NCBI GenBank assembly: GCA_019694435.1
Contig: JAIBBZ010000013.1
Span: forward strand, 1-64,000
Source of the DNA: Pirellulales bacterium
GTDB lineage: Bacteria; Planctomycetota; Planctomycetia; Pirellulales; JAEUIK01
Direction of reading: 5' to 3'
Length of the DNA stretch: 64,000 bases
Shown here: in pieces, positions 1-64,000 of the stretch
How the letters are laid out: each line of letters begins with the position of its first letter
How positions within the stretch are numbered: position 1 is the first letter of the stretch
Program-made: the position numbers and the translations under genes
Notes under the pieces: generated by a model
The model's input: only the letters and a program-made list of their open reading frames with translations
Told to the model about the DNA's origin: nothing
Database searches by the model: none

Positions 1-861
<861 letters not shown>

Positions 862-1323
862 GGAGGAGGTTCCTTTCTCGATGTGTCGCCTTTACTCGCG
901 ATGGAGGGCTACATCTGGCAAGTGCTGTGCCGCACATGCCTCGGGTTCTCTGGCGTGTCGCAAGTAGCTGTTATGAAGAGGGTTACGGTTGCTGTTTCAA
1001 TCTTGTTGGCGGGCCAGGCGGAATCGCTTGCCGTAGCGGCTGCCATATTGACACACCGCCAAGGCGAGAGCGATTGCTGCTGTCAAATTGGCAGTAACAC
1101 GGGGAACCCGGAAATCCCTATCAAGAGCCGCCTCGCTGGCGAGTAATGCTCACTTCTCGCCGGTGGGTCAATCACCTCGCTGGCCGTGCGCTCGCCTTCG
1201 AGCCGTCCGCTCCTTGACACCCCCTAGCGACAAAACTACAAGGGGACTCGCTTCTTCTTCCGGCAGCCGCATTCTGGCTGCCGCGCTTTTTTCCGGGGGG
1301 CCCGACAGGGCGAGCCGATCTCC
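862..1323. other. Divergent intergenic region between dnaK and pheA
   Basis: 460 bases with no supported gene. It must hold the promoters of dnaK (minus) and pheA (plus), but I see no convincing sigma-70 or heat-shock promoter and no CIRCE repeat. A loose inverted repeat (GGCGAG at 1138-1143, CTCGCC at 1156-1161) lies about 280 bases upstream of dnaK. A clear hairpin followed by T residues sits just before pheA and is listed separately. Confidence 0.6.
1261..1292 (+). terminator. Intrinsic-terminator-like hairpin just upstream of pheA
   Basis: A perfect 8-bp stem (CGGCAGCC at 1261-1268, GGCTGCCG at 1276-1283) with a 7-base loop is followed by a run of six T (1287-1292). It has the form of a plus-strand rho-independent terminator. 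No plus-strand gene lies upstream in the window, and the pheA start is only 31 bases downstream, so it may be an attenuator in the pheA leader. Confidence 0.55.
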
Positions 1324-2445
1324 ATGGGCAAGGGCAAAACGTCCGTCAAGCCGGCTCGCACGGTTCCACGTTCGCCCGACCTCACCCGGTTGCGCAACGA
1401 AATCGACCGGATTGATTGCAAGTTGATCGAGCTGATGAACGAGCGCGCCGAACTGGCGCTGCAGGTTGGCAAGATCAAGGAGCAACAGGGCCAGCCCATC
1501 TACGCACCCAACCGCGAGGAGGAAGTCCTCAATCGCGTCGTGGCGATGAACCAGGGCCCTTTGACCGAGTGTTGCATTCGCGCCGTGTTCCGCGAGCTGA
1601 TCAGTGGAGCGCGGGCCCTGGAATCACATCTCAAGGTGGCGTTTCTCGGGCCGAACTACAGCTACAGCCACCTGGCCGCGCTCGATCGCTTCGGTCAGTC
1701 CGCCGAGCTGATTCCGGTGGCGAGCATTGCGGCGGTCTTCGAAGAGGTCAATCGCGGCCATGCCCATTACGGGCTCGTGCCGCTCGAAAACTCGACCGAC
1801 GGCCGCATCGCCGACACGCTCGAAATGTTCTCGCGCGCCCCGGTGCGCATCTGCGGCGAGGTGCAGTTGCGCGTGCATCACCACCTGTTGGGCCGCTGCG
1901 CACGCACAGAGATTCAAGAGGTCTACAGCAAGCCACAGGCCTTGTCTCAGTGCCGCAACTGGCTCGCCCGCCATTTGCCACAAGCCCGGACCGTCGAGGT
2001 GACCAGCACGACAACCGCCGCGCAATTGGCCCAGGAGAAACCGTACGCGGCGGCCATCGCCAGCCGCCAGGCGGCCTCGCACTATGGGCTGGAGATCATC
2101 TCCGAGAACATCGAAGACCACGCGACGAACATGACCCGGTTCGCAGTCATCGGCGATCATCCGAGCGAGCGGTCGGGCCGCGACAAAGTGGCCGTACTGT
2201 TCGAAATCGAGCACCGGCCGGGGGCGCTGGCCGACGCAATGAGCATTTTCAAGCGCAACCGGCTGAACATGACGTGGATCGAGTCGTTCCCGATTCCCGA
2301 TCAACGCGGGGCCTACATGTTCTTCGTCGAATTCGACGGTTTCGTGCGCGATGCGAAGGTGAAGCGGGCCCTGGCTTCGCTCCAGCAGCGCACCCGGCGA
2401 TTCGAGTTTCTCGGATGTTTTCCTGCCGCCGAGCCGGTCGGCTGA
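1324..2445 (+). CDS. pheA: Bifunctional chorismate mutase / prephenate dehydratase
   Basis: Converts chorismate to prephenate and then to phenylpyruvate in phenylalanine synthesis. The 373 residues hold an AroQ chorismate mutase helix bundle (about 18-105, with LRNEIDRIDCKLIELMNERA), a prephenate dehydratase domain (about 108-285, with LGPNYSYSHLAA, VPLENSTDG and the NMTRFAVIG signature) and a C-terminal ACT domain (about 290-365, with RPGALADAMSIFKR). Length and order match PheA. The usual ESRP motif of the ACT domain, part of the phenylalanine-binding site, reads ESFP here. The ATG at 1324 follows the hairpin at 1261-1292. Just upstream of the YjbR-like gene. Confidence 0.95.
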   Translation: MGKGKTSVKPARTVPRSPDLTRLRNEIDRIDCKLIELMNERAELALQVGKIKEQQGQPIYAPNREEEVLNRVVAMNQGPLTECCIRAVFRELISGARALESHLKVAFLGPNYSYSHLAALDRFGQSAELIPVASIAAVFEEVNRGHAHYGLVPLENSTDGRIADTLEMFSRAPVRICGEVQLRVHHHLLGRCARTEIQEVYSKPQALSQCRNWLARHLPQARTVEVTSTTTAAQLAQEKPYAAAIASRQAASHYGLEIISENIEDHATNMTRFAVIGDHPSERSGRDKVAVLFEIEHRPGALADAMSIFKRNRLNMTWIESFPIPDQRGAYMFFVEFDGFVRDAKVKRALASLQQRTRRFEFLGCFPAAEPVG

Positions 2446-2474
2446 CGCACCGCAGGCGGCGCACGGTAGCGGCC

Positions 2475-2855
2475 ATGCCTCCTCGCCCAATCACTCGCTT
2501 GCGCAAGATTTGCCTGGCCCTCCCCGAGGCCCACGAGGTCGAAGCTTGGGGCGCCCCGACGTTTCGCTTGCGCAACAAGATGTTCGCAATCTTCGCCAGC
2601 CGCACGAAGCATGCCGGCCGCGGGCGCGACGGCGTCTGGCTCAAGGCATCGCCGGGCGAACAGGGGCGGATGGTCGCGGCGGCGCCCAATCAGTTCTTTG
2701 TGCCGCCCTACATGGGGCCGAGCGGTTGGGTGGGGATCTGGCTCGACGGCGTGGTCGATTGGGAGACCGTCGCCGAGCTCGCGCGCGAGGCCTACCTGCT
2801 CATCGCCCCCAAGCGGCTGGTCGAGTCGTTGCCGCCGCGATTCCATCGCGACTGA
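2475..2855 (+). CDS. MmcQ/YjbR-like (CyaY-fold) small protein
   Basis: 126 residues, 29 bases after pheA. It begins with RLRKICLALPEAHEVEAWG, the typical opening of MmcQ/YjbR proteins, followed by FRLRNKMFAIFA and ending near LIAPKRLVESLPPRF. The family is a small DNA-binding or frataxin-like fold of unknown cellular role. The ATG at 2475 is the first in-frame start that gives the family's usual N-terminus; a much longer reading in the same frame would overlap pheA and is not credible. Confidence 0.8.
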   Translation: MPPRPITRLRKICLALPEAHEVEAWGAPTFRLRNKMFAIFASRTKHAGRGRDGVWLKASPGEQGRMVAAAPNQFFVPPYMGPSGWVGIWLDGVVDWETVAELAREAYLLIAPKRLVESLPPRFHRD

Positions 2856-3007
2856 CTCAGTGAGGGCTGGTTTTCGTCCCCCGAGGGCGCCCACCGCTGC
2901 CGCGCAGCGCCGACTCGTGTTACACTGTGTAGTCTGGCTTCGGCCGCACTTGCCAGCGAGGAGAGTGCGGCCGAGCCCATTTGGTCCCTGGGCGGTCGAG
3001 GTGCGCC

Positions 3008-4060
3008 GTGATAATTGTTCTGCAGCCGGGCGTCAGCGAACAGCAAATTCAGCACGTCATCGAGCGGATCGAAGCGCTCGGCCTGAAGGCTCACCTGAGC
3101 CGGGGTACGTTTCGCACGATCGTAGGCTTGATCGGCGACGAGTCGCTGATTCAATCGGGCCAGTTGCAATCGATCGCGGGCGTGGCCGAAGTCATTCCCA
3201 TCCTGCCGCCCTACAAGCTCGCGAGCCTGGAAGCTCATCCGCAGCCCAGCATTGTCAACGTGGCGGGCGTGAAAGTCGGCGGAGGCTATCTGGCCATGAT
3301 CGCGGGTCCCTGCGCGATCGAAAGCTTTGAACGTCTCGACGCGATTGCCCGCTCGGTGCGCGAGGCCGGCGCGAACATTCTCCGCGGCGGGGCCTTCAAG
3401 CCGCGCACGAGCCCCTATGCGTTTCAGGGCCTGGCCGAAGATGGCTTGAAGATTCTCCGCGACGTCGGCGACAAGTACGGCATGCCCGTGGTCACCGAGG
3501 TGATGGACCCCCGTCGCGTGGAACTCGTCGACCAGTACACCGACATGATTCAGATCGGTGCGCGGAACATGCAGAATTTCACGCTGCTGACCGAAGTGGG
3601 CCACACGCGCAAGCCGGTGCTGCTGAAGCGCGGCATGAGCGCCACGATCGAAGACCTGTTGATGAGCGCCGAATATGTCCTCTCGCAGGGCAACCCGGGC
3701 GTGGTGTTGTGCGAGCGCGGCATCAAGAGCTTCGACAACATCACCCGGAACCTGTTCGACGTCGCCGCGGTACCGGCGTGCAAGCAGCGTTCGCACCTGC
3801 CGATCATCGTCGATCCGAGCCATGCCACGGGACGCCCGGCGTTGATTCCGCCTTGTGCTCTGGCCGGCGTGGCCGCTGGCGCCGACGGCGTGCACATCGA
3901 AGTCCACAACTGTCCGGAAGAAGCCATGAGCGACGGGCCGCAGGCCCTGTTGCCGGAACAATACGCGGAAGTTGCCCGGCAAATTCGCGCCGTCGCCGAA
4001 GTGCTGGGCAAACGGATCAGTCCCTTGGCAGAGGAGGCCGCATGCGCCGCCCGTTCGTAG
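3008..4060 (+). CDS. aroF: 3-deoxy-7-phosphoheptulonate (DAHP) synthase, type I beta
   Basis: First step of the shikimate pathway: phosphoenolpyruvate plus erythrose 4-phosphate to DAHP. The 350 residues have an N-terminal ferredoxin-like regulatory domain (about 1-75, beginning [14 protein letters not shown]) and a TIM barrel with AGPCAIES (metal-binding Cys102), [18 protein letters not shown], and [10 protein letters not shown]. The GTG at 3008 is chosen because GAGG precedes it by six bases and the family starts with MIIV; an upstream TTG would add nine unlikely residues. The 3' end overlaps tpiA by 19 bases, so the two are probably translationally coupled. Confidence 0.95.
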
Positions 4061-4806
4061 CCGGTAACTGGAAGATGAATCTCGATCGGGCCAAGGCCGT
4101 GAGCCTGGCCCGGGCAGTCGCGACGGGAGCCGGGCGCCGGGCCGACGTCGAATTGGCGGTCTGCCCACCGCACGTGTATTTATGCGCGGTCGGCGAGGTC
4201 GTGGCCGGTTCGCCGGTGGCGCTGGGTGCTCAGAACATGTACCACGAGCCCTCCGGCGCCTTCACAGGCGAGACGAGCGCCGCGATGCTGCTCGACGTCG
4301 GGTGTCGGTATGTGATCCTGGGCCACAGCGAGCGGCGGCACCTGATGGGGGAGACCGACGCCGCCATCAATCGCAAGCTGCAGGCGGCGCTCGCCGCGGG
4401 GCTGACGCCGATCTTGTGCGTCGGCGAGCTGCTCAACGAGCGCGAGGCCGGGCGGACGGCGGACGTGATCCGTACCCAGTGCGAGGGGTCGCTTGCCGGC
4501 GTCGATGGCGAGCAAATGGGCAAGATCGTGATCGCATACGAGCCCGTCTGGGCCATCGGCACGGGGCGCAACGCGACGCCCGAGCAGGCGCAGGAAGTTC
4601 ATGCCGACCTTCGCAAGTTGTTGGCAGCCCGCTACAATGCGGCCGTCGCCGGGGGGGTTCGCATCCTCTACGGCGGCAGCGTGAAGGCCGCGAACGCGGC
4701 TGCCTTGCTGGGTCAGGCCGACGTCGACGGGGCCTTGGTCGGCGGGGCCAGTCTGCAAGCGGAAGAGTTCTTGGCCATCGCCGCTGGCGCGCCTCAGGCC
4801 GTATAG
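4042..4806 (+). CDS. tpiA: Triosephosphate isomerase
   Basis: Interconverts glyceraldehyde 3-phosphate and dihydroxyacetone phosphate in glycolysis. 254 residues, normal family length. The substrate-binding GNWKMN (Lys11) is at the N-terminus, the catalytic His lies in ILGHSERR, and the catalytic Glu in [11 protein letters not shown]; the phosphate-binding LYGGSVKA and GALVGGASL follow. GAGGAGG at 4031-4037 lies inside the end of aroF and sets the ATG at 4042. It may also receive the DHAP made by the microcompartment aldolase encoded later in the window. Confidence 0.97.
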
Positions 4807-4883
4807 CGCGACGGAATCCCATCGCTTCAACCTGCGAGCCGATCGTGGCTAACGATCGCTCCGCGATTGTGAGTTAGTTTGCC

Positions 4884-5387
4884 ATGCTCCAAGCCCTGTG
4901 CATGATTCTGCTGCTGTTAGTCTCCGTATTCATGATCCTGCTGGTGCTGGTCCAGCGGGGTCGCGGCGGGGGGTTGGCCGGCGCCTTCGGCGGCATGGGG
5001 GGGCAAAGCGCCTTTGGCGCCAAGACGGGTGATCGCCTGATGTGGATTACCATCATTGTCGTAGGCGTGTGGATCGCGCTGTGCATCGCTTCGATCAAGG
5101 TGTTGAACCAGGACGACTCGCCGCTCAAGGTCGACTTGGGCAATGCGCCCGTCGGCGCGGGCGCCGCAGGAGGCCCCCCAGCAGGCGGCGCTCCGGCAAG
5201 CGGTGCTCCAGCAGCAGGTGGCGCCCCGGCCGCGGGCGGTGCCGCTCCAACAGGCGAGGCCCCGGCAACTCCGCCGGTGGAGCCTCCGGTGCAGACCACA
5301 CCCCCGGGTGACGCCGGGCCCCCGGGCGACGCCGGCGCTCCGGACAGCTCGGCACCCGCATCGACGCCCCCGCCCACCACCCCGTAG
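4884..5387 (+). CDS. secG: Preprotein translocase subunit SecG with long Gly/Pro/Ala tail
   Basis: Small membrane subunit of the SecYEG protein-export channel. The first 75 residues match SecG: membrane helix 1 (about 1-23), the cytoplasmic loop VLVQRGRGGGLAGAFGG, the conserved QSAFGAKTGD, then membrane helix 2 (about 51-71). After this the protein has about 90 extra residues rich in Gly, Ala and Pro with repeats such as GGAPA, giving 167 residues against the usual 75-120. The tail is low-complexity and its role is unknown. It lies in the tpiA-secG-yicC-gmk run. Confidence 0.93.
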   Translation: MLQALCMILLLLVSVFMILLVLVQRGRGGGLAGAFGGMGGQSAFGAKTGDRLMWITIIVVGVWIALCIASIKVLNQDDSPLKVDLGNAPVGAGAAGGPPAGGAPASGAPAAGGAPAAGGAAPTGEAPATPPVEPPVQTTPPGDAGPPGDAGAPDSSAPASTPPPTTP

Positions 5388-5459
5388 CCGCACGGCCGCC
5401 GCGGCGCCTGCTCGTGGCGGCATCGAGGGGCTCCTGTTTTCCTCCCGAGGGTCACGCCC

Positions 5460-6344
5460 GTGCTGTTTAGCATGACCGGCTTCGGCGAGGCACGCCGGCA
5501 AGAGAATCAGGTGAACGTCACCTGCGAAGTCCGCGCCATCAACAGCCGGTACTTCAAGATCACGGTCAAGTCGGCCGAAGGCTACGCCGTGCTCGAGCCG
5601 GAGATCGAAAGCGTGATCCGGCAGCGCGTGCGGCGAGGAACGATCCAGGTCAGTCTCTGGATCGAACACCAGCGCTCGGTCGAAGACTACCGCATCAACG
5701 AAGCCGTGCTCGAGGGTTATCGCCGCCAACTCGAATCGCTGGGCACGCGGTGGCACTTGCCGGAAACGATCGGGCTCGATCGATTGCTCTTACTGCCGGG
5801 CGTGATCGTCGACGCGCCGGCCGGGTTCAAGGATGCGACCGACGATTGGCCTGTGATTCGCGCCGCGCTCGAAGAAGCGATGGACAAGCTGGCCCGGATG
5901 CGCCGCGAAGAAGGCAAGGCCATGGCCGCCGACCTGCGGGCCAACGCCGCGGCGGTCTTGCGCGAATTGCAAGCCATCGAGGGCCGAGCCCCGCAGGTGG
6001 TCGATCAGTATCGCGAGCGGATGCTCGATCGCGTCAACAAGCTGCTCGCCGAGTTCAACGTCACGCTCAATCCCAGCGATCTGATCAAGGAAGTCGGCAT
6101 CTATTCCGAGCGCAGCGACGTCTCGGAGGAAATCGTCCGGCTGAAAAGCCACCTCGATCAGTTCGAAACGACGCTCGAACTGGACGAAGGCTCGGGCCGG
6201 AAGCTGGAATTCCTCGTGCAAGAGATGATGCGCGAGACAAACACGATCGGCTCGAAGAGCAACGATGTCGAGATCGCCCGTGGCGTGATCGAGATCAAGG
6301 CGGCGATCGAAAAGATCCGTGAGATGGTCCAGAACGTCGAGTGA
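5460..6344 (+). CDS. yicC: YicC family endoribonuclease-like protein
   Basis: 294 residues. The N-terminus SMTGFGEARRQ and the C-terminus with LVQEMMRETNTIGSKSND are the two conserved ends of the YicC family, known in E. coli and relatives as an endoribonuclease-type protein linked to RNA turnover and stress. The GTG at 5460 gives the typical four-residue lead before SMTGFG. It is followed within 16 bases by gmk, a neighbourhood (yicC-gmk-rpoZ) widely conserved in bacteria, which supports the call. Confidence 0.93.
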   Translation: MLFSMTGFGEARRQENQVNVTCEVRAINSRYFKITVKSAEGYAVLEPEIESVIRQRVRRGTIQVSLWIEHQRSVEDYRINEAVLEGYRRQLESLGTRWHLPETIGLDRLLLLPGVIVDAPAGFKDATDDWPVIRAALEEAMDKLARMRREEGKAMAADLRANAAAVLRELQAIEGRAPQVVDQYRERMLDRVNKLLAEFNVTLNPSDLIKEVGIYSERSDVSEEIVRLKSHLDQFETTLELDEGSGRKLEFLVQEMMRETNTIGSKSNDVEIARGVIEIKAAIEKIREMVQNVE

Positions 6345-6360
6345 GTGCGGCGGAAGGCGC

Positions 6361-6948
6361 ATGGCGAACGGTGCAGCAGGTCGCTTGATCGTGGTTTCCG
6401 GTCCCTCGGGTGCCGGCAAGTCGACACTGCTGAAGCGTGTCCTGGCCTCGACCACGCGTCCGCTGGTCAGCTCGATTTCGGCCACGACGCGGCCCCCCCG
6501 ACCCGGCGAGGTCGATGGACGCGATTACTACTTTCTCACGTCCGAGGAATTTGCCCGCCGCCGCGACGCGGGAGAATTCCTCGAATGTTTCGAGGTTTAC
6601 GGCCGTGGGCATTGGTATGGCACGTTGCGCAGCGAGGTGACCACTGGTCTTGCAGCGGGGAAATGGGTAGTCTTAGAGATTGACGTCCAAGGGACCGAGG
6701 CGATCCGCCGTCAGTTTCCGGCCGCCGTAACGATCTTCGTGCGGCCGAAGTCGTTTGCCGAACTGGAGAAACGGCTGCGCGACCGGGCCACCGAAAGCGA
6801 AGCGGCCCTGGCTCGACGCCTGGAGGTCGGCCGCCGAGAGCTGGCTGCTGCCGACACCTACGACTATCAGGTGATCAACGAAGACTTGGATCGGGCCGTT
6901 GCCGATCTGTGTCAGATCTTGAACCAACTCGGAGCTGAGAGCACATGA
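6361..6948 (+). CDS. gmk: Guanylate kinase
   Basis: Phosphorylates GMP to GDP with ATP. 195 residues, standard length. The P-loop GPSGAGKST is near the N-terminus, followed by [20 protein letters not shown] (GMP-binding), and later [12 protein letters not shown] and the lid-region Arg residues. The ATG at 6361 is chosen over an in-frame upstream ATG that would overlap yicC. The stop overlaps the rpoZ start (ATGA), indicating coupling. Confidence 0.96.
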
Positions 6949-7211
6949 TTCCCGAACTGCTCGAAGAGGAAATCGTCAACAAAGTGGGCGGCCGATTCAA
7001 GCTGGCCACGTTGATGCAAAAGCGGATGGTCCAGCTCAACGCCGGCGCCCGTCCGCTGGTCAACATGGACTCGCCGGACAAGCTGCAAGTGGTCGTCCGT
7101 GAGATCATGGAAGACAAGATCTATCTCGACGAGTCGGCCGAGGTGCGGATCACGGGCGAGGCGACCGAGCAAGGCGGCGGTCCGCCCGAGCTGGATCTCT
7201 CGGCCCTGTAG
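6945..7211 (+). CDS. rpoZ: DNA-directed RNA polymerase omega subunit
   Basis: Small subunit that helps assemble the RNA polymerase core. 88 residues. The stretch [18 protein letters not shown] matches the conserved omega core (N.VG.RF.L......R), although the canonical ARRARQL is altered. Identity is strengthened by direct overlap with gmk (4 bases), the classic gmk-rpoZ pairing, with coaBC-type genes following. The ATG at 6945 is the only good start. Confidence 0.9.
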
Positions 7212-7286
7212 ACCCAAGGCCCCATCGCTCGAGAAGCCGTCCCTCCGAATCGCTGACGATCACGCCCTTCGAGCTGCGGCGGTGCC

Positions 7287-7856
7287 ATGTCTGCTACGAA
7301 GTCTCCCGCCGGGCGCGAGCTGATCGTCGGGGTAACCGGGGGCATTGCCGCGTATAAGGCTGCGGCGCTGGTCAGTCAACTCGTTCAGCACGGCGACCAG
7401 GTGACGGTTGTCATGACGGCCGCCGCCGAGCGGTTTGTCGGCGCTGCCACCTTTGCCGCGCTGACCGGCCGGCCGGTGGCTCGCGAAGATTTCGACGCCG
7501 TTCAGTTCCCGCTCGGCACGCACATTGCGCTAGCCGAGCGTGGCGAGCTATTGTGCGTCGCTCCGGCGACGGCCGATCTTCTCGCCAAGGCTGCGACGGG
7601 CCGGGCCGACGATCTGCTTAGTACGCTCGTGCTGGCCTTTGGCGGTCCCATCCTGCTGGCCCCGGCGATGAATTCGACCATGTGGGACAAGCCGGCCGTC
7701 CAGAGGAACGTGGCCCAGTTGCGCGAGGACGGTTTCCAGATTATCGATCCCGAGGAGGGGTGGCTGAGCTGCCGGCGCAAGGGTGTCGGCCGGATGGCCG
7801 CGCCCGAGCGCATCGTCGCCGCGATTCATGCCGAGTTGGGCCGCAAGTCGAACTAG
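7287..7856 (+). CDS. coaC: Phosphopantothenoylcysteine decarboxylase (CoaC), stand-alone
   Basis: FMN-dependent decarboxylation of 4'-phosphopantothenoylcysteine in coenzyme A synthesis. 189 residues. The start VGVTGGIAAYKAAALVSQL is the flavoprotein fingerprint; APATADLLAKAATGRADDLL and LLAPAMNSTMWDKPAVQRN (the PxMNxxMW motif) are the catalytic and substrate-binding parts. In most bacteria this domain is fused to CoaB; here the reading frame ends naturally and CoaB begins 19 bases later in another frame. Confidence 0.94.
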   Translation: MSATKSPAGRELIVGVTGGIAAYKAAALVSQLVQHGDQVTVVMTAAAERFVGAATFAALTGRPVAREDFDAVQFPLGTHIALAERGELLCVAPATADLLAKAATGRADDLLSTLVLAFGGPILLAPAMNSTMWDKPAVQRNVAQLREDGFQIIDPEEGWLSCRRKGVGRMAAPERIVAAIHAELGRKSN

Positions 7857-7875
7857 CTCGACGGAGAACCGTGCC

Positions 7876-8526
7876 GTGGCGCACATCCTCATCACCTCCG
7901 GTCCGACGCGGCAGTACATCGACCCGGTTCGCTATCTGACGAACGCCTCGAGCGGGCGCATGGGCAAGGCGCTGGCCGAGGCCGCGCTGGCCCAAGGTCA
8001 TCGCGTGACGATCGTCAGCGGTCCGGTCGAAGTGCACTACCCGGCCGAGGCCCAGGTGGTCCCCGTCATTTCGACCGAAGACATGCTCGAAGCGTGCCGG
8101 CCCATTTTTGCCGAATGCGACGGGCTGATCGGCGTCGCGGCTCCGTGCGACTACCGTCCAATCCGGGTGTCGCCCGGTAAGATTGCCAAGACAGGCGATC
8201 CGCTGGTCCTGAACTTGATCGAGACGTCCGACGTCGTGGCGACGCTGGGTGCCACAAAAACCCGCCAATGGCTCGTCGGCTTTGCCCTGGAGACCGAGGA
8301 TCATCGATTGCGGGCGCTCGCCAAGCTGCAAAAGAAGAGCTGCGATCTGGTCGTGCTCAACGGACCCGACGCAATGAACTCGGCCGAGAACTCGGTCGAA
8401 ATTATCGACCCGGCCGGTGCGGTGCTGTCGGCCTTCAGCGGCCCGAAAGAGGACGTCGCCCGGCAGATTTTCGACGTCATTCAAGCGCGGCTCATCGCTC
8501 AGCCCGTCCGTCGCTCAGCGCCCTGA
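7876..8526 (+). CDS. coaB: Phosphopantothenate-cysteine ligase (CoaB), stand-alone
   Basis: Joins cysteine to 4'-phosphopantothenate. 216 residues. It opens with ILITSGPTRQYIDPVRYLTN, very like the CoaB start (TSGGT.E.ID.VR..TN), then SSGRMGKALAEAA and the later KLQKKSCDLVVLN segment. The GTG at 7876 is chosen because it places this opening at the N-terminus; an earlier ATG would run inside coaC. A separate coaC/coaB pair rather than a fusion is the notable point. Confidence 0.92.
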   Translation: MAHILITSGPTRQYIDPVRYLTNASSGRMGKALAEAALAQGHRVTIVSGPVEVHYPAEAQVVPVISTEDMLEACRPIFAECDGLIGVAAPCDYRPIRVSPGKIAKTGDPLVLNLIETSDVVATLGATKTRQWLVGFALETEDHRLRALAKLQKKSCDLVVLNGPDAMNSAENSVEIIDPAGAVLSAFSGPKEDVARQIFDVIQARLIAQPVRRSAP

Positions 8527-8545
8527 CAACGAGGGGGCAGGGCGT

Positions 8546-9862
8546 CTATTCCGGCCGCCCCGCGGGGAGCGGCACGTCGCGAAAGCAGATTTCCAGGCTC
8601 CGCTGCGAACGAATTCGCGGGTAGGTCAATCGCAACCTTACGGGTTGGCTGTCCTCGGCCGGAGTGCCGAAGGTGATCTTGAGACGCGCGGCGCCATCGA
8701 CCAGCGCATTGGTCTGCCCGTGAATGCGAAAAGCCCGGCCTGTTGCATCGAGCAACTCGACCTCATTTTCCTGCAGCAAGACGTCGGCCGGTTCGGGCAC
8801 CACGAGGTCGCGCAGCACCGTGAGGGTGGCATCCCAGCGGCCGCCGGGCTTGGATTCGAGCGCCGCGACGTCGAGCACCAGTCCGTCGCGCCGATGCGTC
8901 GAGGGCCGGTCAAGCTGCGAGATTTCGATCGTCTCGTGATCACCCACGGCGATCACGTCCCAAAGCAGGCAAAGCTCATCGAGACGACCGGTCACCGTGG
9001 CCGGCGGGTGCAGGCGCAGATCGAGCGACAGCTTTCGATTCGCGCTGCCGGCCACGTTCCAGCCACCGCTGGTGGGTTGCGGGGCCGACGGAAACGCCCG
9101 ATCGCCGACACGGATTTCGGCAACTTCGGGAGGCGACCGATAGGCAACCAGCTGCAGCCGATCTTCCCACATGATCTGCACGTTGATCTGAAAGGTGTGC
9201 GTCGTCTCGGTACGCAGCGTCTCGTAGTCGAGATCTTCCATGAATACTCGGCGGGCACTGGAAATCTGGGCCCGTACTGGGCCGGCATAGGCGACGGGGT
9301 TCTTGCCGGGCATCCCGGCGACGACGACCAGGCCCGGCCGCGAGGTGTCGTAATGTGGGCGCACGTGGTTGCCCGTTTGCGCACAGATCTGGTCGAGCGC
9401 CACCCAAAAAGTCGTCGCGCCTGCGGCGAGGTCCACGGGCTTGTCGTGGAACGAGCTGTATTGGTCGCCCAACAGCAGTTCGTTGCCGCTGCTCGCGCTC
9501 AGCCGCTTGAGCACCTGCGAGGCGGGCTCGGCGGCCGCCGATGCTTCCAGCGGCATGGCCGACCAGAGCTCGTGAACCTTAAGATCGCGCAAAATCTCCT
9601 TCGCGCGCAGGCGGACTTCGAGGTCGGGCGATTGCGCGGCCTGCTCGATCGCGACACGCGCCGCGGCGCCCGCGGCGAGCAGTTCGTCGCGCGCGGTGGC
9701 ACGGTTCTGGAACGAAGGGTCGCCGAGCCGTTCGACGAGCCGGGCCACACGTAGACCCTCGGCGGGAGCTGGAACGTCTTGAGCCAGCCCCAGGGGCGTG
9801 AGTGCCGCGGCGATGGCTGCCTGGCAGCAGCATCCGAGCCATGCGCGTGGGCAATGCGCCAT
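8546..9862 (-). CDS. Secreted protein of unknown function with HEAT-like N-terminal segment
   Basis: 438 residues on the minus strand, converging on coaB. The N-terminus has a cleavable-looking signal (about residues 1-27, ending near LGLAQDV). Residues about 35-85 read RLVERLGDPSFQNRATARDE followed by VRLRAKEIL, resembling one or two HEAT repeats, which are common in exported planctomycete proteins. The remainder is predicted globular with no motif I recognise; it could be beta-rich. GGAGAG precedes the ATG at 9862; an open frame further upstream is arginine/proline-rich and not protein-like. Confidence 0.75.
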   Translation of the reverse strand: MAHCPRAWLGCCCQAAIAAALTPLGLAQDVPAPAEGLRVARLVERLGDPSFQNRATARDELLAAGAAARVAIEQAAQSPDLEVRLRAKEILRDLKVHELWSAMPLEASAAAEPASQVLKRLSASSGNELLLGDQYSSFHDKPVDLAAGATTFWVALDQICAQTGNHVRPHYDTSRPGLVVVAGMPGKNPVAYAGPVRAQISSARRVFMEDLDYETLRTETTHTFQINVQIMWEDRLQLVAYRSPPEVAEIRVGDRAFPSAPQPTSGGWNVAGSANRKLSLDLRLHPPATVTGRLDELCLLWDVIAVGDHETIEISQLDRPSTHRRDGLVLDVAALESKPGGRWDATLTVLRDLVVPEPADVLLQENEVELLDATGRAFRIHGQTNALVDGAARLKITFGTPAEDSQPVRLRLTYPRIRSQRSLEICFRDVPLPAGRPE

Positions 9863-10150
9863 GACCTGCTCTCCATCGCCGCGCCGGGTGCGGCTGCGCG
9901 GCGGGGGTGGAAATTCCGCCGTTCGGCCAGTAGAACCGGGGGCCTGCGCGGTCCGGAACTGCCGGCAAAATGGTCGCGGCGGGGCCTGTTGCACAGGGAA
10001 CGACGCCCAGCGCAGCGGGCCAGGCGGCGGACGTTACGCTCCGGGTCGACAGCGAGTCAATGCCAATTCGACGCACTACGTCGACTGATATCACCGTGGT
10101 GCCAGCGAAGGGCATAGCGCCGCGAACCGCGGCGAGTGGGAGCAATCACC

Positions 10151-11104
10151 GTGGCACATGACTGCCTGAGCGTCGGCATCCTCGTGGCCGATCATCTCTG
10201 CACGCCGATTCCGGAGCTGCCCGCGCCGGGGCAACTCGTGCTGGCCGACGCCTTGCCCCTGGATATCGGCGGCTGCGCGGCGAACACGGCCATCGACCTG
10301 GCCCGCGTAGGGGTCGAAGTCGGCATCGTCGGCTGCGTCGGCCAGGACATCATGGGCACCTTCATGCTCGACAAGCTCTACGCCTGCGGGGTCGACATCG
10401 AAAGCGTGCACCGCGTGGCCGAACGCCATACTTCGGCGACCTTGATCATCAACGTCGCCGGCGAGGATCGGCGGTTCATTCACACGTTGGGCGCCAATGC
10501 CGTCCTGCGCGCGTCCGACATTCCCATGCATCGCGTCCAGCGGACGAAGGTGCTCTACGTCGGCGGTTACCTGCTGATGTCGGCGCTCGACCCGTATGAA
10601 TTGGCCGACGTGTTTCGCGCGGCCCGCGCCGCGGGAGTGCGAACTGTGCTCGACGTCGTACTCCCCGACCATCATGACGCCTGGCCGCTGCTGGAGCCGG
10701 TGCTGCCGCAGACCGACGTGTTTCTGCCGAACGAGGATGAGGCAGTGGCCCTGACCAAGCTGAGCGACCCGCTAGCACAGGCCGAACGGTTTGTGGCCGC
10801 CGGGGCGCGCACCGCGGTCATCACCTGTGGCGGTCGAGGCACCTATCTGGTCAACGACCAGGTGCGGTTGCGCGCGGGGGTGTATCCCACCGAATTTGTC
10901 GGTGGTACGGGCGCCGGCGACGCTTTCGATGCCGGCTATATCGTCGGTCTGCTCCGTGGCGGCGATCCGCAGCTTTGCCTGCAATGGGGTAGCGCCTTGG
11001 GGGCCAGCTGCGTGCGCGCCGTCAGTGCGACGCAAAGCGTCTTTACCCGGGCCGACGCCGAAGCGTTTGTCGCCGCGCACAAGCTGGTGATCGATCGCCT
11101 GTGA
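10151..11104 (+). CDS. PfkB-family carbohydrate kinase
   Basis: Phosphorylates a sugar or nucleoside with ATP; substrate not determinable by eye. 317 residues. The ribokinase-family pattern is present: N-terminal GG-containing motif DIGGCAANTAIDLARVG, and the C-terminal signature GGTGAGDAFDAGYIVGLL with the catalytic Asp in GAGD. NEDEAVAL matches the conserved P-N-E-E region. The GTG at 10151 is chosen because GGGAG lies eight bases before it; GTG at 10136 is an in-frame alternative adding five residues. It precedes argC by 142 bases. Confidence 0.9.
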   Translation: MAHDCLSVGILVADHLCTPIPELPAPGQLVLADALPLDIGGCAANTAIDLARVGVEVGIVGCVGQDIMGTFMLDKLYACGVDIESVHRVAERHTSATLIINVAGEDRRFIHTLGANAVLRASDIPMHRVQRTKVLYVGGYLLMSALDPYELADVFRAARAAGVRTVLDVVLPDHHDAWPLLEPVLPQTDVFLPNEDEAVALTKLSDPLAQAERFVAAGARTAVITCGGRGTYLVNDQVRLRAGVYPTEFVGGTGAGDAFDAGYIVGLLRGGDPQLCLQWGSALGASCVRAVSATQSVFTRADAEAFVAAHKLVIDRL

Positions 11105-11246
11105 CGTTCGCGCCGCCGCCGCGCGAACACTTCGCCGCGCGCCGGCGTCATTTGCCTGCCGGACGTGCGCGGTATACTCCCTGGCTTTCGGCTGGGGGGC
11201 AACGGCCGGCCTGGTTTCTGGTCCTACCGCAGCGGGAGTCGAGTCG

Positions 11247-12257
11247 ATGACGCGGGTCGCAATCCTGGGAGCAACGGGCTACACCGCCCTCGAGCTGATC
11301 AAGCTCCTCCTGCGCCATCCCCAGGCCCGGCTCACCACGGTCACCAGCCGGCAAGATGGCAACCCGCCCCTGGCGATGGTGCATCCATCGCTCACGGGCC
11401 GCGTCGACCTGAATTGCGAGGACCTGGGGCCCGTGGCGGTGGCTGCCCGCGCCGATTGCGTGTTTGCCTGCCTGCCGCATGGCACCACGGCCGAGATCGT
11501 GCCGCATCTGCTTCAAGCCGGCGCGCGGGTGATTGATCTGAGTGCCGATTACCGGCTCGACAGTCCGGAAAGTTACGCGCAATGGTACGGCGAACCGCAT
11601 CGCGACCCCCAGCGGCTGGGCCAGGTCGTCTACGGGCTGCCGGAGCTGTTTCGCGAAGCGATCCGCGAGGCGCCGCTCGTCGCCAACCCCGGCTGCTATC
11701 CGACCAGCGCGATTCTGCCGTTGGCGCCCTTGCTGAAGCATCGTTTGATCGATCCGCGCGACATCATAGTCGACTCGAAAAGTGGTGTCTCCGGTGCCGG
11801 GCGAACGCCGAAACTGACCACGCACTTTCCCGAATGCAACGAGAGCGTTTCGGCGTACAACGTTGGCCGGCATCGGCACACGCCCGAGATCGAGCAAGTG
11901 TTGGGACGGTTCACGGGGACGGCCCCCAGCGTGATTTTCACGCCGCATTTGATCCCCATGGATCGCGGCATTTTAACGACGACCTACAGTCGGCCGCTGA
12001 AACCCCTGGGCGAGAACGAGCTGCTGGCGGTCCTGGGCGATTTCTACGCCAATGAGCCGTTCGTCAAGGTCGTGAACCACCTGCCGGGCACGAAGGACAC
12101 GGTGGGCACGAACTACGTGCACATCACCGGGCGCGTGGTGCGCGACCGCATCGTGACGATTAGTTGCGAGGACAACATGATCAAAGGGGCTTCCGGCGCG
12201 GCACTGCAGAATTTCAACTTGATGTACGGATATCCTGAAACCACGGCGCTGCTCTAA
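11247..12257 (+). CDS. argC: N-acetyl-gamma-glutamyl-phosphate reductase
   Basis: NADPH-dependent reduction of N-acetylglutamyl phosphate in arginine synthesis. 336 residues. The Rossmann start VAILGATGYTALELIKLL is followed by FACLPHGT, the catalytic Cys150 in VANPGCYPTSA, and KSGVSGAGR. GGGAG lies eight bases before the ATG at 11247. It forms a pair with argJ 41 bases downstream; argB and argD are not in the window. Confidence 0.96.
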   Translation: MTRVAILGATGYTALELIKLLLRHPQARLTTVTSRQDGNPPLAMVHPSLTGRVDLNCEDLGPVAVAARADCVFACLPHGTTAEIVPHLLQAGARVIDLSADYRLDSPESYAQWYGEPHRDPQRLGQVVYGLPELFREAIREAPLVANPGCYPTSAILPLAPLLKHRLIDPRDIIVDSKSGVSGAGRTPKLTTHFPECNESVSAYNVGRHRHTPEIEQVLGRFTGTAPSVIFTPHLIPMDRGILTTTYSRPLKPLGENELLAVLGDFYANEPFVKVVNHLPGTKDTVGTNYVHITGRVVRDRIVTISCEDNMIKGASGAALQNFNLMYGYPETTALL

Positions 12258-12298
12258 CGGGAACTACGCCGCCAAGGCACACGGTCGGAGAGGCAACG

Positions 12299-13492
12299 AT
12301 GTCGACGCGCATTCCTCGGGGCTTCAAATTGTCGGGCGTTCATTGCGGGCTGAAGCGCTCGGCGGCCAAGCAGGACTTGGCGCTGGTCGTCACGGATCGG
12401 CCCGCCGTTTCGGCTGGCGTTTATACCCAGAACCGCATCTGCGCCGCACCCGTGCGGTTCGATCGGCAGCGGACCCCGAATGACGTGACCCGGGTGATCG
12501 TGATCAACTCGGGCAATGCCAACGCCGCCACGGGTGATCGTGGCGATCGCGACGCGGCCGAAATGGCACGTCTGGCCGCAGCGGCCGTCGGCGCCCCGGC
12601 CGAGGCCGCGCTCGTGCTGTCCACGGGCATCATCGGCGAGTTTCTGCCGATGGAGAAGATCGCCGGGGGGATCCACGCCGCGGCCGCCCAGCTCGGCGAC
12701 AACGATGACGACCTGGTCGCGGCAGCGCGAGGCATGCTGACAACCGACACCCGGCACAAGCTGGCCGGCCGCACCCTCCGGATTGCCGGCAGCGAAGTTT
12801 CGATCACCGGCATGGCCAAGGGCGCCGCGATGATCGGTCCCCGGATGGCCACGATGCTGGGGGTCGTGATGACCGATGCGCGATTGACCCCGGCCGATGC
12901 TCAGACGCTGTTGGGCGCCGTGGTCGAAGATACGTTCAATTGCATCAGCGTCGATGGCCACATGAGCACCAACGACACCGTGCTGTTGGTTGCCAGCGGC
13001 GCGGCCCAGACGCAGCCGTTGGCGGGTGATGATCGGGCAGCGTTTCATCGGGCCTTGCACGAGGTGTGCAGCGAGTTGGCCCGGTCGATTCCGGCCGACG
13101 GCGAGGGGGCCACGCACCTGGTCACGATCGACGTGCAAGGCTGCCGCGACCGCGAAGCGGCCTACACCTTTGCCAAGGTCGTCGCCGAAAGCCCTCTGGT
13201 GAAGACGGCCATTGCCGGGGCCGATCCGAATTGGGGCCGGATCGTTTCGGCCGCGGGCTACGCCGGCGTTCCGTTCGATCCCCGCGGCGTGTCCTTGCGC
13301 GTGAACGGATTACTGCTGTTCGAGCAAGGGGCTCCGGTCGAATTCGATCGGCAGGCCGTCAGCACCTCGATCCGCGAAAACCGCGATACCCACATCGACC
13401 TGAGGTTCAGCGAAGGTACGGCGCGGATTCGCTTCTGGACCACCGATTTGACTGCCGAATACGTGCGGTTGAACGCCGATTATCACACCTGA
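12299..13492 (+). CDS. argJ: Bifunctional glutamate N-acetyltransferase / amino-acid acetyltransferase (ArgJ)
   Basis: Transfers acetyl from N-acetylornithine to glutamate, the cyclic arginine route. 397 residues, typical length. NSGNANAATG (about 70), LSTGIIGEFLPM (about 107) and the autocleavage site KGAAMIGPRMATMLG are all visible; Thr185 in MATML would be the N-terminal nucleophile of the beta chain. Whether it also uses acetyl-CoA cannot be told from sequence alone. GGAGAGG precedes the ATG at 12299. Confidence 0.96.
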   Translation: MSTRIPRGFKLSGVHCGLKRSAAKQDLALVVTDRPAVSAGVYTQNRICAAPVRFDRQRTPNDVTRVIVINSGNANAATGDRGDRDAAEMARLAAAAVGAPAEAALVLSTGIIGEFLPMEKIAGGIHAAAAQLGDNDDDLVAAARGMLTTDTRHKLAGRTLRIAGSEVSITGMAKGAAMIGPRMATMLGVVMTDARLTPADAQTLLGAVVEDTFNCISVDGHMSTNDTVLLVASGAAQTQPLAGDDRAAFHRALHEVCSELARSIPADGEGATHLVTIDVQGCRDREAAYTFAKVVAESPLVKTAIAGADPNWGRIVSAAGYAGVPFDPRGVSLRVNGLLLFEQGAPVEFDRQAVSTSIRENRDTHIDLRFSEGTARIRFWTTDLTAEYVRLNADYHT

Positions 13493-13639
13493 AGCCCCTT
13501 CGCGGCGCCGCCGCGCGGCACGCGGGCGGTGATAGCACGCGACAAAAGCGGCCTTGGTCGCCCTTCCGGTCTGTCGATAGACTTCGCCGCCTTGGGGGTC
13601 GCAGTCTGCTCGCATCACGGTGTCGGCCAAGGAGGGTCC

Positions 13640-15802
13640 ATGTCCAGCGCGCCTGGTCCGAAGTCTGCACGTCGACTTTCGGTCGCGATCGTGGCCCGCG
13701 ATGAGGCTGCGGTCTTGCCCGTCACGCTGGCCAGTCTGCAGTCGATCGCCGATGAGATCGTGCTGCTCGATACGGGCTCGCGCGACGCGACCCGGCAGAT
13801 TGCCCGCGAATTCCGCGCGCGGGTCATCGATCACGTCTGGACCGACGACTTTTCCGCAGCTCGCAACCGGCTTTGGTCCGAACTGACCGGCGATTGGGTG
13901 CTCTGGGTTGACGCCGGCGAACGTCTCGATACCGAGTCGCAGACGTTGCTGCGCCAGTTCGTCGACGAGCGGGCCGAGGCCACACGGGCCTACCTGGTGC
14001 TGATCGAGGTTCCGCCTGCCGGCGCGCAGGGCTATGCCGAACAGCGCGGCTGCTTGAGGCTGGTGCCGCGTATCGCCGGCCTGCGGTTTCAGGGTCGCGT
14101 TCGCGAAAGCCTGCGCGAGGCGGCCGGCGCCGAGGGGCTGCAAATCCAGCTCGCCCCGGTGCGCCTGACGCGCGATCGCCGCGATGCGCTGGAAGAGATC
14201 CGCCGCCAGCGGGCCCGTCGCAATCTGACCTTGGCCGAAATGGACCAGGCCGCGTGCGGACCTCAACCGCGACTGCTGCTGACCCTGGCCGATGCGCACT
14301 CCACGCTGGGTATGGCCGCCCTGGCAACGCAGTACTACCGCGAAGCGCTCGATCGCTCGCCTGCCGATTCAACCGAGTTGCTCGAGGCGTACTACGGCCT
14401 GCTGACCACCTACGATGCTCAAAGTGAGGCCAGTCAGGAGCAGATCGACTTGTGTCTCCAGGCGCTCGAACAGTTCCCGCTCGACGCACAACTGCTATGC
14501 GCCATGGCCGGCTACTTGCAGATTCAAGGCCGGCTGGATCTGGCAGAACGCGCCTATGCGCTGGCCTGGCGCAATGGTCAGACCGATCCCGAAACGTGGC
14601 ACGTGCGCGACATCAACGTCGCCGCGGCGACTTGCCTGGCGCTGGTGCAGCAACTGCAAGGGCACGACGACGCGGCGCGCCAGACGCTCGAAGAAGTGCT
14701 GGGTACTGCGCCGCACGTCGCGGCGGCCCGGCGGCAACTGATCGACCTGCACATCAAGTATGGCCGCACCACCGAAGCGCTGGGCGAGCTGGATCGCTTG
14801 CCGGGAATCACGGGCAGCCGCGAGAATTTGCGTTCGGCGGTGCGCGGCGCGTGCCAGTTGGCCACCGCGAACTGGATTCCTGCGATTGCATATCTGCAAA
14901 CCGCATATTCGGCCGGATGTCGCGACTCGATCTGCCTGCGGTGGCTGAGCGTGGCGCTGATCTCGAACGGCTGTCGCGACGAGGCGCTGCCCGTGGTTCG
15001 CGAGTGGCTCGCGGCTGAACCGCAAAACGCCGAAGCCAATCGCTACCTGGCCGACTTGACGGCGCCGGCCAGCGACACGGGAGCCACCCACGCCGAGAGC
15101 GCGATCGCGGCCGCACCGAGCGACGAGCAGTGGTCCACCTCGACGGTCGCGTTACCTCCGGCGACGTCCTCCGTGCAACCCACGCAGGTCTCTGTCGACG
15201 CGACGTTGTCTGAAGAATTGCCGCAAGCGCAGGGTGCCGCCGGTCGACTCGCCGTGGCTCGGGCGCTGACCGAGGCGGGCAATCCGGCCGCGGCCGAAGA
15301 AATGTATCGCGAGCAACTGCGGAAGGATCCCCAGGCGGCCCAGATCAAGCAAGCCTTGGGTGAATTGCTGCTGGCCAGCCAACGAATTCAAGAGGGGCTC
15401 GAGCTGACCGCGCACCTGGTGCGCGGCCCCGAGGCCGAGCCGCGGTATGCCGAATTCGCCGCGGGGGTTCGCGAGTTCCGTGTTGGACGGTACGAGGCCG
15501 CGCTCGAGGCCTTTGCACGGGCCCAGGCAGCCGGTTACGACGCCCCGCTGGTCCGCCAATTCGAGGCCCACGCCCTGGTGCGTCTACGGCGCTGGATGGC
15601 GGCCGAACCGATCCTGCGCGAATTGCTGCTGCGGCAGCCAGCCAATGCAACCGGCCACGAGCTGCTGGCCCAGGTGCTGGCTTCCACCGGGAGGCACCGC
15701 GAGGCGGACTTCGTGATCGAGCAGTTGCGCGGGATCGAAGGCCTGACGACGGGCCCCCATTTCTCGCTCGCCGGGGCGAATCCTCCCGCTGTACCGCAGT
15801 AG
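13640..15802 (+). CDS. Family 2 glycosyltransferase fused to TPR repeats
   Basis: 720 residues. Residues about 12-115 are a GT-A domain of the GT2 kind: SVAIVARDEAAVLPVTLASL, then EIVLLDTGSRDATRQIA, and VLWVDAGERLD where the usual DADE-like metal site reads DAGE. The rest (about 200-715) is alpha-helical and repetitive with TPR character (for example LLTLADAHSTLGMAALATQY and NRYLADL), broken by a Pro/Thr/Ser-rich linker near 475-530. Similar SunS-like GT2-TPR proteins modify proteins or cell-surface glycans; the target here is unknown. GGAGG at 13631 supports the ATG at 13640. Confidence 0.85.
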   Translation: MSSAPGPKSARRLSVAIVARDEAAVLPVTLASLQSIADEIVLLDTGSRDATRQIAREFRARVIDHVWTDDFSAARNRLWSELTGDWVLWVDAGERLDTESQTLLRQFVDERAEATRAYLVLIEVPPAGAQGYAEQRGCLRLVPRIAGLRFQGRVRESLREAAGAEGLQIQLAPVRLTRDRRDALEEIRRQRARRNLTLAEMDQAACGPQPRLLLTLADAHSTLGMAALATQYYREALDRSPADSTELLEAYYGLLTTYDAQSEASQEQIDLCLQALEQFPLDAQLLCAMAGYLQIQGRLDLAERAYALAWRNGQTDPETWHVRDINVAAATCLALVQQLQGHDDAARQTLEEVLGTAPHVAAARRQLIDLHIKYGRTTEALGELDRLPGITGSRENLRSAVRGACQLATANWIPAIAYLQTAYSAGCRDSICLRWLSVALISNGCRDEALPVVREWLAAEPQNAEANRYLADLTAPASDTGATHAESAIAAAPSDEQWSTSTVALPPATSSVQPTQVSVDATLSEELPQAQGAAGRLAVARALTEAGNPAAAEEMYREQLRKDPQAAQIKQALGELLLASQRIQEGLELTAHLVRGPEAEPRYAEFAAGVREFRVGRYEAALEAFARAQAAGYDAPLVRQFEAHALVRLRRWMAAEPILRELLLRQPANATGHELLAQVLASTGRHREADFVIEQLRGIEGLTTGPHFSLAGANPPAVPQ

Positions 15803-15949
15803 CTGGCGAGCCCGGGGCGCGGCTGGCGTCGCTCGGAGCGGCCGAGCCCGCTTGACACACCGGCGGTGATGCGAAGAATCGCACTGGGCCGGACCTCCGA
15901 TTGCGGGGTAACCGAGCCCACCCGACGCATCCCCGACTAGGATTTTGCC

Positions 15950-16291
15950 GTGCTGCTGACCGCTCTGTTTCCGTTGCGAGGTCTGAGTGCCGTGCCGCCC
16001 GTCGGTGCGCGTCCGATGTTGCGCCCCCTGGCGCCGGCGGTGCCCGTGGCCGCCAGCGATGACGACGACGATCTGGACGATGACGTCGAGGGAGATTCCG
16101 TCGACGAAGAAGACGAAGAGGAAGAGGACTTCGACGACGACGACTTCGACGACGACTTCGACGACGATTTCGAAGAAGAGCTCGATCAGGAATTCATGGA
16201 GACCTTCGACGACGAGCCCGAGCCCGCGGCCGACACTGGTGGCGGCGACGATGGCGAGATCGACGAGGAATTCGAAGACGACGACATGTAG
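15950..16291 (+). CDS. Small, extremely acidic protein of unknown function
   Basis: 113 residues. The first 34 are mildly hydrophobic and Pro/Ala-rich with three Arg; from residue 35 to the end, 50 of 79 residues are Asp or Glu and none is Lys or Arg. Phenylalanines recur every four residues in the middle (FDDD repeats). AGGA lies about seven bases before the GTG at 15950; an ATG at 16016 is an alternative. No family recognised. The base pattern gacgacgac is repetitive, but third-position use agrees with a translated frame, and both flanking genes are close. A coding assignment is likely but not certain. Confidence 0.6.
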   Translation: MLLTALFPLRGLSAVPPVGARPMLRPLAPAVPVAASDDDDDLDDDVEGDSVDEEDEEEEDFDDDDFDDDFDDDFEEELDQEFMETFDDEPEPAADTGGGDDGEIDEEFEDDDM

Positions 16292-16353
16292 CCTGCGATA
16301 CGATTTCGCGGCTGACCGTTGATCGCCGACCCAGGCGCCAGGAACAGCGTTTC

Positions 16354-17222
<869 letters not shown>

Positions 17223-17223
<1 letters not shown>

Positions 17224-20200
17224 TGTTCGACCCGCCGGTTACCAACGTAAGATTTCCCGAGCTCGAGGCGCTCGTTCGGGAATTCTGGCGCGAGCGCGGC
17301 ATCTACGAAAAATCGCTCGCCCGCCGGGCGGATGCCCCACGGTTCGTCTTCTACGAGGGTCCGCCGACGGCCAACGGCCTGCCGCACCCGGGGCACTGCC
17401 TTACCCGCGCGATCAAGGACATTTTTCCGCGCTATCGCACGATGCGCGGCATGCGCTGCGAACGCAAGGCCGGCTGGGACACGCACGGCCTGCCCGTCGA
17501 AGTCGAGGTCTGCAAAGAGCTGGGGATCCACTCGAAGGAAGAGATCGAGGCCTTCGGCGTCGAGCCGTTTATCCATCGCTGCCTGGAAAGCGTCTTTCGC
17601 TACACGCAGCAGTGGGAAAGGCTCACCGAACGGCTCGGCTTCTGGATCCATCTCGACGAGGCCTACGTTACCTATCACCAGAGCTACGTCGAAAGCGTCT
17701 GGTGGGCGCTCAAGCGGTTGTTCGACGCCGGGCAACTCTACCGCGGTCACAAGATCGTCTGGTGGTGGGCCCAAGGCGGCACCGCGCTCAGCTCGGGCGA
17801 AGTGGGGCAGGGCTACCGCGAGGTTGCCGACCCCAGTGTGTTCGTCCGCTTTCCGCTGCTCGAATCCGAAGGCGGCGTGCCGACTTCGCTCGTGGTCTGG
17901 ACCACGACGCCGTGGACGCTGCCCAGCAACCAGTTCGCCGCCGTGCACTCGACGGTGGAGTACGCGGTGTGCGAGGTCGAAGGCGGGGGGGAGAGATTGA
18001 TCGTCGCGGCGGCGCTGGCCGATGCGTTGGCCGCGAAGTTCGGACTCAACTGGACGGTGCTCAAGACCATGCCCGGCGCCGCGCTGGTGGGCCGGCGCTA
18101 TCGGCCGCCGTTTGACTACTACTGGCGCGGCCTGGGCGAGCGCCGTGGAAAACTGCTTGACGGCGGCAGCGAACACGTCGCCTGGCGCGTCGTGGCGGCC
18201 GAGTTCGTCACGCTCGACAGCGGTACAGGTGTCGTCCATCAGGCGCCGGCCTTCGGCGAGGTCGACTTCGACGTCCTGCAGGCCGAGGCGGCGCGGTTTG
18301 CGGCCGGCCAGGGCCCCCAGCTGATCTGCGCCGTCGGTCCCGACGGCCGATTCACGGCCGAAGCGCCCGACTATCAGGGTCGCTGGGTGAAGGAGGCCGA
18401 CAAGGATATTTCCCGCGAGTTGAAGCGCCGCGGCCTGCTCGTGCATCAAGAGCAGTATCTGCACGACTACCCGTTCTGCTGGCGGGCCGAAGAGGATCCG
18501 TTGATCCAATATCCGCGGCAAAGCTGGTTCATACGCACGACGCGGTTTCGCGACGAGATGTTGGCCAACAACGCCCGCATCAACTGGCTCCCGGAGCACA
18601 TTCGCGACGGCCGTTTTGGCAATTTTCTCGAGACGAATGTCGATTGGGCGCTCTCGCGCGAGCGCTACTGGGGCACGCCGCTGCCCATCTGGGTCTGCGA
18701 AGAGTCCGGCTACATGGAGGCCGTGGCCAGCTATGCCGAGTTGCTGGCCAAGCCGGGCGTCGACGGGACGCAGATGTGGGCCGCCGCCAAGCGCGAGCGT
18801 CCCGACCTTTCCGAGCATCTCAAGGTGCACAAGCCGTATCTCGACGCGATCACTTACGATTCGCCCCGGGCCAAGGGCGCCCGCATGCGGCGCGTGTCCG
18901 AGGTGATCGATTGCTGGTTCGACAGCGGCGCGATGCCGTTCGCGCAATGGGGCTTTCCGCACGCCGGACGCGAGCAATTTGCCGGCCAGTTTCCGGCGGA
19001 CTTCATCAGCGAGGCGATCGACCAGACGCGCGGTTGGTTCTACAGCCAACTGGCGATCAGCACGATGCTCTTCGGCCGCGAAGGCGTCGCCCGCGATGTG
19101 CTGCCTGGCAACGAGGCGGCCGAGTATCCGCACCCGTTTCGCAACTGCATCGTGCTGGGGCTGATGCTGGGCGAAGACGGCCAGAAGATGTCGAAGAGCA
19201 AGCGGAACTACCGCGAGCCCGACGAGATCTTCGACCGCTACGGGGCCGATGCGCTGCGCTGGTATTTCTTCTCGAACCAGGCCCCTTGGACATCGATCCG
19301 CTACAACGAGCAGTCGATTCGCGACAGCGTGCCGGAGACGTTGCTGCGGCTGTGGAATACCTACACGTTCTTCGCCATCTATGCCCGGATCAACGGCTTC
19401 GATCCGGCGAAGTCGATCGTGGCCCGCGCGGCCGGCCAGCTCGATCCGAGCGTGCTCGAAACCGCGCCCGACTATTGCCCGATCGCCAAGCGCGGCGAGC
19501 TCGATCGCTGGATCATGAGCGAGCTGCACCGCACGGTGCAGGTGGTCGTCGAGCGGATGGACGCGTACGACAATTTTGCCGCGGCCAACGAGATCAAGAG
19601 TTTTCTCGATGCGCTCAGCAACTGGTACGTCCGCCGCAGCCGCCAGCGCTTCTGGTCCGACGCGGCCGACGCCGATCAGAGCGACGCGCATTGGACCTTG
19701 TACGAATGCCTGTTGACGCTGGCTCGACTGCTGGCTCCGTTCACGCCGTTCGTCGCCGAAGAGCTGTGGCAGCGTTTGGCGGTCCGGCCGTTCGGCGAGC
19801 GCGTGCTCGAAAGCGTGCACTTGTGCGATTACCCCGTGCCGATTGCGCACGCGATTGACGACGCGCTGTCCGAAGAGATGCGCGTGGTGCGCGAGATCGT
19901 CTCGCAAGGCCGCAGTGCCCGCACGGTCGCCCGGCTCAAGGTCCGCCAGCCGCTGGCCGGTGTCGAAATCGTGCTGAGCCAGCCGGAGCATCGCGCCTGG
20001 CTCGAGTCGCACGTCCCGTTGATCCGCGAGGAGCTCAACGTACGCGAGGTCGAGTTTCCCGCGTCGGCCGACAACTACATCGACTACACGGTGCTGCCCG
20101 ACCTCAAGCGGTTGGGTCCGCGCTTGGGCAAGCAGCTGCCGGCGCTCAAGCAGACGCTCGCGAAGACCGATGCGGCGGCGCTGCTGGCGTCGTTACAGCG

Positions 20201-20621
20201 CGACGGTGCCGTGCGACTCGACCTGCCCGGCGGCTCGGTCACGCTCGATCGCGACGACCTGCAGGTGCGGTTGCAGGCCAAGGCCGGCTGGGCCGCGGCC
20301 GACGGCGGCGCGGCAGTCGTCGTCTTGGCCACCGAGTTGACGCCTGAACTGATCGAAGAAGGCCTGGCCCGCGAGATCGTCCATGCGTTGCAGACTCGCC
20401 GCAAGGAACTCGAATGCGATTATGTGGACCGGATCGCCGTCGGCGTCGCGACCGCCAGCCTGGAACTGCGCCAGGCCTGCACCAGGCACCGTGAGTACAT
20501 CATGCAGGAATCGTTGGCCAAGCAGTTCGTCGAAACGCCGTTGGACGGCGCCGAGGCGAAACCGCTCGAGATCGACGGCCATTCGTTGACGCTTTATGTC
20601 CGCAATCTGGGCCGCGGCTGA
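17223..20621 (+). CDS. ileS: Isoleucyl-tRNA synthetase
   Basis: Charges tRNA-Ile, with editing of valine. 1132 residues, the size of the long type. Class I signatures: [16 protein letters not shown] (HIGH motif as HPGH, residues 55-58) and [11 protein letters not shown] (KMSKS at about 655-659). [14 protein letters not shown] and the editing-domain [15 protein letters not shown] are specific to the Ile/Val/Leu group; YWGTPLPIW and the long C-terminal region favour Ile. The C-terminus has no CxxC zinc pairs, as in eukaryote-like type 2 IleRS, a group often insensitive to mupirocin. The ATG at 17223 overlaps the upstream stop by one base. Confidence 0.96.
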
Positions 20622-21292
20622 TGAAGCCGCCGAGGCGGCCAGCGACGGCGAGCAGGTCACTCATGCAGCGATCGCCCTTACGCTTGGCTGTGCTGATCTC
20701 GGGTGGAGGCACCACGCTGCGCAACCTGCTGGCCGAGATTGCCGCAGGACGTCTCGACGCTTCGGTCGAGACAGTCGTTTCGAGCAATCCGCAGGCCGGC
20801 GGATTGCAAATCGCGGCCAGCGCCGGCATGCCTGCCCACGTCGTCGAGCGCCGCAGTTTTTCCGGGGTCGCCGAGTTCAGCGCGGCGATCTTCGATCGCT
20901 GCCGCGCAGCCCAAGTCGATCTCGTGGTGATGGGCGGGTTCTTGAAGCTGGTGGAGATCCCGGCCGACTATCGCGGTCGCGTGATGAACATCCATCCAGC
21001 GCTGATCCCGGCGTTCTGCGGGCCGGGCTTCTATGGGCACTACGTGCACGAAGCTGTGCTGGCCTACGGCGCGAAGCTGAGCGGCTGCACGGTGCATTTC
21101 GTCGACGACCAGTACGATCACGGCCCCATCATCCTGCAGCAGGCCGTCCCGGTGCTCGATAACGACACCCCGGCGTCGCTCGCCGCCCGGGTCTTCGAGG
21201 CCGAATGCGCAGCCTATCCGGAAGCCTTGCGCCTTTACGCGGCGGGCCGTCTGCGGCTCGAAGGCCGTAAAGTGCGCATCTTGGCTGTTTAG
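20621..21292 (+). CDS. purN: Phosphoribosylglycinamide formyltransferase (PurN-like)
   Basis: Transfers formyl from 10-formyltetrahydrofolate to GAR in purine synthesis. 223 residues. LAVLISGGGTTLRNLL is the N-terminal GAR-binding loop, NIHPALIPAF holds the catalytic Asn and His, and VDDQYDHGPII the catalytic Asp. The ATG at 20621 overlaps the ileS stop by one base; an internal ATG at 20663 would put the start close to the conserved core and is equally possible. Last gene before the microcompartment cluster. Confidence 0.92.
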   Translation: MKPPRRPATASRSLMQRSPLRLAVLISGGGTTLRNLLAEIAAGRLDASVETVVSSNPQAGGLQIAASAGMPAHVVERRSFSGVAEFSAAIFDRCRAAQVDLVVMGGFLKLVEIPADYRGRVMNIHPALIPAFCGPGFYGHYVHEAVLAYGAKLSGCTVHFVDDQYDHGPIILQQAVPVLDNDTPASLAARVFEAECAAYPEALRLYAAGRLRLEGRKVRILAV

Positions 21293-21402
21293 CCTGACCG
21301 ATACGGTTCGGGTGTCTTTGCGCAAAGCCTATTCTGCCAAGGCCTTGCGATCGATTGTGGAAGAAAGTGACGCTACATAACCACTCGTGCGCACAGAAAT
21401 GG

Positions 21403-21423
21403 CAGATTTATTTCAAAAATCTG
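21403..21423. promoter_or_regulatory. Inverted repeat upstream of the DeoR-type regulator, candidate operator
   Basis: A perfect 7-bp inverted repeat, CAGATTT and AAATCTG, separated by 7 bases, in an AT-rich patch unusual for this GC-rich window. It lies about 60 bases before the regulator gene that heads the microcompartment operon. It is a plausible autoregulatory operator or part of the promoter. Confidence 0.35.
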
Positions 21424-21437
21424 ATTGAACACAGCCA

Positions 21438-21460
21438 TTCTGCGGCGATAATCGGCAGAA
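21438..21460. promoter_or_regulatory. Second inverted repeat (TTCTGC/GCAGAA) before the DeoR-type regulator
   Basis: TTCTGC at 21438-21443 and GCAGAA at 21455-21460, 11 bases apart. A further TTCTGCC occurs at 21332-21338 and GGCAGA at 21401-21406, so half-sites of the same kind recur four times in the 130 bases before the operon. Such spaced half-sites suit a multimeric DeoR-family repressor. Confidence 0.3.
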
Positions 21461-21484
21461 GTTGATCAGGATAAGTTGCGCAGG

Positions 21485-22273
21485 ATGGTGCCAACCGTGG
21501 TCTTGGCGGAAGAACGAAGAAGCCGGCTCTTGGAATTGGTGCGCACGCGAGGCTTTGCCTCGCTGCCGGAATTGGCCGAAGTGTTGCAGGTTTCCGAGTC
21601 GACCATCCGCCGCGACCTCGATTACCTCGAGGAGTCCGGGGCTGCGAAGCGAACCCACGGCGGTGTGTTCTACGCCGGCAGCTCGCCCAAGCTCCCGCAT
21701 TTCGAGGAGCGCCAGCCGGCAGAGTGGGACAAGAAGCAACGCATCGCCCAAGCGGCTGTGCGGCTGATCGCCGATGGCGACACGGTGCTGCTCGACGGCG
21801 GCACGACAACCTACGAGGTGGCCCGGCTGCTGGTCGGCCGGCCGCTGCAAGTGGTGACCAACAGCCTCCCCGTGGCCAACCTGTTCGCCGCCAATGCGAC
21901 CACCGACCTGGTGCTCGTCGGCGGATACGTCTACCCGCGCACCGGCGTGACGCTGGGGCCGTATGCGAACGACATGCTGAGCCATGTCGGCGTGCGGCGG
22001 ACCGTGCTGAGCGTCGCGGGCATCACCGAGCGCGGCTACTACAACAGCAACCTGCTCCTGGTCGAAACCGAACGCGCGATGCTGCGGGCCGCGGACGAAA
22101 TCATCGTCGTGGCCGACAGCACGAAATTCGGGCGCCAAAGCCTGGCCCACCTGTGCGAGCTCAGTGCCGTCACGCGCCTGGTTGTGGACAACGAGATCAC
22201 CGAGGACTGGCGCAGCCGCCTGCTGGCCGCGGGCGTGCAAGTCGTCGTGGCCGGTTCCACGGATAACGCCTAA
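21485..22273 (+). CDS. DeoR/GlpR-family transcriptional regulator of the microcompartment operon
   Basis: 262 residues. An N-terminal winged-helix domain ([20 protein letters not shown], then [17 protein letters not shown] with the recognition helix) is followed by the DeoRC sugar-phosphate-sensing domain with [40 protein letters not shown] and VVADSTKFG. These proteins usually repress sugar catabolic operons and release DNA on binding a sugar phosphate. Being first in the operon, it likely responds to an intermediate such as fuculose or rhamnulose phosphate. A TTG at 21476, four bases after AGGA, is an alternative start adding three residues. Confidence 0.92.
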
Positions 22274-22298
22274 CCAACCCCACCGAGCGCAGCGAGCG

Positions 22299-22973
22299 AT
22301 GAGCACCGCCACGATGAATTTCCCGTCACTCGACCGCAACGTGGTCGAGCGCATCGTCCGCGAAATCGTCCTGCGCGGGCAAGGCACTGCGCCGCGTTCC
22401 AAGCTCGTCGTCAGCGTGTCGGCGCGACACGTGCATTTGACCGACGAGCACGTCGAAATCTTGTTTGGCCCCGGCCGTACGCTCACGCCAATGAAGCCGC
22501 TCTACCAGGACGGCTTCTACGCGGCGGAAGAGACCGTGATGGTGGTGGGCCCTCGCCGGCGGATGCTGCCCAGCGTGCGCATCCTCGGCCCGACGCGGCC
22601 GGCCAGTCAGGTCGAGCTGGCCTTCACCGACGGCATCTCCTTGGGCATCGATCTGCCGACGCGCGCCAGCGGCAAGATCGAAGGCACCCCGGGCTGCGTG
22701 CTCGTGGGGCCCGCGGGAGTCGTCGAATTGAAACAAGGCGTGATTCGCGCCGAGCGGCACGTGCATATGAGCCTGGCCGACGCCGAGCAATACGGCGTGA
22801 AAAACGGCGACCGGATGAGTTTGCGGATCGAGTCGTCGTGCGCCGTGGTGCTGCGAGATCTGCTCGTCAGGGCTGACGCCGCGAGCAAGCTGGAAGTGCA
22901 TCTCGACACCGACGAAGGCAACGCGGCCGATCTCGACCACGCCACCTCGGTCGAGTTGATCCCACAGGACTGA
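22299..22973 (+). CDS. pduL: Phosphate propanoyltransferase PduL, microcompartment phosphotransacylase
   Basis: Converts acyl-CoA and phosphate to acyl-phosphate and CoA, recycling CoA inside the shell. 224 residues. Two zinc-binding HVH motifs are present, [11 protein letters not shown] (His44, His46) and [12 protein letters not shown] (His154, His156), each starting one of the two beta-barrel halves. The N-terminal helix with [17 protein letters not shown] (residues 11-27) is amphipathic and resembles an encapsulation peptide that binds the inner shell face. The ATG at 22299 was chosen because upstream in-frame codons overlap the regulator. It supplies acyl-phosphate to the acetate-kinase-like enzyme encoded three genes on. 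Confidence 0.95.
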
Positions 22974-23046
22974 TCGATGTTCGTAGCGACACCCGCGGTG
23001 GTGTCTTGATCGTGTTCGTTCCCGTTTCGTTTCCGGAGTATTCGTT

Positions 23047-23346
23047 ATGGCAAAGTCGATGGAAGCGCTGGGCATGATCGAGGCCAAGGGGTTCATCACC
23101 TTGGTCGAGGCCAGCGACGCAATGATGAAGGCGGCCAACGTCGAGTTTCTCGGCTGGACCAAGATCGGTAGCGGCCTGGTGACCGCGTTCGTGACCGGCG
23201 ACGTCGCCGCAGTTAAAGCGGCCACCGATGCCGGCGCAGCGGCCGGCGGCCGGATCGGCGAGATCGTCGCGGTGCAGGTGATTCCGCGCCCGCACGAAGA
23301 CCTGAACGTCGTGCTGCCACTGACGGCCAAGTCGTCGGGCGACTGA
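23047..23346 (+). CDS. BMC-H shell hexamer protein 1
   Basis: Single-domain BMC (Pfam00936-type) protein, 99 residues; six copies form a hexagonal tile of the microcompartment facets. [20 protein letters not shown] is the conserved N-terminal strand and helix, [14 protein letters not shown] the second helix, and [12 protein letters not shown] the conserved C-terminal strand. About ten residues extend past the usual end. GGAG precedes the ATG. It is more like standard BMC-H proteins than the second copy is in its pore-region spacing; the two may form mixed facets. Confidence 0.97.
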
Positions 23347-23413
23347 CGCCTCGCGGCCTGCCGAACCCGACCCCTCTCCTGATCATTTTCGCTCTCAAGC
23401 AAAGGCAAATTCG

Positions 23414-23683
23414 ATGGATAACGCGATTGGATTGGTGGAAACCAAGGGCCTCGTGGCTCTGATCGAGGCGACCGACGTGATGGCCAAGGCCGCCAACGTG
23501 CAGATCGTCAAGCAAGTGCAGATCGGCGGCGCGTATGTGACCACGATCGTGCGCGGCGACGTCGGCAGCGTGCGTGCGGCAGTCGAAGCGGGTGCCGCCA
23601 CCGCGGCCCAGATCGGCGACCTGATCGCCAGCCACGTCATTCCGCGCCCCTCGGCCGGTCTGGTGCAGGCTTATATCGGCTAA
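23414..23683 (+). CDS. BMC-H shell hexamer protein 2
   Basis: 89 residues, same fold as its neighbour 67 bases upstream. [35 protein letters not shown] and [13 protein letters not shown] are the conserved elements. The predicted pore loop region is [10 protein letters not shown] compared with [10 protein letters not shown] in copy 1, so the two hexamers probably differ in pore chemistry. Two BMC-H genes and no tandem-domain BMC-T gene is the shell composition known for the PVM type. Confidence 0.97.
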
Positions 23684-23736
23684 ACGGAGTTGTCGCGGCC
23701 CTCGCGGGCTGTGCCCTTTCCCCGGAGTGGGAAGCG

Positions 23737-24921
23737 ATGAAAGTCCTGGTTGCCAATCTCGGTTCGACGAGCTTCAAGTACCGGCTCTTCGACATGGCCG
23801 ACGAGCGCCAGCTTGCGCGCGGCGGAACCGAACGCATCGGTGCCGCCGAAAGCAAGTCGTTCGTCGACATCGGCGGCCACCGCGAGGAAGCGGTGGGGCC
23901 GGTGCCTGATCATGCCGTGGCGGTCCGCCGCTGCTTGGAGCAGTTGACCGATCCGCGGCACGGCTGCCTGCGCGATCCGGGCGAAGTGGCCGCGATCGGC
24001 TTCAAGGCCGTGCACGGCGGGCGATTCAGCGGCGTGCAGCGCGTGACGCCCGAGGTGCTGGCCGCGATGGAGGCGATGGCGACGGTCGCGCCGGCGCACA
24101 ATCCGCCGTACGTCCGGGCCATGCGGATTCTCAGCGAGCGGCTGCCGGAGATGCCGCTCGTCGCGGCTTTCGAGACGGGCTTTCATCAGACCATTCCCGC
24201 GGCCAATCGCTACTACGCGATTCCCTGGGAGTGGGCCGATGCGTTCCAGGTGCAGCGGTGGGGCTTTCATGGTGCCAGCCACCGCTACATCGCCACGCGG
24301 ATGGCCGAACTGCTCGGGCGCAGCGATGCGCGGATCGTGTCGTGCCATTTGGGAGGTTCGGCGTCGCTGTGCGCGATTCGGGGCGGGCAGAGCCAGGCCA
24401 ACAGCCTGGGCATGAGCCCGCAGACCGGGTTGCCGCACAACAACCGCGTGGGCGATTTCGACGTGTTCGCCTTGCCGGTGCTGCTGGAGCGGACCGGCAA
24501 GCGTCTGGATGAGCTGCTGGTCGAGCTGGCCGAGCACAGCGGGCTGCTGGGCTTGAGCGGCACGAGCGGCGACGTTCGCGACCTCGAAGCCGCGGCCGCC
24601 CAGGGCGACACGCGGGCTCAAGTCGCGCTCGACGTGTTCATGGGCTCGGTTCGGCATTACCTGGGCGCCTATCTCGTCGAGCTGGGCGGCGCCGACGCGA
24701 TCGTGTTCACCGGGGGCATCGGTGAAAACGGCATCAACGTCCGCCGCCAGGTGTGCCGGAACCTGGCCGAACTGGGCATCGTGCTCGACGAGGCCAAGAA
24801 CGAGACGGCGCGCGGCGAGGCACGGATCGATGCCGCCGAGAGCCGCGCGCAAATCTGGGTCGTGCCCACCAATGAAGAGTTGGTCGTGGCCCGGCAGGTC
24901 AAGGAACTCTTGCAAGGCTAA
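23737..24921 (+). CDS. ackA: Acetate/propionate kinase-like enzyme of the microcompartment operon
   Basis: Makes ATP from acyl-phosphate and ADP, releasing the carboxylate (here probably lactate). 394 residues, normal length. It shows the ASKHA pattern: [15 protein letters not shown] (usual N.GSSS.K), [39 protein letters not shown] and [10 protein letters not shown]. The substrate-loop segment reads [12 protein letters not shown] where typical acetate kinases have GTRSGD, so it is a diverged branch and its substrate may be larger than acetyl-phosphate. No terminal encapsulation helix is visible, so it may act outside the shell. Confidence 0.93.
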
Positions 24922-24924
24922 AGC

Positions 24925-25236
24925 ATGTTCGTCGCCAAAGTCACCGGACACGTCGTCGCCACGCAAAAGGTCGCGGCGATGGTCGGCCAGAAACTGTTGA
25001 CGGTCGAGCCCTATCGCGTCGACGAACAAAACCGCGCCGCGCTGAAAGCGACAGGTCGGACGTTCGTGGCGGTCGATACGGTCGGCGCCGGCACGGGGGA
25101 TTACGTGCTGATTGTCCAGGGCTCGAGTGCCCGCATGACTCCCGAAACAAAACCCTTGCCCGTCGACGCGGCCATTATCGGCATCGTCGACACGGTGCAC
25201 GTCGCCAGCGACTGCGTCTATCGTCGCGGCGATTGA
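24925..25236 (+). CDS. BMC-P (EutN/CcmL) shell pentamer protein 1
   Basis: 103 residues, four bases after the kinase stop. Pentamers of this family cap the vertices of the icosahedral shell. VAKVTGHVVATQKVAAMVGQ is the EutN/CcmL opening, then KLLTVEPY, AVDTVGAGTGDYVLI and the C-terminal AAIIGIVDTVHV. This is the most canonical of the three BMC-P genes in the operon. Confidence 0.96.
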   Translation: MFVAKVTGHVVATQKVAAMVGQKLLTVEPYRVDEQNRAALKATGRTFVAVDTVGAGTGDYVLIVQGSSARMTPETKPLPVDAAIIGIVDTVHVASDCVYRRGD

Positions 25237-25303
25237 GGGCCGCACGTCCCGCACCTGACATCCTCCCGCATTCCCACCTGAGAAAAACGAAATCCAGCGA
25301 GCC

Positions 25304-26737
25304 ATGCAAACGACTGAAAGCCTGATTCGCAGTGTGGTGCAAGAAGTCCTCGCCCAGATGGTGGCCACCGCGCCGGCCGCGGTGTCGCGCGGCTACCAGG
25401 GGCGTCACGGCGTGTTTCAAACGGTCGACGAGGCCGTGGCGGCCGCGACCGAGGCCTTCGACCGGCTGTCGGAACGCACGATCGAAGATCGCCGCCGGAT
25501 CATCGATCACATTCGCCGGATTTCCATCGAGCAGAGCGTCGAGCTCGGCACGATGGAAATGAACGAGACGAAGATCGGCCGTCTGGAACACAAGATCGAG
25601 AAACTCAAGACGCTCGGCGAGCGAACCCCCGGCGTTGAATTCATGCGCAGCGAGGTGTTCAGCGGTGACCACGGCCTGGCCGTGATCGAGCATGCCCCCT
25701 TCGGCGTCATCGGGGCCATTACGCCGGTCACTCATTCGCTGCCCACGATCACCGGCAACGCCGTCAGCATGATCGCCTCGGGCAATACGCTGGTCGTGAA
25801 CCCGCACCCCAGCGGCAAGCGCGTCGCGGCCGAAGGCGTGCGACGGTTTAACGAAGCCATTCATGCCGACCTCGGCATCGACAATCTGATCTGCGTGATC
25901 GCCGAGCCGACGCTCGATACAGCCGAACAGGTCTTCAAGCACCGCGGCATCCGGTTGATCTGCGTCACCGGGGGGCCGGCCGTAGCCCGGGCTGCCATGA
26001 ACAGCGGTAAGCGGGCCATCGTCGCCGGGCCGGGCAATCCGCCGGTCGTGGTCGACGAAACGGCCGACCTGGACCGCGCGGCGCGCAGCATCCAGCGGGG
26101 TGCCGCCTACGACAACAACCTGCTGTGCATCGCCGAGAAGGAAGTCTTCGTCGTGGCCAGCGTGTTCAACGACTTTATGAAGGCGATGGAACGGCCCGGC
26201 ACGGCGGCGCTGTGTGCCCGCGAGGTCGACGCGCTGACCAAGGTCGCCATCACGACCGCGGGCGAGGGCGCTCACAAGCACGACGTACCGTGTAAGGATT
26301 TCCTCGGGCAGGACGCGGCGGTTCTGGCGCGGGGCATCGGCAAGACCGTGCTGCCCAATACCGAACTGCTGTTCGGCGAAACCGACGAGCACAACCCCTT
26401 TGTGACCGTCGAACAGATGATGCCGTTCGTTCCCATCGTGCGCGTCAAGAACGTCGACGAGGCGATCGCCAAGGCCAAGCACTACGAGCACGGCTATCGC
26501 CACACGAGCATCATTCATTCGAACAACGTGCGGAACATGACCCGCATGGGCCGCGAGATGGACACGACGCTGTTCGTCAAGAACGGCGCTTCGATGACGG
26601 CCTTGGGTCTCGGTGGCGAAGGCTACCTGTCGTTTTCGATCGCCACGCCCACCGGCGAAGGCGTGACCACCCCGCTGACGTTTACCCGCGAGCGCCGCTG
26701 CACGCTGGTCGACGACCTGCGAATCATCGGCAAGTAG
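25304..26737 (+). CDS. CoA-acylating aldehyde dehydrogenase, microcompartment type (PduP-like)
   Basis: Oxidises an aldehyde with NAD and CoA to acyl-CoA, here probably L-lactaldehyde to lactyl-CoA. 477 residues. The catalytic Cys275 lies in [12 protein letters not shown], which is the acylating (PduP/EutE) rather than the hydrolytic context; [14 protein letters not shown] and [12 protein letters not shown] form the NAD site. The first 20 residues ([16 protein letters not shown]) form an amphipathic helix then a short linker, the encapsulation-peptide arrangement seen in PduP. Signature enzyme of the compartment. Its NADH is probably reoxidised by the dehydrogenase encoded at 29085. Confidence 0.96.
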
Positions 26738-26757
26738 CCTCAGACCGGCGGGACAGA

Positions 26758-27024
26758 ATGATGCAACTCGGACGCGTTGTCGGCACGGCCATCTCGACGG
26801 TCAAGCATCGCACGATGCAGGGCTGGAAGCTGCTGGTCGTGCAGCCGTTGCGGGCCGACGGGCAATCGCCCGACGGCGACCCGCAATTGGCTATCGATAC
26901 GCTTGGCGCGGGGCGCGCAGAGCTGGTCCTGCTGTCCAACGACGGCAAGAGCGCCCGAGACCTGATCGGCGACCCGACCAGCCCGGTCCGTTGGACCGTG
27001 CTGGGAATTGTTGACGGACGATAG
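26758..27024 (+). CDS. BMC-P (EutN/CcmL) shell pentamer protein 2
   Basis: 88 residues, 20 bases after the aldehyde dehydrogenase. MQLGRVVGTAISTVKHRTMQ, KLLVVQPL, AIDTLGAGRAELVLL and VLGIVDG match the EutN/CcmL family. Two consecutive ATG codons open the frame. It lacks about 15 residues present in copy 1, mostly in the loop before the last strand. Confidence 0.94.
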   Translation: MMQLGRVVGTAISTVKHRTMQGWKLLVVQPLRADGQSPDGDPQLAIDTLGAGRAELVLLSNDGKSARDLIGDPTSPVRWTVLGIVDGR

Positions 27025-27043
27025 AACTGCCTGGTGACTTGCG

Positions 27044-27796
27044 GTGACGCCATCGACCGAAACCACGAACGGCGCAGCAGTCGGGCTCTCGCCCGAACTG
27101 GTCGATCGCATCGTGCGCGAGGTGCTGGTGCGTCTCGCGCCGGCTGCGGCCAGTCAAACACCGTCCACCGCCGCCGTTGCCCCGGATCTGTTGACGCTGG
27201 TGCTCGACGAGCGTGTGATCACGCTGCGGCAGCTTGCCGAGCACCTGGGTTCCGCGCGCACCTTGCAGGTGGCTCCCCGCGCCGTGATCACGCCGGCCGC
27301 ACGCGACCTGTTGCGCCAGCGCGGTGTCGCCCTCGTTCGCGCCTCCGCGGTCCCGGCTCCGGCGGCGGCGAAATCGACACAACGAGTGACCGTCGCCGTC
27401 GCCGAAACGAAATTCGACGCCTCGGCCCTGATCCGCGATTTGCGCAAGCTGCCTCGCGAAGTTGAGGCGCTGGCTTCGTGCGGGCTGGTGACGGTCGCCC
27501 GAGAAATGGCGGATCGCGTGGCCCGCGGTGGCGATCTGGGCGTGTTGCTGACCGACCAGGCTGCCGCCGCCTTGTGCCTGACCAATCGGCACGCGGGCGT
27601 CCGGGCCATGGCGCCGGCCGATGAGGCGGGCCTGCGACGCGGCTGCGCGGCCGTGGGAGCCAACCTGCTGGTGGTCGATTTGCAAACCGTGCGACCGCAC
27701 CAGGTGAAATTGCTGGTCCAACAGTTCTGCCTGGGGGCCCCGTATCGCTGTTTAGAACCCTACGGCCGCGCCTTGGCGGCGGCGGCCGCGAGCTAG
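27044..27796 (+). CDS. Microcompartment-associated protein, N-terminal encapsulation-type helix and RpiB-like C-terminal half
   Basis: 250 residues; function unknown. Residues 15-33 (LSPELVDRIVREVLVRLAP) form an amphipathic helix nearly identical in pattern to the PduL N-terminus. A middle part (about 50-105) contains VITPAARDLLRQRGVALV, a phrase also seen near the N-terminus of BMC cobalamin-adenosyltransferase-like and other microcompartment proteins. The last 130 residues read GDLGVLLTDQAAAALCLTNR, HAGVRAM and GANLLVVDL, which resembles the nucleotide-like fold of ribose-5-phosphate isomerase B, but the RpiB active-site Cys in GILICGTG is absent. GTG start at 27044, 19 bases after BMC-P 2. 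Probably luminal; enzymatic activity uncertain. Confidence 0.7.
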   Translation: MTPSTETTNGAAVGLSPELVDRIVREVLVRLAPAAASQTPSTAAVAPDLLTLVLDERVITLRQLAEHLGSARTLQVAPRAVITPAARDLLRQRGVALVRASAVPAPAAAKSTQRVTVAVAETKFDASALIRDLRKLPREVEALASCGLVTVAREMADRVARGGDLGVLLTDQAAAALCLTNRHAGVRAMAPADEAGLRRGCAAVGANLLVVDLQTVRPHQVKLLVQQFCLGAPYRCLEPYGRALAAAAAS

Positions 27797-27830
27797 ATTT
27801 GACTGATTTGACGGTTAAGGAGATCGGCCG

Positions 27831-28121
27831 ATGACCATCGGCGAGGTAATTGGCACCGTAACGCTAGGCCGTAGCCATCCCAGCCTGACCGGCGCGCGGT
27901 TTCGCCTGGTGGTGCCGCTGTCGCTCGAAAACTTGCAGGGCAGCCAAGAACCACGGGCCGAGGCGCTGGTGGTCTACGACGAATTGGCAGCCGGTGTCGG
28001 TGCCCTGATCGCGTTCACCGAGGGCGGCGAGGCCGTCCAGCCGTTTTATCCCGACGACAAACCGATCGATGCCTACAACGCGGCCGTGCTCGACGCCGTC
28101 GACCTCGTCCGCCCCGCATAA
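27831..28121 (+). CDS. BMC-P (EutN/CcmL) shell pentamer protein 3
   Basis: 96 residues. GEVIGTVTLGRSHPSLTGAR and RLVVPLS are clear EutN/CcmL features; the middle is diverged (EALVVYDELAAGVGALIAF replaces the usual VDTVGAG) and the end AVLDAVDLV is the last strand. AAGGAG lies nine bases before the ATG at 27831. The altered central segment suggests a specialised vertex or a different pore. Confidence 0.93.
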   Translation: MTIGEVIGTVTLGRSHPSLTGARFRLVVPLSLENLQGSQEPRAEALVVYDELAAGVGALIAFTEGGEAVQPFYPDDKPIDAYNAAVLDAVDLVRPA

Positions 28122-28150
28122 CGCTAACCCCGCCTGGAGCTCTGTTTCCG

Positions 28151-29038
28151 ATGAACATTCACGCCCTCAAGCAAGACATTTGCGAGATTGGTCGCCGGCT
28201 GTATTCCAAGGGATTTGCCGCGGCCAACGACGGCAATATCTCGATTCGGATCAGCGACAACGAAGTGCTCTGCACCCCGACGATGATCTGCAAAGGCTTT
28301 ATGAAGCCCGACGACATCTGCTCGGTCGACCTGGAAGGCAACCAGCTTTCGGGCCGCCGCAAGCGCACCAGCGAAGTGCTCTTGCACCTGGCGATCATGA
28401 AGAAACGGCCCGAGGTGAAAAGCGTTGTGCATTGCCACCCGCCCCATGCGACGGCGTTTGCCGTGGCCCGGCAGGCTATTCCGCAATGCGTGCTACCCGA
28501 GGTCGAAGTGTTTCTCGGCGACGTACCGATCACGAAGTACGAGACCCCCGGCGGACAGAAGTTTGCCGACACGGTGCTGCCGTTCGTCGAGAAGACGAAC
28601 ATCATGATCCTGGCCAACCACGGCACGGTCAGCTACGGCGAGAACGTCGAGCGCGCCTATTGGTGGACCGAAATCCTCGACGCCTACTGCCGCATCCTGA
28701 TGCTCGCCCGCGACCTGGGCAAGATTAACTACTTCAATCAGCAAGAGGCCCGCGAGCTGCTCGAACTGAAGGCCAAGTGGGGCTTTCCCGACGCCCGGCT
28801 CGAGAAGGGCATGGAGAACTGCGACATCTGCGCGAACGACGTGTTCCGCAATAGCTGGACCGAGACGGGCGTCGAACAACGCGCCTTCGAGGCGGCCCCG
28901 CTGATGGCGCCGGGTGCCGCGGCCAGTCCTCCGGCGGCGAATGCCGCCCCGGTCCCGGCGCCGATCGCCGGCGTCGACACCGAGGCCCTCGTCCAAACCA
29001 TCACCGACCGCGTCATGGCGGCTTTGGCCAGTCGCTAA
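28151..29038 (+). CDS. Class II aldolase (fuculose/rhamnulose-1-phosphate type) with C-terminal encapsulation-type helix
   Basis: Zinc aldolase, probably cleaving L-fuculose or L-rhamnulose 1-phosphate to DHAP and L-lactaldehyde. 295 residues against about 215 for FucA. Zinc ligands and catalytic Glu are visible: Glu75 in TSEVLLH, His94 and His96 in VVHCHPPHA, and His157 in LANHGTVSYG. After the catalytic domain comes an Ala/Pro linker (about 252-272) and a final amphipathic helix, DTEALVQTITDRVMAALASR, the form of a C-terminal encapsulation peptide. It therefore probably generates lactaldehyde inside the shell. Confidence 0.93.
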   Translation: MNIHALKQDICEIGRRLYSKGFAAANDGNISIRISDNEVLCTPTMICKGFMKPDDICSVDLEGNQLSGRRKRTSEVLLHLAIMKKRPEVKSVVHCHPPHATAFAVARQAIPQCVLPEVEVFLGDVPITKYETPGGQKFADTVLPFVEKTNIMILANHGTVSYGENVERAYWWTEILDAYCRILMLARDLGKINYFNQQEARELLELKAKWGFPDARLEKGMENCDICANDVFRNSWTETGVEQRAFEAAPLMAPGAAASPPAANAAPVPAPIAGVDTEALVQTITDRVMAALASR

Positions 29039-29084
29039 TCACCGCTTCTGGCAACTCGCGGACTCTTAGAAATTTCTCTTGGCA

Positions 29085-30029
29085 ATGAAAATCAGCATCA
29101 TTGGCGGCGGCGGATTGGTCGGTTCGTGCACGGCGTTTGCGCTGCAGGCGGCCGGGGTCGGTAGCCACCTCGCGCTGCTCGACGTGAACGCCGACCTGGT
29201 CGGAGGTCAGGCGCTCGATTTGCTGCACGGCTCGTCGACGACGGCCGATCAGCGGATTACTGCGGGTGGCTACGACGAAATCCCCGATTCCAGCGTGATC
29301 TGCATTACGGCGGGTCTGCGCCGCAAGCCGGACGAAAGCCGGCTCGACCTGATCAACCGCAATGTCGATCTGTTCGTCGGCATCCTGAGCCAGGTGCGCC
29401 AGGCGGGGCATTGTAAGAACGCAATCGTCGTCGTGGTTTCGAATCCCGTCGACGTGCTCACATACCTGGCCGCCGAGCTGCTCGAATTGCCGCCGGCGCA
29501 GGTGATTGGCCTGGGGACCGTGCTCGACACCGTTCGATTCCGCAGCCTGATCGCAGCGCGGATGCAGGTCCCGCCGACGCAAGTCAACGCGCTGATCTTG
29601 GGCGAACACGGCGACAGCATGGTGCCGGTCTGGTCGAGCGCCGCGGTGGCCGGACTGCCGCTGGAAAAATTTCCCGGCTGGAATCCGAACCTGGCGAGCG
29701 AGCTGTTCGAGCGCACAAAGGGTTCCGGCGCCGAAGTCATCAAGAAAAAAGGCGGCGCCGGCTTCGCGGTCGGACTGGCGATTCGCGACGTCATTGCGGC
29801 GATCGGACAAGACAGCCGCCGCATCCTGCCCGTCTCGACGGTGCAACAGGGCGCCTACGGCATTCGCGACGTCGCCCTGAGCGTGCCGACCGTCGTGGGA
29901 CGCAAGGGCGCACTGGGAATTCACGAGCTCGAGTTGTGGCCCAAGGAAATGCAGGCGCTCAAGCGCAGCGGGCAAGTGCTCAAGCAAACCCTCGACACCG
30001 TCCTGGCCCGCGTGCGCGCCACGCGCTGA
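29085..30029 (+). CDS. NAD-dependent lactate/malate dehydrogenase family enzyme
   Basis: 314 residues. Rossmann start ISIIGGGGLVGS, Asp33 in LLDVNAD (NAD preference), VSNPVDVLTYLAAEL, Arg151 in DTVRFRSLIA, and catalytic His175 in GEHGDSMVPVW. In lactate dehydrogenases the residue after AGxx is Gln; here AGLRRKPDESR places Arg80 there, as in malate dehydrogenases. In this operon it is usually expected to recycle NADH. The ATG at 29085 is preferred to an upstream TTG two codons earlier. No encapsulation helix is obvious. Confidence 0.88.
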   Translation: MKISIIGGGGLVGSCTAFALQAAGVGSHLALLDVNADLVGGQALDLLHGSSTTADQRITAGGYDEIPDSSVICITAGLRRKPDESRLDLINRNVDLFVGILSQVRQAGHCKNAIVVVVSNPVDVLTYLAAELLELPPAQVIGLGTVLDTVRFRSLIAARMQVPPTQVNALILGEHGDSMVPVWSSAAVAGLPLEKFPGWNPNLASELFERTKGSGAEVIKKKGGAGFAVGLAIRDVIAAIGQDSRRILPVSTVQQGAYGIRDVALSVPTVVGRKGALGIHELELWPKEMQALKRSGQVLKQTLDTVLARVRATR

Positions 30030-30059
30030 GCGGTCAGCAAGCGAAGGTAAGGATCAACC

Positions 30060-31334
30060 ATGGCCCTGGTCGAAAAATCGCTCGACCGCAAACTGCGGAA
30101 CATTCATGCCGATCCGTCCGGCGCCCGGGACTTCATCCTGGCCGACGCGAAGGATGCCGACATGGCGTTCGGCATCGGCTCGCCGGGCCGCTCGCCGGAG
30201 ATGCATGCCGGCGAGACGCGTTTTCGCACGTTGCCCGAGTATCGCGAGCAAATCCGCGAAATCGTGCGGCAAGGCCTTGTCGATATCATGTTGATGTCGA
30301 CCAGCACGTGCGCACAACTGGCCGTCGCCGAGCAACTCTTTGCCGAGAGCCACGTGACGCCCGCGGCGCGGGCCAACGACACGACCGACATCTTCGTCCT
30401 GCGCGGCAACCAGTACATTGCCGAGCCTTCGCGGCCGTTCCGCACGGCCTCGCTCGACCACATCCAGTGTGGCCATCTCGGCTGCACGCCCGAGGAGCGA
30501 TCGAAGGGCGCCAACCTGGGGCTCTACAGCATCACGTTCAACAACCGTCTCGACGAAGACCTCACGGCCCTCGAAGCCTATCGCGCCTTTCGCCTCGAGG
30601 CCGAGCGAGTCGGCTTTCGGCATTTCCTCGAGGTGTTCGATCCGAACGCGCCGCAGGGGTTGACGCCTGCGGAAGTGCCGGCCTTCGTTAACGACGCCAT
30701 TGCCCGCACGCTCGCCGGCGTGGCGGCGGCCGGCCGTCCGACGTTCTTAAAGGTCGTCTACCACGGTCCCAAGGCCATGGAAGAGCTGTGCGCTTACGAC
30801 CCGCACCTGGTCGTGGGCATCTTAGGCGGCGCGGCCGGCACGACCTACGACGCGTTCAAGCTGATCGCCGAGGCGCAGAAATACGGCGCTCGTGTGGCCT
30901 TGTTCGGCCGCAAGATCAACGGTGCCGAATCGCAATTGGCGTTCGTCGAGTTTCTCCGGCTGATCACCGATCGCGTCATCACGCCCGAGGAGGCGGTCAA
31001 GGCGTACCACGCCGTATTGGGCAAGCTGGGATTGCGTCCGCATCGCAGCCTGGCGGAGGATCAGGTGCTGCAAACCGGCGTGATGAGCTACGGCAGCTCG
31101 AGCGTTACGGTGCCCGCGGCGATTCCGGTCGCCGGAAGTGAGAGCCCCGCAACGAAGCCCGCCGGCGGCTGTGGGTGCGGAGGCGGCTCGGCCACGAAAT
31201 GTGCCTGTCCTCCGAAGGCTGCTCCGGCCGAGAGCGTTCCCTCAGCGGACAACGCCGAGCCCGATTTCGCCAAGATGAGCCGGGCCGAAAAACTGGCCTG
31301 GAACAAGGCCCGCCGCGACCGCATCTTCGGCTAG
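30060..31334 (+). CDS. Conserved microcompartment-operon protein, aldolase-like barrel with Cys-rich tail
   Basis: 424 residues; family not firmly recognised. The body (1-345) alternates strands and helices with phrases such as PTFLKVVYHGPKAM (Lys231), LVVGILGGAAGTTYDAFKLI and ARVALFGRKINGAES, which resemble class I aldolase-type TIM barrels of the DhnA/DeoC kind with a Gly-rich phosphate loop. Cys137 and Cys142 sit in IQCGHLGC. After an Ala/Pro linker the tail holds Cys371, 373, 381 and 383 (CGCGGGSATKCACP), then ends with KMSRAEKLAWNKARRDRIFG. The four cysteines could bind metal or an Fe-S cluster. Last gene of the operon, 30 bases after the dehydrogenase. Confidence 0.7.
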   Translation: MALVEKSLDRKLRNIHADPSGARDFILADAKDADMAFGIGSPGRSPEMHAGETRFRTLPEYREQIREIVRQGLVDIMLMSTSTCAQLAVAEQLFAESHVTPAARANDTTDIFVLRGNQYIAEPSRPFRTASLDHIQCGHLGCTPEERSKGANLGLYSITFNNRLDEDLTALEAYRAFRLEAERVGFRHFLEVFDPNAPQGLTPAEVPAFVNDAIARTLAGVAAAGRPTFLKVVYHGPKAMEELCAYDPHLVVGILGGAAGTTYDAFKLIAEAQKYGARVALFGRKINGAESQLAFVEFLRLITDRVITPEEAVKAYHAVLGKLGLRPHRSLAEDQVLQTGVMSYGSSSVTVPAAIPVAGSESPATKPAGGCGCGGGSATKCACPPKAAPAESVPSADNAEPDFAKMSRAEKLAWNKARRDRIFG

Positions 31335-31428
31335 CTTCGAGCCGGCGGCGCGTATGCCGTCGCCCGAAAGCGGTTTGTTCATCTGGGCGGCACCGGACAT
31401 AATCCGGATACAGGTTTCTTGTCTGGGC

Positions 31429-32463
31429 ATGGCGAGTGTCTCGATGGGTTGGACCAAGCTTGCGGCGCCGCCGCTGCTGTTGCTTTTGATTGCTGGATGC
31501 CTCGCACCCGTTTGGGGCCAGCAGCCGGCCACACCTCGCAAGGTTGGCCGGGCCGCGAAGGCGCTGGCGCCGCGGCCAAAGTTCGATGCGGCGGTTCGCG
31601 ACCGGTTCTTTACCGACGTCCGCGAGCATTTGGGCCCCGGCGAGCCAGGCAGGCCGGTCGTAGCCGATCAAGCATCGCCTGTAGCAACGGCCGAGCCAGC
31701 GACGCCTGAGCCCGGCACGACAGGCGCGGCCGGCGAGAATCCGCCCGCGCCCGGTTCGGGGGCGCATTGGGCGGCGCTGATCGCGCGCGACAACCTCGAA
31801 GACGAGATCAAGGCGCAGGTCGCGCTCGTGGCCGAGGCGGTCAAATCGCCGAGCAAGTTCAAGTCAGGCAACTATCGACAGGCCCGCACCAGCTTCAGCC
31901 TCCTGGCCATGCTGTTGGGCGTGGTTGCCCAGTACGACGGCGAAGTGCGCTGGCGCGGCGTCGCCGCGGGGCTGCGCGATCAACTCGCGCACGTGGCGCT
32001 CAATTGTAAGGTTGGCACCGACGGCTCGTACAAGGAAGCCAAGGCCCGGTCCGCCGAGTTGGCTGAGATGGTGCGCGGCGACGCGCCCGCGGGCGATGCG
32101 GCTCCGAGCATGCCGGACGGCGGCTGGGCCAAAGTCAGCGACCGGGCCCCGCTGATGGCCCGCATGGAAGAATCGCAGCGCGGCCGGCTCGATGTCTGGA
32201 CCGCCGATGCGGGGGAGTTCAAGCGTCAACGCGACAAGGTGTTACACGAGGCCCGGTTACTGGCGGTGTTGACGGCCGTGATTCAGGACTCCAGTTACGA
32301 ATTTGCCGACGACGAACAGTATCTGAAGTTTGCCCAGGATCTGGCCGAGCGCGTTCGCGAGCTCGTCGCGGCCGTCGAACAGGATGATCCGGCCGCGGCG
32401 CAAAGTGCGGTCAGCCGCGCCAATCAAGCCTGCGATCGCTGCCACACGGATTTTCGCGGGTAG
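31429..32463 (+). CDS. Exported protein with C-terminal CxxCH haem-binding motif
   Basis: 344 residues. A hydrophobic leader ends LLIAGCLAPVWG; LIAGC could be a lipobox, otherwise signal peptidase I could cut after VWG. Residues about 80-115 are a Pro/Ala/Thr linker. The remainder is helical and ends with CDRCHTDFRG, a single haem c attachment site in the position seen in four-helix cytochrome c' proteins. Probably a periplasmic or membrane-anchored cytochrome. An ATG at 31444 is an alternative start. It begins 94 bases after the microcompartment operon and is not obviously part of it. Confidence 0.75.
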   Translation: MASVSMGWTKLAAPPLLLLLIAGCLAPVWGQQPATPRKVGRAAKALAPRPKFDAAVRDRFFTDVREHLGPGEPGRPVVADQASPVATAEPATPEPGTTGAAGENPPAPGSGAHWAALIARDNLEDEIKAQVALVAEAVKSPSKFKSGNYRQARTSFSLLAMLLGVVAQYDGEVRWRGVAAGLRDQLAHVALNCKVGTDGSYKEAKARSAELAEMVRGDAPAGDAAPSMPDGGWAKVSDRAPLMARMEESQRGRLDVWTADAGEFKRQRDKVLHEARLLAVLTAVIQDSSYEFADDEQYLKFAQDLAERVRELVAAVEQDDPAAAQSAVSRANQACDRCHTDFRG

Positions 32464-32473
32464 GTTGCCGTGG

Positions 32474-33835
32474 TTATTTCCGCTGCGGCGGCGGCCGCGT
32501 GGCGGTGGCGGCGGCGGACGCCGGATGCAGGGGAACGACCACAGGGCGAGGCCACGGATCGAGCGGTGCGCCGATCGCGTCGATGTACGCTTGCCCGCCG
32601 GTGCTCGTCACGCACCACGGTTGACCCGACAGCGGGTTGAGCCGATCGGTCGGCGACGGCTCGACCGGCGCTCCGGCGACCGCGGCCGCGAGCGTCACAT
32701 GCCAGGCCACGCACGCGGCACGATCGCGCGCCTGCAGGCGCTGCGCCTCTTCTATGCCTGGCAGCAGCAACCGTGCGGCGACCAGCGGGTACTGGGGCGT
32801 GCGTTCGAGCTGGGTGAGACGCGTTTGCAAGGCCTTGAAGGCGGCCTCGCGCGCGAAGTACGGCTGTCGACAAGCGCCGATCAACACGCGCATCGCTTCC
32901 AGATAGAAACGCTCGTCCTCGTCGAGCTGCTTGAGCGCAGCCTGCGGAAAATGCTCCAACTCGCGCCGCTCGGCCAACAGCGCCAGGTCGCTTTCGGTCA
33001 GCAGCTTCAGCAGCTCGCCGCCGCGAATGACCTCGTAGCTGTGCATCCCCAAGGCGCGATCGCCGATCCAAGCCTCGGCGTCGGGCGTCCACGCGGCGAG
33101 TTGCTTGCCGAGCCAATCGCGCAACAGGCCCAGCTGTTCGGACGTCGCCGCGCGATGCTGGACAACGTGCTCGACGAGGCGCAAAGTCTCGTCGCGCAAT
33201 TCGGCCGCCTCGAGCCGGGCCACGACGTGGCGCTCGGCCGCCAATGCAGCAGCCGCGCGGAATAAATAGCCAATGCTCTCGATGGCCTTGTCGAGGCGGT
33301 CCTGGTCCGCATGCACGAGACCCTGCAGCAGTTCCAGTCGTGCCCCGGCGCGTATCTGGCTGATGAACGAAACATCGGCAAATGCACCGGCCGTATGCAA
33401 CAGGCCAAACTCGCATTGCGGCCGCTGCCAGGCGGTGCGCCAGACGCGGTGCACGGCCGCATGACGCTTGAGCAAGCTCTCGACGCGCGCCAGGTCGATC
33501 GGCCCCAGATTCAAGGGCCCCGGCGGCAGCAAGGCAGCCGTTTCGTCGAGTCGGGCGTCAACGTGCTGGAGTTCGAATAGCCCGGCGAGCACGGAGGCGG
33601 CGTTCTCGGCGTCGGGTATCCCGGGCCGGCACAGCAACCGTGGCGTGCCGCCTTCGCGAATCACGCGGGCAAACTCGGCGCGCAGTCGCGGGTTGGGCGT
33701 CGTCTCGAGCCCGTGCAGACCGCCGTACTGTTCGACGACCAGCCGCGCATAACGCTGGGCCTCGGCCCGGGGGCCGCAACCGCCGCAGATCGTGCAGGCG
33801 ACGATCGCAAAGCAGCCAATCCAGCGTGGCGGCAT
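32474..33835 (-). CDS. Putative lipoprotein of unknown function
   Basis: 453 residues, minus strand, converging on the cytochrome-like gene with a 10-base gap. The N-terminus carries a short hydrophobic leader with FAIVACTICGGCG, where IVAC fits a lipobox. The rest is helical and Leu/Ala/Arg-rich without a recognised motif; a proline-rich stretch precedes the end. Strong antisense open frames overlap it, but this frame has the export signal and a protein-like composition. Confidence 0.7.
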   Translation of the reverse strand: MPPRWIGCFAIVACTICGGCGPRAEAQRYARLVVEQYGGLHGLETTPNPRLRAEFARVIREGGTPRLLCRPGIPDAENAASVLAGLFELQHVDARLDETAALLPPGPLNLGPIDLARVESLLKRHAAVHRVWRTAWQRPQCEFGLLHTAGAFADVSFISQIRAGARLELLQGLVHADQDRLDKAIESIGYLFRAAAALAAERHVVARLEAAELRDETLRLVEHVVQHRAATSEQLGLLRDWLGKQLAAWTPDAEAWIGDRALGMHSYEVIRGGELLKLLTESDLALLAERRELEHFPQAALKQLDEDERFYLEAMRVLIGACRQPYFAREAAFKALQTRLTQLERTPQYPLVAARLLLPGIEEAQRLQARDRAACVAWHVTLAAAVAGAPVEPSPTDRLNPLSGQPWCVTSTGGQAYIDAIGAPLDPWPRPVVVPLHPASAAATATRPPPQRK

Positions 33836-34003
33836 CCAGAGACCTTGTTAGGAGTGCGCAGTATCCCCGCGGCATGCTAACGGCGGAGAAATGCCGCTCC
33901 CAAGATCAATTGCACCCAGGAGGGCCGGATCGAGCGCTGACAGCACCGCCCGGGGTTTTCCAGCCGAAGGCGGCGCGGACCCGCGTTGGCGGAACCAATC
34001 GGC

Positions 34004-34582
34004 TTAGGACTTTGCTGGCGCCCCGCGGCGCGGCTTGGCCGCGGCGCCATTGCGGGTCGGCATCGAAATCGGCCTGAGCTGGTGCAACTCGGCCAGGCCT
34101 GCGTCCGCCATTTCCCGGCCCGAGACATAACGGCCAGGATTGATCCACTTTTCCATCTGCTCGTACGGCACGTTGAACAACTCGGCGAGCAAGCGATCCA
34201 TTTCGGTCTCGAGCTGCCCGAAATGCCGGGCCCATTCAGCGGCCTCGGCCAGGCCGACGTGCTCCTCGCTCTGCCATTTCATCGGGTGGAACAGCAACAC
34301 GCTCCACGGCATGACGATTCGGCGCGAACAAGCGGCAAACGGCCACAGAGCGGCCGAAGAGCATTCGCCCGTGACGACACCGGTGGCCCGAATGTCGCGC
34401 ATGCGGATCATGGCCATCAGCGAAAGCGCGCAATAGGGGCTGCCGCCAGGCGAATCAATGAACAGAATGCACTCCCCGCCAGGGGGGATGTCGAGCAGCT
34501 TGTCGCTGATCGCACCTTCGTTCTCGGTCAGGTCACCGACAACGGCGATCTCAATCGGTCCATGGCGGTCAGTCTCGCCCAT
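34004..34582 (-). CDS. ClpP-like serine protease family protein with incomplete catalytic triad
   Basis: 192 residues. The ClpP/crotonase fold is shown by LFIDSPGGSPYCALSLMAMI (the glycine-rich substrate strand), TGECSSAALWPFAA (nucleophile Ser76 by alignment with GQAAS) and LLFHPM (His99). The third catalytic residue, Asp in ClpP, aligns to Gly150 in NPGRYVSGREMADAGL. The protein could be an inactive or differently wired ClpP paralogue. GGGGGA lies eight bases before the ATG at 34582. It is separate from any clpX gene. Confidence 0.85.
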   Translation of the reverse strand: MGETDRHGPIEIAVVGDLTENEGAISDKLLDIPPGGECILFIDSPGGSPYCALSLMAMIRMRDIRATGVVTGECSSAALWPFAACSRRIVMPWSVLLFHPMKWQSEEHVGLAEAAEWARHFGQLETEMDRLLAELFNVPYEQMEKWINPGRYVSGREMADAGLAELHQLRPISMPTRNGAAAKPRRGAPAKS

Positions 34583-34866
34583 CGTACGCATCCCCCAAAG
34601 CACCGAGCCTAGCCGCCCCGCGGTCCCTTGGCCCCCACACACCCGCCTCGAAGGCGCCAGCGGGTAACTTAAACGCTGTGGCTGGCCAACTTACAACGCC
34701 ACCTGCGTCCTTGAGCAGGTATAGCTTCCCGCTGGGGGGCACACAAGCAATCTGCAGCCAAAACACCCCTTGGAAAGCCCTGTTCGACACTCGAAGCCGC
34801 TCGAGGCGGCTCCCCGATCACTAGAACCCAAATAAACCGAACGGATCGCCCCGGCTAACGGCCAGT

Positions 34867-35418
34867 TCATGGCTGGTTTTTGTCGTCGATCTTGCGTAGA
34901 CGGATCCGGGTCTCCCCCTGACAGCATTCGCAAGGCTTGAGCTCGTACATCGGAATCGAGCAGATGTCGCACCAGTAATCGAGCTCGTATTTCTCGCCGT
35001 CTTCGAAAGCGTAGACGCGAATGATCTTGAGAGCGGGCGTGCCGCGGTAGCGTCGCACCAGCAGTTCGAGGTCGCGGTCGCGAATCCGCCCATCGAGCCA
35101 GAACCCCCGCCCGCGGGCATCTTTGACCAGGGGCAGCACCTGGCCGTCGGTGGTCTCCAGCGCGGCTTGTGTTTGCGCGGCGTCCGGATCCGACTCGATG
35201 CCGAAGCGTCGCTTGAGCGCTTCGCCCATCCAAACGACGCGGCCGCGCAGCGCGACGACCTCAAAGGCCGCAGCCGGCTCCGCTGCAACGGCGCTAGCGT
35301 TGTCCGTCGCCGTGGGGTTCTGCGCCGAGGCGCAACTGGGCGCCACGGCGAGCGCCAGGCACATCGCCGCGGCCGACAGCATGCGATAGCAAAGTCGAAG
35401 CAGTACGCGACAGGACAT
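34867..35418 (-). CDS. Exported protein of unknown function
   Basis: 183 residues. Signal peptide about 1-32 (cleavage near CASAQN). The mature part begins FEVVALRGRVVWMGEALKRR and later has RGFWLDGRIRDRDLELLVRR and the cysteine-containing YWCDICSIPMYELKPCECCQ, which could bind a metal. Seven bases separate it from the upstream gene at 35426, so the two are probably co-transcribed. No family recognised. Confidence 0.75.
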   Translation of the reverse strand: MSCRVLLRLCYRMLSAAAMCLALAVAPSCASAQNPTATDNASAVAAEPAAAFEVVALRGRVVWMGEALKRRFGIESDPDAAQTQAALETTDGQVLPLVKDARGRGFWLDGRIRDRDLELLVRRYRGTPALKIIRVYAFEDGEKYELDYWCDICSIPMYELKPCECCQGETRIRLRKIDDKNQP

Positions 35419-35425
35419 CAGAGGC

Positions 35426-36097
35426 TCACTCGGCCGCCTGGCCAACAACGACCAGGGTCAAGGTCAGCGGTGCGACTTTGCCGCCGGCGATTGCCGCGTT
35501 GGCAAACCGCACGCTCCACAGTTCGCGGTCTTCGTCGTGCACGATCGCCGGCGCGTCGCCGCCTGCTTCCGTGCTCGCCAGCAGGCAGAGCATGGTCGGG
35601 TGCGTCGACTCCGCGACCTTGGCGCTGGTCTCCCAGAGCTCCTCTTCGGCAAGCTTTTCGCCCGACTTGTCGTCCTCGACCGGCAAGAGCAACAAGAAGT
35701 CGCGCGTGTCCGAAGTGCCCACGTGATTGCCGTCGACCGGTTGCTGCGCATAGCGCACGGTGTACACGCCCGGCTTGATCGTCTGCCCGCGGAAATCGGT
35801 CCCTTCGCGATCGTAGCGCATCACGCCGAGCAGTTGACCGACCTCGAATGGGTACAACACTTCGGCCGAGGCCTCGAAGCCCTCTTTGGCGGTCCACTGT
35901 TTGTGCGGCCAGAATTCGACGGCGACCTTCTTCTTCGTCTTGACCGCCCAGCCCGCATCGGCAAGCTGCCCGGCAATTTCGTCCGACACTGCTCCGGCCG
36001 GCAATTTTTCGGTGTTCGCGCCGACTTCGTATTCCGCCGCGACGGACGCGGCCGACCAGGCCAATGCCGCAAGAACCATCCATCCCGTACGAGCCAT
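35426..36097 (-). CDS. Exported protein of unknown function
   Basis: 223 residues with a signal peptide (1-21, ending SVAAEYEV). The mature protein is beta-rich, with QTIKPGVYTVRYAQQPVDGN and TSDTRDFLLLLPVEDD, a pattern common in planctomycete secreted proteins and loosely like DUF2911. It is first in a two-gene minus-strand unit with the gene at 34867-35418. Confidence 0.75.
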   Translation of the reverse strand: MARTGWMVLAALAWSAASVAAEYEVGANTEKLPAGAVSDEIAGQLADAGWAVKTKKKVAVEFWPHKQWTAKEGFEASAEVLYPFEVGQLLGVMRYDREGTDFRGQTIKPGVYTVRYAQQPVDGNHVGTSDTRDFLLLLPVEDDKSGEKLAEEELWETSAKVAESTHPTMLCLLASTEAGGDAPAIVHDEDRELWSVRFANAAIAGGKVAPLTLTLVVVGQAAE

Positions 36098-36336
36098 GTG
36101 CTGCTCTCTCCGTTTCGAGTGAGGGTCTGATCAACTGCAAATATTCGGAGCGCTGTGCTGCCGGTGCCCGGTCGAGCGGCGGCGCCGTTCGGGGCGCGAA
36201 CTGAAACAAAACAGCCGGCAGAGATCGCGCGATCCATGCCGGCCGGGTTCTTCAACGATGACTTCGAGCAAGCTCGTGTGCAAGTTCCGCGACGAACTTT
36301 CTAGGACCCAGGCGCGCGAGTAACTGTCAGGGCATG

Positions 36337-37011
36337 CTAGTAACAAAACGTCGCCAGGAAAGCGCTACGGCTGCTGCGGTTGTTCCACTTGACGCCCAAC
36401 CCCCGCCCGTCGAACCGGCCTTCGACCGTGTAGGCCGCTTCCGAATTGTCGACCGCGGCGAGCGGTGGGTAGTAGATCATCTCGTTGGTGCACACACAGT
36501 CGGCTTTGCCGAGCTTACGTGTTTCGAGTTCGGCAATTCGGCCCACCTGCAAGCGCCCGACCATTTCCAGGTGATCCAGCGCCATGTCGATCGGCTTGGC
36601 CTCGACGGCCACCACCGTACCGACGGCCGGACCGCCGTGCCGCTTGACGAAATCGACGAGCGCTTGTTGCTGCTGTGCGTCGGCGCGTTGGTCCACGTAT
36701 ACCACCGAGCGAATCACGCCCATGTCCACCTGGGGGCCGCCGAAGCTCAAGGTGCTCTCGGCCTTCGTTGCCACGGCTACCCGCAGTCCCGACAGATCGA
36801 CGCCATCGAATTGACCCTGCTCGATGCTCCAGGCCCGAAGTGCCTCGGAACCGGTGAGCCCCACTTCGGCATTGGCGAAACACGGGCCCGTGTACACGTC
36901 ACACGTTCGCGATTCGATGTATTCGCCCTTGAGCTGCGATGCTTCCCAGGCCCCGGCGATCGCCGAGGGCAGGAGAGATGCAACCGCCAGACAGCTCGCC
37001 AGGAAACGCAT
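36337..37011 (-). CDS. Exported DUF1326-like protein
   Basis: 224 residues. Signal peptide 1-20, then WEASQLKGEYIESRTCDVYT, WSIEQGQFDGVDLSGLRV and VYVDQRADAQQQQALVDFV, the three blocks I associate with DUF1326. Function of the family is unknown. GGGGAG precedes the ATG at 37011. It is divergent from the Gfo/Idh oxidoreductase, 240 bases away. The open frame continues far upstream, antisense to that oxidoreductase, and that part is not real. Confidence 0.82.
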   Translation of the reverse strand: MRFLASCLAVASLLPSAIAGAWEASQLKGEYIESRTCDVYTGPCFANAEVGLTGSEALRAWSIEQGQFDGVDLSGLRVAVATKAESTLSFGGPQVDMGVIRSVVYVDQRADAQQQQALVDFVKRHGGPAVGTVVAVEAKPIDMALDHLEMVGRLQVGRIAELETRKLGKADCVCTNEMIYYPPLAAVDNSEAAYTVEGRFDGRGLGVKWNNRSSRSAFLATFCY

Positions 37012-37251
37012 GGCCGTGCTCCCCAAGTAGGACCAATGTGACTGAGCCGTGGATTTTAGCCCCGCGGTCGGCGAGGGTAAAGTCAGCCGCTGCGGAAAGT
37101 CTGTGGCCGTCAGTAGTTCGGGCATCGTCGCCGCTTGAGCGACGCGACCGGAGCCACTAGTCTTAGAGGCGTTCTCCTGACCGGTTGTGCCGTCCGGCAA
37201 AAAACCAGGGCCAGGAAGCTTTGACGCGTCCAGCCACCGAGGAACCGCTTG

Positions 37252-38541
37252 ATGTCCGACCATACCATCGACCGCCGTGACTTTTTGGCCGCAGGTGCCG
37301 TGACCGGGACATTGGCATGGACAGCCCGCAGCTACGCCCAGATCGCTGGCGCCAACGAGCGGTTGCGGATCGGCTTCATCGGCGCAGGCGGGATGGCCAA
37401 CGCGCACATGGACGCCATCAACAGCCTCAAGGAGTCCAACAATCTCGAGGCTGTGGCTGTGGCCGATTGTTGGCAGACGCGTGCCGAGGCGGGCGCCAAG
37501 AAAGTCGGTGGTGCCCCGCTGACCGACTATCGCCAGCTCCTCGATCGCAAAGACATCGACTACGTTACGATCGCCACGCCAGAGCACTGGCACAGCCGGA
37601 TGACGATCGACGCGCTCGAGTCGGGCAAGGCCGTCTATTGCGAAAAGCCGATGACCCACTCGATCCCACAGGCGCTCGAAGTGGTGGCCGCGCAGAAGAA
37701 GACTGGTCGCCCGCTGCAGGTCGGTGTGCAGGCAATGAGCGACGACAGCTATAGTTCGGCCGCGCAGGCGATCGCCGAAGGGGTGATCGGCCAGGTCGTC
37801 CAGGCACAAATCGAATACGTTCGGCGCTACGACAAGCAGGGTCCATGGCGCGATCCCGACCTCGACCCCAACCTGGCCAAGCCGGCCGATCTCGATTGGG
37901 ACGCATGGCTCGGCGTGGCCCCGCAAGTCGCTTGGAACCCACATCACTATTTCGAGTGGCGGAACTACTCGGCCTATTCCGGCGGCATCTGCACCGACCT
38001 GTTCATTCACCGCATCACGCGCATCATGAAGGCGTGCAACCTGGTCTATCCGCGCCGCGTGGTCGGCATGGGTGGAATCTGGCAATGGCCCGATGGCCGC
38101 GACTTGCCGGATAACTTCGAAATGATCTGCGAGTATGGGCGCGGGATGACGGTCTACGTCCTGGGCACCATGAGCAACCGCGTCGGTATCGATCACCTGA
38201 TCCGCGGCTACCGCGGCACGCTGTATTTCACCCCGTCGGGCTGGGTGGCCAAGGACAAGGACGACAAGGTGCTGGCCACGCACCAGAAGACCGGCGGCGA
38301 GGACATCCGACTTCATCACACCAATTTGCAGCAGCACCTGCGCGATGGGGCGCCCTTGAACTGCCCCGTCGCATTGGGGCTGGCCGGTGTGGTCGCGGTG
38401 AACATGGCCAACGAATCCTGGCGCACCAGTCAGGTCATGGGCTGGGACCCGGACAAGATGCAGATGGTCCCGGCGCACACCTTGCAATTGCCGCATACGC
38501 CCGATCCTGGCGCCGCGGCGCCGTCCGCCGAACAGGCATAG
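37252..38541 (+). CDS. Tat-exported Gfo/Idh/MocA-family oxidoreductase
   Basis: 429 residues. A twin-arginine leader (DRRDFLAAGAVTG) is followed by a Rossmann domain with RIGFIGAGGMANAH and the family signature VYCEKPMTHS (EKP) near residue 130; C-terminal alpha/beta domain with HRITRIMKACN. Such enzymes act on sugars with a tightly bound NAD(P), often in polysaccharide breakdown by planctomycetes. Substrate unknown. The ATG at 37252 is preferred over TTG at 37249; GAGGAA lies upstream. The next gene starts 10 bases after the stop. Confidence 0.93.
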   Translation: MSDHTIDRRDFLAAGAVTGTLAWTARSYAQIAGANERLRIGFIGAGGMANAHMDAINSLKESNNLEAVAVADCWQTRAEAGAKKVGGAPLTDYRQLLDRKDIDYVTIATPEHWHSRMTIDALESGKAVYCEKPMTHSIPQALEVVAAQKKTGRPLQVGVQAMSDDSYSSAAQAIAEGVIGQVVQAQIEYVRRYDKQGPWRDPDLDPNLAKPADLDWDAWLGVAPQVAWNPHHYFEWRNYSAYSGGICTDLFIHRITRIMKACNLVYPRRVVGMGGIWQWPDGRDLPDNFEMICEYGRGMTVYVLGTMSNRVGIDHLIRGYRGTLYFTPSGWVAKDKDDKVLATHQKTGGEDIRLHHTNLQQHLRDGAPLNCPVALGLAGVVAVNMANESWRTSQVMGWDPDKMQMVPAHTLQLPHTPDPGAAAPSAEQA

Positions 38542-38551
38542 GTCGAGGCCA

Positions 38552-39295
38552 ATGGGTATTCGCTGCTATTGCCCGAACCAGCACCGCCTGAATCTCAAGA
38601 GTTTTCTGGCGGGAAAACGCTGCGTCTGCCCGCAATGCGGCGTGAAATTCATCGTGCCGCTCGAATCGGTCGGTGAGGGGGCTTCGCCGTCGCGCGGGGC
38701 CGCCGCGGCCGAAACAGGGGGCACCGGCGTCTTCGCCGATGACCCGGAGACGAGCGTCCTGGTTGACGAGATCGCGTTGCCGCCGTCGAGCGTTGGTTCG
38801 ACCAAGCTGCCTGCCGCGGCTCAGCCGCCCCTGGCGACGGGCAACACCGTGCCGGGGACGGAAAGCGACCTGTCAATGTGGTATGTGCGCGCGGCGGACG
38901 GGAGCCAGTTCGGACCTGCCCCGGCGACGGTGTTTCGCACCTGGCTGCAAGAAGGCCGCGTGGCCGGCGACGCGCTGGTGTGGCGCGAAGGGTGGCCCCA
39001 ATGGCGCACGGCGAATTCGGTGATCGCCGCACTGTCGAATAGCGCGCCCCGGCCGCCAGCGCCGCCGCCCGTCGCGTCGACGCCGCCGGCCCCGGTCGCG
39101 CCACCCCCCCCCGCCGCGCCGGAGCTGACGGAAGAAGTCTCGGTAGAAGTTGAAATCGGTGAAGTGGCGCCGCATGCGAGCCGGCGCAGGCGCAAGGATC
39201 GCCAGAAGGGTCGCAACGTCGCCGTGGTCACGGCATTGGTCGTGGCGCTACTGGTGCTGGTGCCGGTGTTGATCTGGGTCGTGGTGCGCCAGTGA
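38552..39295 (+). CDS. Zinc-ribbon and GYF_2 domain protein with C-terminal membrane anchor
   Basis: 247 residues. The N-terminus has cysteines in CYCPNQHRLNL and GKRCVCPQCG, a zinc-ribbon pattern. Residues about 109-150 (WYVRAADGSQFGPAPATVFR, then WREGWPQW) are a GYF_2 domain, probably a Pro-rich-peptide binder. A Pro/Ala linker, a basic patch (SRRRRKDRQKGR) and a single membrane helix at the very end (VVTALVVALLVLVPVLIWVV) follow, so it is tail-anchored with the domains in the cytoplasm. The last six codons and the stop are duplicated just downstream. Confidence 0.85.
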   Translation: MGIRCYCPNQHRLNLKSFLAGKRCVCPQCGVKFIVPLESVGEGASPSRGAAAAETGGTGVFADDPETSVLVDEIALPPSSVGSTKLPAAAQPPLATGNTVPGTESDLSMWYVRAADGSQFGPAPATVFRTWLQEGRVAGDALVWREGWPQWRTANSVIAALSNSAPRPPAPPPVASTPPAPVAPPPPAAPELTEEVSVEVEIGEVAPHASRRRRKDRQKGRNVAVVTALVVALLVLVPVLIWVVVRQ

Positions 39296-39316
39296 ATCGT
39301 GGTGCGGCAGTGAATC
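39281..39316. repeat. 18-bp tandem duplication spanning a stop codon
   Basis: GTGGTGCGCCAGTGAATC at 39281-39298 is repeated at 39299-39316 with one mismatch (17/18). The first unit holds the last codons and the stop (39293-39295) of the GYF_2 gene; the second unit is non-coding. Confidence 0.8.
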
Positions 39317-39460
39317 GCTGCCCTGGTGTGTTTCCCCGTCCGGGGCGCCTACCCCCAACTCGACGGCACCGCTAGACTTTTCCTGCCCACTTGCTCATGG
39401 CAATTCTTCGTGGGTGGTTGTCCGCTGTCTCAACTCGAAGCCTCTGACAGGAGACGTGCG

Positions 39461-40024
39461 ATGCGCGTTCATTCCCGGCCGTCCATCGTGACCTTGGCCC
39501 TGGCCCTGGCCGCCCTGGGCGCGGCCCCGGGGTTTGCCGCCGACGATGCCCCAGGCACGATCGACCTGGGCCAGCTCACGCTGCTGGCTCCGGACACCTG
39601 GACCCGCAAGCAGCCGGCGTCGCAAATCATCGCTCACGAGTTCTCCATCAAGCCGGCCGAAGGCGACAAGCTGCCAGGACGCATGACCGTGATGGCGGCC
39701 GGCGGCTCGATCGAGGCCAACATCGAGCGGTGGTACGGCCAATTCACCCAGCCCGATGGCAGCGCCACGGCCGACCGGGCCAAGCGTGAAAAGCTCAAAG
39801 CCGCCGGCTGCGACGTCGAATGGGTCGATATCTCGGGCACCTATCTGGACCGCCCGGCTCCGCGATTGCCGGGCGTCGAACGGCCCGATTACCGCATGCT
39901 GGGTGCCATCGTCGCGACCAAGCAAGGTCTCGTCTTTCTGAAGTTCTATGGCCCGCAGAAGACGGTGACCGAGCAAGAGCAAGCCTTCCGGCAGATGCTC
40001 ACCGGCGCCAAGAGCGCGAAGTAA
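39461..40024 (+). CDS. Exported protein of unknown function
   Basis: 187 residues with a signal peptide (1-26, ending GFAADDA). The mature domain (LGQLTLLAPDTWTRKQPASQ to the end) has the layout of small exported proteins with a PsbP/Mog1-like fold; MTVMAAGGSIEANIERWYGQ is the most characteristic phrase. AGGAG lies seven bases before the ATG at 39461. The following NTPase gene begins 36 bases after its stop. Confidence 0.75.
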   Translation: MRVHSRPSIVTLALALAALGAAPGFAADDAPGTIDLGQLTLLAPDTWTRKQPASQIIAHEFSIKPAEGDKLPGRMTVMAAGGSIEANIERWYGQFTQPDGSATADRAKREKLKAAGCDVEWVDISGTYLDRPAPRLPGVERPDYRMLGAIVATKQGLVFLKFYGPQKTVTEQEQAFRQMLTGAKSAK

Positions 40025-40059
40025 CCGTCCTCTCGATCGTCCGCTCCCTGGGCACGCCG

Positions 40060-41529
40060 ATGAAGACGCAGCGATTTCTCGAGCATCACGGCATCGTCAT
40101 TCACCCGTTTACGGATGAGGATGCCCAGACCGATCAGGTCTTCAAACAGCATTGCATCCTGAGCACCCACCATCCGGCCTGGGACAAGATCTACGGCGAT
40201 CCGTCCGAGCCTTCGACGGCCATCGTGTTCGGCGAGAAAGGCGCGGGCAAAACGGCGTTGCGGCTGCAGGTGGTCAAGCACCTCGAGCAATACAACGCTG
40301 AGCATCCGGATCGCCGGGTGTTCGTGATCGAGTACGACGACTTCAATCCGTTCCTTGATCGCTTCAGCAGTAAGTTGCCGGCGCGCCAGCGCCGCACCGA
40401 TCGCCTGCTGCAAGAGTGGAAGCTCTGGGATCACATGGACGCGATCTTGTCGCTCGGCGTGACCCGGCTGATCGACCGATTGCTCGACCCGCCCCCCGGC
40501 ACCAGCCCCGCTGCGCATCGGCTCACGCGGCTACAGTCGCGCGACCTGATGTTGCTGGCCAGCCTGTACGATCAATCGCTCGACGAACCGTCGCCGAGCC
40601 GCTGGCGCAGGCTCCGACACCAATTGCGCTTCTCAACCTGGCGCAGCAAATGGCGCGTCGCGCTGGGCCTGGCCGCGGTGTTGCTGGTCGCCGCCATCAC
40701 AGTGCTGCGCGATCAATGGGACTGGCTGTCGACGCCCTGGCCGTATCTGATCGCGCTGGCGGGCTGGATACCCTGGGCGTGGGGCGCCTGGCGGCGCTGG
40801 TGGCAGGCGCGAGCCATTGCCCGGCAGCTCCGGGTGATCAATCGCGAGGTCAACGGGCTGCGCCGCCACTTGATGAAGTTCACGGCGGAAGAACTGTCCG
40901 GCCAGCCGCTGCCGACGATGGGGCGGACGGACGATCGCTACGAGTTGCTCAACAAATTCCTGACGATCCTGCGCGGGGCCGGCTACAGCGGCGCGATCGT
41001 GTTGATCGACCGGGTCGACGAGCCGCACCTGATCAACGGGGCTCCGGAGCAAATGCGGTCGCTGCTGTGGCCGCTGCTGGACAACAAGTTTCTCAAGCAC
41101 CCGGGCGTCGGCTTCAAGCTGCTGTTGCCGATCGAATTGTCGTACCACATCCAGCGCGAAGACGCGGCATTCTTTCAGCGGGCCCGACTCGACAAGCAGA
41201 ACATGGTGCCGTCGCTCGATTGGACGGGCGAAGCGCTCTACGACGTGGCCAATGCCCGGCTACAGGCCTGTGCGGCCGAAGGTCGCTCGCCCAAGCTCCG
41301 CGAGCTGTTCGACGCCTCGGTGAGCGAGACGCGGCTGATCGAAGCGCTGCGCCGGTTGCGGGTACCGCGCCACTTGTTCAAGCTGCTGCACCGGGTGCTG
41401 GTGGCGCATTGCAACCTGTACACCGATGAACAGCCGGCCTGGAAGATTTCGGCGGCCACGTTCGACGCGACCCTGACGCTCTATCTGCGCGATCAAGAGG
41501 CCTTCGATCGGGGAGTTGGCGCCGGCTGA
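40060..41529 (+). CDS. KAP-like P-loop NTPase with two internal membrane helices
   Basis: 489 residues. Walker A is GEKGAGKTA (58-66), and a Walker B-like strand is IVLIDRVDEP (313-322). Two hydrophobic segments (about 199-216 and 227-245) separate the two motifs, so the NTPase domain is split by a membrane hairpin, as in KAP-family NTPases. Those proteins are often linked to defence or membrane-associated signalling; no effector gene is seen here. The first ATG after the preceding gene (40060) is used, though the frame is open further upstream. Confidence 0.8.
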   Translation: MKTQRFLEHHGIVIHPFTDEDAQTDQVFKQHCILSTHHPAWDKIYGDPSEPSTAIVFGEKGAGKTALRLQVVKHLEQYNAEHPDRRVFVIEYDDFNPFLDRFSSKLPARQRRTDRLLQEWKLWDHMDAILSLGVTRLIDRLLDPPPGTSPAAHRLTRLQSRDLMLLASLYDQSLDEPSPSRWRRLRHQLRFSTWRSKWRVALGLAAVLLVAAITVLRDQWDWLSTPWPYLIALAGWIPWAWGAWRRWWQARAIARQLRVINREVNGLRRHLMKFTAEELSGQPLPTMGRTDDRYELLNKFLTILRGAGYSGAIVLIDRVDEPHLINGAPEQMRSLLWPLLDNKFLKHPGVGFKLLLPIELSYHIQREDAAFFQRARLDKQNMVPSLDWTGEALYDVANARLQACAAEGRSPKLRELFDASVSETRLIEALRRLRVPRHLFKLLHRVLVAHCNLYTDEQPAWKISAATFDATLTLYLRDQEAFDRGVGAG

Positions 41530-41702
41530 TCGCGCCGCGCGAAACGCCGCCAGCAGCTAGCGTCGCTCGAAGCGTACAGTGGGCTCGTCTTGACCGTCCT
41601 CGGCCTTCTTGCCAGACTCTGCGGCCCAGTGCGGATCGTAACCAGGCTGGGGACTCGCCTGCCGCGAGCGGTCCGCGCACTCCAGGGAAGGAGATTCGAG
41701 CG

Positions 41703-42392
41703 ATGCGCTGCTTGCAGCCGCTGGTCGGCCTGACGTTGTTGATCGCCGTGGTTGGGACCGGTTGTACCAAGTCGGACTCGCCGACGACCGCATCCGCGAA
41801 ACCGGCGGGCGCTCCGCAAGACGCGGTGCGCAAGTTTCTGCAGGCCGTCAAAACGGGCGACGACCAGACCGCCGAGGCTTTGCTCACGCCGGTCGCGCGC
41901 GAGATGACCAAGAAGCACGAGCTGGCGGTCGCGCCGCCGGGTAGCGATACGGCTTCGTTCGAGGTCGGCGAGGTTGAAATGGTCGCCGATGACGGCGCTC
42001 ACGTCGCTTGCCGTTGGACCGACGTCGATGAATCGGGCCAGCCCCACACCGACAACATCGTCTGGATGGTGCGCTTGGAGGAAGAGGGTTGGCGCGTCGC
42101 CGGCATGGCGGCCGTCTTGTTCCCCGGGGAGCCGCCGCTGTTCCTCAACTTCGAAGACCCCGAAGACATGATCCGCAAGCAGGAACTGGTGGCGCAGGAG
42201 ATCGAACGCCGGGCAACGGCCGGTTCGCAAGGGACGAGCGAGGGTACGCCCGCCACCCAGGTTCCGGCGAGTGCTGCCCCGCCGGCGCAGAAACAGGCGC
42301 CAGGTGAAAAAGTCGCAGCGCAGCGTCCGGCAGCCCCGGCGGCGACTCCGCGCCAAGCGCAGCAGCCTGCCCCGGGCCCTCGGCGTCAGTAA
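41703..42392 (+). CDS. Putative lipoprotein with NTF2-like domain
   Basis: 229 residues. Leader LVGLTLLIAVVGTGCTKSDS with a lipobox-like Cys. Residues about 38-145 (QDAVRKFLQAVKTGDDQTAE, LLTPVAREM, then WMVRLEEEGWRVAGM) have the helix-helix-strand layout of NTF2/SnoaL-like lipoproteins. The last 60 residues are Ala/Pro/Gln-rich. It is followed by a clear terminator at 42523-42555. Confidence 0.75.
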   Translation: MRCLQPLVGLTLLIAVVGTGCTKSDSPTTASAKPAGAPQDAVRKFLQAVKTGDDQTAEALLTPVAREMTKKHELAVAPPGSDTASFEVGEVEMVADDGAHVACRWTDVDESGQPHTDNIVWMVRLEEEGWRVAGMAAVLFPGEPPLFLNFEDPEDMIRKQELVAQEIERRATAGSQGTSEGTPATQVPASAAPPAQKQAPGEKVAAQRPAAPAATPRQAQQPAPGPRRQ

Positions 42393-42522
42393 CTTTTTTT
42401 CGACTGGCAGCCGGCGCAAAATTGCGCAGTCGAGCCGCGCACATCCGGCTGCCAATTCGCGCAAATTATCTACCTGCTTGGGGTTCGACGATGTGCGTGC
42501 CGGTCGCACATCGCGACTGTTG

Positions 42523-42555
42523 ACCACCCAACTTGTACGTGGGTGGTGTTTTTTT
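42523..42555 (+). terminator. Intrinsic terminator after the NTF2-like lipoprotein gene
   Basis: Perfect 8-bp stem ACCACCCA (42523-42530) / TGGGTGGT (42540-42547), 9-base loop, then G and seven T. Confidence 0.85.
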
Positions 42556-42674
42556 GCCGCAGGCAGCCGCTCGCTGCGTTGATCGTGGCCTAGCGTTGTT
42601 CGAGAATCGGTGGCGGTATGCGCCACGCAGCTTTCCTGGTTCCCGTATGGTCTACAGACTGTGTGGGTAATCCT

Positions 42675-42702
42675 TGACAGCGAGTTGGCGCATGCTAACT
42701 TA
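42675..42702 (+). promoter_or_regulatory. Promoter candidate for the Cys-rich protein gene
   Basis: A consensus -35 box TTGACA (42675-42680), 16-base spacer, and a weak -10 TAACTT (42697-42702), about 220 bases before the ATG at 42926. Confidence 0.35.
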
Positions 42703-42925
42703 CCGGCCTAGTCTGCGTTACCGGCAACCTCTGCGCAATCGGTACAGGCTCCAGGGCAGCACTGTTCGATGACGCGGAGGGTGAAGGGAACGCGGTCACC
42801 GCAAGGAGACGCCCCGCCGCCGCCGTCGCGGAACGGGCACGCGAAGCTAGGACTCACGACGGCAGAGAGACGTTCTTTCCGGTTTTGCTACGTAGCACTG
42901 AGGACTTTGGTAGGAGGGATTGGAC

Positions 42926-43360
42926 ATGAATCGTGTTTTGATTCTCGGCATCGCGATTTTCTTCGCGATGGTCGGCTTCGCCCTGATGGGCGAGTCGAGC
43001 AAGGCGTACGCCGGCTTCCGTTGCCGTGGCTGCCACGCCTGCAGTGGTGATTGCGGTGGTAGCGATTGCAGCGCCGATTGCGGCGGCTGCCACGCTCGCC
43101 GTTGCTGTGGTTTGTTCAAGCGCTGCCATGGCCGTCGTTGCCATGGTCGTCGTTGCCACGGCCGTTGCCACGCTGATGATTGCTGTGGCGCTCCGGCTGA
43201 TTGCTGCGGCGCTCCGGCTTGCGAAGCCTGCGCTCCGGCTTGTGAGCCCGCTCCGAGCTGCTGCGGTTCGGCCGCTCCGGCTGGCGAAGCTCCGGCCCCG
43301 GCCACCGAGGCCCCGGCCCCGGCTCCGGCCGTCGAGGCCCCGGCCCCCATGGCCAACTAG
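42926..43360 (+). CDS. Secreted cysteine- and histidine-rich protein of unknown function
   Basis: 144 residues. Signal peptide about 1-30 (ends KAYAG). The mature part has 22 cysteines and 6 histidines in about 75 residues: CRGCHACSGDCGGSDCSADC, CGGCHARRCC, then repeated CHGRR units and CCGAPADCCGAP. The last 35 residues are Ala/Pro/Glu-rich. CRGCH and CGGCH fit the haem c motif, but the overall pattern looks more like a metal-binding or disulphide-rich protein. TAGGAGGG seven bases before the ATG, its own promoter candidate and a strong terminator suggest a well-expressed single gene. Confidence 0.8.
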   Translation: MNRVLILGIAIFFAMVGFALMGESSKAYAGFRCRGCHACSGDCGGSDCSADCGGCHARRCCGLFKRCHGRRCHGRRCHGRCHADDCCGAPADCCGAPACEACAPACEPAPSCCGSAAPAGEAPAPATEAPAPAPAVEAPAPMAN

Positions 43361-43470
43361 TTCGGTCTCCTCCTGCCCGATAACTTCGGCGTGGGTCGGC
43401 CGACTGTTGATTGTAGGAATGCCCGTTGTCGCTCCGAGGCCCTGCTGGGACGACAACGCGAGACAGCACA

Positions 43471-43509
43471 AACCGGGTCCCTGTTTTCAGGGGCCCGGTT
43501 TTATTTTTG
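43471..43509 (+). terminator. Strong intrinsic terminator after the Cys-rich gene
   Basis: 13-bp stem AACCGGGTCCCTG (43471-43483) / CAGGGGCCCGGTT (43488-43500) with one G-U pair and a 4-base loop, followed by TTATTTTTG. Confidence 0.9.
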
Positions 43510-43633
43510 CTGCTGACTTGGCCGCCCTCGCCAAGATTCCCGCGCCAGGGCCTTGAGCACGGCGGGCTCGTGGGCCACGATGGTCAGCTCTTGAGGGCTC
43601 AAGTTCACGTCAGCCAAGCCGACCCCGAGTGCC

Positions 43634-44371
43634 ATGAGCGGCAGCGTTTCCCCGGTTCGCAACGATCAGGAAGTGGCCGCCGCCCCACCGTCGGATTCTG
43701 TTCGCACTGCGGTTACCTTGCTGGTGATCGTGCATTTGTTTGCCGTCGTGGCGGTCATGGCCTTTTGGGCCACGCGCCCCATCACGGGCAATGCAACGCA
43801 GCGCGAGTCGTTTGTGGAACGACTGCACAACGTCAGCTTCTTGACCGGGCATTTGCAGCTCCTGTTCCAAGACCTGGGCTACAACTACTTCCTCACCCAG
43901 GCCGATCAGCTCGACGTCGATCATCAGTTCGTCTTCGATCTCAAACTCCAAGACGGTACGAAACGCGAGGCCACGTTGCCCCAGCCGGATCTCTGGCCCG
44001 GCATCCGCCGGCAGCGCATGCAGATCCTTGCCAATCTGGCCGGGCAGCGGATCGGTGAGGATGGCGCCGAAAGCATCCTGCCGCGGCTCACCGCCGGCTA
44101 CATGGCGCGGAAGTACGACGCGGTGTCGGGCACGGTCCGCCTGCGGGCCCATTTGCTCGTACCGCCGGAGAATGTTCGTTCCCCGGATTCGAAGCTGTCC
44201 GATCCCTTCGCCGCGGCCTATTACCGCACGCCCTACGAGGCCCAGATGCTGGTGCGTTCGGGACAGGTCAGCTTGCTCAAGGCGGCCGCCGCCGGCGAGA
44301 CGGCGCCTTCGGCCGGGCGCGCGCCGCGCACTTCGCCCGGTACACCGCCGGCTCCCGGGGGCAATCCGTGA
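43634..44371 (+). CDS. Single-pass membrane protein, partner of the HTTM protein
   Basis: 245 residues. One membrane helix (about 26-46, VTLLVIVHLFAVVAVMAFWA) near the N-terminus, then a soluble domain with NVSFLTGHLQLLFQDLGYNY and RREATLPQPDLW-like charged segments, ending in a Pro/Ala-rich tail. No family recognised. Its stop overlaps the GTG start of the HTTM gene, so the two proteins are probably made together and may interact in the membrane. Confidence 0.78.
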   Translation: MSGSVSPVRNDQEVAAAPPSDSVRTAVTLLVIVHLFAVVAVMAFWATRPITGNATQRESFVERLHNVSFLTGHLQLLFQDLGYNYFLTQADQLDVDHQFVFDLKLQDGTKREATLPQPDLWPGIRRQRMQILANLAGQRIGEDGAESILPRLTAGYMARKYDAVSGTVRLRAHLLVPPENVRSPDSKLSDPFAAAYYRTPYEAQMLVRSGQVSLLKAAAAGETAPSAGRAPRTSPGTPPAPGGNP

Positions 44372-45306
44372 CGGGCTACTTCCGCGATTTTGGCCGTGCG
44401 GTCAGCGAGGGTTGGAACCGCTTCTGGTTCACGCCGTCCGATCCCCTGCCGCTGTGCGTCGTGCGGCTGCTCTCGGGCTGCCTGGCGCTGTACTACCTGG
44501 CGACGCTCACGCCCGATCTGCAGGAGCTGTTCGGGCCCAAGGGCCTGCTCCTCTCAGAAACCGTGCGTGAATACCGCGGCGATGATTTTCTCGCCTGGTC
44601 GTATCTGGATTATTTGCGCGAGCCGACCGAGCTGTTGCTGGTGCACCTGCTCGGGCTGACCATTGTCGCGCTCTACACCGTGGGGGCATTCGCGCGGATC
44701 ACCTCGGTGCTGGCGCTCGTCGTGATGCTCTCTTATTTCCATCGGGCGCCGCTGATCACCACCGAGTTCGAACCGCTCGTGGCCATGATGATGTTCTATG
44801 TCTGTCTCGGGCCGTGCGGTCGAAGATTGTCGATCGACGCCTGGAGACGCGGCCGCCGAGGGGCGTCGATTGCCGGCCCGGCGACCTGGTCGTGGGCGGC
44901 GACCGTGGCGACACGGCTGCTGCAGATTCACTTGTCGGCCGCCGTGTTGATGATGGCGCTGGCCAAGCTGCGCGGCGACGTCTGGTGGACGGGTGAAGCC
45001 ATGTGGTGGTTGTTGAGCCGTCCGGAGTCGCGGCTCGTAGATCTCACGGGCACGCTCTACGACCGCCCGCTGCTGTACACGACTTGGACCCATGTCCAGG
45101 TGATTTACGAAATGACATTTGCGATTCTCGTATGGAATCGTTGGCTGCGGCCGTTGCTGGTGGTCGTGGGGTGGCTCGTCTGGCCGCTGCTGGCCGTGGC
45201 GACTTCGATGTGTACCTTTGCCGTGGCGATGATGGCCGCGAGCTGCATTTTCTTGCCGCCCGAGTTTTTCGGCGCTTGGCTGGCCCCCTTGCGACGGCGC
45301 GGGTGA
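44368..45306 (+). CDS. HTTM domain membrane protein (vitamin K-dependent carboxylase-like)
   Basis: 312 residues with about six to seven membrane helices. RFWFTPSDPLPLCVVRLLSG at the start, ITTEFEPLVAMMMFYVCLGP, and RLLQIHLSAAVLMMALAKLR followed by WWTGEAMWWLL are typical of the HTTM family, bacterial relatives of the gamma-glutamyl carboxylase membrane domain. Bacterial function is unknown. GTG start at 44368 overlapping the upstream stop (GTGA). Confidence 0.88.
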   Translation: MTGYFRDFGRAVSEGWNRFWFTPSDPLPLCVVRLLSGCLALYYLATLTPDLQELFGPKGLLLSETVREYRGDDFLAWSYLDYLREPTELLLVHLLGLTIVALYTVGAFARITSVLALVVMLSYFHRAPLITTEFEPLVAMMMFYVCLGPCGRRLSIDAWRRGRRGASIAGPATWSWAATVATRLLQIHLSAAVLMMALAKLRGDVWWTGEAMWWLLSRPESRLVDLTGTLYDRPLLYTTWTHVQVIYEMTFAILVWNRWLRPLLVVVGWLVWPLLAVATSMCTFAVAMMAASCIFLPPEFFGAWLAPLRRRG

Positions 45307-45343
45307 GCGATTGCCGTTCGGCCTGACTTTGTGGAGCCAATCG

Positions 45344-46252
45344 ATGGTCCGTACCCTCTCACGTCGCCAGCTGTTGCACACGAGTGCCGGAATCGCCTGC
45401 GCCGCGACGGCGGGCGCATGGGTGCGTCCCGCGCCGGGTATCGAGCCGATCGCGCGCACCGGCGAGCCGAAGTTCAAGCTCAGCCTTGCCGCATATAGCT
45501 ATCGCGATCTACTGACCGGCAAAGACCCTCCGTTGACGCTCGACGACTTCGTGCGCGACTGCGCGGCTTTCGGTCTCGAAGGCACCGAACTAACGAGCTA
45601 TTACTTTCCCCAAGAGCCTGCGCGCGAGTATTTGCTGCATATCAAGGAGCTTTGCTTCCGCTTGGGGCTTGACGTTTCCGGCACGGCCGTGGGCAACGAT
45701 TTCACCGTGCCCCCGGGACCAAAACGCGACGAACAGATCGCCGGCGTCATGCGCTGGATTGAGTATGCGGCGATTCTCGGGGCGCCCGTCATTCGCATTT
45801 TCTCCGGGGCCGCGGGCAAAGTCGGCGAAGCGGAGGCGCGGCGTTTGGCGGTCGAGGCGATCGAAACCTGTTGCGCCAAGGCCGGCGAGCACGGCATCTA
45901 CCTGGCCTTGGAGAATCACGGCGGACTGACCGACACGGCCGAAGGCACGTTGGCCCTGGTCGAGGCCGTTCGGAGCCCGTGGTTCGGCGTGAACCTCGAC
46001 ACCGGCAACTTCCGCAGCGCGGACGTCTACGGCGATCTCGCGCGACTGGCGCCGTATGCCGTCAATGTGCAGGTCAAGGTGATGATTCAACCGCAGGGCG
46101 GGCAGAAGCAGCCCAGCGACCTGGCCCGGCTGGCAAAGATCCTGCGCGACGCCGCCTATCGCGGATACGTCGTGCTCGAGTACGAAGAGGGCGAAGACCC
46201 AAGGAAGGCCTGCCCCAGGCACCTGGCCGAGTTGCGGGCCGCTTTGGCCTGA
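45344..46252 (+). CDS. Tat-exported sugar phosphate isomerase/epimerase-family protein
   Basis: 302 residues. Twin-arginine leader LSRRQLLHTSAGIA, then an AP endonuclease 2-like TIM barrel: FKLSLAAYSYRDLL, GLEGTELTSYYF, YLALENHGGLTDTAEG (metal-binding Glu) and VNLDTGNFRSADVY. Related in sequence to the gene at 52178-53107 (ENHGGL and the D-x-GNF segment are shared). Substrate unknown, probably a free sugar or keto-sugar outside the cytoplasm. GGAG precedes the ATG at 45344. Confidence 0.9.
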   Translation: MVRTLSRRQLLHTSAGIACAATAGAWVRPAPGIEPIARTGEPKFKLSLAAYSYRDLLTGKDPPLTLDDFVRDCAAFGLEGTELTSYYFPQEPAREYLLHIKELCFRLGLDVSGTAVGNDFTVPPGPKRDEQIAGVMRWIEYAAILGAPVIRIFSGAAGKVGEAEARRLAVEAIETCCAKAGEHGIYLALENHGGLTDTAEGTLALVEAVRSPWFGVNLDTGNFRSADVYGDLARLAPYAVNVQVKVMIQPQGGQKQPSDLARLAKILRDAAYRGYVVLEYEEGEDPRKACPRHLAELRAALA

Positions 46253-46343
46253 TCGCTCGATCCCGGCGCGGGTCGAAGCGCGCAACGGCCCGGCGCAAAT
46301 CTGTCATCGTCGCAATGCGCAGAGCGGCGCGAGGCGACGTGTT

Positions 46344-46532
46344 CTAGCGCTCTTCCAAGCCGAGATTGCCAATGACGACTTCCGACCCGGGAGTCATCCG
46401 GCGCAGCTTTTCGCACATCAGCAGCTTCTCGGAGTGCGTGGCTCGCTTCAGCTTCCGCTTGAAGACGACCAGCTTCTTGCGGCGATGCCGACGGCGCTTG
46501 ATTTCCTGGTGACGATCGCTGATTCCGCCCAC
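46344..46532 (-). CDS. Small basic protein (62 aa), DUF6800-like
   Basis: Sequence begins GGISDRHQEIKRRRHRRKKL and ends GSEVVIGNLGLEER. It is highly basic and helical, like small planctomycete proteins I associate with DUF6800, possibly nucleic-acid or ribosome binding. The GTG at 46532 is chosen because GAGGAG lies nine bases upstream; the frame further upstream is not protein-like. Confidence 0.7.
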   Translation of the reverse strand: MGGISDRHQEIKRRRHRRKKLVVFKRKLKRATHSEKLLMCEKLRRMTPGSEVVIGNLGLEER

Positions 46533-46743
46533 GGGGCAGTACTCCTCGGTCCGGATTGTGCGCGGGCGCCGAGCGACGCTCCCCGCTTCGAAAACGCTGG
46601 CGCGCGGCCCGCAGGGTGCCCGGCGTCCGGCGCCAAACACGTATTGGTAAACGAAGGAGGCCCGCGGGTCAACGGCGCCGCGCCGGCAGGGGATAGCACC
46701 CCACGTTCGGCCCCCTTGCAAGCCGCGGAGAGAGCCGCCGCAC

Positions 46744-47229
46744 TCAGATCACAGCCACGGTTTCGCGGCCGATTCTCACTTGCACGCTGGCATCTGCCAG
46801 GTTGAACAGGATTACGCGCCCTTTGTCACCCCCGATATGCTCGGCGATCAGGCGGATCTTGTGTTCTGCAAGATGGGCCCTTACGGCTTCGCAGTTCTTG
46901 GCTCCTACGTCGCCGGCCGTGCGTTGGCCGAACATGGTGGCGCCCCCGGCGATCTTGGCGACCAGGGCCACGGGCATCGCGCCGCGGCACAGCAACTCGT
47001 GCTTCATCGTGGCGATGGCCGTGTCGGCATACTTGCCCGGCGTCTCGGTCGCGCCGCGGCTGTCCGGCAGCACGACGTGAGCCAGGGCCCCCAAGCCCGA
47101 CGTCCGATCGAAGATGGCGATGCCCACGCAAGAGCCGAGCAGCGTCTCGAGCTCGGCGGGCGCTCGTCCGTAGCCGATCCCGGCCATCGGGACCTTGATC
47201 AATGAGCTCGCGCAGATCGCCTGGGCCAT
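46744..47229 (-). CDS. cheD: Chemoreceptor glutamine deamidase CheD
   Basis: Deamidates receptor glutamines and, in some species, works with CheC. 161 residues. The catalytic Cys is in LLGSCVGIAIFD, the His in LAHVVLPDS, and the Thr in PGKYADTAI; AKIAGGATMFG is the conserved downstream block. No other chemotaxis gene is nearby. The start is uncertain: ATG at 47187, with AAGG five bases upstream, would give 147 residues but removes the conserved IKV strand, so 47229 is used. Confidence 0.88.
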   Translation of the reverse strand: MAQAICASSLIKVPMAGIGYGRAPAELETLLGSCVGIAIFDRTSGLGALAHVVLPDSRGATETPGKYADTAIATMKHELLCRGAMPVALVAKIAGGATMFGQRTAGDVGAKNCEAVRAHLAEHKIRLIAEHIGGDKGRVILFNLADASVQVRIGRETVAVI

Positions 47230-47404
47230 GAGCAGATCGGTAAGAGCGGAACGAGTGGCATCGCGGTGTTGGGCAACTCTAGCTTGCGGCGGACTTTGTG
47301 TGACGACCGTAACAAGTTCGTCCGGTCCGGACGTAGCGGTCGTAGAGGTCTTGCTGTCCCGTGCCCAGCGTGTGAGGTGCTCGCGACCGCAGCTAAGGCG
47401 GCGA

Positions 47405-47410
47405 TATAAT
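47405..47410 (+). promoter_or_regulatory. -10 box candidate for tRNA-Ser
   Basis: A perfect TATAAT, rare in this GC-rich window, 70 bases before the tRNA. No good -35 box is seen at the expected spacing. Confidence 0.3.
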
Positions 47411-47479
47411 CCAGCGACCGCGTCGGCAACGTGCCACTCGTAGCGAGCACCAGGCATCCGTTGGGGCGCCGGTAACAAC

Positions 47480-47566
47480 GGATGGGTGGCCGAGTGGTCT
47501 AAGGCGGCAGTCTTGAAAACTGCTGACGTCGTGAGGCGTCCGGGGGTTCGAATCCCTCCCCATCCG
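47480..47566 (+). tRNA. tRNA-Ser (UGA anticodon)
   Basis: Acceptor GGATGGG (47480-47486) pairs with CCCATCC (47559-47565), discriminator G. Anticodon loop CTTGAAA gives UGA. The long variable arm after the anticodon stem and the GGTTCGAATCC T-loop are typical class II tRNA-Ser features. The 3' CCA is not encoded in full. Confidence 0.95.
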
Positions 47567-48277
47567 CATTTCTCTGGCAGTTCGGGCGGCGCACGGCAGG
47601 GGCCAGGATCCGCTCTTTCCCGGCAAAACGGGCCGCCTCGGACAGCGCTCTGCGACTGAGCACGAAGCGCTGTAACCTTCGTGTTTTTGCGGAGGTTCGC
47701 CGTGGCTTGGCGGTCGACTGCCGAGCCCCTTTATCGGCGATGGCCGGCGGTCCCCCCTGGAACAACCGGCCTAGCGTTCTAGGCGGCCGCGGCTTGCTGG
47801 ATTTCGGTGAGACGGCTTTCTCTACCCGGCTGGTAGATATCCGTCTGGCTGAAATGAGTAAAAAGCACACAATCCCGGTGTCAATTCCTTGACTCGCACC
47901 ATTGGGGGGTTAGTATGTGAAAAGAGCTGCAGGATTGGATGCAGCACCGCTATCCGCCAGATTTGAGCGCTCGTGAGCAAGAATTCTAGGGCAATGCAGG
48001 TGCGGCTCGGTTGAATTGGCCGAGGCTCGCCGCCTGCTGACGCTGAACGGCACTGACCGGACTCAGCAATCTTTGCCCAACACCTCGTGCGTCGGCGATT
48101 CAATCGCGGGCCCGTCCTGTTGACGCATGCGGCGTGCAAACGCCGCTGCATGCGGAACTCGAGCGGAGCAGGGTCAGCTCCCGTCAACCCCGGTTTGAAT
48201 CGGCCGCGAATTCGCGTTGCAGCGACTTGGGCCTTGCGCCGAGTCGCGCCAGTAATCGATCAAACAGGGGATTTACC
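47567..48277. other. Long intergenic region between tRNA-Ser and the PEP-CTERM gene
   Basis: 711 bases with no supported gene. Minus-strand open frames here are composition artefacts, one of them reading through the tRNA. A promoter candidate lies at 47889-47916. Base composition is a little less GC-rich around 47850-47950. Confidence 0.6.
47889..47916 (+). promoter_or_regulatory. Promoter candidate upstream of the PEP-CTERM gene
   Basis: TTGACT (47889-47894), 16-base spacer, TAGTAT (47911-47916). It lies about 360 bases before the ATG at 48278. Confidence 0.3.
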
Positions 48278-49069
48278 ATGCAGACTCTTCGCTCACCATT
48301 GCCATCGTTCGTCACCTTGCTTTGTTTTTGCGTCCTTGCTGTGGCGACACCAGCCATGGCGGGTCCCATCTTCCATTTCTCCGGTGCCGGTGGCTTGTCC
48401 GCCGAAGTCGAATTCGATTTGCTCAATCCCACCACGCTGAAAGTGCGCACCCGCAATACTTCGTCTGGCGTACCGGGGGGCTTCAGCAACTCGGATCAAT
48501 TGCTCACGTCTGTGTCCTGGGATTTTGGCGCCGCGGGAGCCGTCGGCGGCGACCCAGCGATCACGGGCGGATCAGTTGTCATCGGGCCAACCAGCGCCTC
48601 GCTCAATTTCGATAACGTTGGCGGCGTCCAACTGGGGCCCGGCGCCGTTGTCTCGGGTGAATACGGTTTCGGCAACGGTGGCACCACCGGACTGCTGCCA
48701 AACTACGTCTCGGGCAACGTTGCCGGAACGACCGCCTTCGGCGGCACGAATCGCGATGGCCCGGCGAATATCAATGGCCCTCAGGCCGGCCTGGTTTCCG
48801 ATGCGCTCCCCGTCGCGCTGGGTGGCCTGGGAGCGATTCAGGACGAATGGATTGCCACGCTGACGCTCAGCACGTCTTTGGCGAATCTCGATTTTCTCAG
48901 CGCACACGGAGTCGTCGTTGAGTTCGGATCGGACGCGGCGTTCCTCGTGGTGCCCGAGCCCTCGAGCCTGGTGCTGGCGGTATCGGCATGCGGAACGCTG
49001 TTGCTGTGCGTGCGCCGTCGCCAGCGGAACGAGCGCATCGTCGCCAATGCGGAAAAACGCCGCGTTTGA
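48278..49069 (+). CDS. PEP-CTERM sorting-signal protein
   Basis: 263 residues, exported. Signal peptide about 1-27 (ending MAGPI). The body is Gly/Ser/Thr/Asn-rich and beta-type (FHFSGAGGLSAEVEFDLLNP and similar). The C-terminus VVPEPSSLVLAVSACGTLLL then CVRRRQR is a PEP-CTERM signal: Pro-Glu-Pro, a membrane helix and a basic end, processed by an exosortase in extracellular-polysaccharide systems. No exosortase is in the window. CAGGGGA precedes the ATG. Confidence 0.9.
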   Translation: MQTLRSPLPSFVTLLCFCVLAVATPAMAGPIFHFSGAGGLSAEVEFDLLNPTTLKVRTRNTSSGVPGGFSNSDQLLTSVSWDFGAAGAVGGDPAITGGSVVIGPTSASLNFDNVGGVQLGPGAVVSGEYGFGNGGTTGLLPNYVSGNVAGTTAFGGTNRDGPANINGPQAGLVSDALPVALGGLGAIQDEWIATLTLSTSLANLDFLSAHGVVVEFGSDAAFLVVPEPSSLVLAVSACGTLLLCVRRRQRNERIVANAEKRRV

Positions 49070-49165
49070 ACGCCCTGGCGCTGCGGTCGGAGCACTGAGT
49101 GGCAGTTCGAGGCGCCGTCGATACGGCGGAACGGCGTGTGCGTCGCAGGCGTCGCCAAGCTGCGG

Positions 49166-49639
49166 CTATTTCGGCCGGTTGGGATCGTTGATCTGGCCGG
49201 CGCCGTCGTTTAACACGTCGTAACGCTTGGGGCCGCCCGAAGAGTTGCCCGGCTCTTGTCCGGGCTTCATCAGCCCTGCTCGTTCGAGCAATGAGCGCTT
49301 GAAAACGTTTGAGTGCAGATCGTCATTCGGCGGCGGACCAACGGCCCCCAAGTCGATGGGCGAGTACTGCATCTCGTAGTAATGCTTAGCCACGGCGACA
49401 ATATCGCCCGGATCGACGCGCTTTTCTGTGACGCGTACGTTGTTGACCTTAACGCCGTTCTTGCTTTGGAGGTCTTTGACGTACCAATAGCCGCCATTGA
49501 GGGTAAATTGGCAATGGTGCGCCGAGACGTTGGGAAACCGCAGGATGATGTCGCAGCTTTCGCGGCGGCCCACGAGCAAGTTCTTTTTCAGCAGCGGAAT
49601 CGGATCGCCACCGCCTTGAGGAATCAACTCGCCGAACAT
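49166..49639 (-). CDS. FHA domain protein
   Basis: 157 residues. An FHA phosphothreonine-binding domain spans about 20-90: LLVGRRESCDIILRFPNVSA (GR and S-x-x-H motifs), HHCQFTLNGGYWYVKDLQSK and NGVKVNNVRV. The C-terminal 60 residues are polar and unrecognised. It may read out Ser/Thr kinase signalling, which planctomycetes use extensively; one such kinase is encoded at 53460. Confidence 0.9.
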   Translation of the reverse strand: MFGELIPQGGGDPIPLLKKNLLVGRRESCDIILRFPNVSAHHCQFTLNGGYWYVKDLQSKNGVKVNNVRVTEKRVDPGDIVAVAKHYYEMQYSPIDLGAVGPPPNDDLHSNVFKRSLLERAGLMKPGQEPGNSSGGPKRYDVLNDGAGQINDPNRPK

Positions 49640-49770
49640 TGCGCTGCACCTTCAGGCTGTGCCCGACAGCCATGGCCCAAATGGATTCACACGCTCCCGC
49701 AACTGGCGTGCTCGCGTGGCCCAAATGGCCGACACGTTCGGGGCGCGTATCTCGGCTAGGATAGGCTGCC

Positions 49771-50808
49771 ATGCATCAGGGGTCAACGAATTGCCCGTCC
49801 GCCGCGGCGCTCGACTGGCGCGCCGCAGGCCTGGCCTATTTTCACTACAACTTCTTTCTCCGGCGGCGATTCGGCGGCCGTGTCCAGAAGGTCAGCGTCA
49901 ATGCCGGGTTCACGTGCCCCAATGTGGATGGCACGGTGGCGATCGGCGGCTGCACCTTTTGCGACAACACTAGCTTCAGCCCCAGCCGGCGCGTTCCGCG
50001 CCGGCCCATTACGGAACAGATCGACGACGGCATCCGGCGGCTCAAGCTGCGCTACAAAGTCGACCGGTTCATGGCCTATTTCCAGCCCGCCACGAACACC
50101 TACGCGTCGGTCGAACGGCTGCGGCGGGTCTACGAAGAGGCCTTGGCCCATCCGTTGGTCGTCGGCCTCGCGATCGGTACCCGGGCCGATTGCCTGCCCG
50201 ACGAAGTCGTGGACCTACTGGCAGAATTGGCCCGGCGGACGTTCCTGTCGGTCGAAATCGGGGTTCAGACCTGCCACGACCGATCGCTCGCCGCAATGAA
50301 CCGAGGGCACGATCATGCGACCACCGTGGCCGCCGTCGAGCGTTGCCGTGGACGCGGCTTCGAGCTATGTGCGCACCTGATCCTGGGGCTACCCGGAGAG
50401 TCGCGCGAGGAGATGCTCCAGTCCGCACGCGAAGTCGGCCGGCTAGGATTCGATGCCGTGAAGATTCACAATCTCTACGCGGTTCGCCGTACGCCCATCG
50501 GCGAACAGGTCGCGCGCGGCGAACTCGAGTTGATGTCGCTGGCTGAATACGTGTCGATCGCCGTTGATTGCCTCGAGATCCTGCCTCCCCAATGTCTCGT
50601 CGAACGGATCAGCGGCGAGGCCCCGCCCAAATATCTCGTGGGGCCCGACTGGTGCCTCGACAAGCCGGCCATTCGTGCGGCGCTCGAGGCCGAGTTTGCC
50701 CGTCGTCAGACCTGGCAGGGGCGACTGTTTGCCGAAGCTGCGAACCTGAGCGCGATAGACGCCGAACGGCCGGCGAACCAATCCGTGCCGGGTGACGACT
50801 ATACTTAG
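49771..50808 (+). CDS. TIGR01212-family radical SAM protein (YhcC-like)
   Basis: 345 residues. Three-cysteine cluster in NAGFTCPNVDGTVAIGGCTF followed by CDN (spacing CX12CX2C rather than CX3CX2C is typical of the YhcC/Elp3-like group). YFQPATNTYASVERLRRVYE, VGLAIGTRADCLPD, SVEIGVQTCHDRSL and HLILGLPGESREEM follow. A radical SAM enzyme of unknown substrate. Its final codons overlap the -10 box of rnpB. Confidence 0.93.
   Translation: MHQGSTNCPSAAALDWRAAGLAYFHYNFFLRRRFGGRVQKVSVNAGFTCPNVDGTVAIGGCTFCDNTSFSPSRRVPRRPITEQIDDGIRRLKLRYKVDRFMAYFQPATNTYASVERLRRVYEEALAHPLVVGLAIGTRADCLPDEVVDLLAELARRTFLSVEIGVQTCHDRSLAAMNRGHDHATTVAAVERCRGRGFELCAHLILGLPGESREEMLQSAREVGRLGFDAVKIHNLYAVRRTPIGEQVARGELELMSLAEYVSIAVDCLEILPPQCLVERISGEAPPKYLVGPDWCLDKPAIRAALEAEFARRQTWQGRLFAEAANLSAIDAERPANQSVPGDDYT
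50800..50805 (+). promoter_or_regulatory. -10 box candidate for rnpB
   Basis: TATACT eight bases before the predicted 5' end of RNase P RNA, inside the last two codons before the stop of the radical SAM gene. No clear -35 box. Confidence 0.45.
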
Positions 50809-50813
50809 AAGCA

Positions 50814-51242
50814 GAAGTCTGGGGGGGAACGGACGGCCGCCGGCCGCTCGGCAACGAGTGGCGGGAGGAAAGTCCGGGCTCCGCAGGGCACGATGGTGGG
50901 TAACCCCCACCGGCCGCGAGGCCAGGGAAAGTGCAACAGAAAGCAGACCGCCGGCGCAAGGGGCTTCGGTCCCCGCGCAGGTAAGGGTGAAACGGTGAGG
51001 TAAGAGCTCACCAGCAGGCTGGGCGACCAGTCTGGCTAGGTAAACCCCATCGGGAGCAAGGCCAAACAGGGGGCAATGTCGCGGCTGCTCGAGGGCTGCG
51101 ACGACGAGCTGGCCCGGCTCGTTACGACTCCCGGGTAGGCCGCTTCAGGGGCCGAGTAATCGGTCTCGTAGAGAAATGGTCGTCGCTCGCCCGGAAAACC
51201 GGGTGAGAACAGAACCCGGCTTACAGTTCCGCCCCAGACTTC
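50814..51242 (+). ncRNA. rnpB: RNase P RNA, bacterial type A
   Basis: Ribozyme of RNase P, which cuts the 5' leaders of tRNAs. Conserved segments present: GAGGAAAGTCCGGGCT (50874-50879 region), ACAGAAAGCAGACCGCC, GGTAAGGGTGAAACGGTGAG, and ACAGAACCCGGCTTAC near the 3' end. P1 is closed by GAAGTCTGGGG (50814-50824) with CCCCAGACTTC (51232-51242). The T-run at 51246-51251 just downstream may end transcription. About 429 nt. Confidence 0.97.
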
Positions 51243-51407
51243 GCTCTTTTTTCGCGGGTGCAACTTTCAATGCCTGGGGGCAGTGCCTGCTTGCCTCTGG
51301 CCGAGCGCCGGACGCCTCCCCGCACGCCCTGCACGTTGGAGGGCGGCGGGGAGGCGCCGGGGCGAAATGAATCGCGCTATCGGCGGCTCGCCAGCGGGCG
51401 GTTGCAA

Positions 51408-51839
51408 TCAGGCGTCGGCCGGGATCAGCTCGTTGTCGACCACCTGCAGCAGCTTCGAGATGCACAGCTTGTTCATGCTGGTACGGCGTTGATGAGCCTC
51501 GGCACGCAGCGAGTCGTGCAGGCTCTTCGGCAGCCGGACGGTGATGACCGTGGTCGGCTCGATGTCCGAATTCTTGTTGCCGCTGCGCGTTCGCAGCTTG
51601 GCCAGCATGTGCTGGATGTCCATATACTCGGCGGTCTTTTCGAAATCCCCCAGCGCCTCGGGCGACGGGTAAGCGCTGCGGACCACTCCGTTCAGACCGA
51701 GCACTTCGCGGAAGAAAGTCACCCAATCCGGGCCCTGGCGAAACAGCTCGTTCGCCACACGGTGAACTTCCTGGCTCTTGTCGGTGCTGCTGGTGGTGGT
51801 CGGGGCCACGGTGCGTTCGACGGCAGAGAGCGTTTCCAT
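51408..51839 (-). CDS. Ribbon-helix-helix protein, HicB/Arc-like
   Basis: 143 residues. The C-terminal part TTVITVRLPKSLHDSLRAEA and MNKLCISKLL is a ribbon-helix-helix DNA-binding domain like that of HicB-family antitoxins. The N-terminal 90 residues (for example QEVHRVANELFRQGPDWVTF) are helical and unrecognised. AAGGAG lies before the ATG at 51839. No toxin gene is adjacent, so it is more likely a regulator than half of a toxin-antitoxin pair. Confidence 0.75.
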   Translation of the reverse strand: METLSAVERTVAPTTTSSTDKSQEVHRVANELFRQGPDWVTFFREVLGLNGVVRSAYPSPEALGDFEKTAEYMDIQHMLAKLRTRSGNKNSDIEPTTVITVRLPKSLHDSLRAEAHQRRTSMNKLCISKLLQVVDNELIPADA

Positions 51840-52177
51840 CCTTCGACTCCTTCTGTCACATGTCCAAAAGTGGATTTCCATCTCCGCGACCTCTCTTGGC
51901 CGCGGCACGATTCAATCGTTTCTTGCCGGCAATTGCAAGACGAATGTCCTTGCAGTGATAGCACTTACAGCGATGCATGCTGCTTGCTGATAGACTAGGC
52001 ACGCGTGCCCGAAGTGGCAGCACAGCCCCTTGTGCACAAGAAATGTGCAAAGCGATGTGTGGCAGCAGCCCAAGTGTCCGGCAAAAAACCAAAAAAAGAC
52101 GCCGGAACGAGTCCGGCGTCTGTCGATCTTGGGTAATTGGCGAAGGTCGGTCGCTCAGGTGGTCTTCCCGGATGCGA
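51840..52177. other. Intergenic region upstream of the RHH gene
   Basis: 338 bases. It holds the terminator of the minus-strand isomerase gene (52090-52121) and presumably the promoter of the RHH gene. Nothing else recognised. Confidence 0.6.
52090..52121 (-). terminator. Intrinsic terminator of the sugar isomerase gene (minus strand)
   Basis: 9-bp perfect stem GACGCCGGA (52098-52106) / TCCGGCGTC (52112-52120), 5-base loop; read on the minus strand it is followed by seven U (52091-52097). Confidence 0.9.
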
Positions 52178-53107
52178 TCACGCCTTGGCTAGCTCGTCGC
52201 GAACGCGCTCCAGCAGCGCCTTCGTAGCACGAATGCCTTCCGGCTCGTCGAGTTTCGAGCCTTCGTATTCGATGCCGACATAGCCGTGATAGCCCGCGGC
52301 CAGCACGATCTGCATCATCCGGCGGAAGTCGATCTGCACGCTGTTGCCCTGTTCGTCAAAGTCGTAGCTCTTCGCGCTGACGGCCTTGGCCAGGGGCATC
52401 ATCTCTTCGACACCTTGATAGCGGTCGTACTCTTCTTCCTTGCTGATGTGGAAGTTGCCGAAGTCGGGCAGGGTACCGCAATTCGGCAGGCCCACGGCCT
52501 TGATCGCGCCGACGAGCCAGGCGGCGTTCGATGACAGCCCGCCGTGGTTTTCGACGATCACGTTGATTTCATGACCAGCGGCAAACTCGCTGAGCCGGTG
52601 CAGTCCGTCGGTTACCAGCTTGGCCTGCTCTTCCGGGGTACCGTTGCTGCGCGCATTGACGCGAATTGAATGGCAGCCGAGGTACTTGGCCGCCTCGACC
52701 CATTTCTTGTGGTTGTCGACCGCTTTGAGCCGCTTGCCCTCGTCGGGCTCCCCCAAGGGGCCAGCCGTATCGATCATGATCAGCACGTTCTGGACGCCGT
52801 GATCGGCTGCCCTTTGTTTCATGTCGTCCAGGTAGGGAGTGTCCTGGGCCTTCGCGCTGAAAAACTGGTCTACATACTCGACCCCGTCGATCCCGTAGTC
52901 TTCCTTCGCGATCTTGGCGAAATCGAGATGTTTGACGGTCCCCTTGTACAGGGCCTTGTGCAGCGACCACTGGGCGAGCGAGATCTTGAACATCGGCTTC
53001 TCCGTTTGCGCCAGGGCGTGTGGGGCGATCGAGGAACCGAGGGCCCAAGCGGCCCCCCAGGCGGTCGAAGTCTTCAGCATCTCGCGGCGGGTCGTGAAAT
53101 TCCTCAT
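52178..53107 (-). CDS. Tat-exported sugar phosphate isomerase/epimerase-family protein
   Basis: 309 residues. Twin-arginine leader (TTRREMLKTSTAWG), then a TIM barrel of the hydroxypyruvate isomerase/AP endonuclease 2 type: FKISLAQWSLHKALYKG, GIDGVEYVDQFF, INVIVENHGGLSSNAAWL (metal Glu), PDFGNFHISKEEEYDRYQG and GIEYEGSKLDEPEGI. Same family as the protein at 45344. A good terminator follows. Substrate unknown. Confidence 0.92.
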   Translation of the reverse strand: MRNFTTRREMLKTSTAWGAAWALGSSIAPHALAQTEKPMFKISLAQWSLHKALYKGTVKHLDFAKIAKEDYGIDGVEYVDQFFSAKAQDTPYLDDMKQRAADHGVQNVLIMIDTAGPLGEPDEGKRLKAVDNHKKWVEAAKYLGCHSIRVNARSNGTPEEQAKLVTDGLHRLSEFAAGHEINVIVENHGGLSSNAAWLVGAIKAVGLPNCGTLPDFGNFHISKEEEYDRYQGVEEMMPLAKAVSAKSYDFDEQGNSVQIDFRRMMQIVLAAGYHGYVGIEYEGSKLDEPEGIRATKALLERVRDELAKA

Positions 53108-53459
53108 AGCGAAGGCTCGTTAAAACGTGCGGTTGAAATGGGTTAGTGCGCGACTGCGGGGCCAGTATAGGGACGCCCTCGGTGGCCCGCAATTCGCGGG
53201 ACCACGCTTCGGCGGCGCGGCCCAAGTCAAAGCGCGCTAACGGTTTAGTTTTGACGGCCACCGTGGGTTTGGATACCCTGAAACAAGGTCGTTCGCAGCT
53301 GCGCGTGGCCCAACAAGGATGTCGCGGCCAGCCGAAAAGCGGGAACCGGATGACCCGACGGCTCGTCTCTTCCCTAATCCAAATCTCGCGGGCGCTTCGC
53401 CCCAGTTCGAACCAGACTGCTAGGGCGGCAAGGACGCCAAGGCCACCCGGTAGCCATAC
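53108..53459. other. Divergent intergenic region between sugar isomerase and Ser/Thr kinase
   Basis: 352 bases. A weak plus-strand promoter candidate (TTGACG at 53251-53256, 17-base spacer, TACCCT at 53274-53279) lies about 180 bases before the kinase. No other feature found. Confidence 0.5.
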
Positions 53460-56450
53460 ATGACGGACTCGAGCCGACAAGCGCCGCAGCCTGAATCGCC
53501 TGCCGCCGAGCCGACCACCGACGGCGCGGCCGCGGTGGATCTGTTGCGATTCGACCAGCCGACCGTCATCGCCCAGCGTTCGCCCACGCCGTTTCCGGGC
53601 GTAGCGTCCTTGTCGCCGTCCGACCTGGGCAAGGCCCTGATCGGCGAGCGGCTCGGCCATTTCGAACTGCAGGAGTACGTCGGCGGCGGCGGGATGGGCG
53701 CCGTTTTCAAGGCCCTCGACTCCCAACTCGGCCGGATCGTGGCCCTCAAGGTGTTGTCGCGCGATCAGAGCAGCGACGAGGAGTTGCTGCGCCGTTTTCG
53801 CAACGAGGCGCAATCCGCCGCACGGCTCGATCACGAGAACATTGCCCGGGTCTATTTCTTCGGCGAAGATCGCGGGCTGAATTTCATCGTCTTCGAATTC
53901 ATCGAAGGCGTGAACGTTCGCGATTTGATCGTGCGCCACGGTCCCTTGGCCTGGCCCGACGCGGTCAACTTCACGCTCCAGATCGCCGACGCATTGGCGC
54001 ATGCCAGCAGCCGCGATGTGGTCCATCGCGATATCAAGCCGTCGAACATCATCATCACCGACAGCCGCCGGGCCAAGCTGGTCGACATGGGCCTGGCACG
54101 CTTGCACCAGGTGCAGCGCTCGGAAGACGACTTGACCGCCAGCGGCGTCACGCTGGGCACGTTCGACTACATCTCTCCCGAGCAGGCGCGCGACCCGCGC
54201 AGTGCCGACGTGCGCAGCGACATCTACTCGCTCGGCTGCACGCTTTACTACATGCTTTCGGGACAGCCGCCATTCCCCGATGGCACGGTGCTGCAAAAGC
54301 TGTTGCAGCACCAGGGTGACGAGCCGCCCGATCCGCGGCAGTTCAATCCCGAGGTGCCGACCGAACTTTGTGCGATCGTGCGGCGAATGCTGGCGAAGGA
54401 CCCGCGCCGCCGCTATCAGACGCCCGCTGCATTGACCGCCGATCTCATGGCTTTGGCCAATCGATTCGGCGTCGCGCCGCTCGAGCGCCAACCAGCGGCG
54501 GCTCCGCTGCTGACGAATGAGCGGTCCCTGTCGTTTTTTGAGCAGCACTTGCCCTGGATGGCGCCGGTGGCCGTGTTGTTGGTGGCGGTCGCCTTGATCG
54601 AGTTTTTGCCGCTTTCGGCCGACGAGGCCTGGGAGCCGCCGCAGGTCGCGCGCGGCGGACGTGATGCGCTCGCGGCGGCGCCCCAATCGGGCCCTGCGGC
54701 CGCCGACGCGCTTCCCGCGCCGATCAACACCGGCAAGACCGAAGGTGCTGCGGACGATCTGTCGCGGCCGCGCGTCGTCAGCCCGCAGGCGGCAAACCAA
54801 CCGGCCACGCTGCCACCGACCGAACAGAGCGCTGTTCCGCCGAGTGCTCCGGCGGCCGATCGCGCGGCTGCTTCGGCAAACGGGAACGCCGATGCATCGA
54901 CCAACGGTTCCGAACCAAACTCCGCGAGCGGAGAGCTTGGCCCCGCTGCGGCGCAGGCGACGTTGACCGCGCCTGGCAGCCGCGCGGCAGCATCGTTGGC
55001 GACGAGCGAGATGCCGTCGACGGAGCCGCTCGCCCCAGACAACCGCGATCGAGCGACCGAAGGCCAGCAGCCGCTTGCGGCCGAATCGCCGCCCCTCGAC
55101 GCGCCGGTGGCCAAGTTGGCCGATTCGCGAGGCGCTGATGCCGCAAACGCTTCGGTGCCAGAGGCAGCGGCCGCGCCGCCCGGCGATGCTGCCCGATCGA
55201 CGGCCCCCGCCGCCAAGCGCGGATTGCTGATCGTCAGCGAAGCCGAGAACGGTAGCAACGTCTACCCGACGCTCTCGGCGGCTTGTCGCGCGGCGAAGAT
55301 GGGCGACGTAATTGAATTGCGCTATCACGGGCCCAAAGTGACACGCCCGATTCAACTCGCCAACCAGGCCGTGACGATCCGAGCGGGCGCCGGTTTCCGT
55401 CCGGAGATCGTCTTCGCTCCCGGCGATGCCGAGTTGCCGCGTTCGACCACGGCCATGATCAGCCTCGTCGGTGGCAGCCTGACCCTGGTGAATGTGGCGA
55501 TCGCGTGGCAACCGCCGGCGATCAACACCTCGGCCGCGCCCTGGACGCTGATCGAAGCGCAGGCGGCCCAAGCCGTGCGCCTGCAACAATGCGTGCTCAC
55601 GGCGAGCATCCCGCCGGGGCAGGGTGAAGCTCAGCGACCGACGGCGTTCCTTCGCGTACTGCCTCCGCCGGGCGGCGAATTGCCGGTCACGATCGGCGCG
55701 TTTTTCGGACTCGAGCCCGTGGTCGTCGAATTCACGGATTGCGTGGCGCGCGGGGCAGCAACGCTGTTCGACGTGGTGACCCCCCAGACGGCGACGATCA
55801 CCTGGGACAACGGTCTCTTGGCCACGAGTGACCGACTACTCCACATCGCCGGCGAGATGTCCGCGACCAGCACGCGCGAAGTGCCGATCGAGTTGAACCT
55901 GCGCCACGTGACGGTCGCGGCTCAGCGCGGGCTGGTGCTGCTCGAATCGCAACACGACGAGCCGTTCAACGCTCAGGTCACTTGCCGCGTCAAGGATTGT
56001 ATTCTGTTGCACGCTCCGAGCGCCGCGATCGTCGACCTGGCGACGGGCGAGTCGAAGGACCTGCAGCGCCGGCGCCTGTCGTGGCACGGCGAGGACAATT
56101 TCTACGAGGGGGTCTCAACCTTTTGGCGCATCGCCGACGCCGCGGATGAAGACCCCGAGACCTATAACTTCCGCGCCTGGCAGCAATGGTGGGGCACGAC
56201 CCGCGAAAGCCAGCCCCATTGGAACGGCGCCATTTGGCGCAAGCTGCCGCCGCCCGATTTGTCGTTCGATCAGCAAGTGCTCGACGACTATGCTTTGGAC
56301 GAGGCCGGCGAATCGAATCCGGCTCGCTCCTCGGCCAGCGACGGCAGCGACGCCGGCTTTCAGCGTTCGCGGCTGTCGCCTTTGGTTCTGCCCGGCAAGT
56401 CGGCTGTTTCCGAAGGTCGCGGAAACATGGGTATGCCGCCGTTGAAATAA
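53460..56450 (+). CDS. Membrane Ser/Thr protein kinase with beta-helix-like extracytoplasmic domain
   Basis: 996 residues. Cytoplasmic kinase domain about 66-335: VGGGGMGAVFKALD (glycine loop), Lys97 in IVALKVLS, catalytic HRDIKPSN (189-196), and the metal motif as DMG (209-211) instead of DFG; SPEQA replaces APE. One membrane helix at about 368-386. A 200-residue Ala/Pro/Ser-rich linker leads to a C-terminal domain (about 595-960) with repeating strands such as VTIRAGAGFRPEIVFAPGDA, like a right-handed beta-helix, probably a sensor outside the cytoplasm. ATG at 53460. Confidence 0.92.
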   Translation: MTDSSRQAPQPESPAAEPTTDGAAAVDLLRFDQPTVIAQRSPTPFPGVASLSPSDLGKALIGERLGHFELQEYVGGGGMGAVFKALDSQLGRIVALKVLSRDQSSDEELLRRFRNEAQSAARLDHENIARVYFFGEDRGLNFIVFEFIEGVNVRDLIVRHGPLAWPDAVNFTLQIADALAHASSRDVVHRDIKPSNIIITDSRRAKLVDMGLARLHQVQRSEDDLTASGVTLGTFDYISPEQARDPRSADVRSDIYSLGCTLYYMLSGQPPFPDGTVLQKLLQHQGDEPPDPRQFNPEVPTELCAIVRRMLAKDPRRRYQTPAALTADLMALANRFGVAPLERQPAAAPLLTNERSLSFFEQHLPWMAPVAVLLVAVALIEFLPLSADEAWEPPQVARGGRDALAAAPQSGPAAADALPAPINTGKTEGAADDLSRPRVVSPQAANQPATLPPTEQSAVPPSAPAADRAAASANGNADASTNGSEPNSASGELGPAAAQATLTAPGSRAAASLATSEMPSTEPLAPDNRDRATEGQQPLAAESPPLDAPVAKLADSRGADAANASVPEAAAAPPGDAARSTAPAAKRGLLIVSEAENGSNVYPTLSAACRAAKMGDVIELRYHGPKVTRPIQLANQAVTIRAGAGFRPEIVFAPGDAELPRSTTAMISLVGGSLTLVNVAIAWQPPAINTSAAPWTLIEAQAAQAVRLQQCVLTASIPPGQGEAQRPTAFLRVLPPPGGELPVTIGAFFGLEPVVVEFTDCVARGAATLFDVVTPQTATITWDNGLLATSDRLLHIAGEMSATSTREVPIELNLRHVTVAAQRGLVLLESQHDEPFNAQVTCRVKDCILLHAPSAAIVDLATGESKDLQRRRLSWHGEDNFYEGVSTFWRIADAADEDPETYNFRAWQQWWGTTRESQPHWNGAIWRKLPPPDLSFDQQVLDDYALDEAGESNPARSSASDGSDAGFQRSRLSPLVLPGKSAVSEGRGNMGMPPLK

Positions 56451-56534
56451 GGTGGCCCGCGCAGTCACTGTCACGCGCGGCGCGGTTGACCTAGAATGCC
56501 GCGATGAGTTCGCCCCGCGCGAAAGGAACATCGC

Positions 56535-58166
56535 GTGTCTCCAGCAGATTTCGCGGCTCGCAGTTCGACGGCGCCAAGACCACGCTGGCCGTGCTCGGCG
56601 GCGTGGGCGGCATTGGCATTGTTCGCGGTTTGTGGCTGCGGTCGCCCGCTGCCACAGCCCCAGAATGTTCTCGTCTATGGTCGCGGCGGCGAAAGCGACC
56701 AGCTCGACCCGATCCACGTCGATACCGGCGAAAGCGTCAAGGTGATCGTCAACCTGTACGACACTTTGATCGCTTATGCCGACGACTCGACGCAGCTCGT
56801 TCCCGGCCTGGCCACCTCGTGGAAGGTCAGCGACGACGGGCTCACCTGGACATTTCAATTGCGCGAGGGCGTGCGATTTCACGACGGCACGCCTTGCGAT
56901 GCCGACGCCGTGGTTTTCACCTTCGAGCGGCTGATCGTGCCGAACCATCCCGGTGTGTTTGATCCGCTGATTCCGTACGCGCCGGATTTTGCCACGATCG
57001 CCGAGGTCAAGGCCGTGGCGCCCCTGGTGGTCGAGTTTCGGCTGAAGGAACCCAGCGCGGTCTTCGAGGCCAATCTCGCGATGTTTCCCGCCTCGATCGT
57101 CAGTCCCACGGCCGTCAAACGTCATGGACGCAGCTTTGGCGTCAATCCCGTGGGCACCGGGCCCTTCAAGTTCGTCCGTTGGGTTCGTCAACAGGAACTG
57201 GTGCTCGAGGCCAATGCCGAACATTGGCGCGGGCGACCGCAAATCGATCGCGTGGTGTTCGTCCCAGTCAAGGAGCCTGCCGTCCGCGTCAAGCAGCTCG
57301 ACCGCGGCGAAATTCACCTGGCCGACGACCTGCCGCCGGCCGAGTTGGATGCTCTGGCGTCCCACCCGGGCATTCGCCTGCAGGAAGTGCCGGGCATCAA
57401 CATCGGGTACCTGGCGATCAACGCCGATAAGCCGCCTCTGGACAATCTGCAGGTCCGCGAAGCCATCTGGCACGCGATCAACAAGGCCCGGTTCATCGAC
57501 GTGTGCTATGCCGGCCATGCCCAGGCGGCCCTCACTCCAGTACCGCCGACATTGTGGGGATCGCACCCGGGCCTGAAAGATCGTGCGTTCGACGTCGCGA
57601 AAGCCAAGGCGCTCATCGAGCAAGCCGCGAGCGAGGCGTCGTTTCAATTGCCCTTGACGCTCGATCTGTTCGTCATGGCCACGCCGCGCCCTTATCTGCA
57701 ACAGCCGCAAGAAGCCGCCGCATTCATCAAGGAGCAGCTGCGCGCGATCGGCCTGGAACTGCGGATCGTCACCAGCGAGACGTCTTTGCACTTCAAACGC
57801 CTGACCGGCGGCGAACACCAGTTGGCGCTCGCCGGCTGGAGCAGCGACAACACTGATCCCGATAATTTTCTCTACCAGTTGCTCGACTCGGACAACATCA
57901 ACGATCGCGGCGGCAACAATATCTGCCGCTACCGCAATGCGACCGTGCACGAACTGTTGCTCGCCGCCAAGCGCGAGCGGGATCTTGATCGCCGCAAGGA
58001 GCTTTATTTCCAGGCCCAAGAACAAATCTTTGCCGACGCGCCGATGGTGCCGCTCGTCCATACCACCACGCGCATTGCCCAGCGCGTCGAACTGCAAGGA
58101 TATCGGCTCCATCCCACGGCGTTGGCCTGGTTGCGCGAAGCGCATTTTTTGAGGGCGGCGCCTTGA
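56535..58166 (+). CDS. Peptide/nickel-type ABC transporter substrate-binding lipoprotein
   Basis: 543 residues. Leader ALALFAVCGCGRPLPQPQ with a probable lipobox Cys, then a family 5 solute-binding protein: VYGRGGESDQLDPIHVDTGE, VPGLATSWKVSDDGLTWTF, REGVRFHDGTPCDADAVVFT and NPVGTGPFKFVRW. It binds oligopeptides or similar ligands. GTG start at 56535 after AAAGGAA. Stop overlaps the permease start (TTGA). Confidence 0.93.
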   Translation: MSPADFAARSSTAPRPRWPCSAAWAALALFAVCGCGRPLPQPQNVLVYGRGGESDQLDPIHVDTGESVKVIVNLYDTLIAYADDSTQLVPGLATSWKVSDDGLTWTFQLREGVRFHDGTPCDADAVVFTFERLIVPNHPGVFDPLIPYAPDFATIAEVKAVAPLVVEFRLKEPSAVFEANLAMFPASIVSPTAVKRHGRSFGVNPVGTGPFKFVRWVRQQELVLEANAEHWRGRPQIDRVVFVPVKEPAVRVKQLDRGEIHLADDLPPAELDALASHPGIRLQEVPGINIGYLAINADKPPLDNLQVREAIWHAINKARFIDVCYAGHAQAALTPVPPTLWGSHPGLKDRAFDVAKAKALIEQAASEASFQLPLTLDLFVMATPRPYLQQPQEAAAFIKEQLRAIGLELRIVTSETSLHFKRLTGGEHQLALAGWSSDNTDPDNFLYQLLDSDNINDRGGNNICRYRNATVHELLLAAKRERDLDRRKELYFQAQEQIFADAPMVPLVHTTTRIAQRVELQGYRLHPTALAWLREAHFLRAAP

Positions 58167-59173
58167 TCGTGTTTCTGCTGCGCCGCGCCGCGCAAGTGGT
58201 GCTGACTACGCTTGTGGCGCTGGTGCTCGTCTTCATTGCCATCCGGCTGCTCCCCAATAACCCCGTGCTCGCGCGGTTCGGACAACACGCCGTGCCCGAT
58301 CAGGTCGCCGCTGAAATGGCCCGGCAGGGTTGGGATCGACCTTTGCCGGAGCAACTTGCGGCGTTCGTTTCCCGGCTGGTGCGCGACGGCGATCTGGGCG
58401 AGTCATTCTTCTATCCGGAGCGGGTGACCGCGGGCCTGGCGCGCACCTTTCCGGCGACGGTCGAGTTGGCCCTGGCTGCGCTGCTCGTGGCGCTGCCGAT
58501 CGGCATTGGTGCAGGCGTCGCGGCGGCGGTCTGGCGTAACCGCTGGCCCGATTTTGTCTGCACGTCGGGCTCGCTGCTGGGCGTCAGCGTCCCGGTGTTC
58601 TTTCTGGGAATTTGCCTGATGAGCGTGTTCCGTGATCTGCCGACGGGGAGGCGCTTACCGCCTGGCGCCAGCTTTGTAGGTACGACGCAGTTCATTGCGT
58701 TGGAAAGTCTGCTGCGCGGTCAATTCGACGTGTTTCTCAGTGCCCTCGAACATCTACTGCTGCCGGCGCTGGCCTTGGCCACGATTCCCGCGTCGCTCGT
58801 GGCCCGGGTGACCCGTGCGGCCATGATCGAAGTGTTGGCGGCCGACTACGTTCGCACAGCCCGGGCCAAAGGAGGCTCGCCCCTGCGCGTGGTCTTGCAT
58901 CATGCCTTTCCCAACGCGGCCATCCCGGTGGCCAACATCGCCGCGCTACAGGCGGGGCAATTGTTGTCCGGTGCCGTATTGACCGAAAGCGTGTTCGATT
59001 GGCCGGGGCTGGGGCGACATCTGGTTCAAGCAGTCCAGGTAAGCGATTTCAGCGTCGTTCAAGGCGGCGTATTGCTCGTCGCCGCGGTGTTCGTCGTCGT
59101 CAATGTGGCGGCCGATGCCCTGTACGCCGTGCTCGATCCGCGCGTGCGCGGAAGCGGAGAAATCGATGGCTGA
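58163..59173 (+). CDS. ABC transporter permease, DppB-like
   Basis: 336 residues with about six membrane helices. LRRAAQVVLTTLVALVLVFI opens as in DppB/OppB; the inner-membrane loop ending EVLAADYVRTARAKGGSPLR contains the EAA-type motif that docks with the ATPase. A TTG start at 58163 is chosen because GAGGG lies seven bases upstream and it overlaps the previous stop; GTG at 58169 is possible. Overlaps the next gene by eight bases. Confidence 0.92.
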   Translation: MIVFLLRRAAQVVLTTLVALVLVFIAIRLLPNNPVLARFGQHAVPDQVAAEMARQGWDRPLPEQLAAFVSRLVRDGDLGESFFYPERVTAGLARTFPATVELALAALLVALPIGIGAGVAAAVWRNRWPDFVCTSGSLLGVSVPVFFLGICLMSVFRDLPTGRRLPPGASFVGTTQFIALESLLRGQFDVFLSALEHLLLPALALATIPASLVARVTRAAMIEVLAADYVRTARAKGGSPLRVVLHHAFPNAAIPVANIAALQAGQLLSGAVLTESVFDWPGLGRHLVQAVQVSDFSVVQGGVLLVAAVFVVVNVAADALYAVLDPRVRGSGEIDG

Positions 59174-60053
59174 ACACGGCGCGAAGCACGAGGCCGGCGA
59201 AGACCGGGCGGACCAGCGGCTGCGGGCGGTGCGGCGCATGTTTCGCAGCCCTTCGGCTTGGGTCGGCGCGGCAATCGTGATGCTGTTGGTCCTGGCGGCG
59301 GTTGCGGCCGATGGGGTCACGAGCTTCAATCCCGAAGCGCTGGTGGCCGACCCGTTCGAGCCTCCGTCGGCCGCGCACTGGCTGGGGACCGATTCCGTGG
59401 GGCGCGACCTCTTCAGTCGCCTGATCTACGGGGCACGATTGTCACTCGCCGCAGGCGCGGTGAGCGTACTGGTTGCGATGGTGATCGGCACCGCTGCCGG
59501 CGCCGTGGCCGGTTTCGTCGGCGGCTGGCTCGACACGCTCGTCATGCGGGCGATCGATGTGATCCTGGCGTTTCCGAGCATCCTCGTGGCGCTGTTGGTC
59601 GTGGCTGCGCTCAGTCCCGGCTGGGTTCCGGTGATGCTGGCGGTGGGGCTGATCAACGTCCCGATTTTTTGTCGGCAAGTCCGGGCAACCGTGCTGACCG
59701 TACGGCATCTCGACTATGTGACCGCAGCCCGAGCGGCCGGAGCTTCGCCAGCCTACTTACTGTTGCGGGTTGTCCTGCCGGCGCTGGTCAGCCCGCTGGC
59801 GGTGCTCGCCACGCTGGGGCTTGGCACCGCCATTCTGGAAGTGGCCGGGCTGTCGTTCCTGGGGATTGCCGGTGAATCCACGACGCCCGAATGGGGCAAC
59901 ATGCTCACGACCGTCAAAGACAACCTGAGCAAGCTGCATTGGGGAGCGCTGGGGCCGGGCGTGGCGATCGCCCTGGCTGTGATCGGCTTCAATCTGCTGG
60001 GCGACGGCTTGCGCGACGCGCTTGATCCACGGCTGGACCGCCGATCGTCGTAG
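59166..60053 (+). CDS. ABC transporter permease, DppC-like
   Basis: 295 residues. N-terminal cytoplasmic segment, a membrane helix (AAIVMLLVLAAVAADGV), then HWLGTDSVGRDLFSRLIYGA (the DppC hallmark), four further helices and the loop VRHLDYVTAARAAGASPAYL. The ATG at 59166 sits inside the end of the upstream permease gene. The two ATPases normally encoded next (DppD and DppF) are absent here. Confidence 0.93.
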   Translation: MAEHGAKHEAGEDRADQRLRAVRRMFRSPSAWVGAAIVMLLVLAAVAADGVTSFNPEALVADPFEPPSAAHWLGTDSVGRDLFSRLIYGARLSLAAGAVSVLVAMVIGTAAGAVAGFVGGWLDTLVMRAIDVILAFPSILVALLVVAALSPGWVPVMLAVGLINVPIFCRQVRATVLTVRHLDYVTAARAAGASPAYLLLRVVLPALVSPLAVLATLGLGTAILEVAGLSFLGIAGESTTPEWGNMLTTVKDNLSKLHWGALGPGVAIALAVIGFNLLGDGLRDALDPRLDRRSS

Positions 60054-60363
60054 CGGTCCAAAGTTCTGATCGATCCGGCTTCGCCTGGGCTGCGTAATAG
60101 GCCCATGGCAGTCGCGGCGATCGTCCTGCATTGCCCGACGCAGGTCATTGTGTTCATTGCGGTTACGGCGTTAGGCGGCGGCTCGGCAGGGGCAAATTGC
60201 CGCTGCTTGACTGTCCGGATTACTCGGATTCTACTGGCTACTTGTCCACTGTCGGCGGGCGGGATTGCCTTTCGCCGGCAGCGCCACCAGGGCGATTTCG
60301 GACGCGAGCGTGAGGAAACCTCGGTCCGCAACCATCCACACATGTTTATGGGAGTTTGTCGGT
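60054..60363. other. Intergenic region upstream of the cytochrome gene
   Basis: 310 bases. It holds a sigma-70-type promoter candidate (listed separately) and no supported gene. Confidence 0.6.
60207..60235 (+). promoter_or_regulatory. Promoter candidate for the small CxxCH protein gene
   Basis: TTGACT (60207-60212), 17-base spacer, TCTACT (60230-60235), about 130 bases before the ATG at 60364. Confidence 0.4.
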
Positions 60364-60780
60364 ATGAAGAGGAAGTTCGCGTTGAGCCTGGCCGTCGTTG
60401 TGGCGGTTGTGAGCGTGTTGAGTGCCAACGTCAACACGGCGTTCGCCCTGCCCGGCTTCAAGAAGATTTTTGAGGACAAGTACGTCAAGAAGGACAGCAA
60501 GGATCCCGCCGAGATGGCCTTCGCCGAAGCGGTCAAGGCCGTCAAGAGCTGCGGCGTGTGCCATTCGGATGAGAAGGACAAAAAGAAGAAGAACGCCTAC
60601 GGCATGGCGCTCGATCCGCTGGTCGAGAAGAAAGATCAGAAGGACGCCGAAAAGGTGGGCGCCGCCCTCGACAAAGTCGCCGAAATGCACAGCAACCCGG
60701 ACGATCCGAGCTCGCCGACGTTTGGCGACTTGATCAAGCAAGGCAAGCTTCCGGCTGAGAACAAGCCGGCGGCCGAATAG
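60364..60780 (+). CDS. Small exported single-CxxCH protein, cytochrome c-like
   Basis: 138 residues. Signal peptide about 1-28 (ending TAFALPG). The mature part is lysine-rich and has one haem c site, CGVCHSDEKDKKKKNAYGMA, at about residues 64-68, with a possible distal Met in YGMAL. GGGAG lies upstream of the ATG at 60364. The gene has its own promoter candidate and a strong terminator, so it is probably expressed alone. Electron-transfer partner unknown. Confidence 0.85.
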   Translation: MKRKFALSLAVVVAVVSVLSANVNTAFALPGFKKIFEDKYVKKDSKDPAEMAFAEAVKAVKSCGVCHSDEKDKKKKNAYGMALDPLVEKKDQKDAEKVGAALDKVAEMHSNPDDPSSPTFGDLIKQGKLPAENKPAAE

Positions 60781-60821
60781 CTCGCGAGCGTTGCCTCTCG
60801 CGTTACGTCCGTGAATTCACG

Positions 60822-60866
60822 CGGGCGAGCGGCCGGGGTTCCACCGGCCGCTCGCCCGGCTTTTTT
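60822..60866 (+). terminator. Strong intrinsic terminator after the cytochrome gene
   Basis: 15-bp perfect stem (60822-60836 with 60844-60858), 7-base loop, then GC and six T (60861-60866). Confidence 0.95.
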
Positions 60867-60895
60867 GCGGACCATGCAGGGGGGCACGACGAGTC

Positions 60896-61843
60896 TTAAT
60901 CGACGCGAATCGTCACACGCCCCGACCAGCGCTGGCCGGGCTCGAGGATCGTCATCCCGGCGTCGATGCCTTGTTCCGCCAAGGCAAACGCGTCCGGCGC
61001 ACAAGAATACGGCTCGATGCAGATCGCCTCGCGATGCGGCGGTGTGTAGACCACGCACTCGCGGAATTCGGGTCCAAACGTCTGCACCATGGTCCGGCCC
61101 GAGGCACGGTCTACGATCGAGGTCACGCATAGGCCGCCTTCGTACGACAGGTTGCAGAGCACGTCGTCGAGCCGGACCTCGTCGAACGGCAGCCCGGCCG
61201 TCATGTTACGCGCGCCGATCAGAGGCAGCTTGCGCCCCGTCGGAATCATTTCGGCCAGCTCCCAGTATCCGACCGCAGGCACCTTGATCGAGCAGGCCGA
61301 CGATTTGCCGCCCTCACCGAGAGGGACGCAAAAATACGGATGCGTGCCAAAGCCGAACGGCAGCGGACCTGAGCCGGGGTTTTGCACGTCGACCAGCATG
61401 TCGAGCGTGTTCCCGGACAATTCATAGGTGATCGAAATCAGGAAATCCTCGGGCCACATGCGGAGGATCTGCGGCTCGATCTTCGACGCCTGGAACCGTG
61501 CGACGACACGCGTGGCCGATTGGTCGACTACGTCCCAAGGGCGATCGATCACGAAGCCGTGAATCGCGTTGCCGTGCGCGTCGCCGGCAGGCACCTCGTA
61601 CGTCCGGCCCCGAAAGCGAAACCGAGTGCCACGCAGGCGACCGGCGAAGGGAAACAGCAGCGGATTGCCGCTGCCCGACGCGCGTCCGCCGCCAGTGGCG
61701 AAATCAGGCACCGACCAGAGCGCTTCAGTCTTCTTGCCGCCGTGCACGCTTTGAAAACTGTAGCAATTCAACCCGCGTCCAGGCAGGATGCTCGCGCTCG
61801 ATCCGGTCGCATCGTCGTGCAGTGTGATGATTTCCAGGCTCAT
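60896..61843 (-). CDS. Aldose 1-epimerase-family protein
   Basis: Interconverts sugar anomers. 315 residues. GSSASILPGRGLNCYSFQ, NPLLFPFAGRLRGTRFRFRG, GNAIHGFVIDRPW (catalytic-type His) and GFGTHPYFCVPLG (second His) fit the galactose mutarotase fold; the C-terminal ICIEPYSCAPDAF contains the expected Glu. Its ATG at 61843 overlaps the stop of the membrane-protein gene upstream (ATGA), indicating one minus-strand unit. Confidence 0.9.
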   Translation of the reverse strand: MSLEIITLHDDATGSSASILPGRGLNCYSFQSVHGGKKTEALWSVPDFATGGGRASGSGNPLLFPFAGRLRGTRFRFRGRTYEVPAGDAHGNAIHGFVIDRPWDVVDQSATRVVARFQASKIEPQILRMWPEDFLISITYELSGNTLDMLVDVQNPGSGPLPFGFGTHPYFCVPLGEGGKSSACSIKVPAVGYWELAEMIPTGRKLPLIGARNMTAGLPFDEVRLDDVLCNLSYEGGLCVTSIVDRASGRTMVQTFGPEFRECVVYTPPHREAICIEPYSCAPDAFALAEQGIDAGMTILEPGQRWSGRVTIRVD

Positions 61844-62874
61844 GTGGATGTGCTTCGCGGCAAGGCGCCGAGTTTCAAGTTGTCGTTGGGACTCAAGTCT
61901 GAGTGCGCGGCGGCAGGCGGTCGTTCTCGGCGCTCCAAGGCAGGACCGCGCGCGGCTTGTCGCGCGGCGACCATCAACAGCACCGTCCACAGCAGCCAGC
62001 CCACGGCGCGACGCACGTCGGAGGCTTCGGTCTCGCCTTGTGCCGTCGTCGCAAGCTGATAGGCCAGGGCCAAGGCTGCCGCCATCGAAAGCCCGAACAT
62101 GGCCGTTGTCCGAACATCGCCGCCCAGCAGCAGGTTACGCGATTCCTCGGGCAGTTGCAGGAGCAAATGCATGCCGGCCAGCGTTTGTAAGAGCGTGGGC
62201 ACTAACGCGACGCGGGCGCCCCAAGTGACGAGCCGTGCGACATCGGCGCTCGCCGCGCCATATCGCTCGCTCGCGCGGGCGAACAGCATCATCGCGACCC
62301 CGGCGACGGCCGCTGCCGAAAGCACGTTGTGGAGCACGCGGCTCAAGACTTCGGGATTGGAGACCAGCGTCAGAAAGTCAAAGTGCTCGGACGACAAGCC
62401 CGCATCGGTCGCCGCCACGGCGACAATGGCGAACAAGCCTGCGAAGTGATAGGCCAGGTTCGTCGCAGCCAACGCAGGCAAGGCCGCATGCAGCCAACCC
62501 CACGCCGAGCGATAGCTAAATCGCTGCCAACCGTAGAGATACGCCAGGAGACAGACTCCTGAAAACACGAGTTCGATGGCGCCGAACCAGAGGCGTCGAG
62601 CGGGTACTTGGAGCAACGTGTCGAACCAAGCGCGTGGATAGAGCCAGGCCAGGAGCCCTACGCCCAGCAGCCCGAACAGCACGCTCCACACGAGCGCCAA
62701 CAGCGACTGCGCGATCAGTCGCCGGCCGGTCAGGCCCGCGGCCAAGTCACCGTTACGCCGCTCGCGCCGATGCAGCCACTGTGCGACGAGAGGACCCGCC
62801 GTCGCGAGGTTCACCGCCAGCAGATGCGCCGCCGTCAAGACGTTGAGCAAAGTGACCAACAGACCGTGAAGCAT
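61840..62874 (-). CDS. Polytopic membrane protein of unknown function
   Basis: 344 residues, about eight predicted membrane helices, starting LHGLLVTLLNVLTAAHLLAV. His-containing helices (TAAHLLAVNLATAG and AYHFAGLFAIV) could in principle bind haem, but no family was recognised. The last 35 residues are polar. ATG at 62874 is chosen over one 13 codons upstream because the extra residues are polar and Arg-rich. Co-transcribed with the epimerase gene. Confidence 0.78.
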   Translation of the reverse strand: MLHGLLVTLLNVLTAAHLLAVNLATAGPLVAQWLHRRERRNGDLAAGLTGRRLIAQSLLALVWSVLFGLLGVGLLAWLYPRAWFDTLLQVPARRLWFGAIELVFSGVCLLAYLYGWQRFSYRSAWGWLHAALPALAATNLAYHFAGLFAIVAVAATDAGLSSEHFDFLTLVSNPEVLSRVLHNVLSAAAVAGVAMMLFARASERYGAASADVARLVTWGARVALVPTLLQTLAGMHLLLQLPEESRNLLLGGDVRTTAMFGLSMAAALALAYQLATTAQGETEASDVRRAVGWLLWTVLLMVAARQAARGPALERRERPPAAAHSDLSPNDNLKLGALPRSTST

Positions 62875-63042
62875 GCGAAAGCGGCTCGAAGCGCGGTGCA
62901 AGGCAGGGAGCAATCGACGCGGACATGCGGCCGATGTCGTGCAAGGGGGGCATTATAGCGCTCGACCGCGCCGATCGCACAGGGGCGCAGGTGGAGTTCC
63001 CCGCCGCAATCGGCCCTCGCGACGAGTGGCGTCGCGCAGCGT

Positions 63043-63072
63043 TTGACAGGTTGCGCGCAGGCAACCTAGGAT
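63043..63072 (+). promoter_or_regulatory. Promoter candidate for tRNA-Val
   Basis: Perfect -35 TTGACA (63043-63048), 18-base spacer and TAGGAT (63067-63072), 41 bases before the tRNA. Confidence 0.5.
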
Positions 63073-63112
63073 TGCCTCGTGCCACCGCAGATGGTTCGCT
63101 GCGTGTCACCTT

Positions 63113-63186
63113 GGGCGGTTAGCTCAGTCGGCTAGAGCGCCACGTTTACACCGTGGATGTCGGGGGTTCGAGTCCCTCACCGCCCA
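63113..63186 (+). tRNA. tRNA-Val (UAC anticodon)
   Basis: Acceptor GGGCGGT (63113-63119) pairs with ACCGCCC (63179-63185), discriminator A. D-arm AGCTCAGTCGGCTAGAGCG, anticodon loop TTTACAC giving UAC, T-arm GGGGGTTCGAGTCCCTC. CCA is only partly encoded. Confidence 0.97.
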
Positions 63187-63337
63187 CCTGCATGCGGCCA
63201 CGCGGCGCGAGCTTGCAGCAATGTGTTCGTCCGCCGGGCGCATTGCGCCTGGCGGTGAGCCTTGTTCTGCTCGCAGGCTTGCGAGGCAATTTGCCGTCCC
63301 GTTAGACTCGCGGCCCGGAGCGATCGAACAGGGATTC

Positions 63338-64000
63338 ATGAGCCGCAAATCACGTAGCGCCGCGCGTCGCCTGGAGTTGCCATCGGCCGGCGAGAGCTCG
63401 CCGCCGCCTCGTTCGTTGCCCGTCTGGGTCGACGTGGCCGTCGTGTTCGCCGTCGCCTTGGTTCTGCGCGGGGTACATCTGTGGCAAATGAGCGGCACGC
63501 TGATCTACCAGGTGCTCATTTCCGATCCGCGCCAATACGACGCTTGGGCCCAGACAATTGTCGGCGGCGATTGGATTGGCAAGGAGGTGTTCTACCAGAC
63601 GCCTCTGTATCCGTACCTCCTGGCCGGGCTGTATCGGTGCTTCGGCCACGACTACTGGGTCGTCCGCATCGCCCAGGCGCTGTGCGGCGCGACGGCGTGC
63701 GTGTTTCTGTCGCGGGCCGGAGCGGCCTGGTTCGATCGACGCGCCGGACTGGTCGCAGGCTTGATGCTGGCCGCGTTTCCGCCGGCAATCTTCTTCGACG
63801 GGATTTTGCAAAAGGCCTCGCTCGACTTGCTCTTGATGTCGGCGCTGTTGTGGGTGCTGGCTTCGGTCCAAGATCGGCCGCGCGGATGGCGGTTTGGGTT
63901 GGCCGGCGTCCTTGTCGGGGCGACGACGCTCAATCGCGAGAACGCCGCAGTGCTTGCGCCGATTCTGCTCGGCTGGCTGGTGTGGCTTTCGTGGCCGCGT
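63338..64000 (+). CDS. Membrane glycosyltransferase, GT39/ArnT-like, N-terminal part
   Basis: 221 codons, running off the window end. After a basic N-terminus comes a first membrane helix (about 27-43), then a loop with SDPRQYDAWAQTIVGGDWIG and YQTPLYPYLLAGLYRCFGHD, the acidic-residue pattern of GT-C transferases using lipid-linked sugars, followed by several membrane helices (ALCGATACVFLSRAGAAWF onward). Probably transfers a sugar to protein or lipid on the outer face of the membrane. Start ATG at 63338. Confidence 0.85.
   Translation, partial: MSRKSRSAARRLELPSAGESSPPPRSLPVWVDVAVVFAVALVLRGVHLWQMSGTLIYQVLISDPRQYDAWAQTIVGGDWIGKEVFYQTPLYPYLLAGLYRCFGHDYWVVRIAQALCGATACVFLSRAGAAWFDRRAGLVAGLMLAAFPPAIFFDGILQKASLDLLLMSALLWVLASVQDRPRGWRFGLAGVLVGATTLNRENAAVLAPILLGWLVWLSWPR

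Follow-up and report, generated by a model that had tools for sequence, protein, structure and literature searches.

How a microcompartment couples its enzyme core to the surrounding shell is not yet settled. The locus described here raises it for a single protein, which is unnamed, is encoded between the genes of two vertex proteins, and resembles a sugar-phosphate isomerase with a degenerate active site. The gene lies in the window, i.e., the whole stretch of DNA that was analysed (64,000 nucleotides from a Pirellulales bacterium), and belongs to a complete PVM-type operon. The PVM microcompartment is of the fucose/rhamnose type.

The operon and the gene between BMC-P2 and BMC-P3

The genes of the operon, in order, were as follows.

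21476..22273, + strand: DeoR-family regulator (sequence and synteny)
22164..22973, + strand: PduL phosphotransacylase ORF with an EP (Pfam PTAC)
23047..23346, + strand: BMC-H shell protein 1 (sequence and synteny)
23414..23683, + strand: BMC-H shell protein 2 (sequence and synteny)
23737..24921, + strand: acetate/propionate kinase (sequence and synteny)
24925..25236, + strand: BMC-P1 vertex protein (PF03319 match)
25304..26737, + strand: aldehyde dehydrogenase (AldDH) with an EP at the N-terminus (Pfam Aldedh)
26758..27024, + strand: BMC-P2 vertex protein, directly upstream of the pseudo-RpiB gene (PF03319 match; synteny)
27044..27796, + strand: candidate PVM pseudo-RpiB adaptor gene, starting with GTG and encoding 250 aa, in the order EP, module, degenerate RpiB domain
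27831..28121, + strand: BMC-P3 vertex protein, directly downstream of the pseudo-RpiB gene (PF03319 match; synteny)
28151..29038, + strand: class II aldolase, the PVM signature enzyme, with an EP-like C-terminus (Pfam Aldolase_II)
29079..30029, + strand: lactate/malate-type dehydrogenase (Pfam Ldh_1_N and Ldh_1_C)

Within the pseudo-RpiB gene, three parts were delimited.

27092..27151, + strand: predicted encapsulation helix (EP), aa 17-36 (ELVDRIVREVLVRL...), from EP profile matches and model helix H17-36
27191..27340, + strand: BMC module, aa 50-99, beta-alpha-beta-alpha-beta, with P84 and D88 of TPxxxD invariant, from profile comparisons
27377..27793, + strand: RpiB-fold domain, aa 112-250, with none of the RpiB catalytic motifs, from Pfam, Foldseek, VIA-align and motif counts

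A homolog was detected by tblastn in 48 of 57 relatives, and the 30 orthologs aligned were 28-41% identical; in viral contigs, no relative was detected. Wherever the contig extended, the gene sat between BMC-P2 and BMC-P3 (52 planctomycete loci inspected). These matches and the constant position indicate that the open reading frame is not a chance one. Two other open reading frames of the window were recorded. The one after the dehydrogenase (30060-31334, +, 424 aa) is rich in Cys close to the C-terminus (CGCGGGSATKCACPP); it occurred in many PVM loci by tblastn and gave no Pfam match. The other (15950-16291, +, 113 aa) is very acidic and of low complexity, with runs of D and E.

The RpiB fold and the loss of its active site

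The C-terminal half had been likened in a first-pass annotation to ribose-5-phosphate isomerase B lacking the catalytic Cys, and both points held. The Pfam family LacAB_rpiB (PF02502) matched the window protein with an E of 2e-4 and 21.8 bits, under the curated cut-off of 24.7, and matched 19 of the 30 orthologs, with a best E of 8e-7. Furthermore, the profile of the ortholog alignment found RpiB/LacB chains in the PDB. The AF2 model of the 250-aa protein had a mean pLDDT of 87, and its residues 110-250 matched RpiB structures with a Foldseek E of 3e-6 and a VIA-align Z of 18.6 (rmsd 2.1, 139 aligned); no unrelated fold was returned. In the alignment, the column of the catalytic Cys was occupied by Thr170 in the window protein and by T in 36 of 48 sequences.

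The loss extended to all the other active-site motifs. The D-H pair, the oxyanion loop (C/D-G-x-G-x-G), the catalytic His and the phosphate-binding Arg pair were absent by motif search from 47 of 47 PVM orthologs (two regex matches lay off position and were not counted), and the same motifs were present among the housekeeping RpiBs in 23-27 of 27 and among the SPU RpiBs in 12-13 of 13. No replacement catalytic set was conserved among the 47 orthologs. N181, R182 and N207 were nearly invariant and GVRA was also conserved, but these residues correspond to positions of the RpiB fold (ANK, xNVL), not to catalytic ones. The C-terminal domain is an RpiB fold with lost catalytic motifs, and its sequence suggests that the PVM protein is a pseudoenzyme descended from an isomerase. 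An intact RpiB with all catalytic motifs was present elsewhere in the same genome (L032:1474-1944), and an intact housekeeping RpiB in 29 of the 30 relatives searched. The housekeeping copy of this genome has the RpiB fold in common with the PVM protein, whereas it has neither EP nor module and its catalytic motifs are complete. A housekeeping identity for the PVM protein was dropped because of this intact copy.

An isomerase with altered chemistry had been one of the roles suggested at first. Such an enzyme, or a related one, would fit the retained fold, the EP and the sugar-phosphate pathway. However, no active-site position was conserved, nothing took the place of the motifs missing from every ortholog, the domain was lost in four PVM loci, and the relatives mostly have an intact RpiB; altered chemistry is therefore highly improbable. 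A non-catalytic ligand sensor or regulatory partner would also explain the retained fold and the near invariance of N181, R182 and N207, either with a sugar phosphate (fuculose-1-P, DHAP) as the ligand of the pocket or by pairing with an active RpiB in the manner of LacA/LacB. It is quite unlikely, because these residues belong to the fold, the Arg pair and the oxyanion loop are gone, and the domain is dispensable. Moreover, no RpiB partner was found in PVM loci, and a LacA-type heterodimer was dropped for that reason. For a cofactor-handling role, which had also been raised, no support was obtained.

The origin of the protein was indicated by SPU-type loci, which encode proteins of EP-module-RpiB architecture with the catalytic motifs intact (e.g., L146, L148, L156 and L157). 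In two of them (L172 and L177) the order was BMC-P, intact EP-module-RpiB, BMC-P, BMC-P, DeoC, i.e., the BMC-P/RpiB/BMC-P/aldolase order of PVM loci with DeoC replacing the class II aldolase. The SPU RpiB and the PVM protein are alike in the order of EP, module and RpiB fold, and at L172 and L177 in gene order as well, whereas the D-H pair, the GxG loop, the catalytic His and GRHxxR are kept by the former and none of them by the latter. The SPU profile outscored the housekeeping profile on 37-42 of the 47 PVM domains, and the E. coli RpiB was neutral between the two (166 vs 164 bits). In the tree, PVM grouped with SPU RpiB with a moderate support of 90/86; the PVM stem was very long, and the housekeeping grouping was not rejected (p-AU 0.30). 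Most likely, an encapsulated EP-module-RpiB isomerase of the SPU type was the ancestor of the PVM protein.

The gene position might also be taken as a sign of a vertex-assembly factor, which would act on the neighbouring BMC-P2 and BMC-P3 pentamers at shell closure, as the gene lies between two BMC-P genes in planctomycete loci and the SPU RpiB likewise. However, the SPU RpiB in the same position is catalytically intact, so vertex assembly does not follow from the position by itself, and we regard this role as very unlikely.

Two observations on related RpiBs were made. Thirteen SPU-type RpiBs (L114, L117, L125, L129, L131, L146, L148, L149, L152, L156, L157, L159 and L160) had Asp at the catalytic Cys position (VDGAGIG) and kept D-H and REHN; judging by the sequences, this Asp is possibly a different catalytic residue. 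In addition, acidobacterial EP-module-RpiB proteins beside DeoC (L105:1369-2106, +, and L173) had also lost the catalytic motifs and represent a second pseudo-RpiB.

The encapsulation helix and a third domain

The encapsulation helix claimed in the first-pass annotation was located at aa 17-36. Among 17 E. coli eut proteins, its profile ranked EutC (4e-7) and EutE (1e-3) as the top two; these are the pair of E. coli eut enzymes for which an EP is known. The profile also matched pduE and pduB. The hydrophobic-moment ranking within the protein did not single out this helix. A terminal EP-type helix, a linker and a gene inside a BMC locus were all found, and the protein is accordingly a candidate luminal cargo carrying a predicted EP.

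The architecture had been described as two-part. The EP and the degenerate RpiB domain were borne out, but a third and more conserved domain (aa 50-99) had been overlooked. This module scored 1.90 bits per column vs 1.48 for the RpiB domain, and together with the EP it was the most conserved stretch; P84 and D88 of TPxxxD were present in 48 of 48 sequences. Modelled alone, it gave a pLDDT of 96.7 and a beta-alpha-beta-alpha-beta arrangement.

NCBIfam placed the module at the C-terminus of both PduM and TIGR02536. For the PduM family (TIGR04493), the match was confined to the C-terminal module, and the best ortholog reached 20.1 bits vs the cut-off of 50. When genome G000 was searched with the NCBIfam models of PduM and TIGR02536, nothing was obtained at E ≤ 1; the module alone is shared. 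The module profile ranked EutT first and EutQ second among the 17 E. coli eut proteins (both at the N-terminus) and PduM first among 21 pdu proteins (at the C-terminus). With hhalign, planctomycete modules were compared with a set fixed beforehand, E. coli EutQ, EutT and PduM, which gave an E of 4e-8 and a score of 36.6, whereas 200 shuffles scored at most 13.8. With six further module sequences the E was 2e-12, a partly circular value, as most of the six came from the profile itself. These profile comparisons make the module a homolog of the N-terminal regions of EutQ and EutT and of the C-terminal region of PduM. According to a description of 2025, no sequence homology of PduM was known beyond Pdu compartments.

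In the fold search with the module, no Foldseek match reached an E of 0.001, and its profile gave nothing convincing among PDB sequences (best E 0.6). The best fold rows were Cas1 N-terminal domains (Z 6.4); kinship to them was dropped, and the likeness was taken as a common small arrangement.

Natural variants, the proposed adaptor role and the distribution of the module

At least two BMC-P genes were present in 55 of the 57 relatives and the module was carried by 49, so that EP and module were conserved in about 49 of 55 PVM-bearing relatives. Four PVM loci (G011, G028, G050 and G055) encoded the EP and module only, in about 81-120 aa without the RpiB domain. The first three belong to one family and G055 to another, in which its sisters keep the full protein. 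Since these four loci keep EP and module only, the RpiB domain is dispensable and EP plus module is the retained core. In G009, G013, G026, G030 and G037, no such gene was found between BMC-P2 and BMC-P3, although the PVM loci were otherwise complete-looking, and G034 had an internally deleted remnant without the module. The gene is therefore not strictly essential.

These losses raise the question of whether the protein is vestigial cargo, i.e., an EP-module-RpiB from an SPU-like ancestor that is now useless and is being lost piecewise. The four lost domains, the five absent genes, the single remnant and the lower conservation of the RpiB domain relative to the module would agree with this. 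However, the retention of EP and module in most PVM-bearing relatives with P84 and D88 invariant speaks against it, and all four trimmed versions retain EP and module, which is unexpected under simple decay. We consider vestigial cargo unlikely.

The retained core is comparable to two known proteins. EutQ requires residues 9-41 (H1/H2, the module) to associate with the shell, its helices H3/H4 (62-99) bind cargo EPs, and losing either region parts shell from cargo; the shell contact is based on deletions and AlphaFold models, not on a structure (PMC12487888). PduM is a structural protein that needs its own EP, and when it is lost, core and shell come partly apart (PMC12108088). The PVM protein resembles PduM, which couples core to shell, in its N-terminal EP and the same module, and it likewise combines an EP and a PduM-type module with the absence of a catalytic site. 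In PduM, however, the module is at the C-terminus and the middle region has no match to the RpiB profile. With EutQ, the likeness lies in the module (H1/H2, the shell side), the EP-binding helices and a globular C-terminal domain, whereas in EutQ the module comes first and the protein has been reported to act as an acetate kinase. The PVM protein falls outside the EutQ family, as its C-terminal domain has the RpiB fold and not the cupin PF06249.

From the computed fold, the loss of catalytic motifs, the module homology, the SPU architecture and gene order and the EP-plus-module versions, we infer, at slightly better than even probability, that the PVM protein is an SPU-derived RpiB pseudoenzyme serving as a PduM/EutQ-like shell-core adaptor. 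What looks like a dead isomerase keeps an EP and a module shared with known assembly proteins, and it therefore probably helps to hold the enzyme core to the shell and performs no chemistry. The EP helix would join the protein to the EP-clustered core, in which AldDH, PduL and the aldolase carry EPs, and the module would contact a PVM shell protein, by homology with the shell-binding region of EutQ and the C-terminus of PduM. The RpiB-fold domain would be at most a dimerisation or spacing body, which is a guess. The isomerase chemistry of the SPU type would not be needed in the PVM pathway. Of the roles proposed in the first-pass annotation, that of a scaffold is thus the favoured one, as the EutQ/PduM-like module would suggest. 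Such a protein would clearly illustrate how an enzyme can become a structural component of an organelle. Moreover, a module common to PduM, EutQ, EutT and this protein would make the core-shell connection testable across organelle types and would offer engineers a candidate docking tag.

The occurrence of the module was examined more widely. It was found once each in genomes G000, G005 and G017, where the next best E was 0.05 or worse. In 59 genomes of the Raoultella order, six matches at E ≤ 0.01 were obtained, all BMC proteins: a flavoprotein-like protein of a GRM-type locus, PduM, EutQ with EutT beside it and, in a single genome, an Fe-alcohol dehydrogenase, an EP plus C-terminal-module protein adjoining a EutJ-like gene, and a 112-aa module-plus-helix protein. 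In 29 acidobacterial loci inspected, the module was carried by EP-bearing RpiB, DeoC (N-terminal) and AldDH (C-terminal); shell genes were near only some of them, most of the loci covering 1.5 kb on each side, and in a few wider stretches DeoC was present and no shell gene was seen. An acidobacterial PVM-like locus without a separate gene had an aldolase fused at its N-terminus to the module and EP-like at its C-terminus. In other planctomycetes, the module occurred on intact EP-module-RpiB, on ACT-domain proteins in BMC loci, on a triose-phosphate isomerase encoded in an SPU locus, and on a single aminotransferase, within 8 kb of which no shell gene lay. Most of the module proteins inspected were in microcompartment loci or were of cargo types.

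As ordinary cargo enzymes (DeoC, AldDH, intact RpiB, triose-phosphate isomerase) also carry the module, its role may be that of a general aid to encapsulation and not of a dedicated tether. A broader account, which we hold at somewhat less than an even chance, takes the module as a general BMC-specific docking domain that was shuffled among numerous families, i.e., the EutQ, EutT, PduM, DeoC, AldDH, RpiB, triose-phosphate isomerase, Fe-alcohol dehydrogenase, class II aldolase, ACT and flavoprotein-like families. Module and EP would together form a common core-to-shell connector in the different types of microcompartment, and the PVM protein would be an RpiB pseudoenzyme repurposed to the connector alone.

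Some of the module proteins merit mention for themselves. The ACT-domain proteins fused to the module were encoded in the planctomycete microcompartment loci L163-L167. In the Fe-alcohol dehydrogenase (L087:265-1659, -), the module is N-terminal; EutG reportedly has an N-terminal extension of unknown function. At L091, EutQ is apparently split, with the 112-aa module-plus-helix protein (1456-1791, +) directly upstream of a module-less EutQ cupin (1933-2445, +), and such a split might explain the reported lack of the first helices in Gram-positive EutQ.
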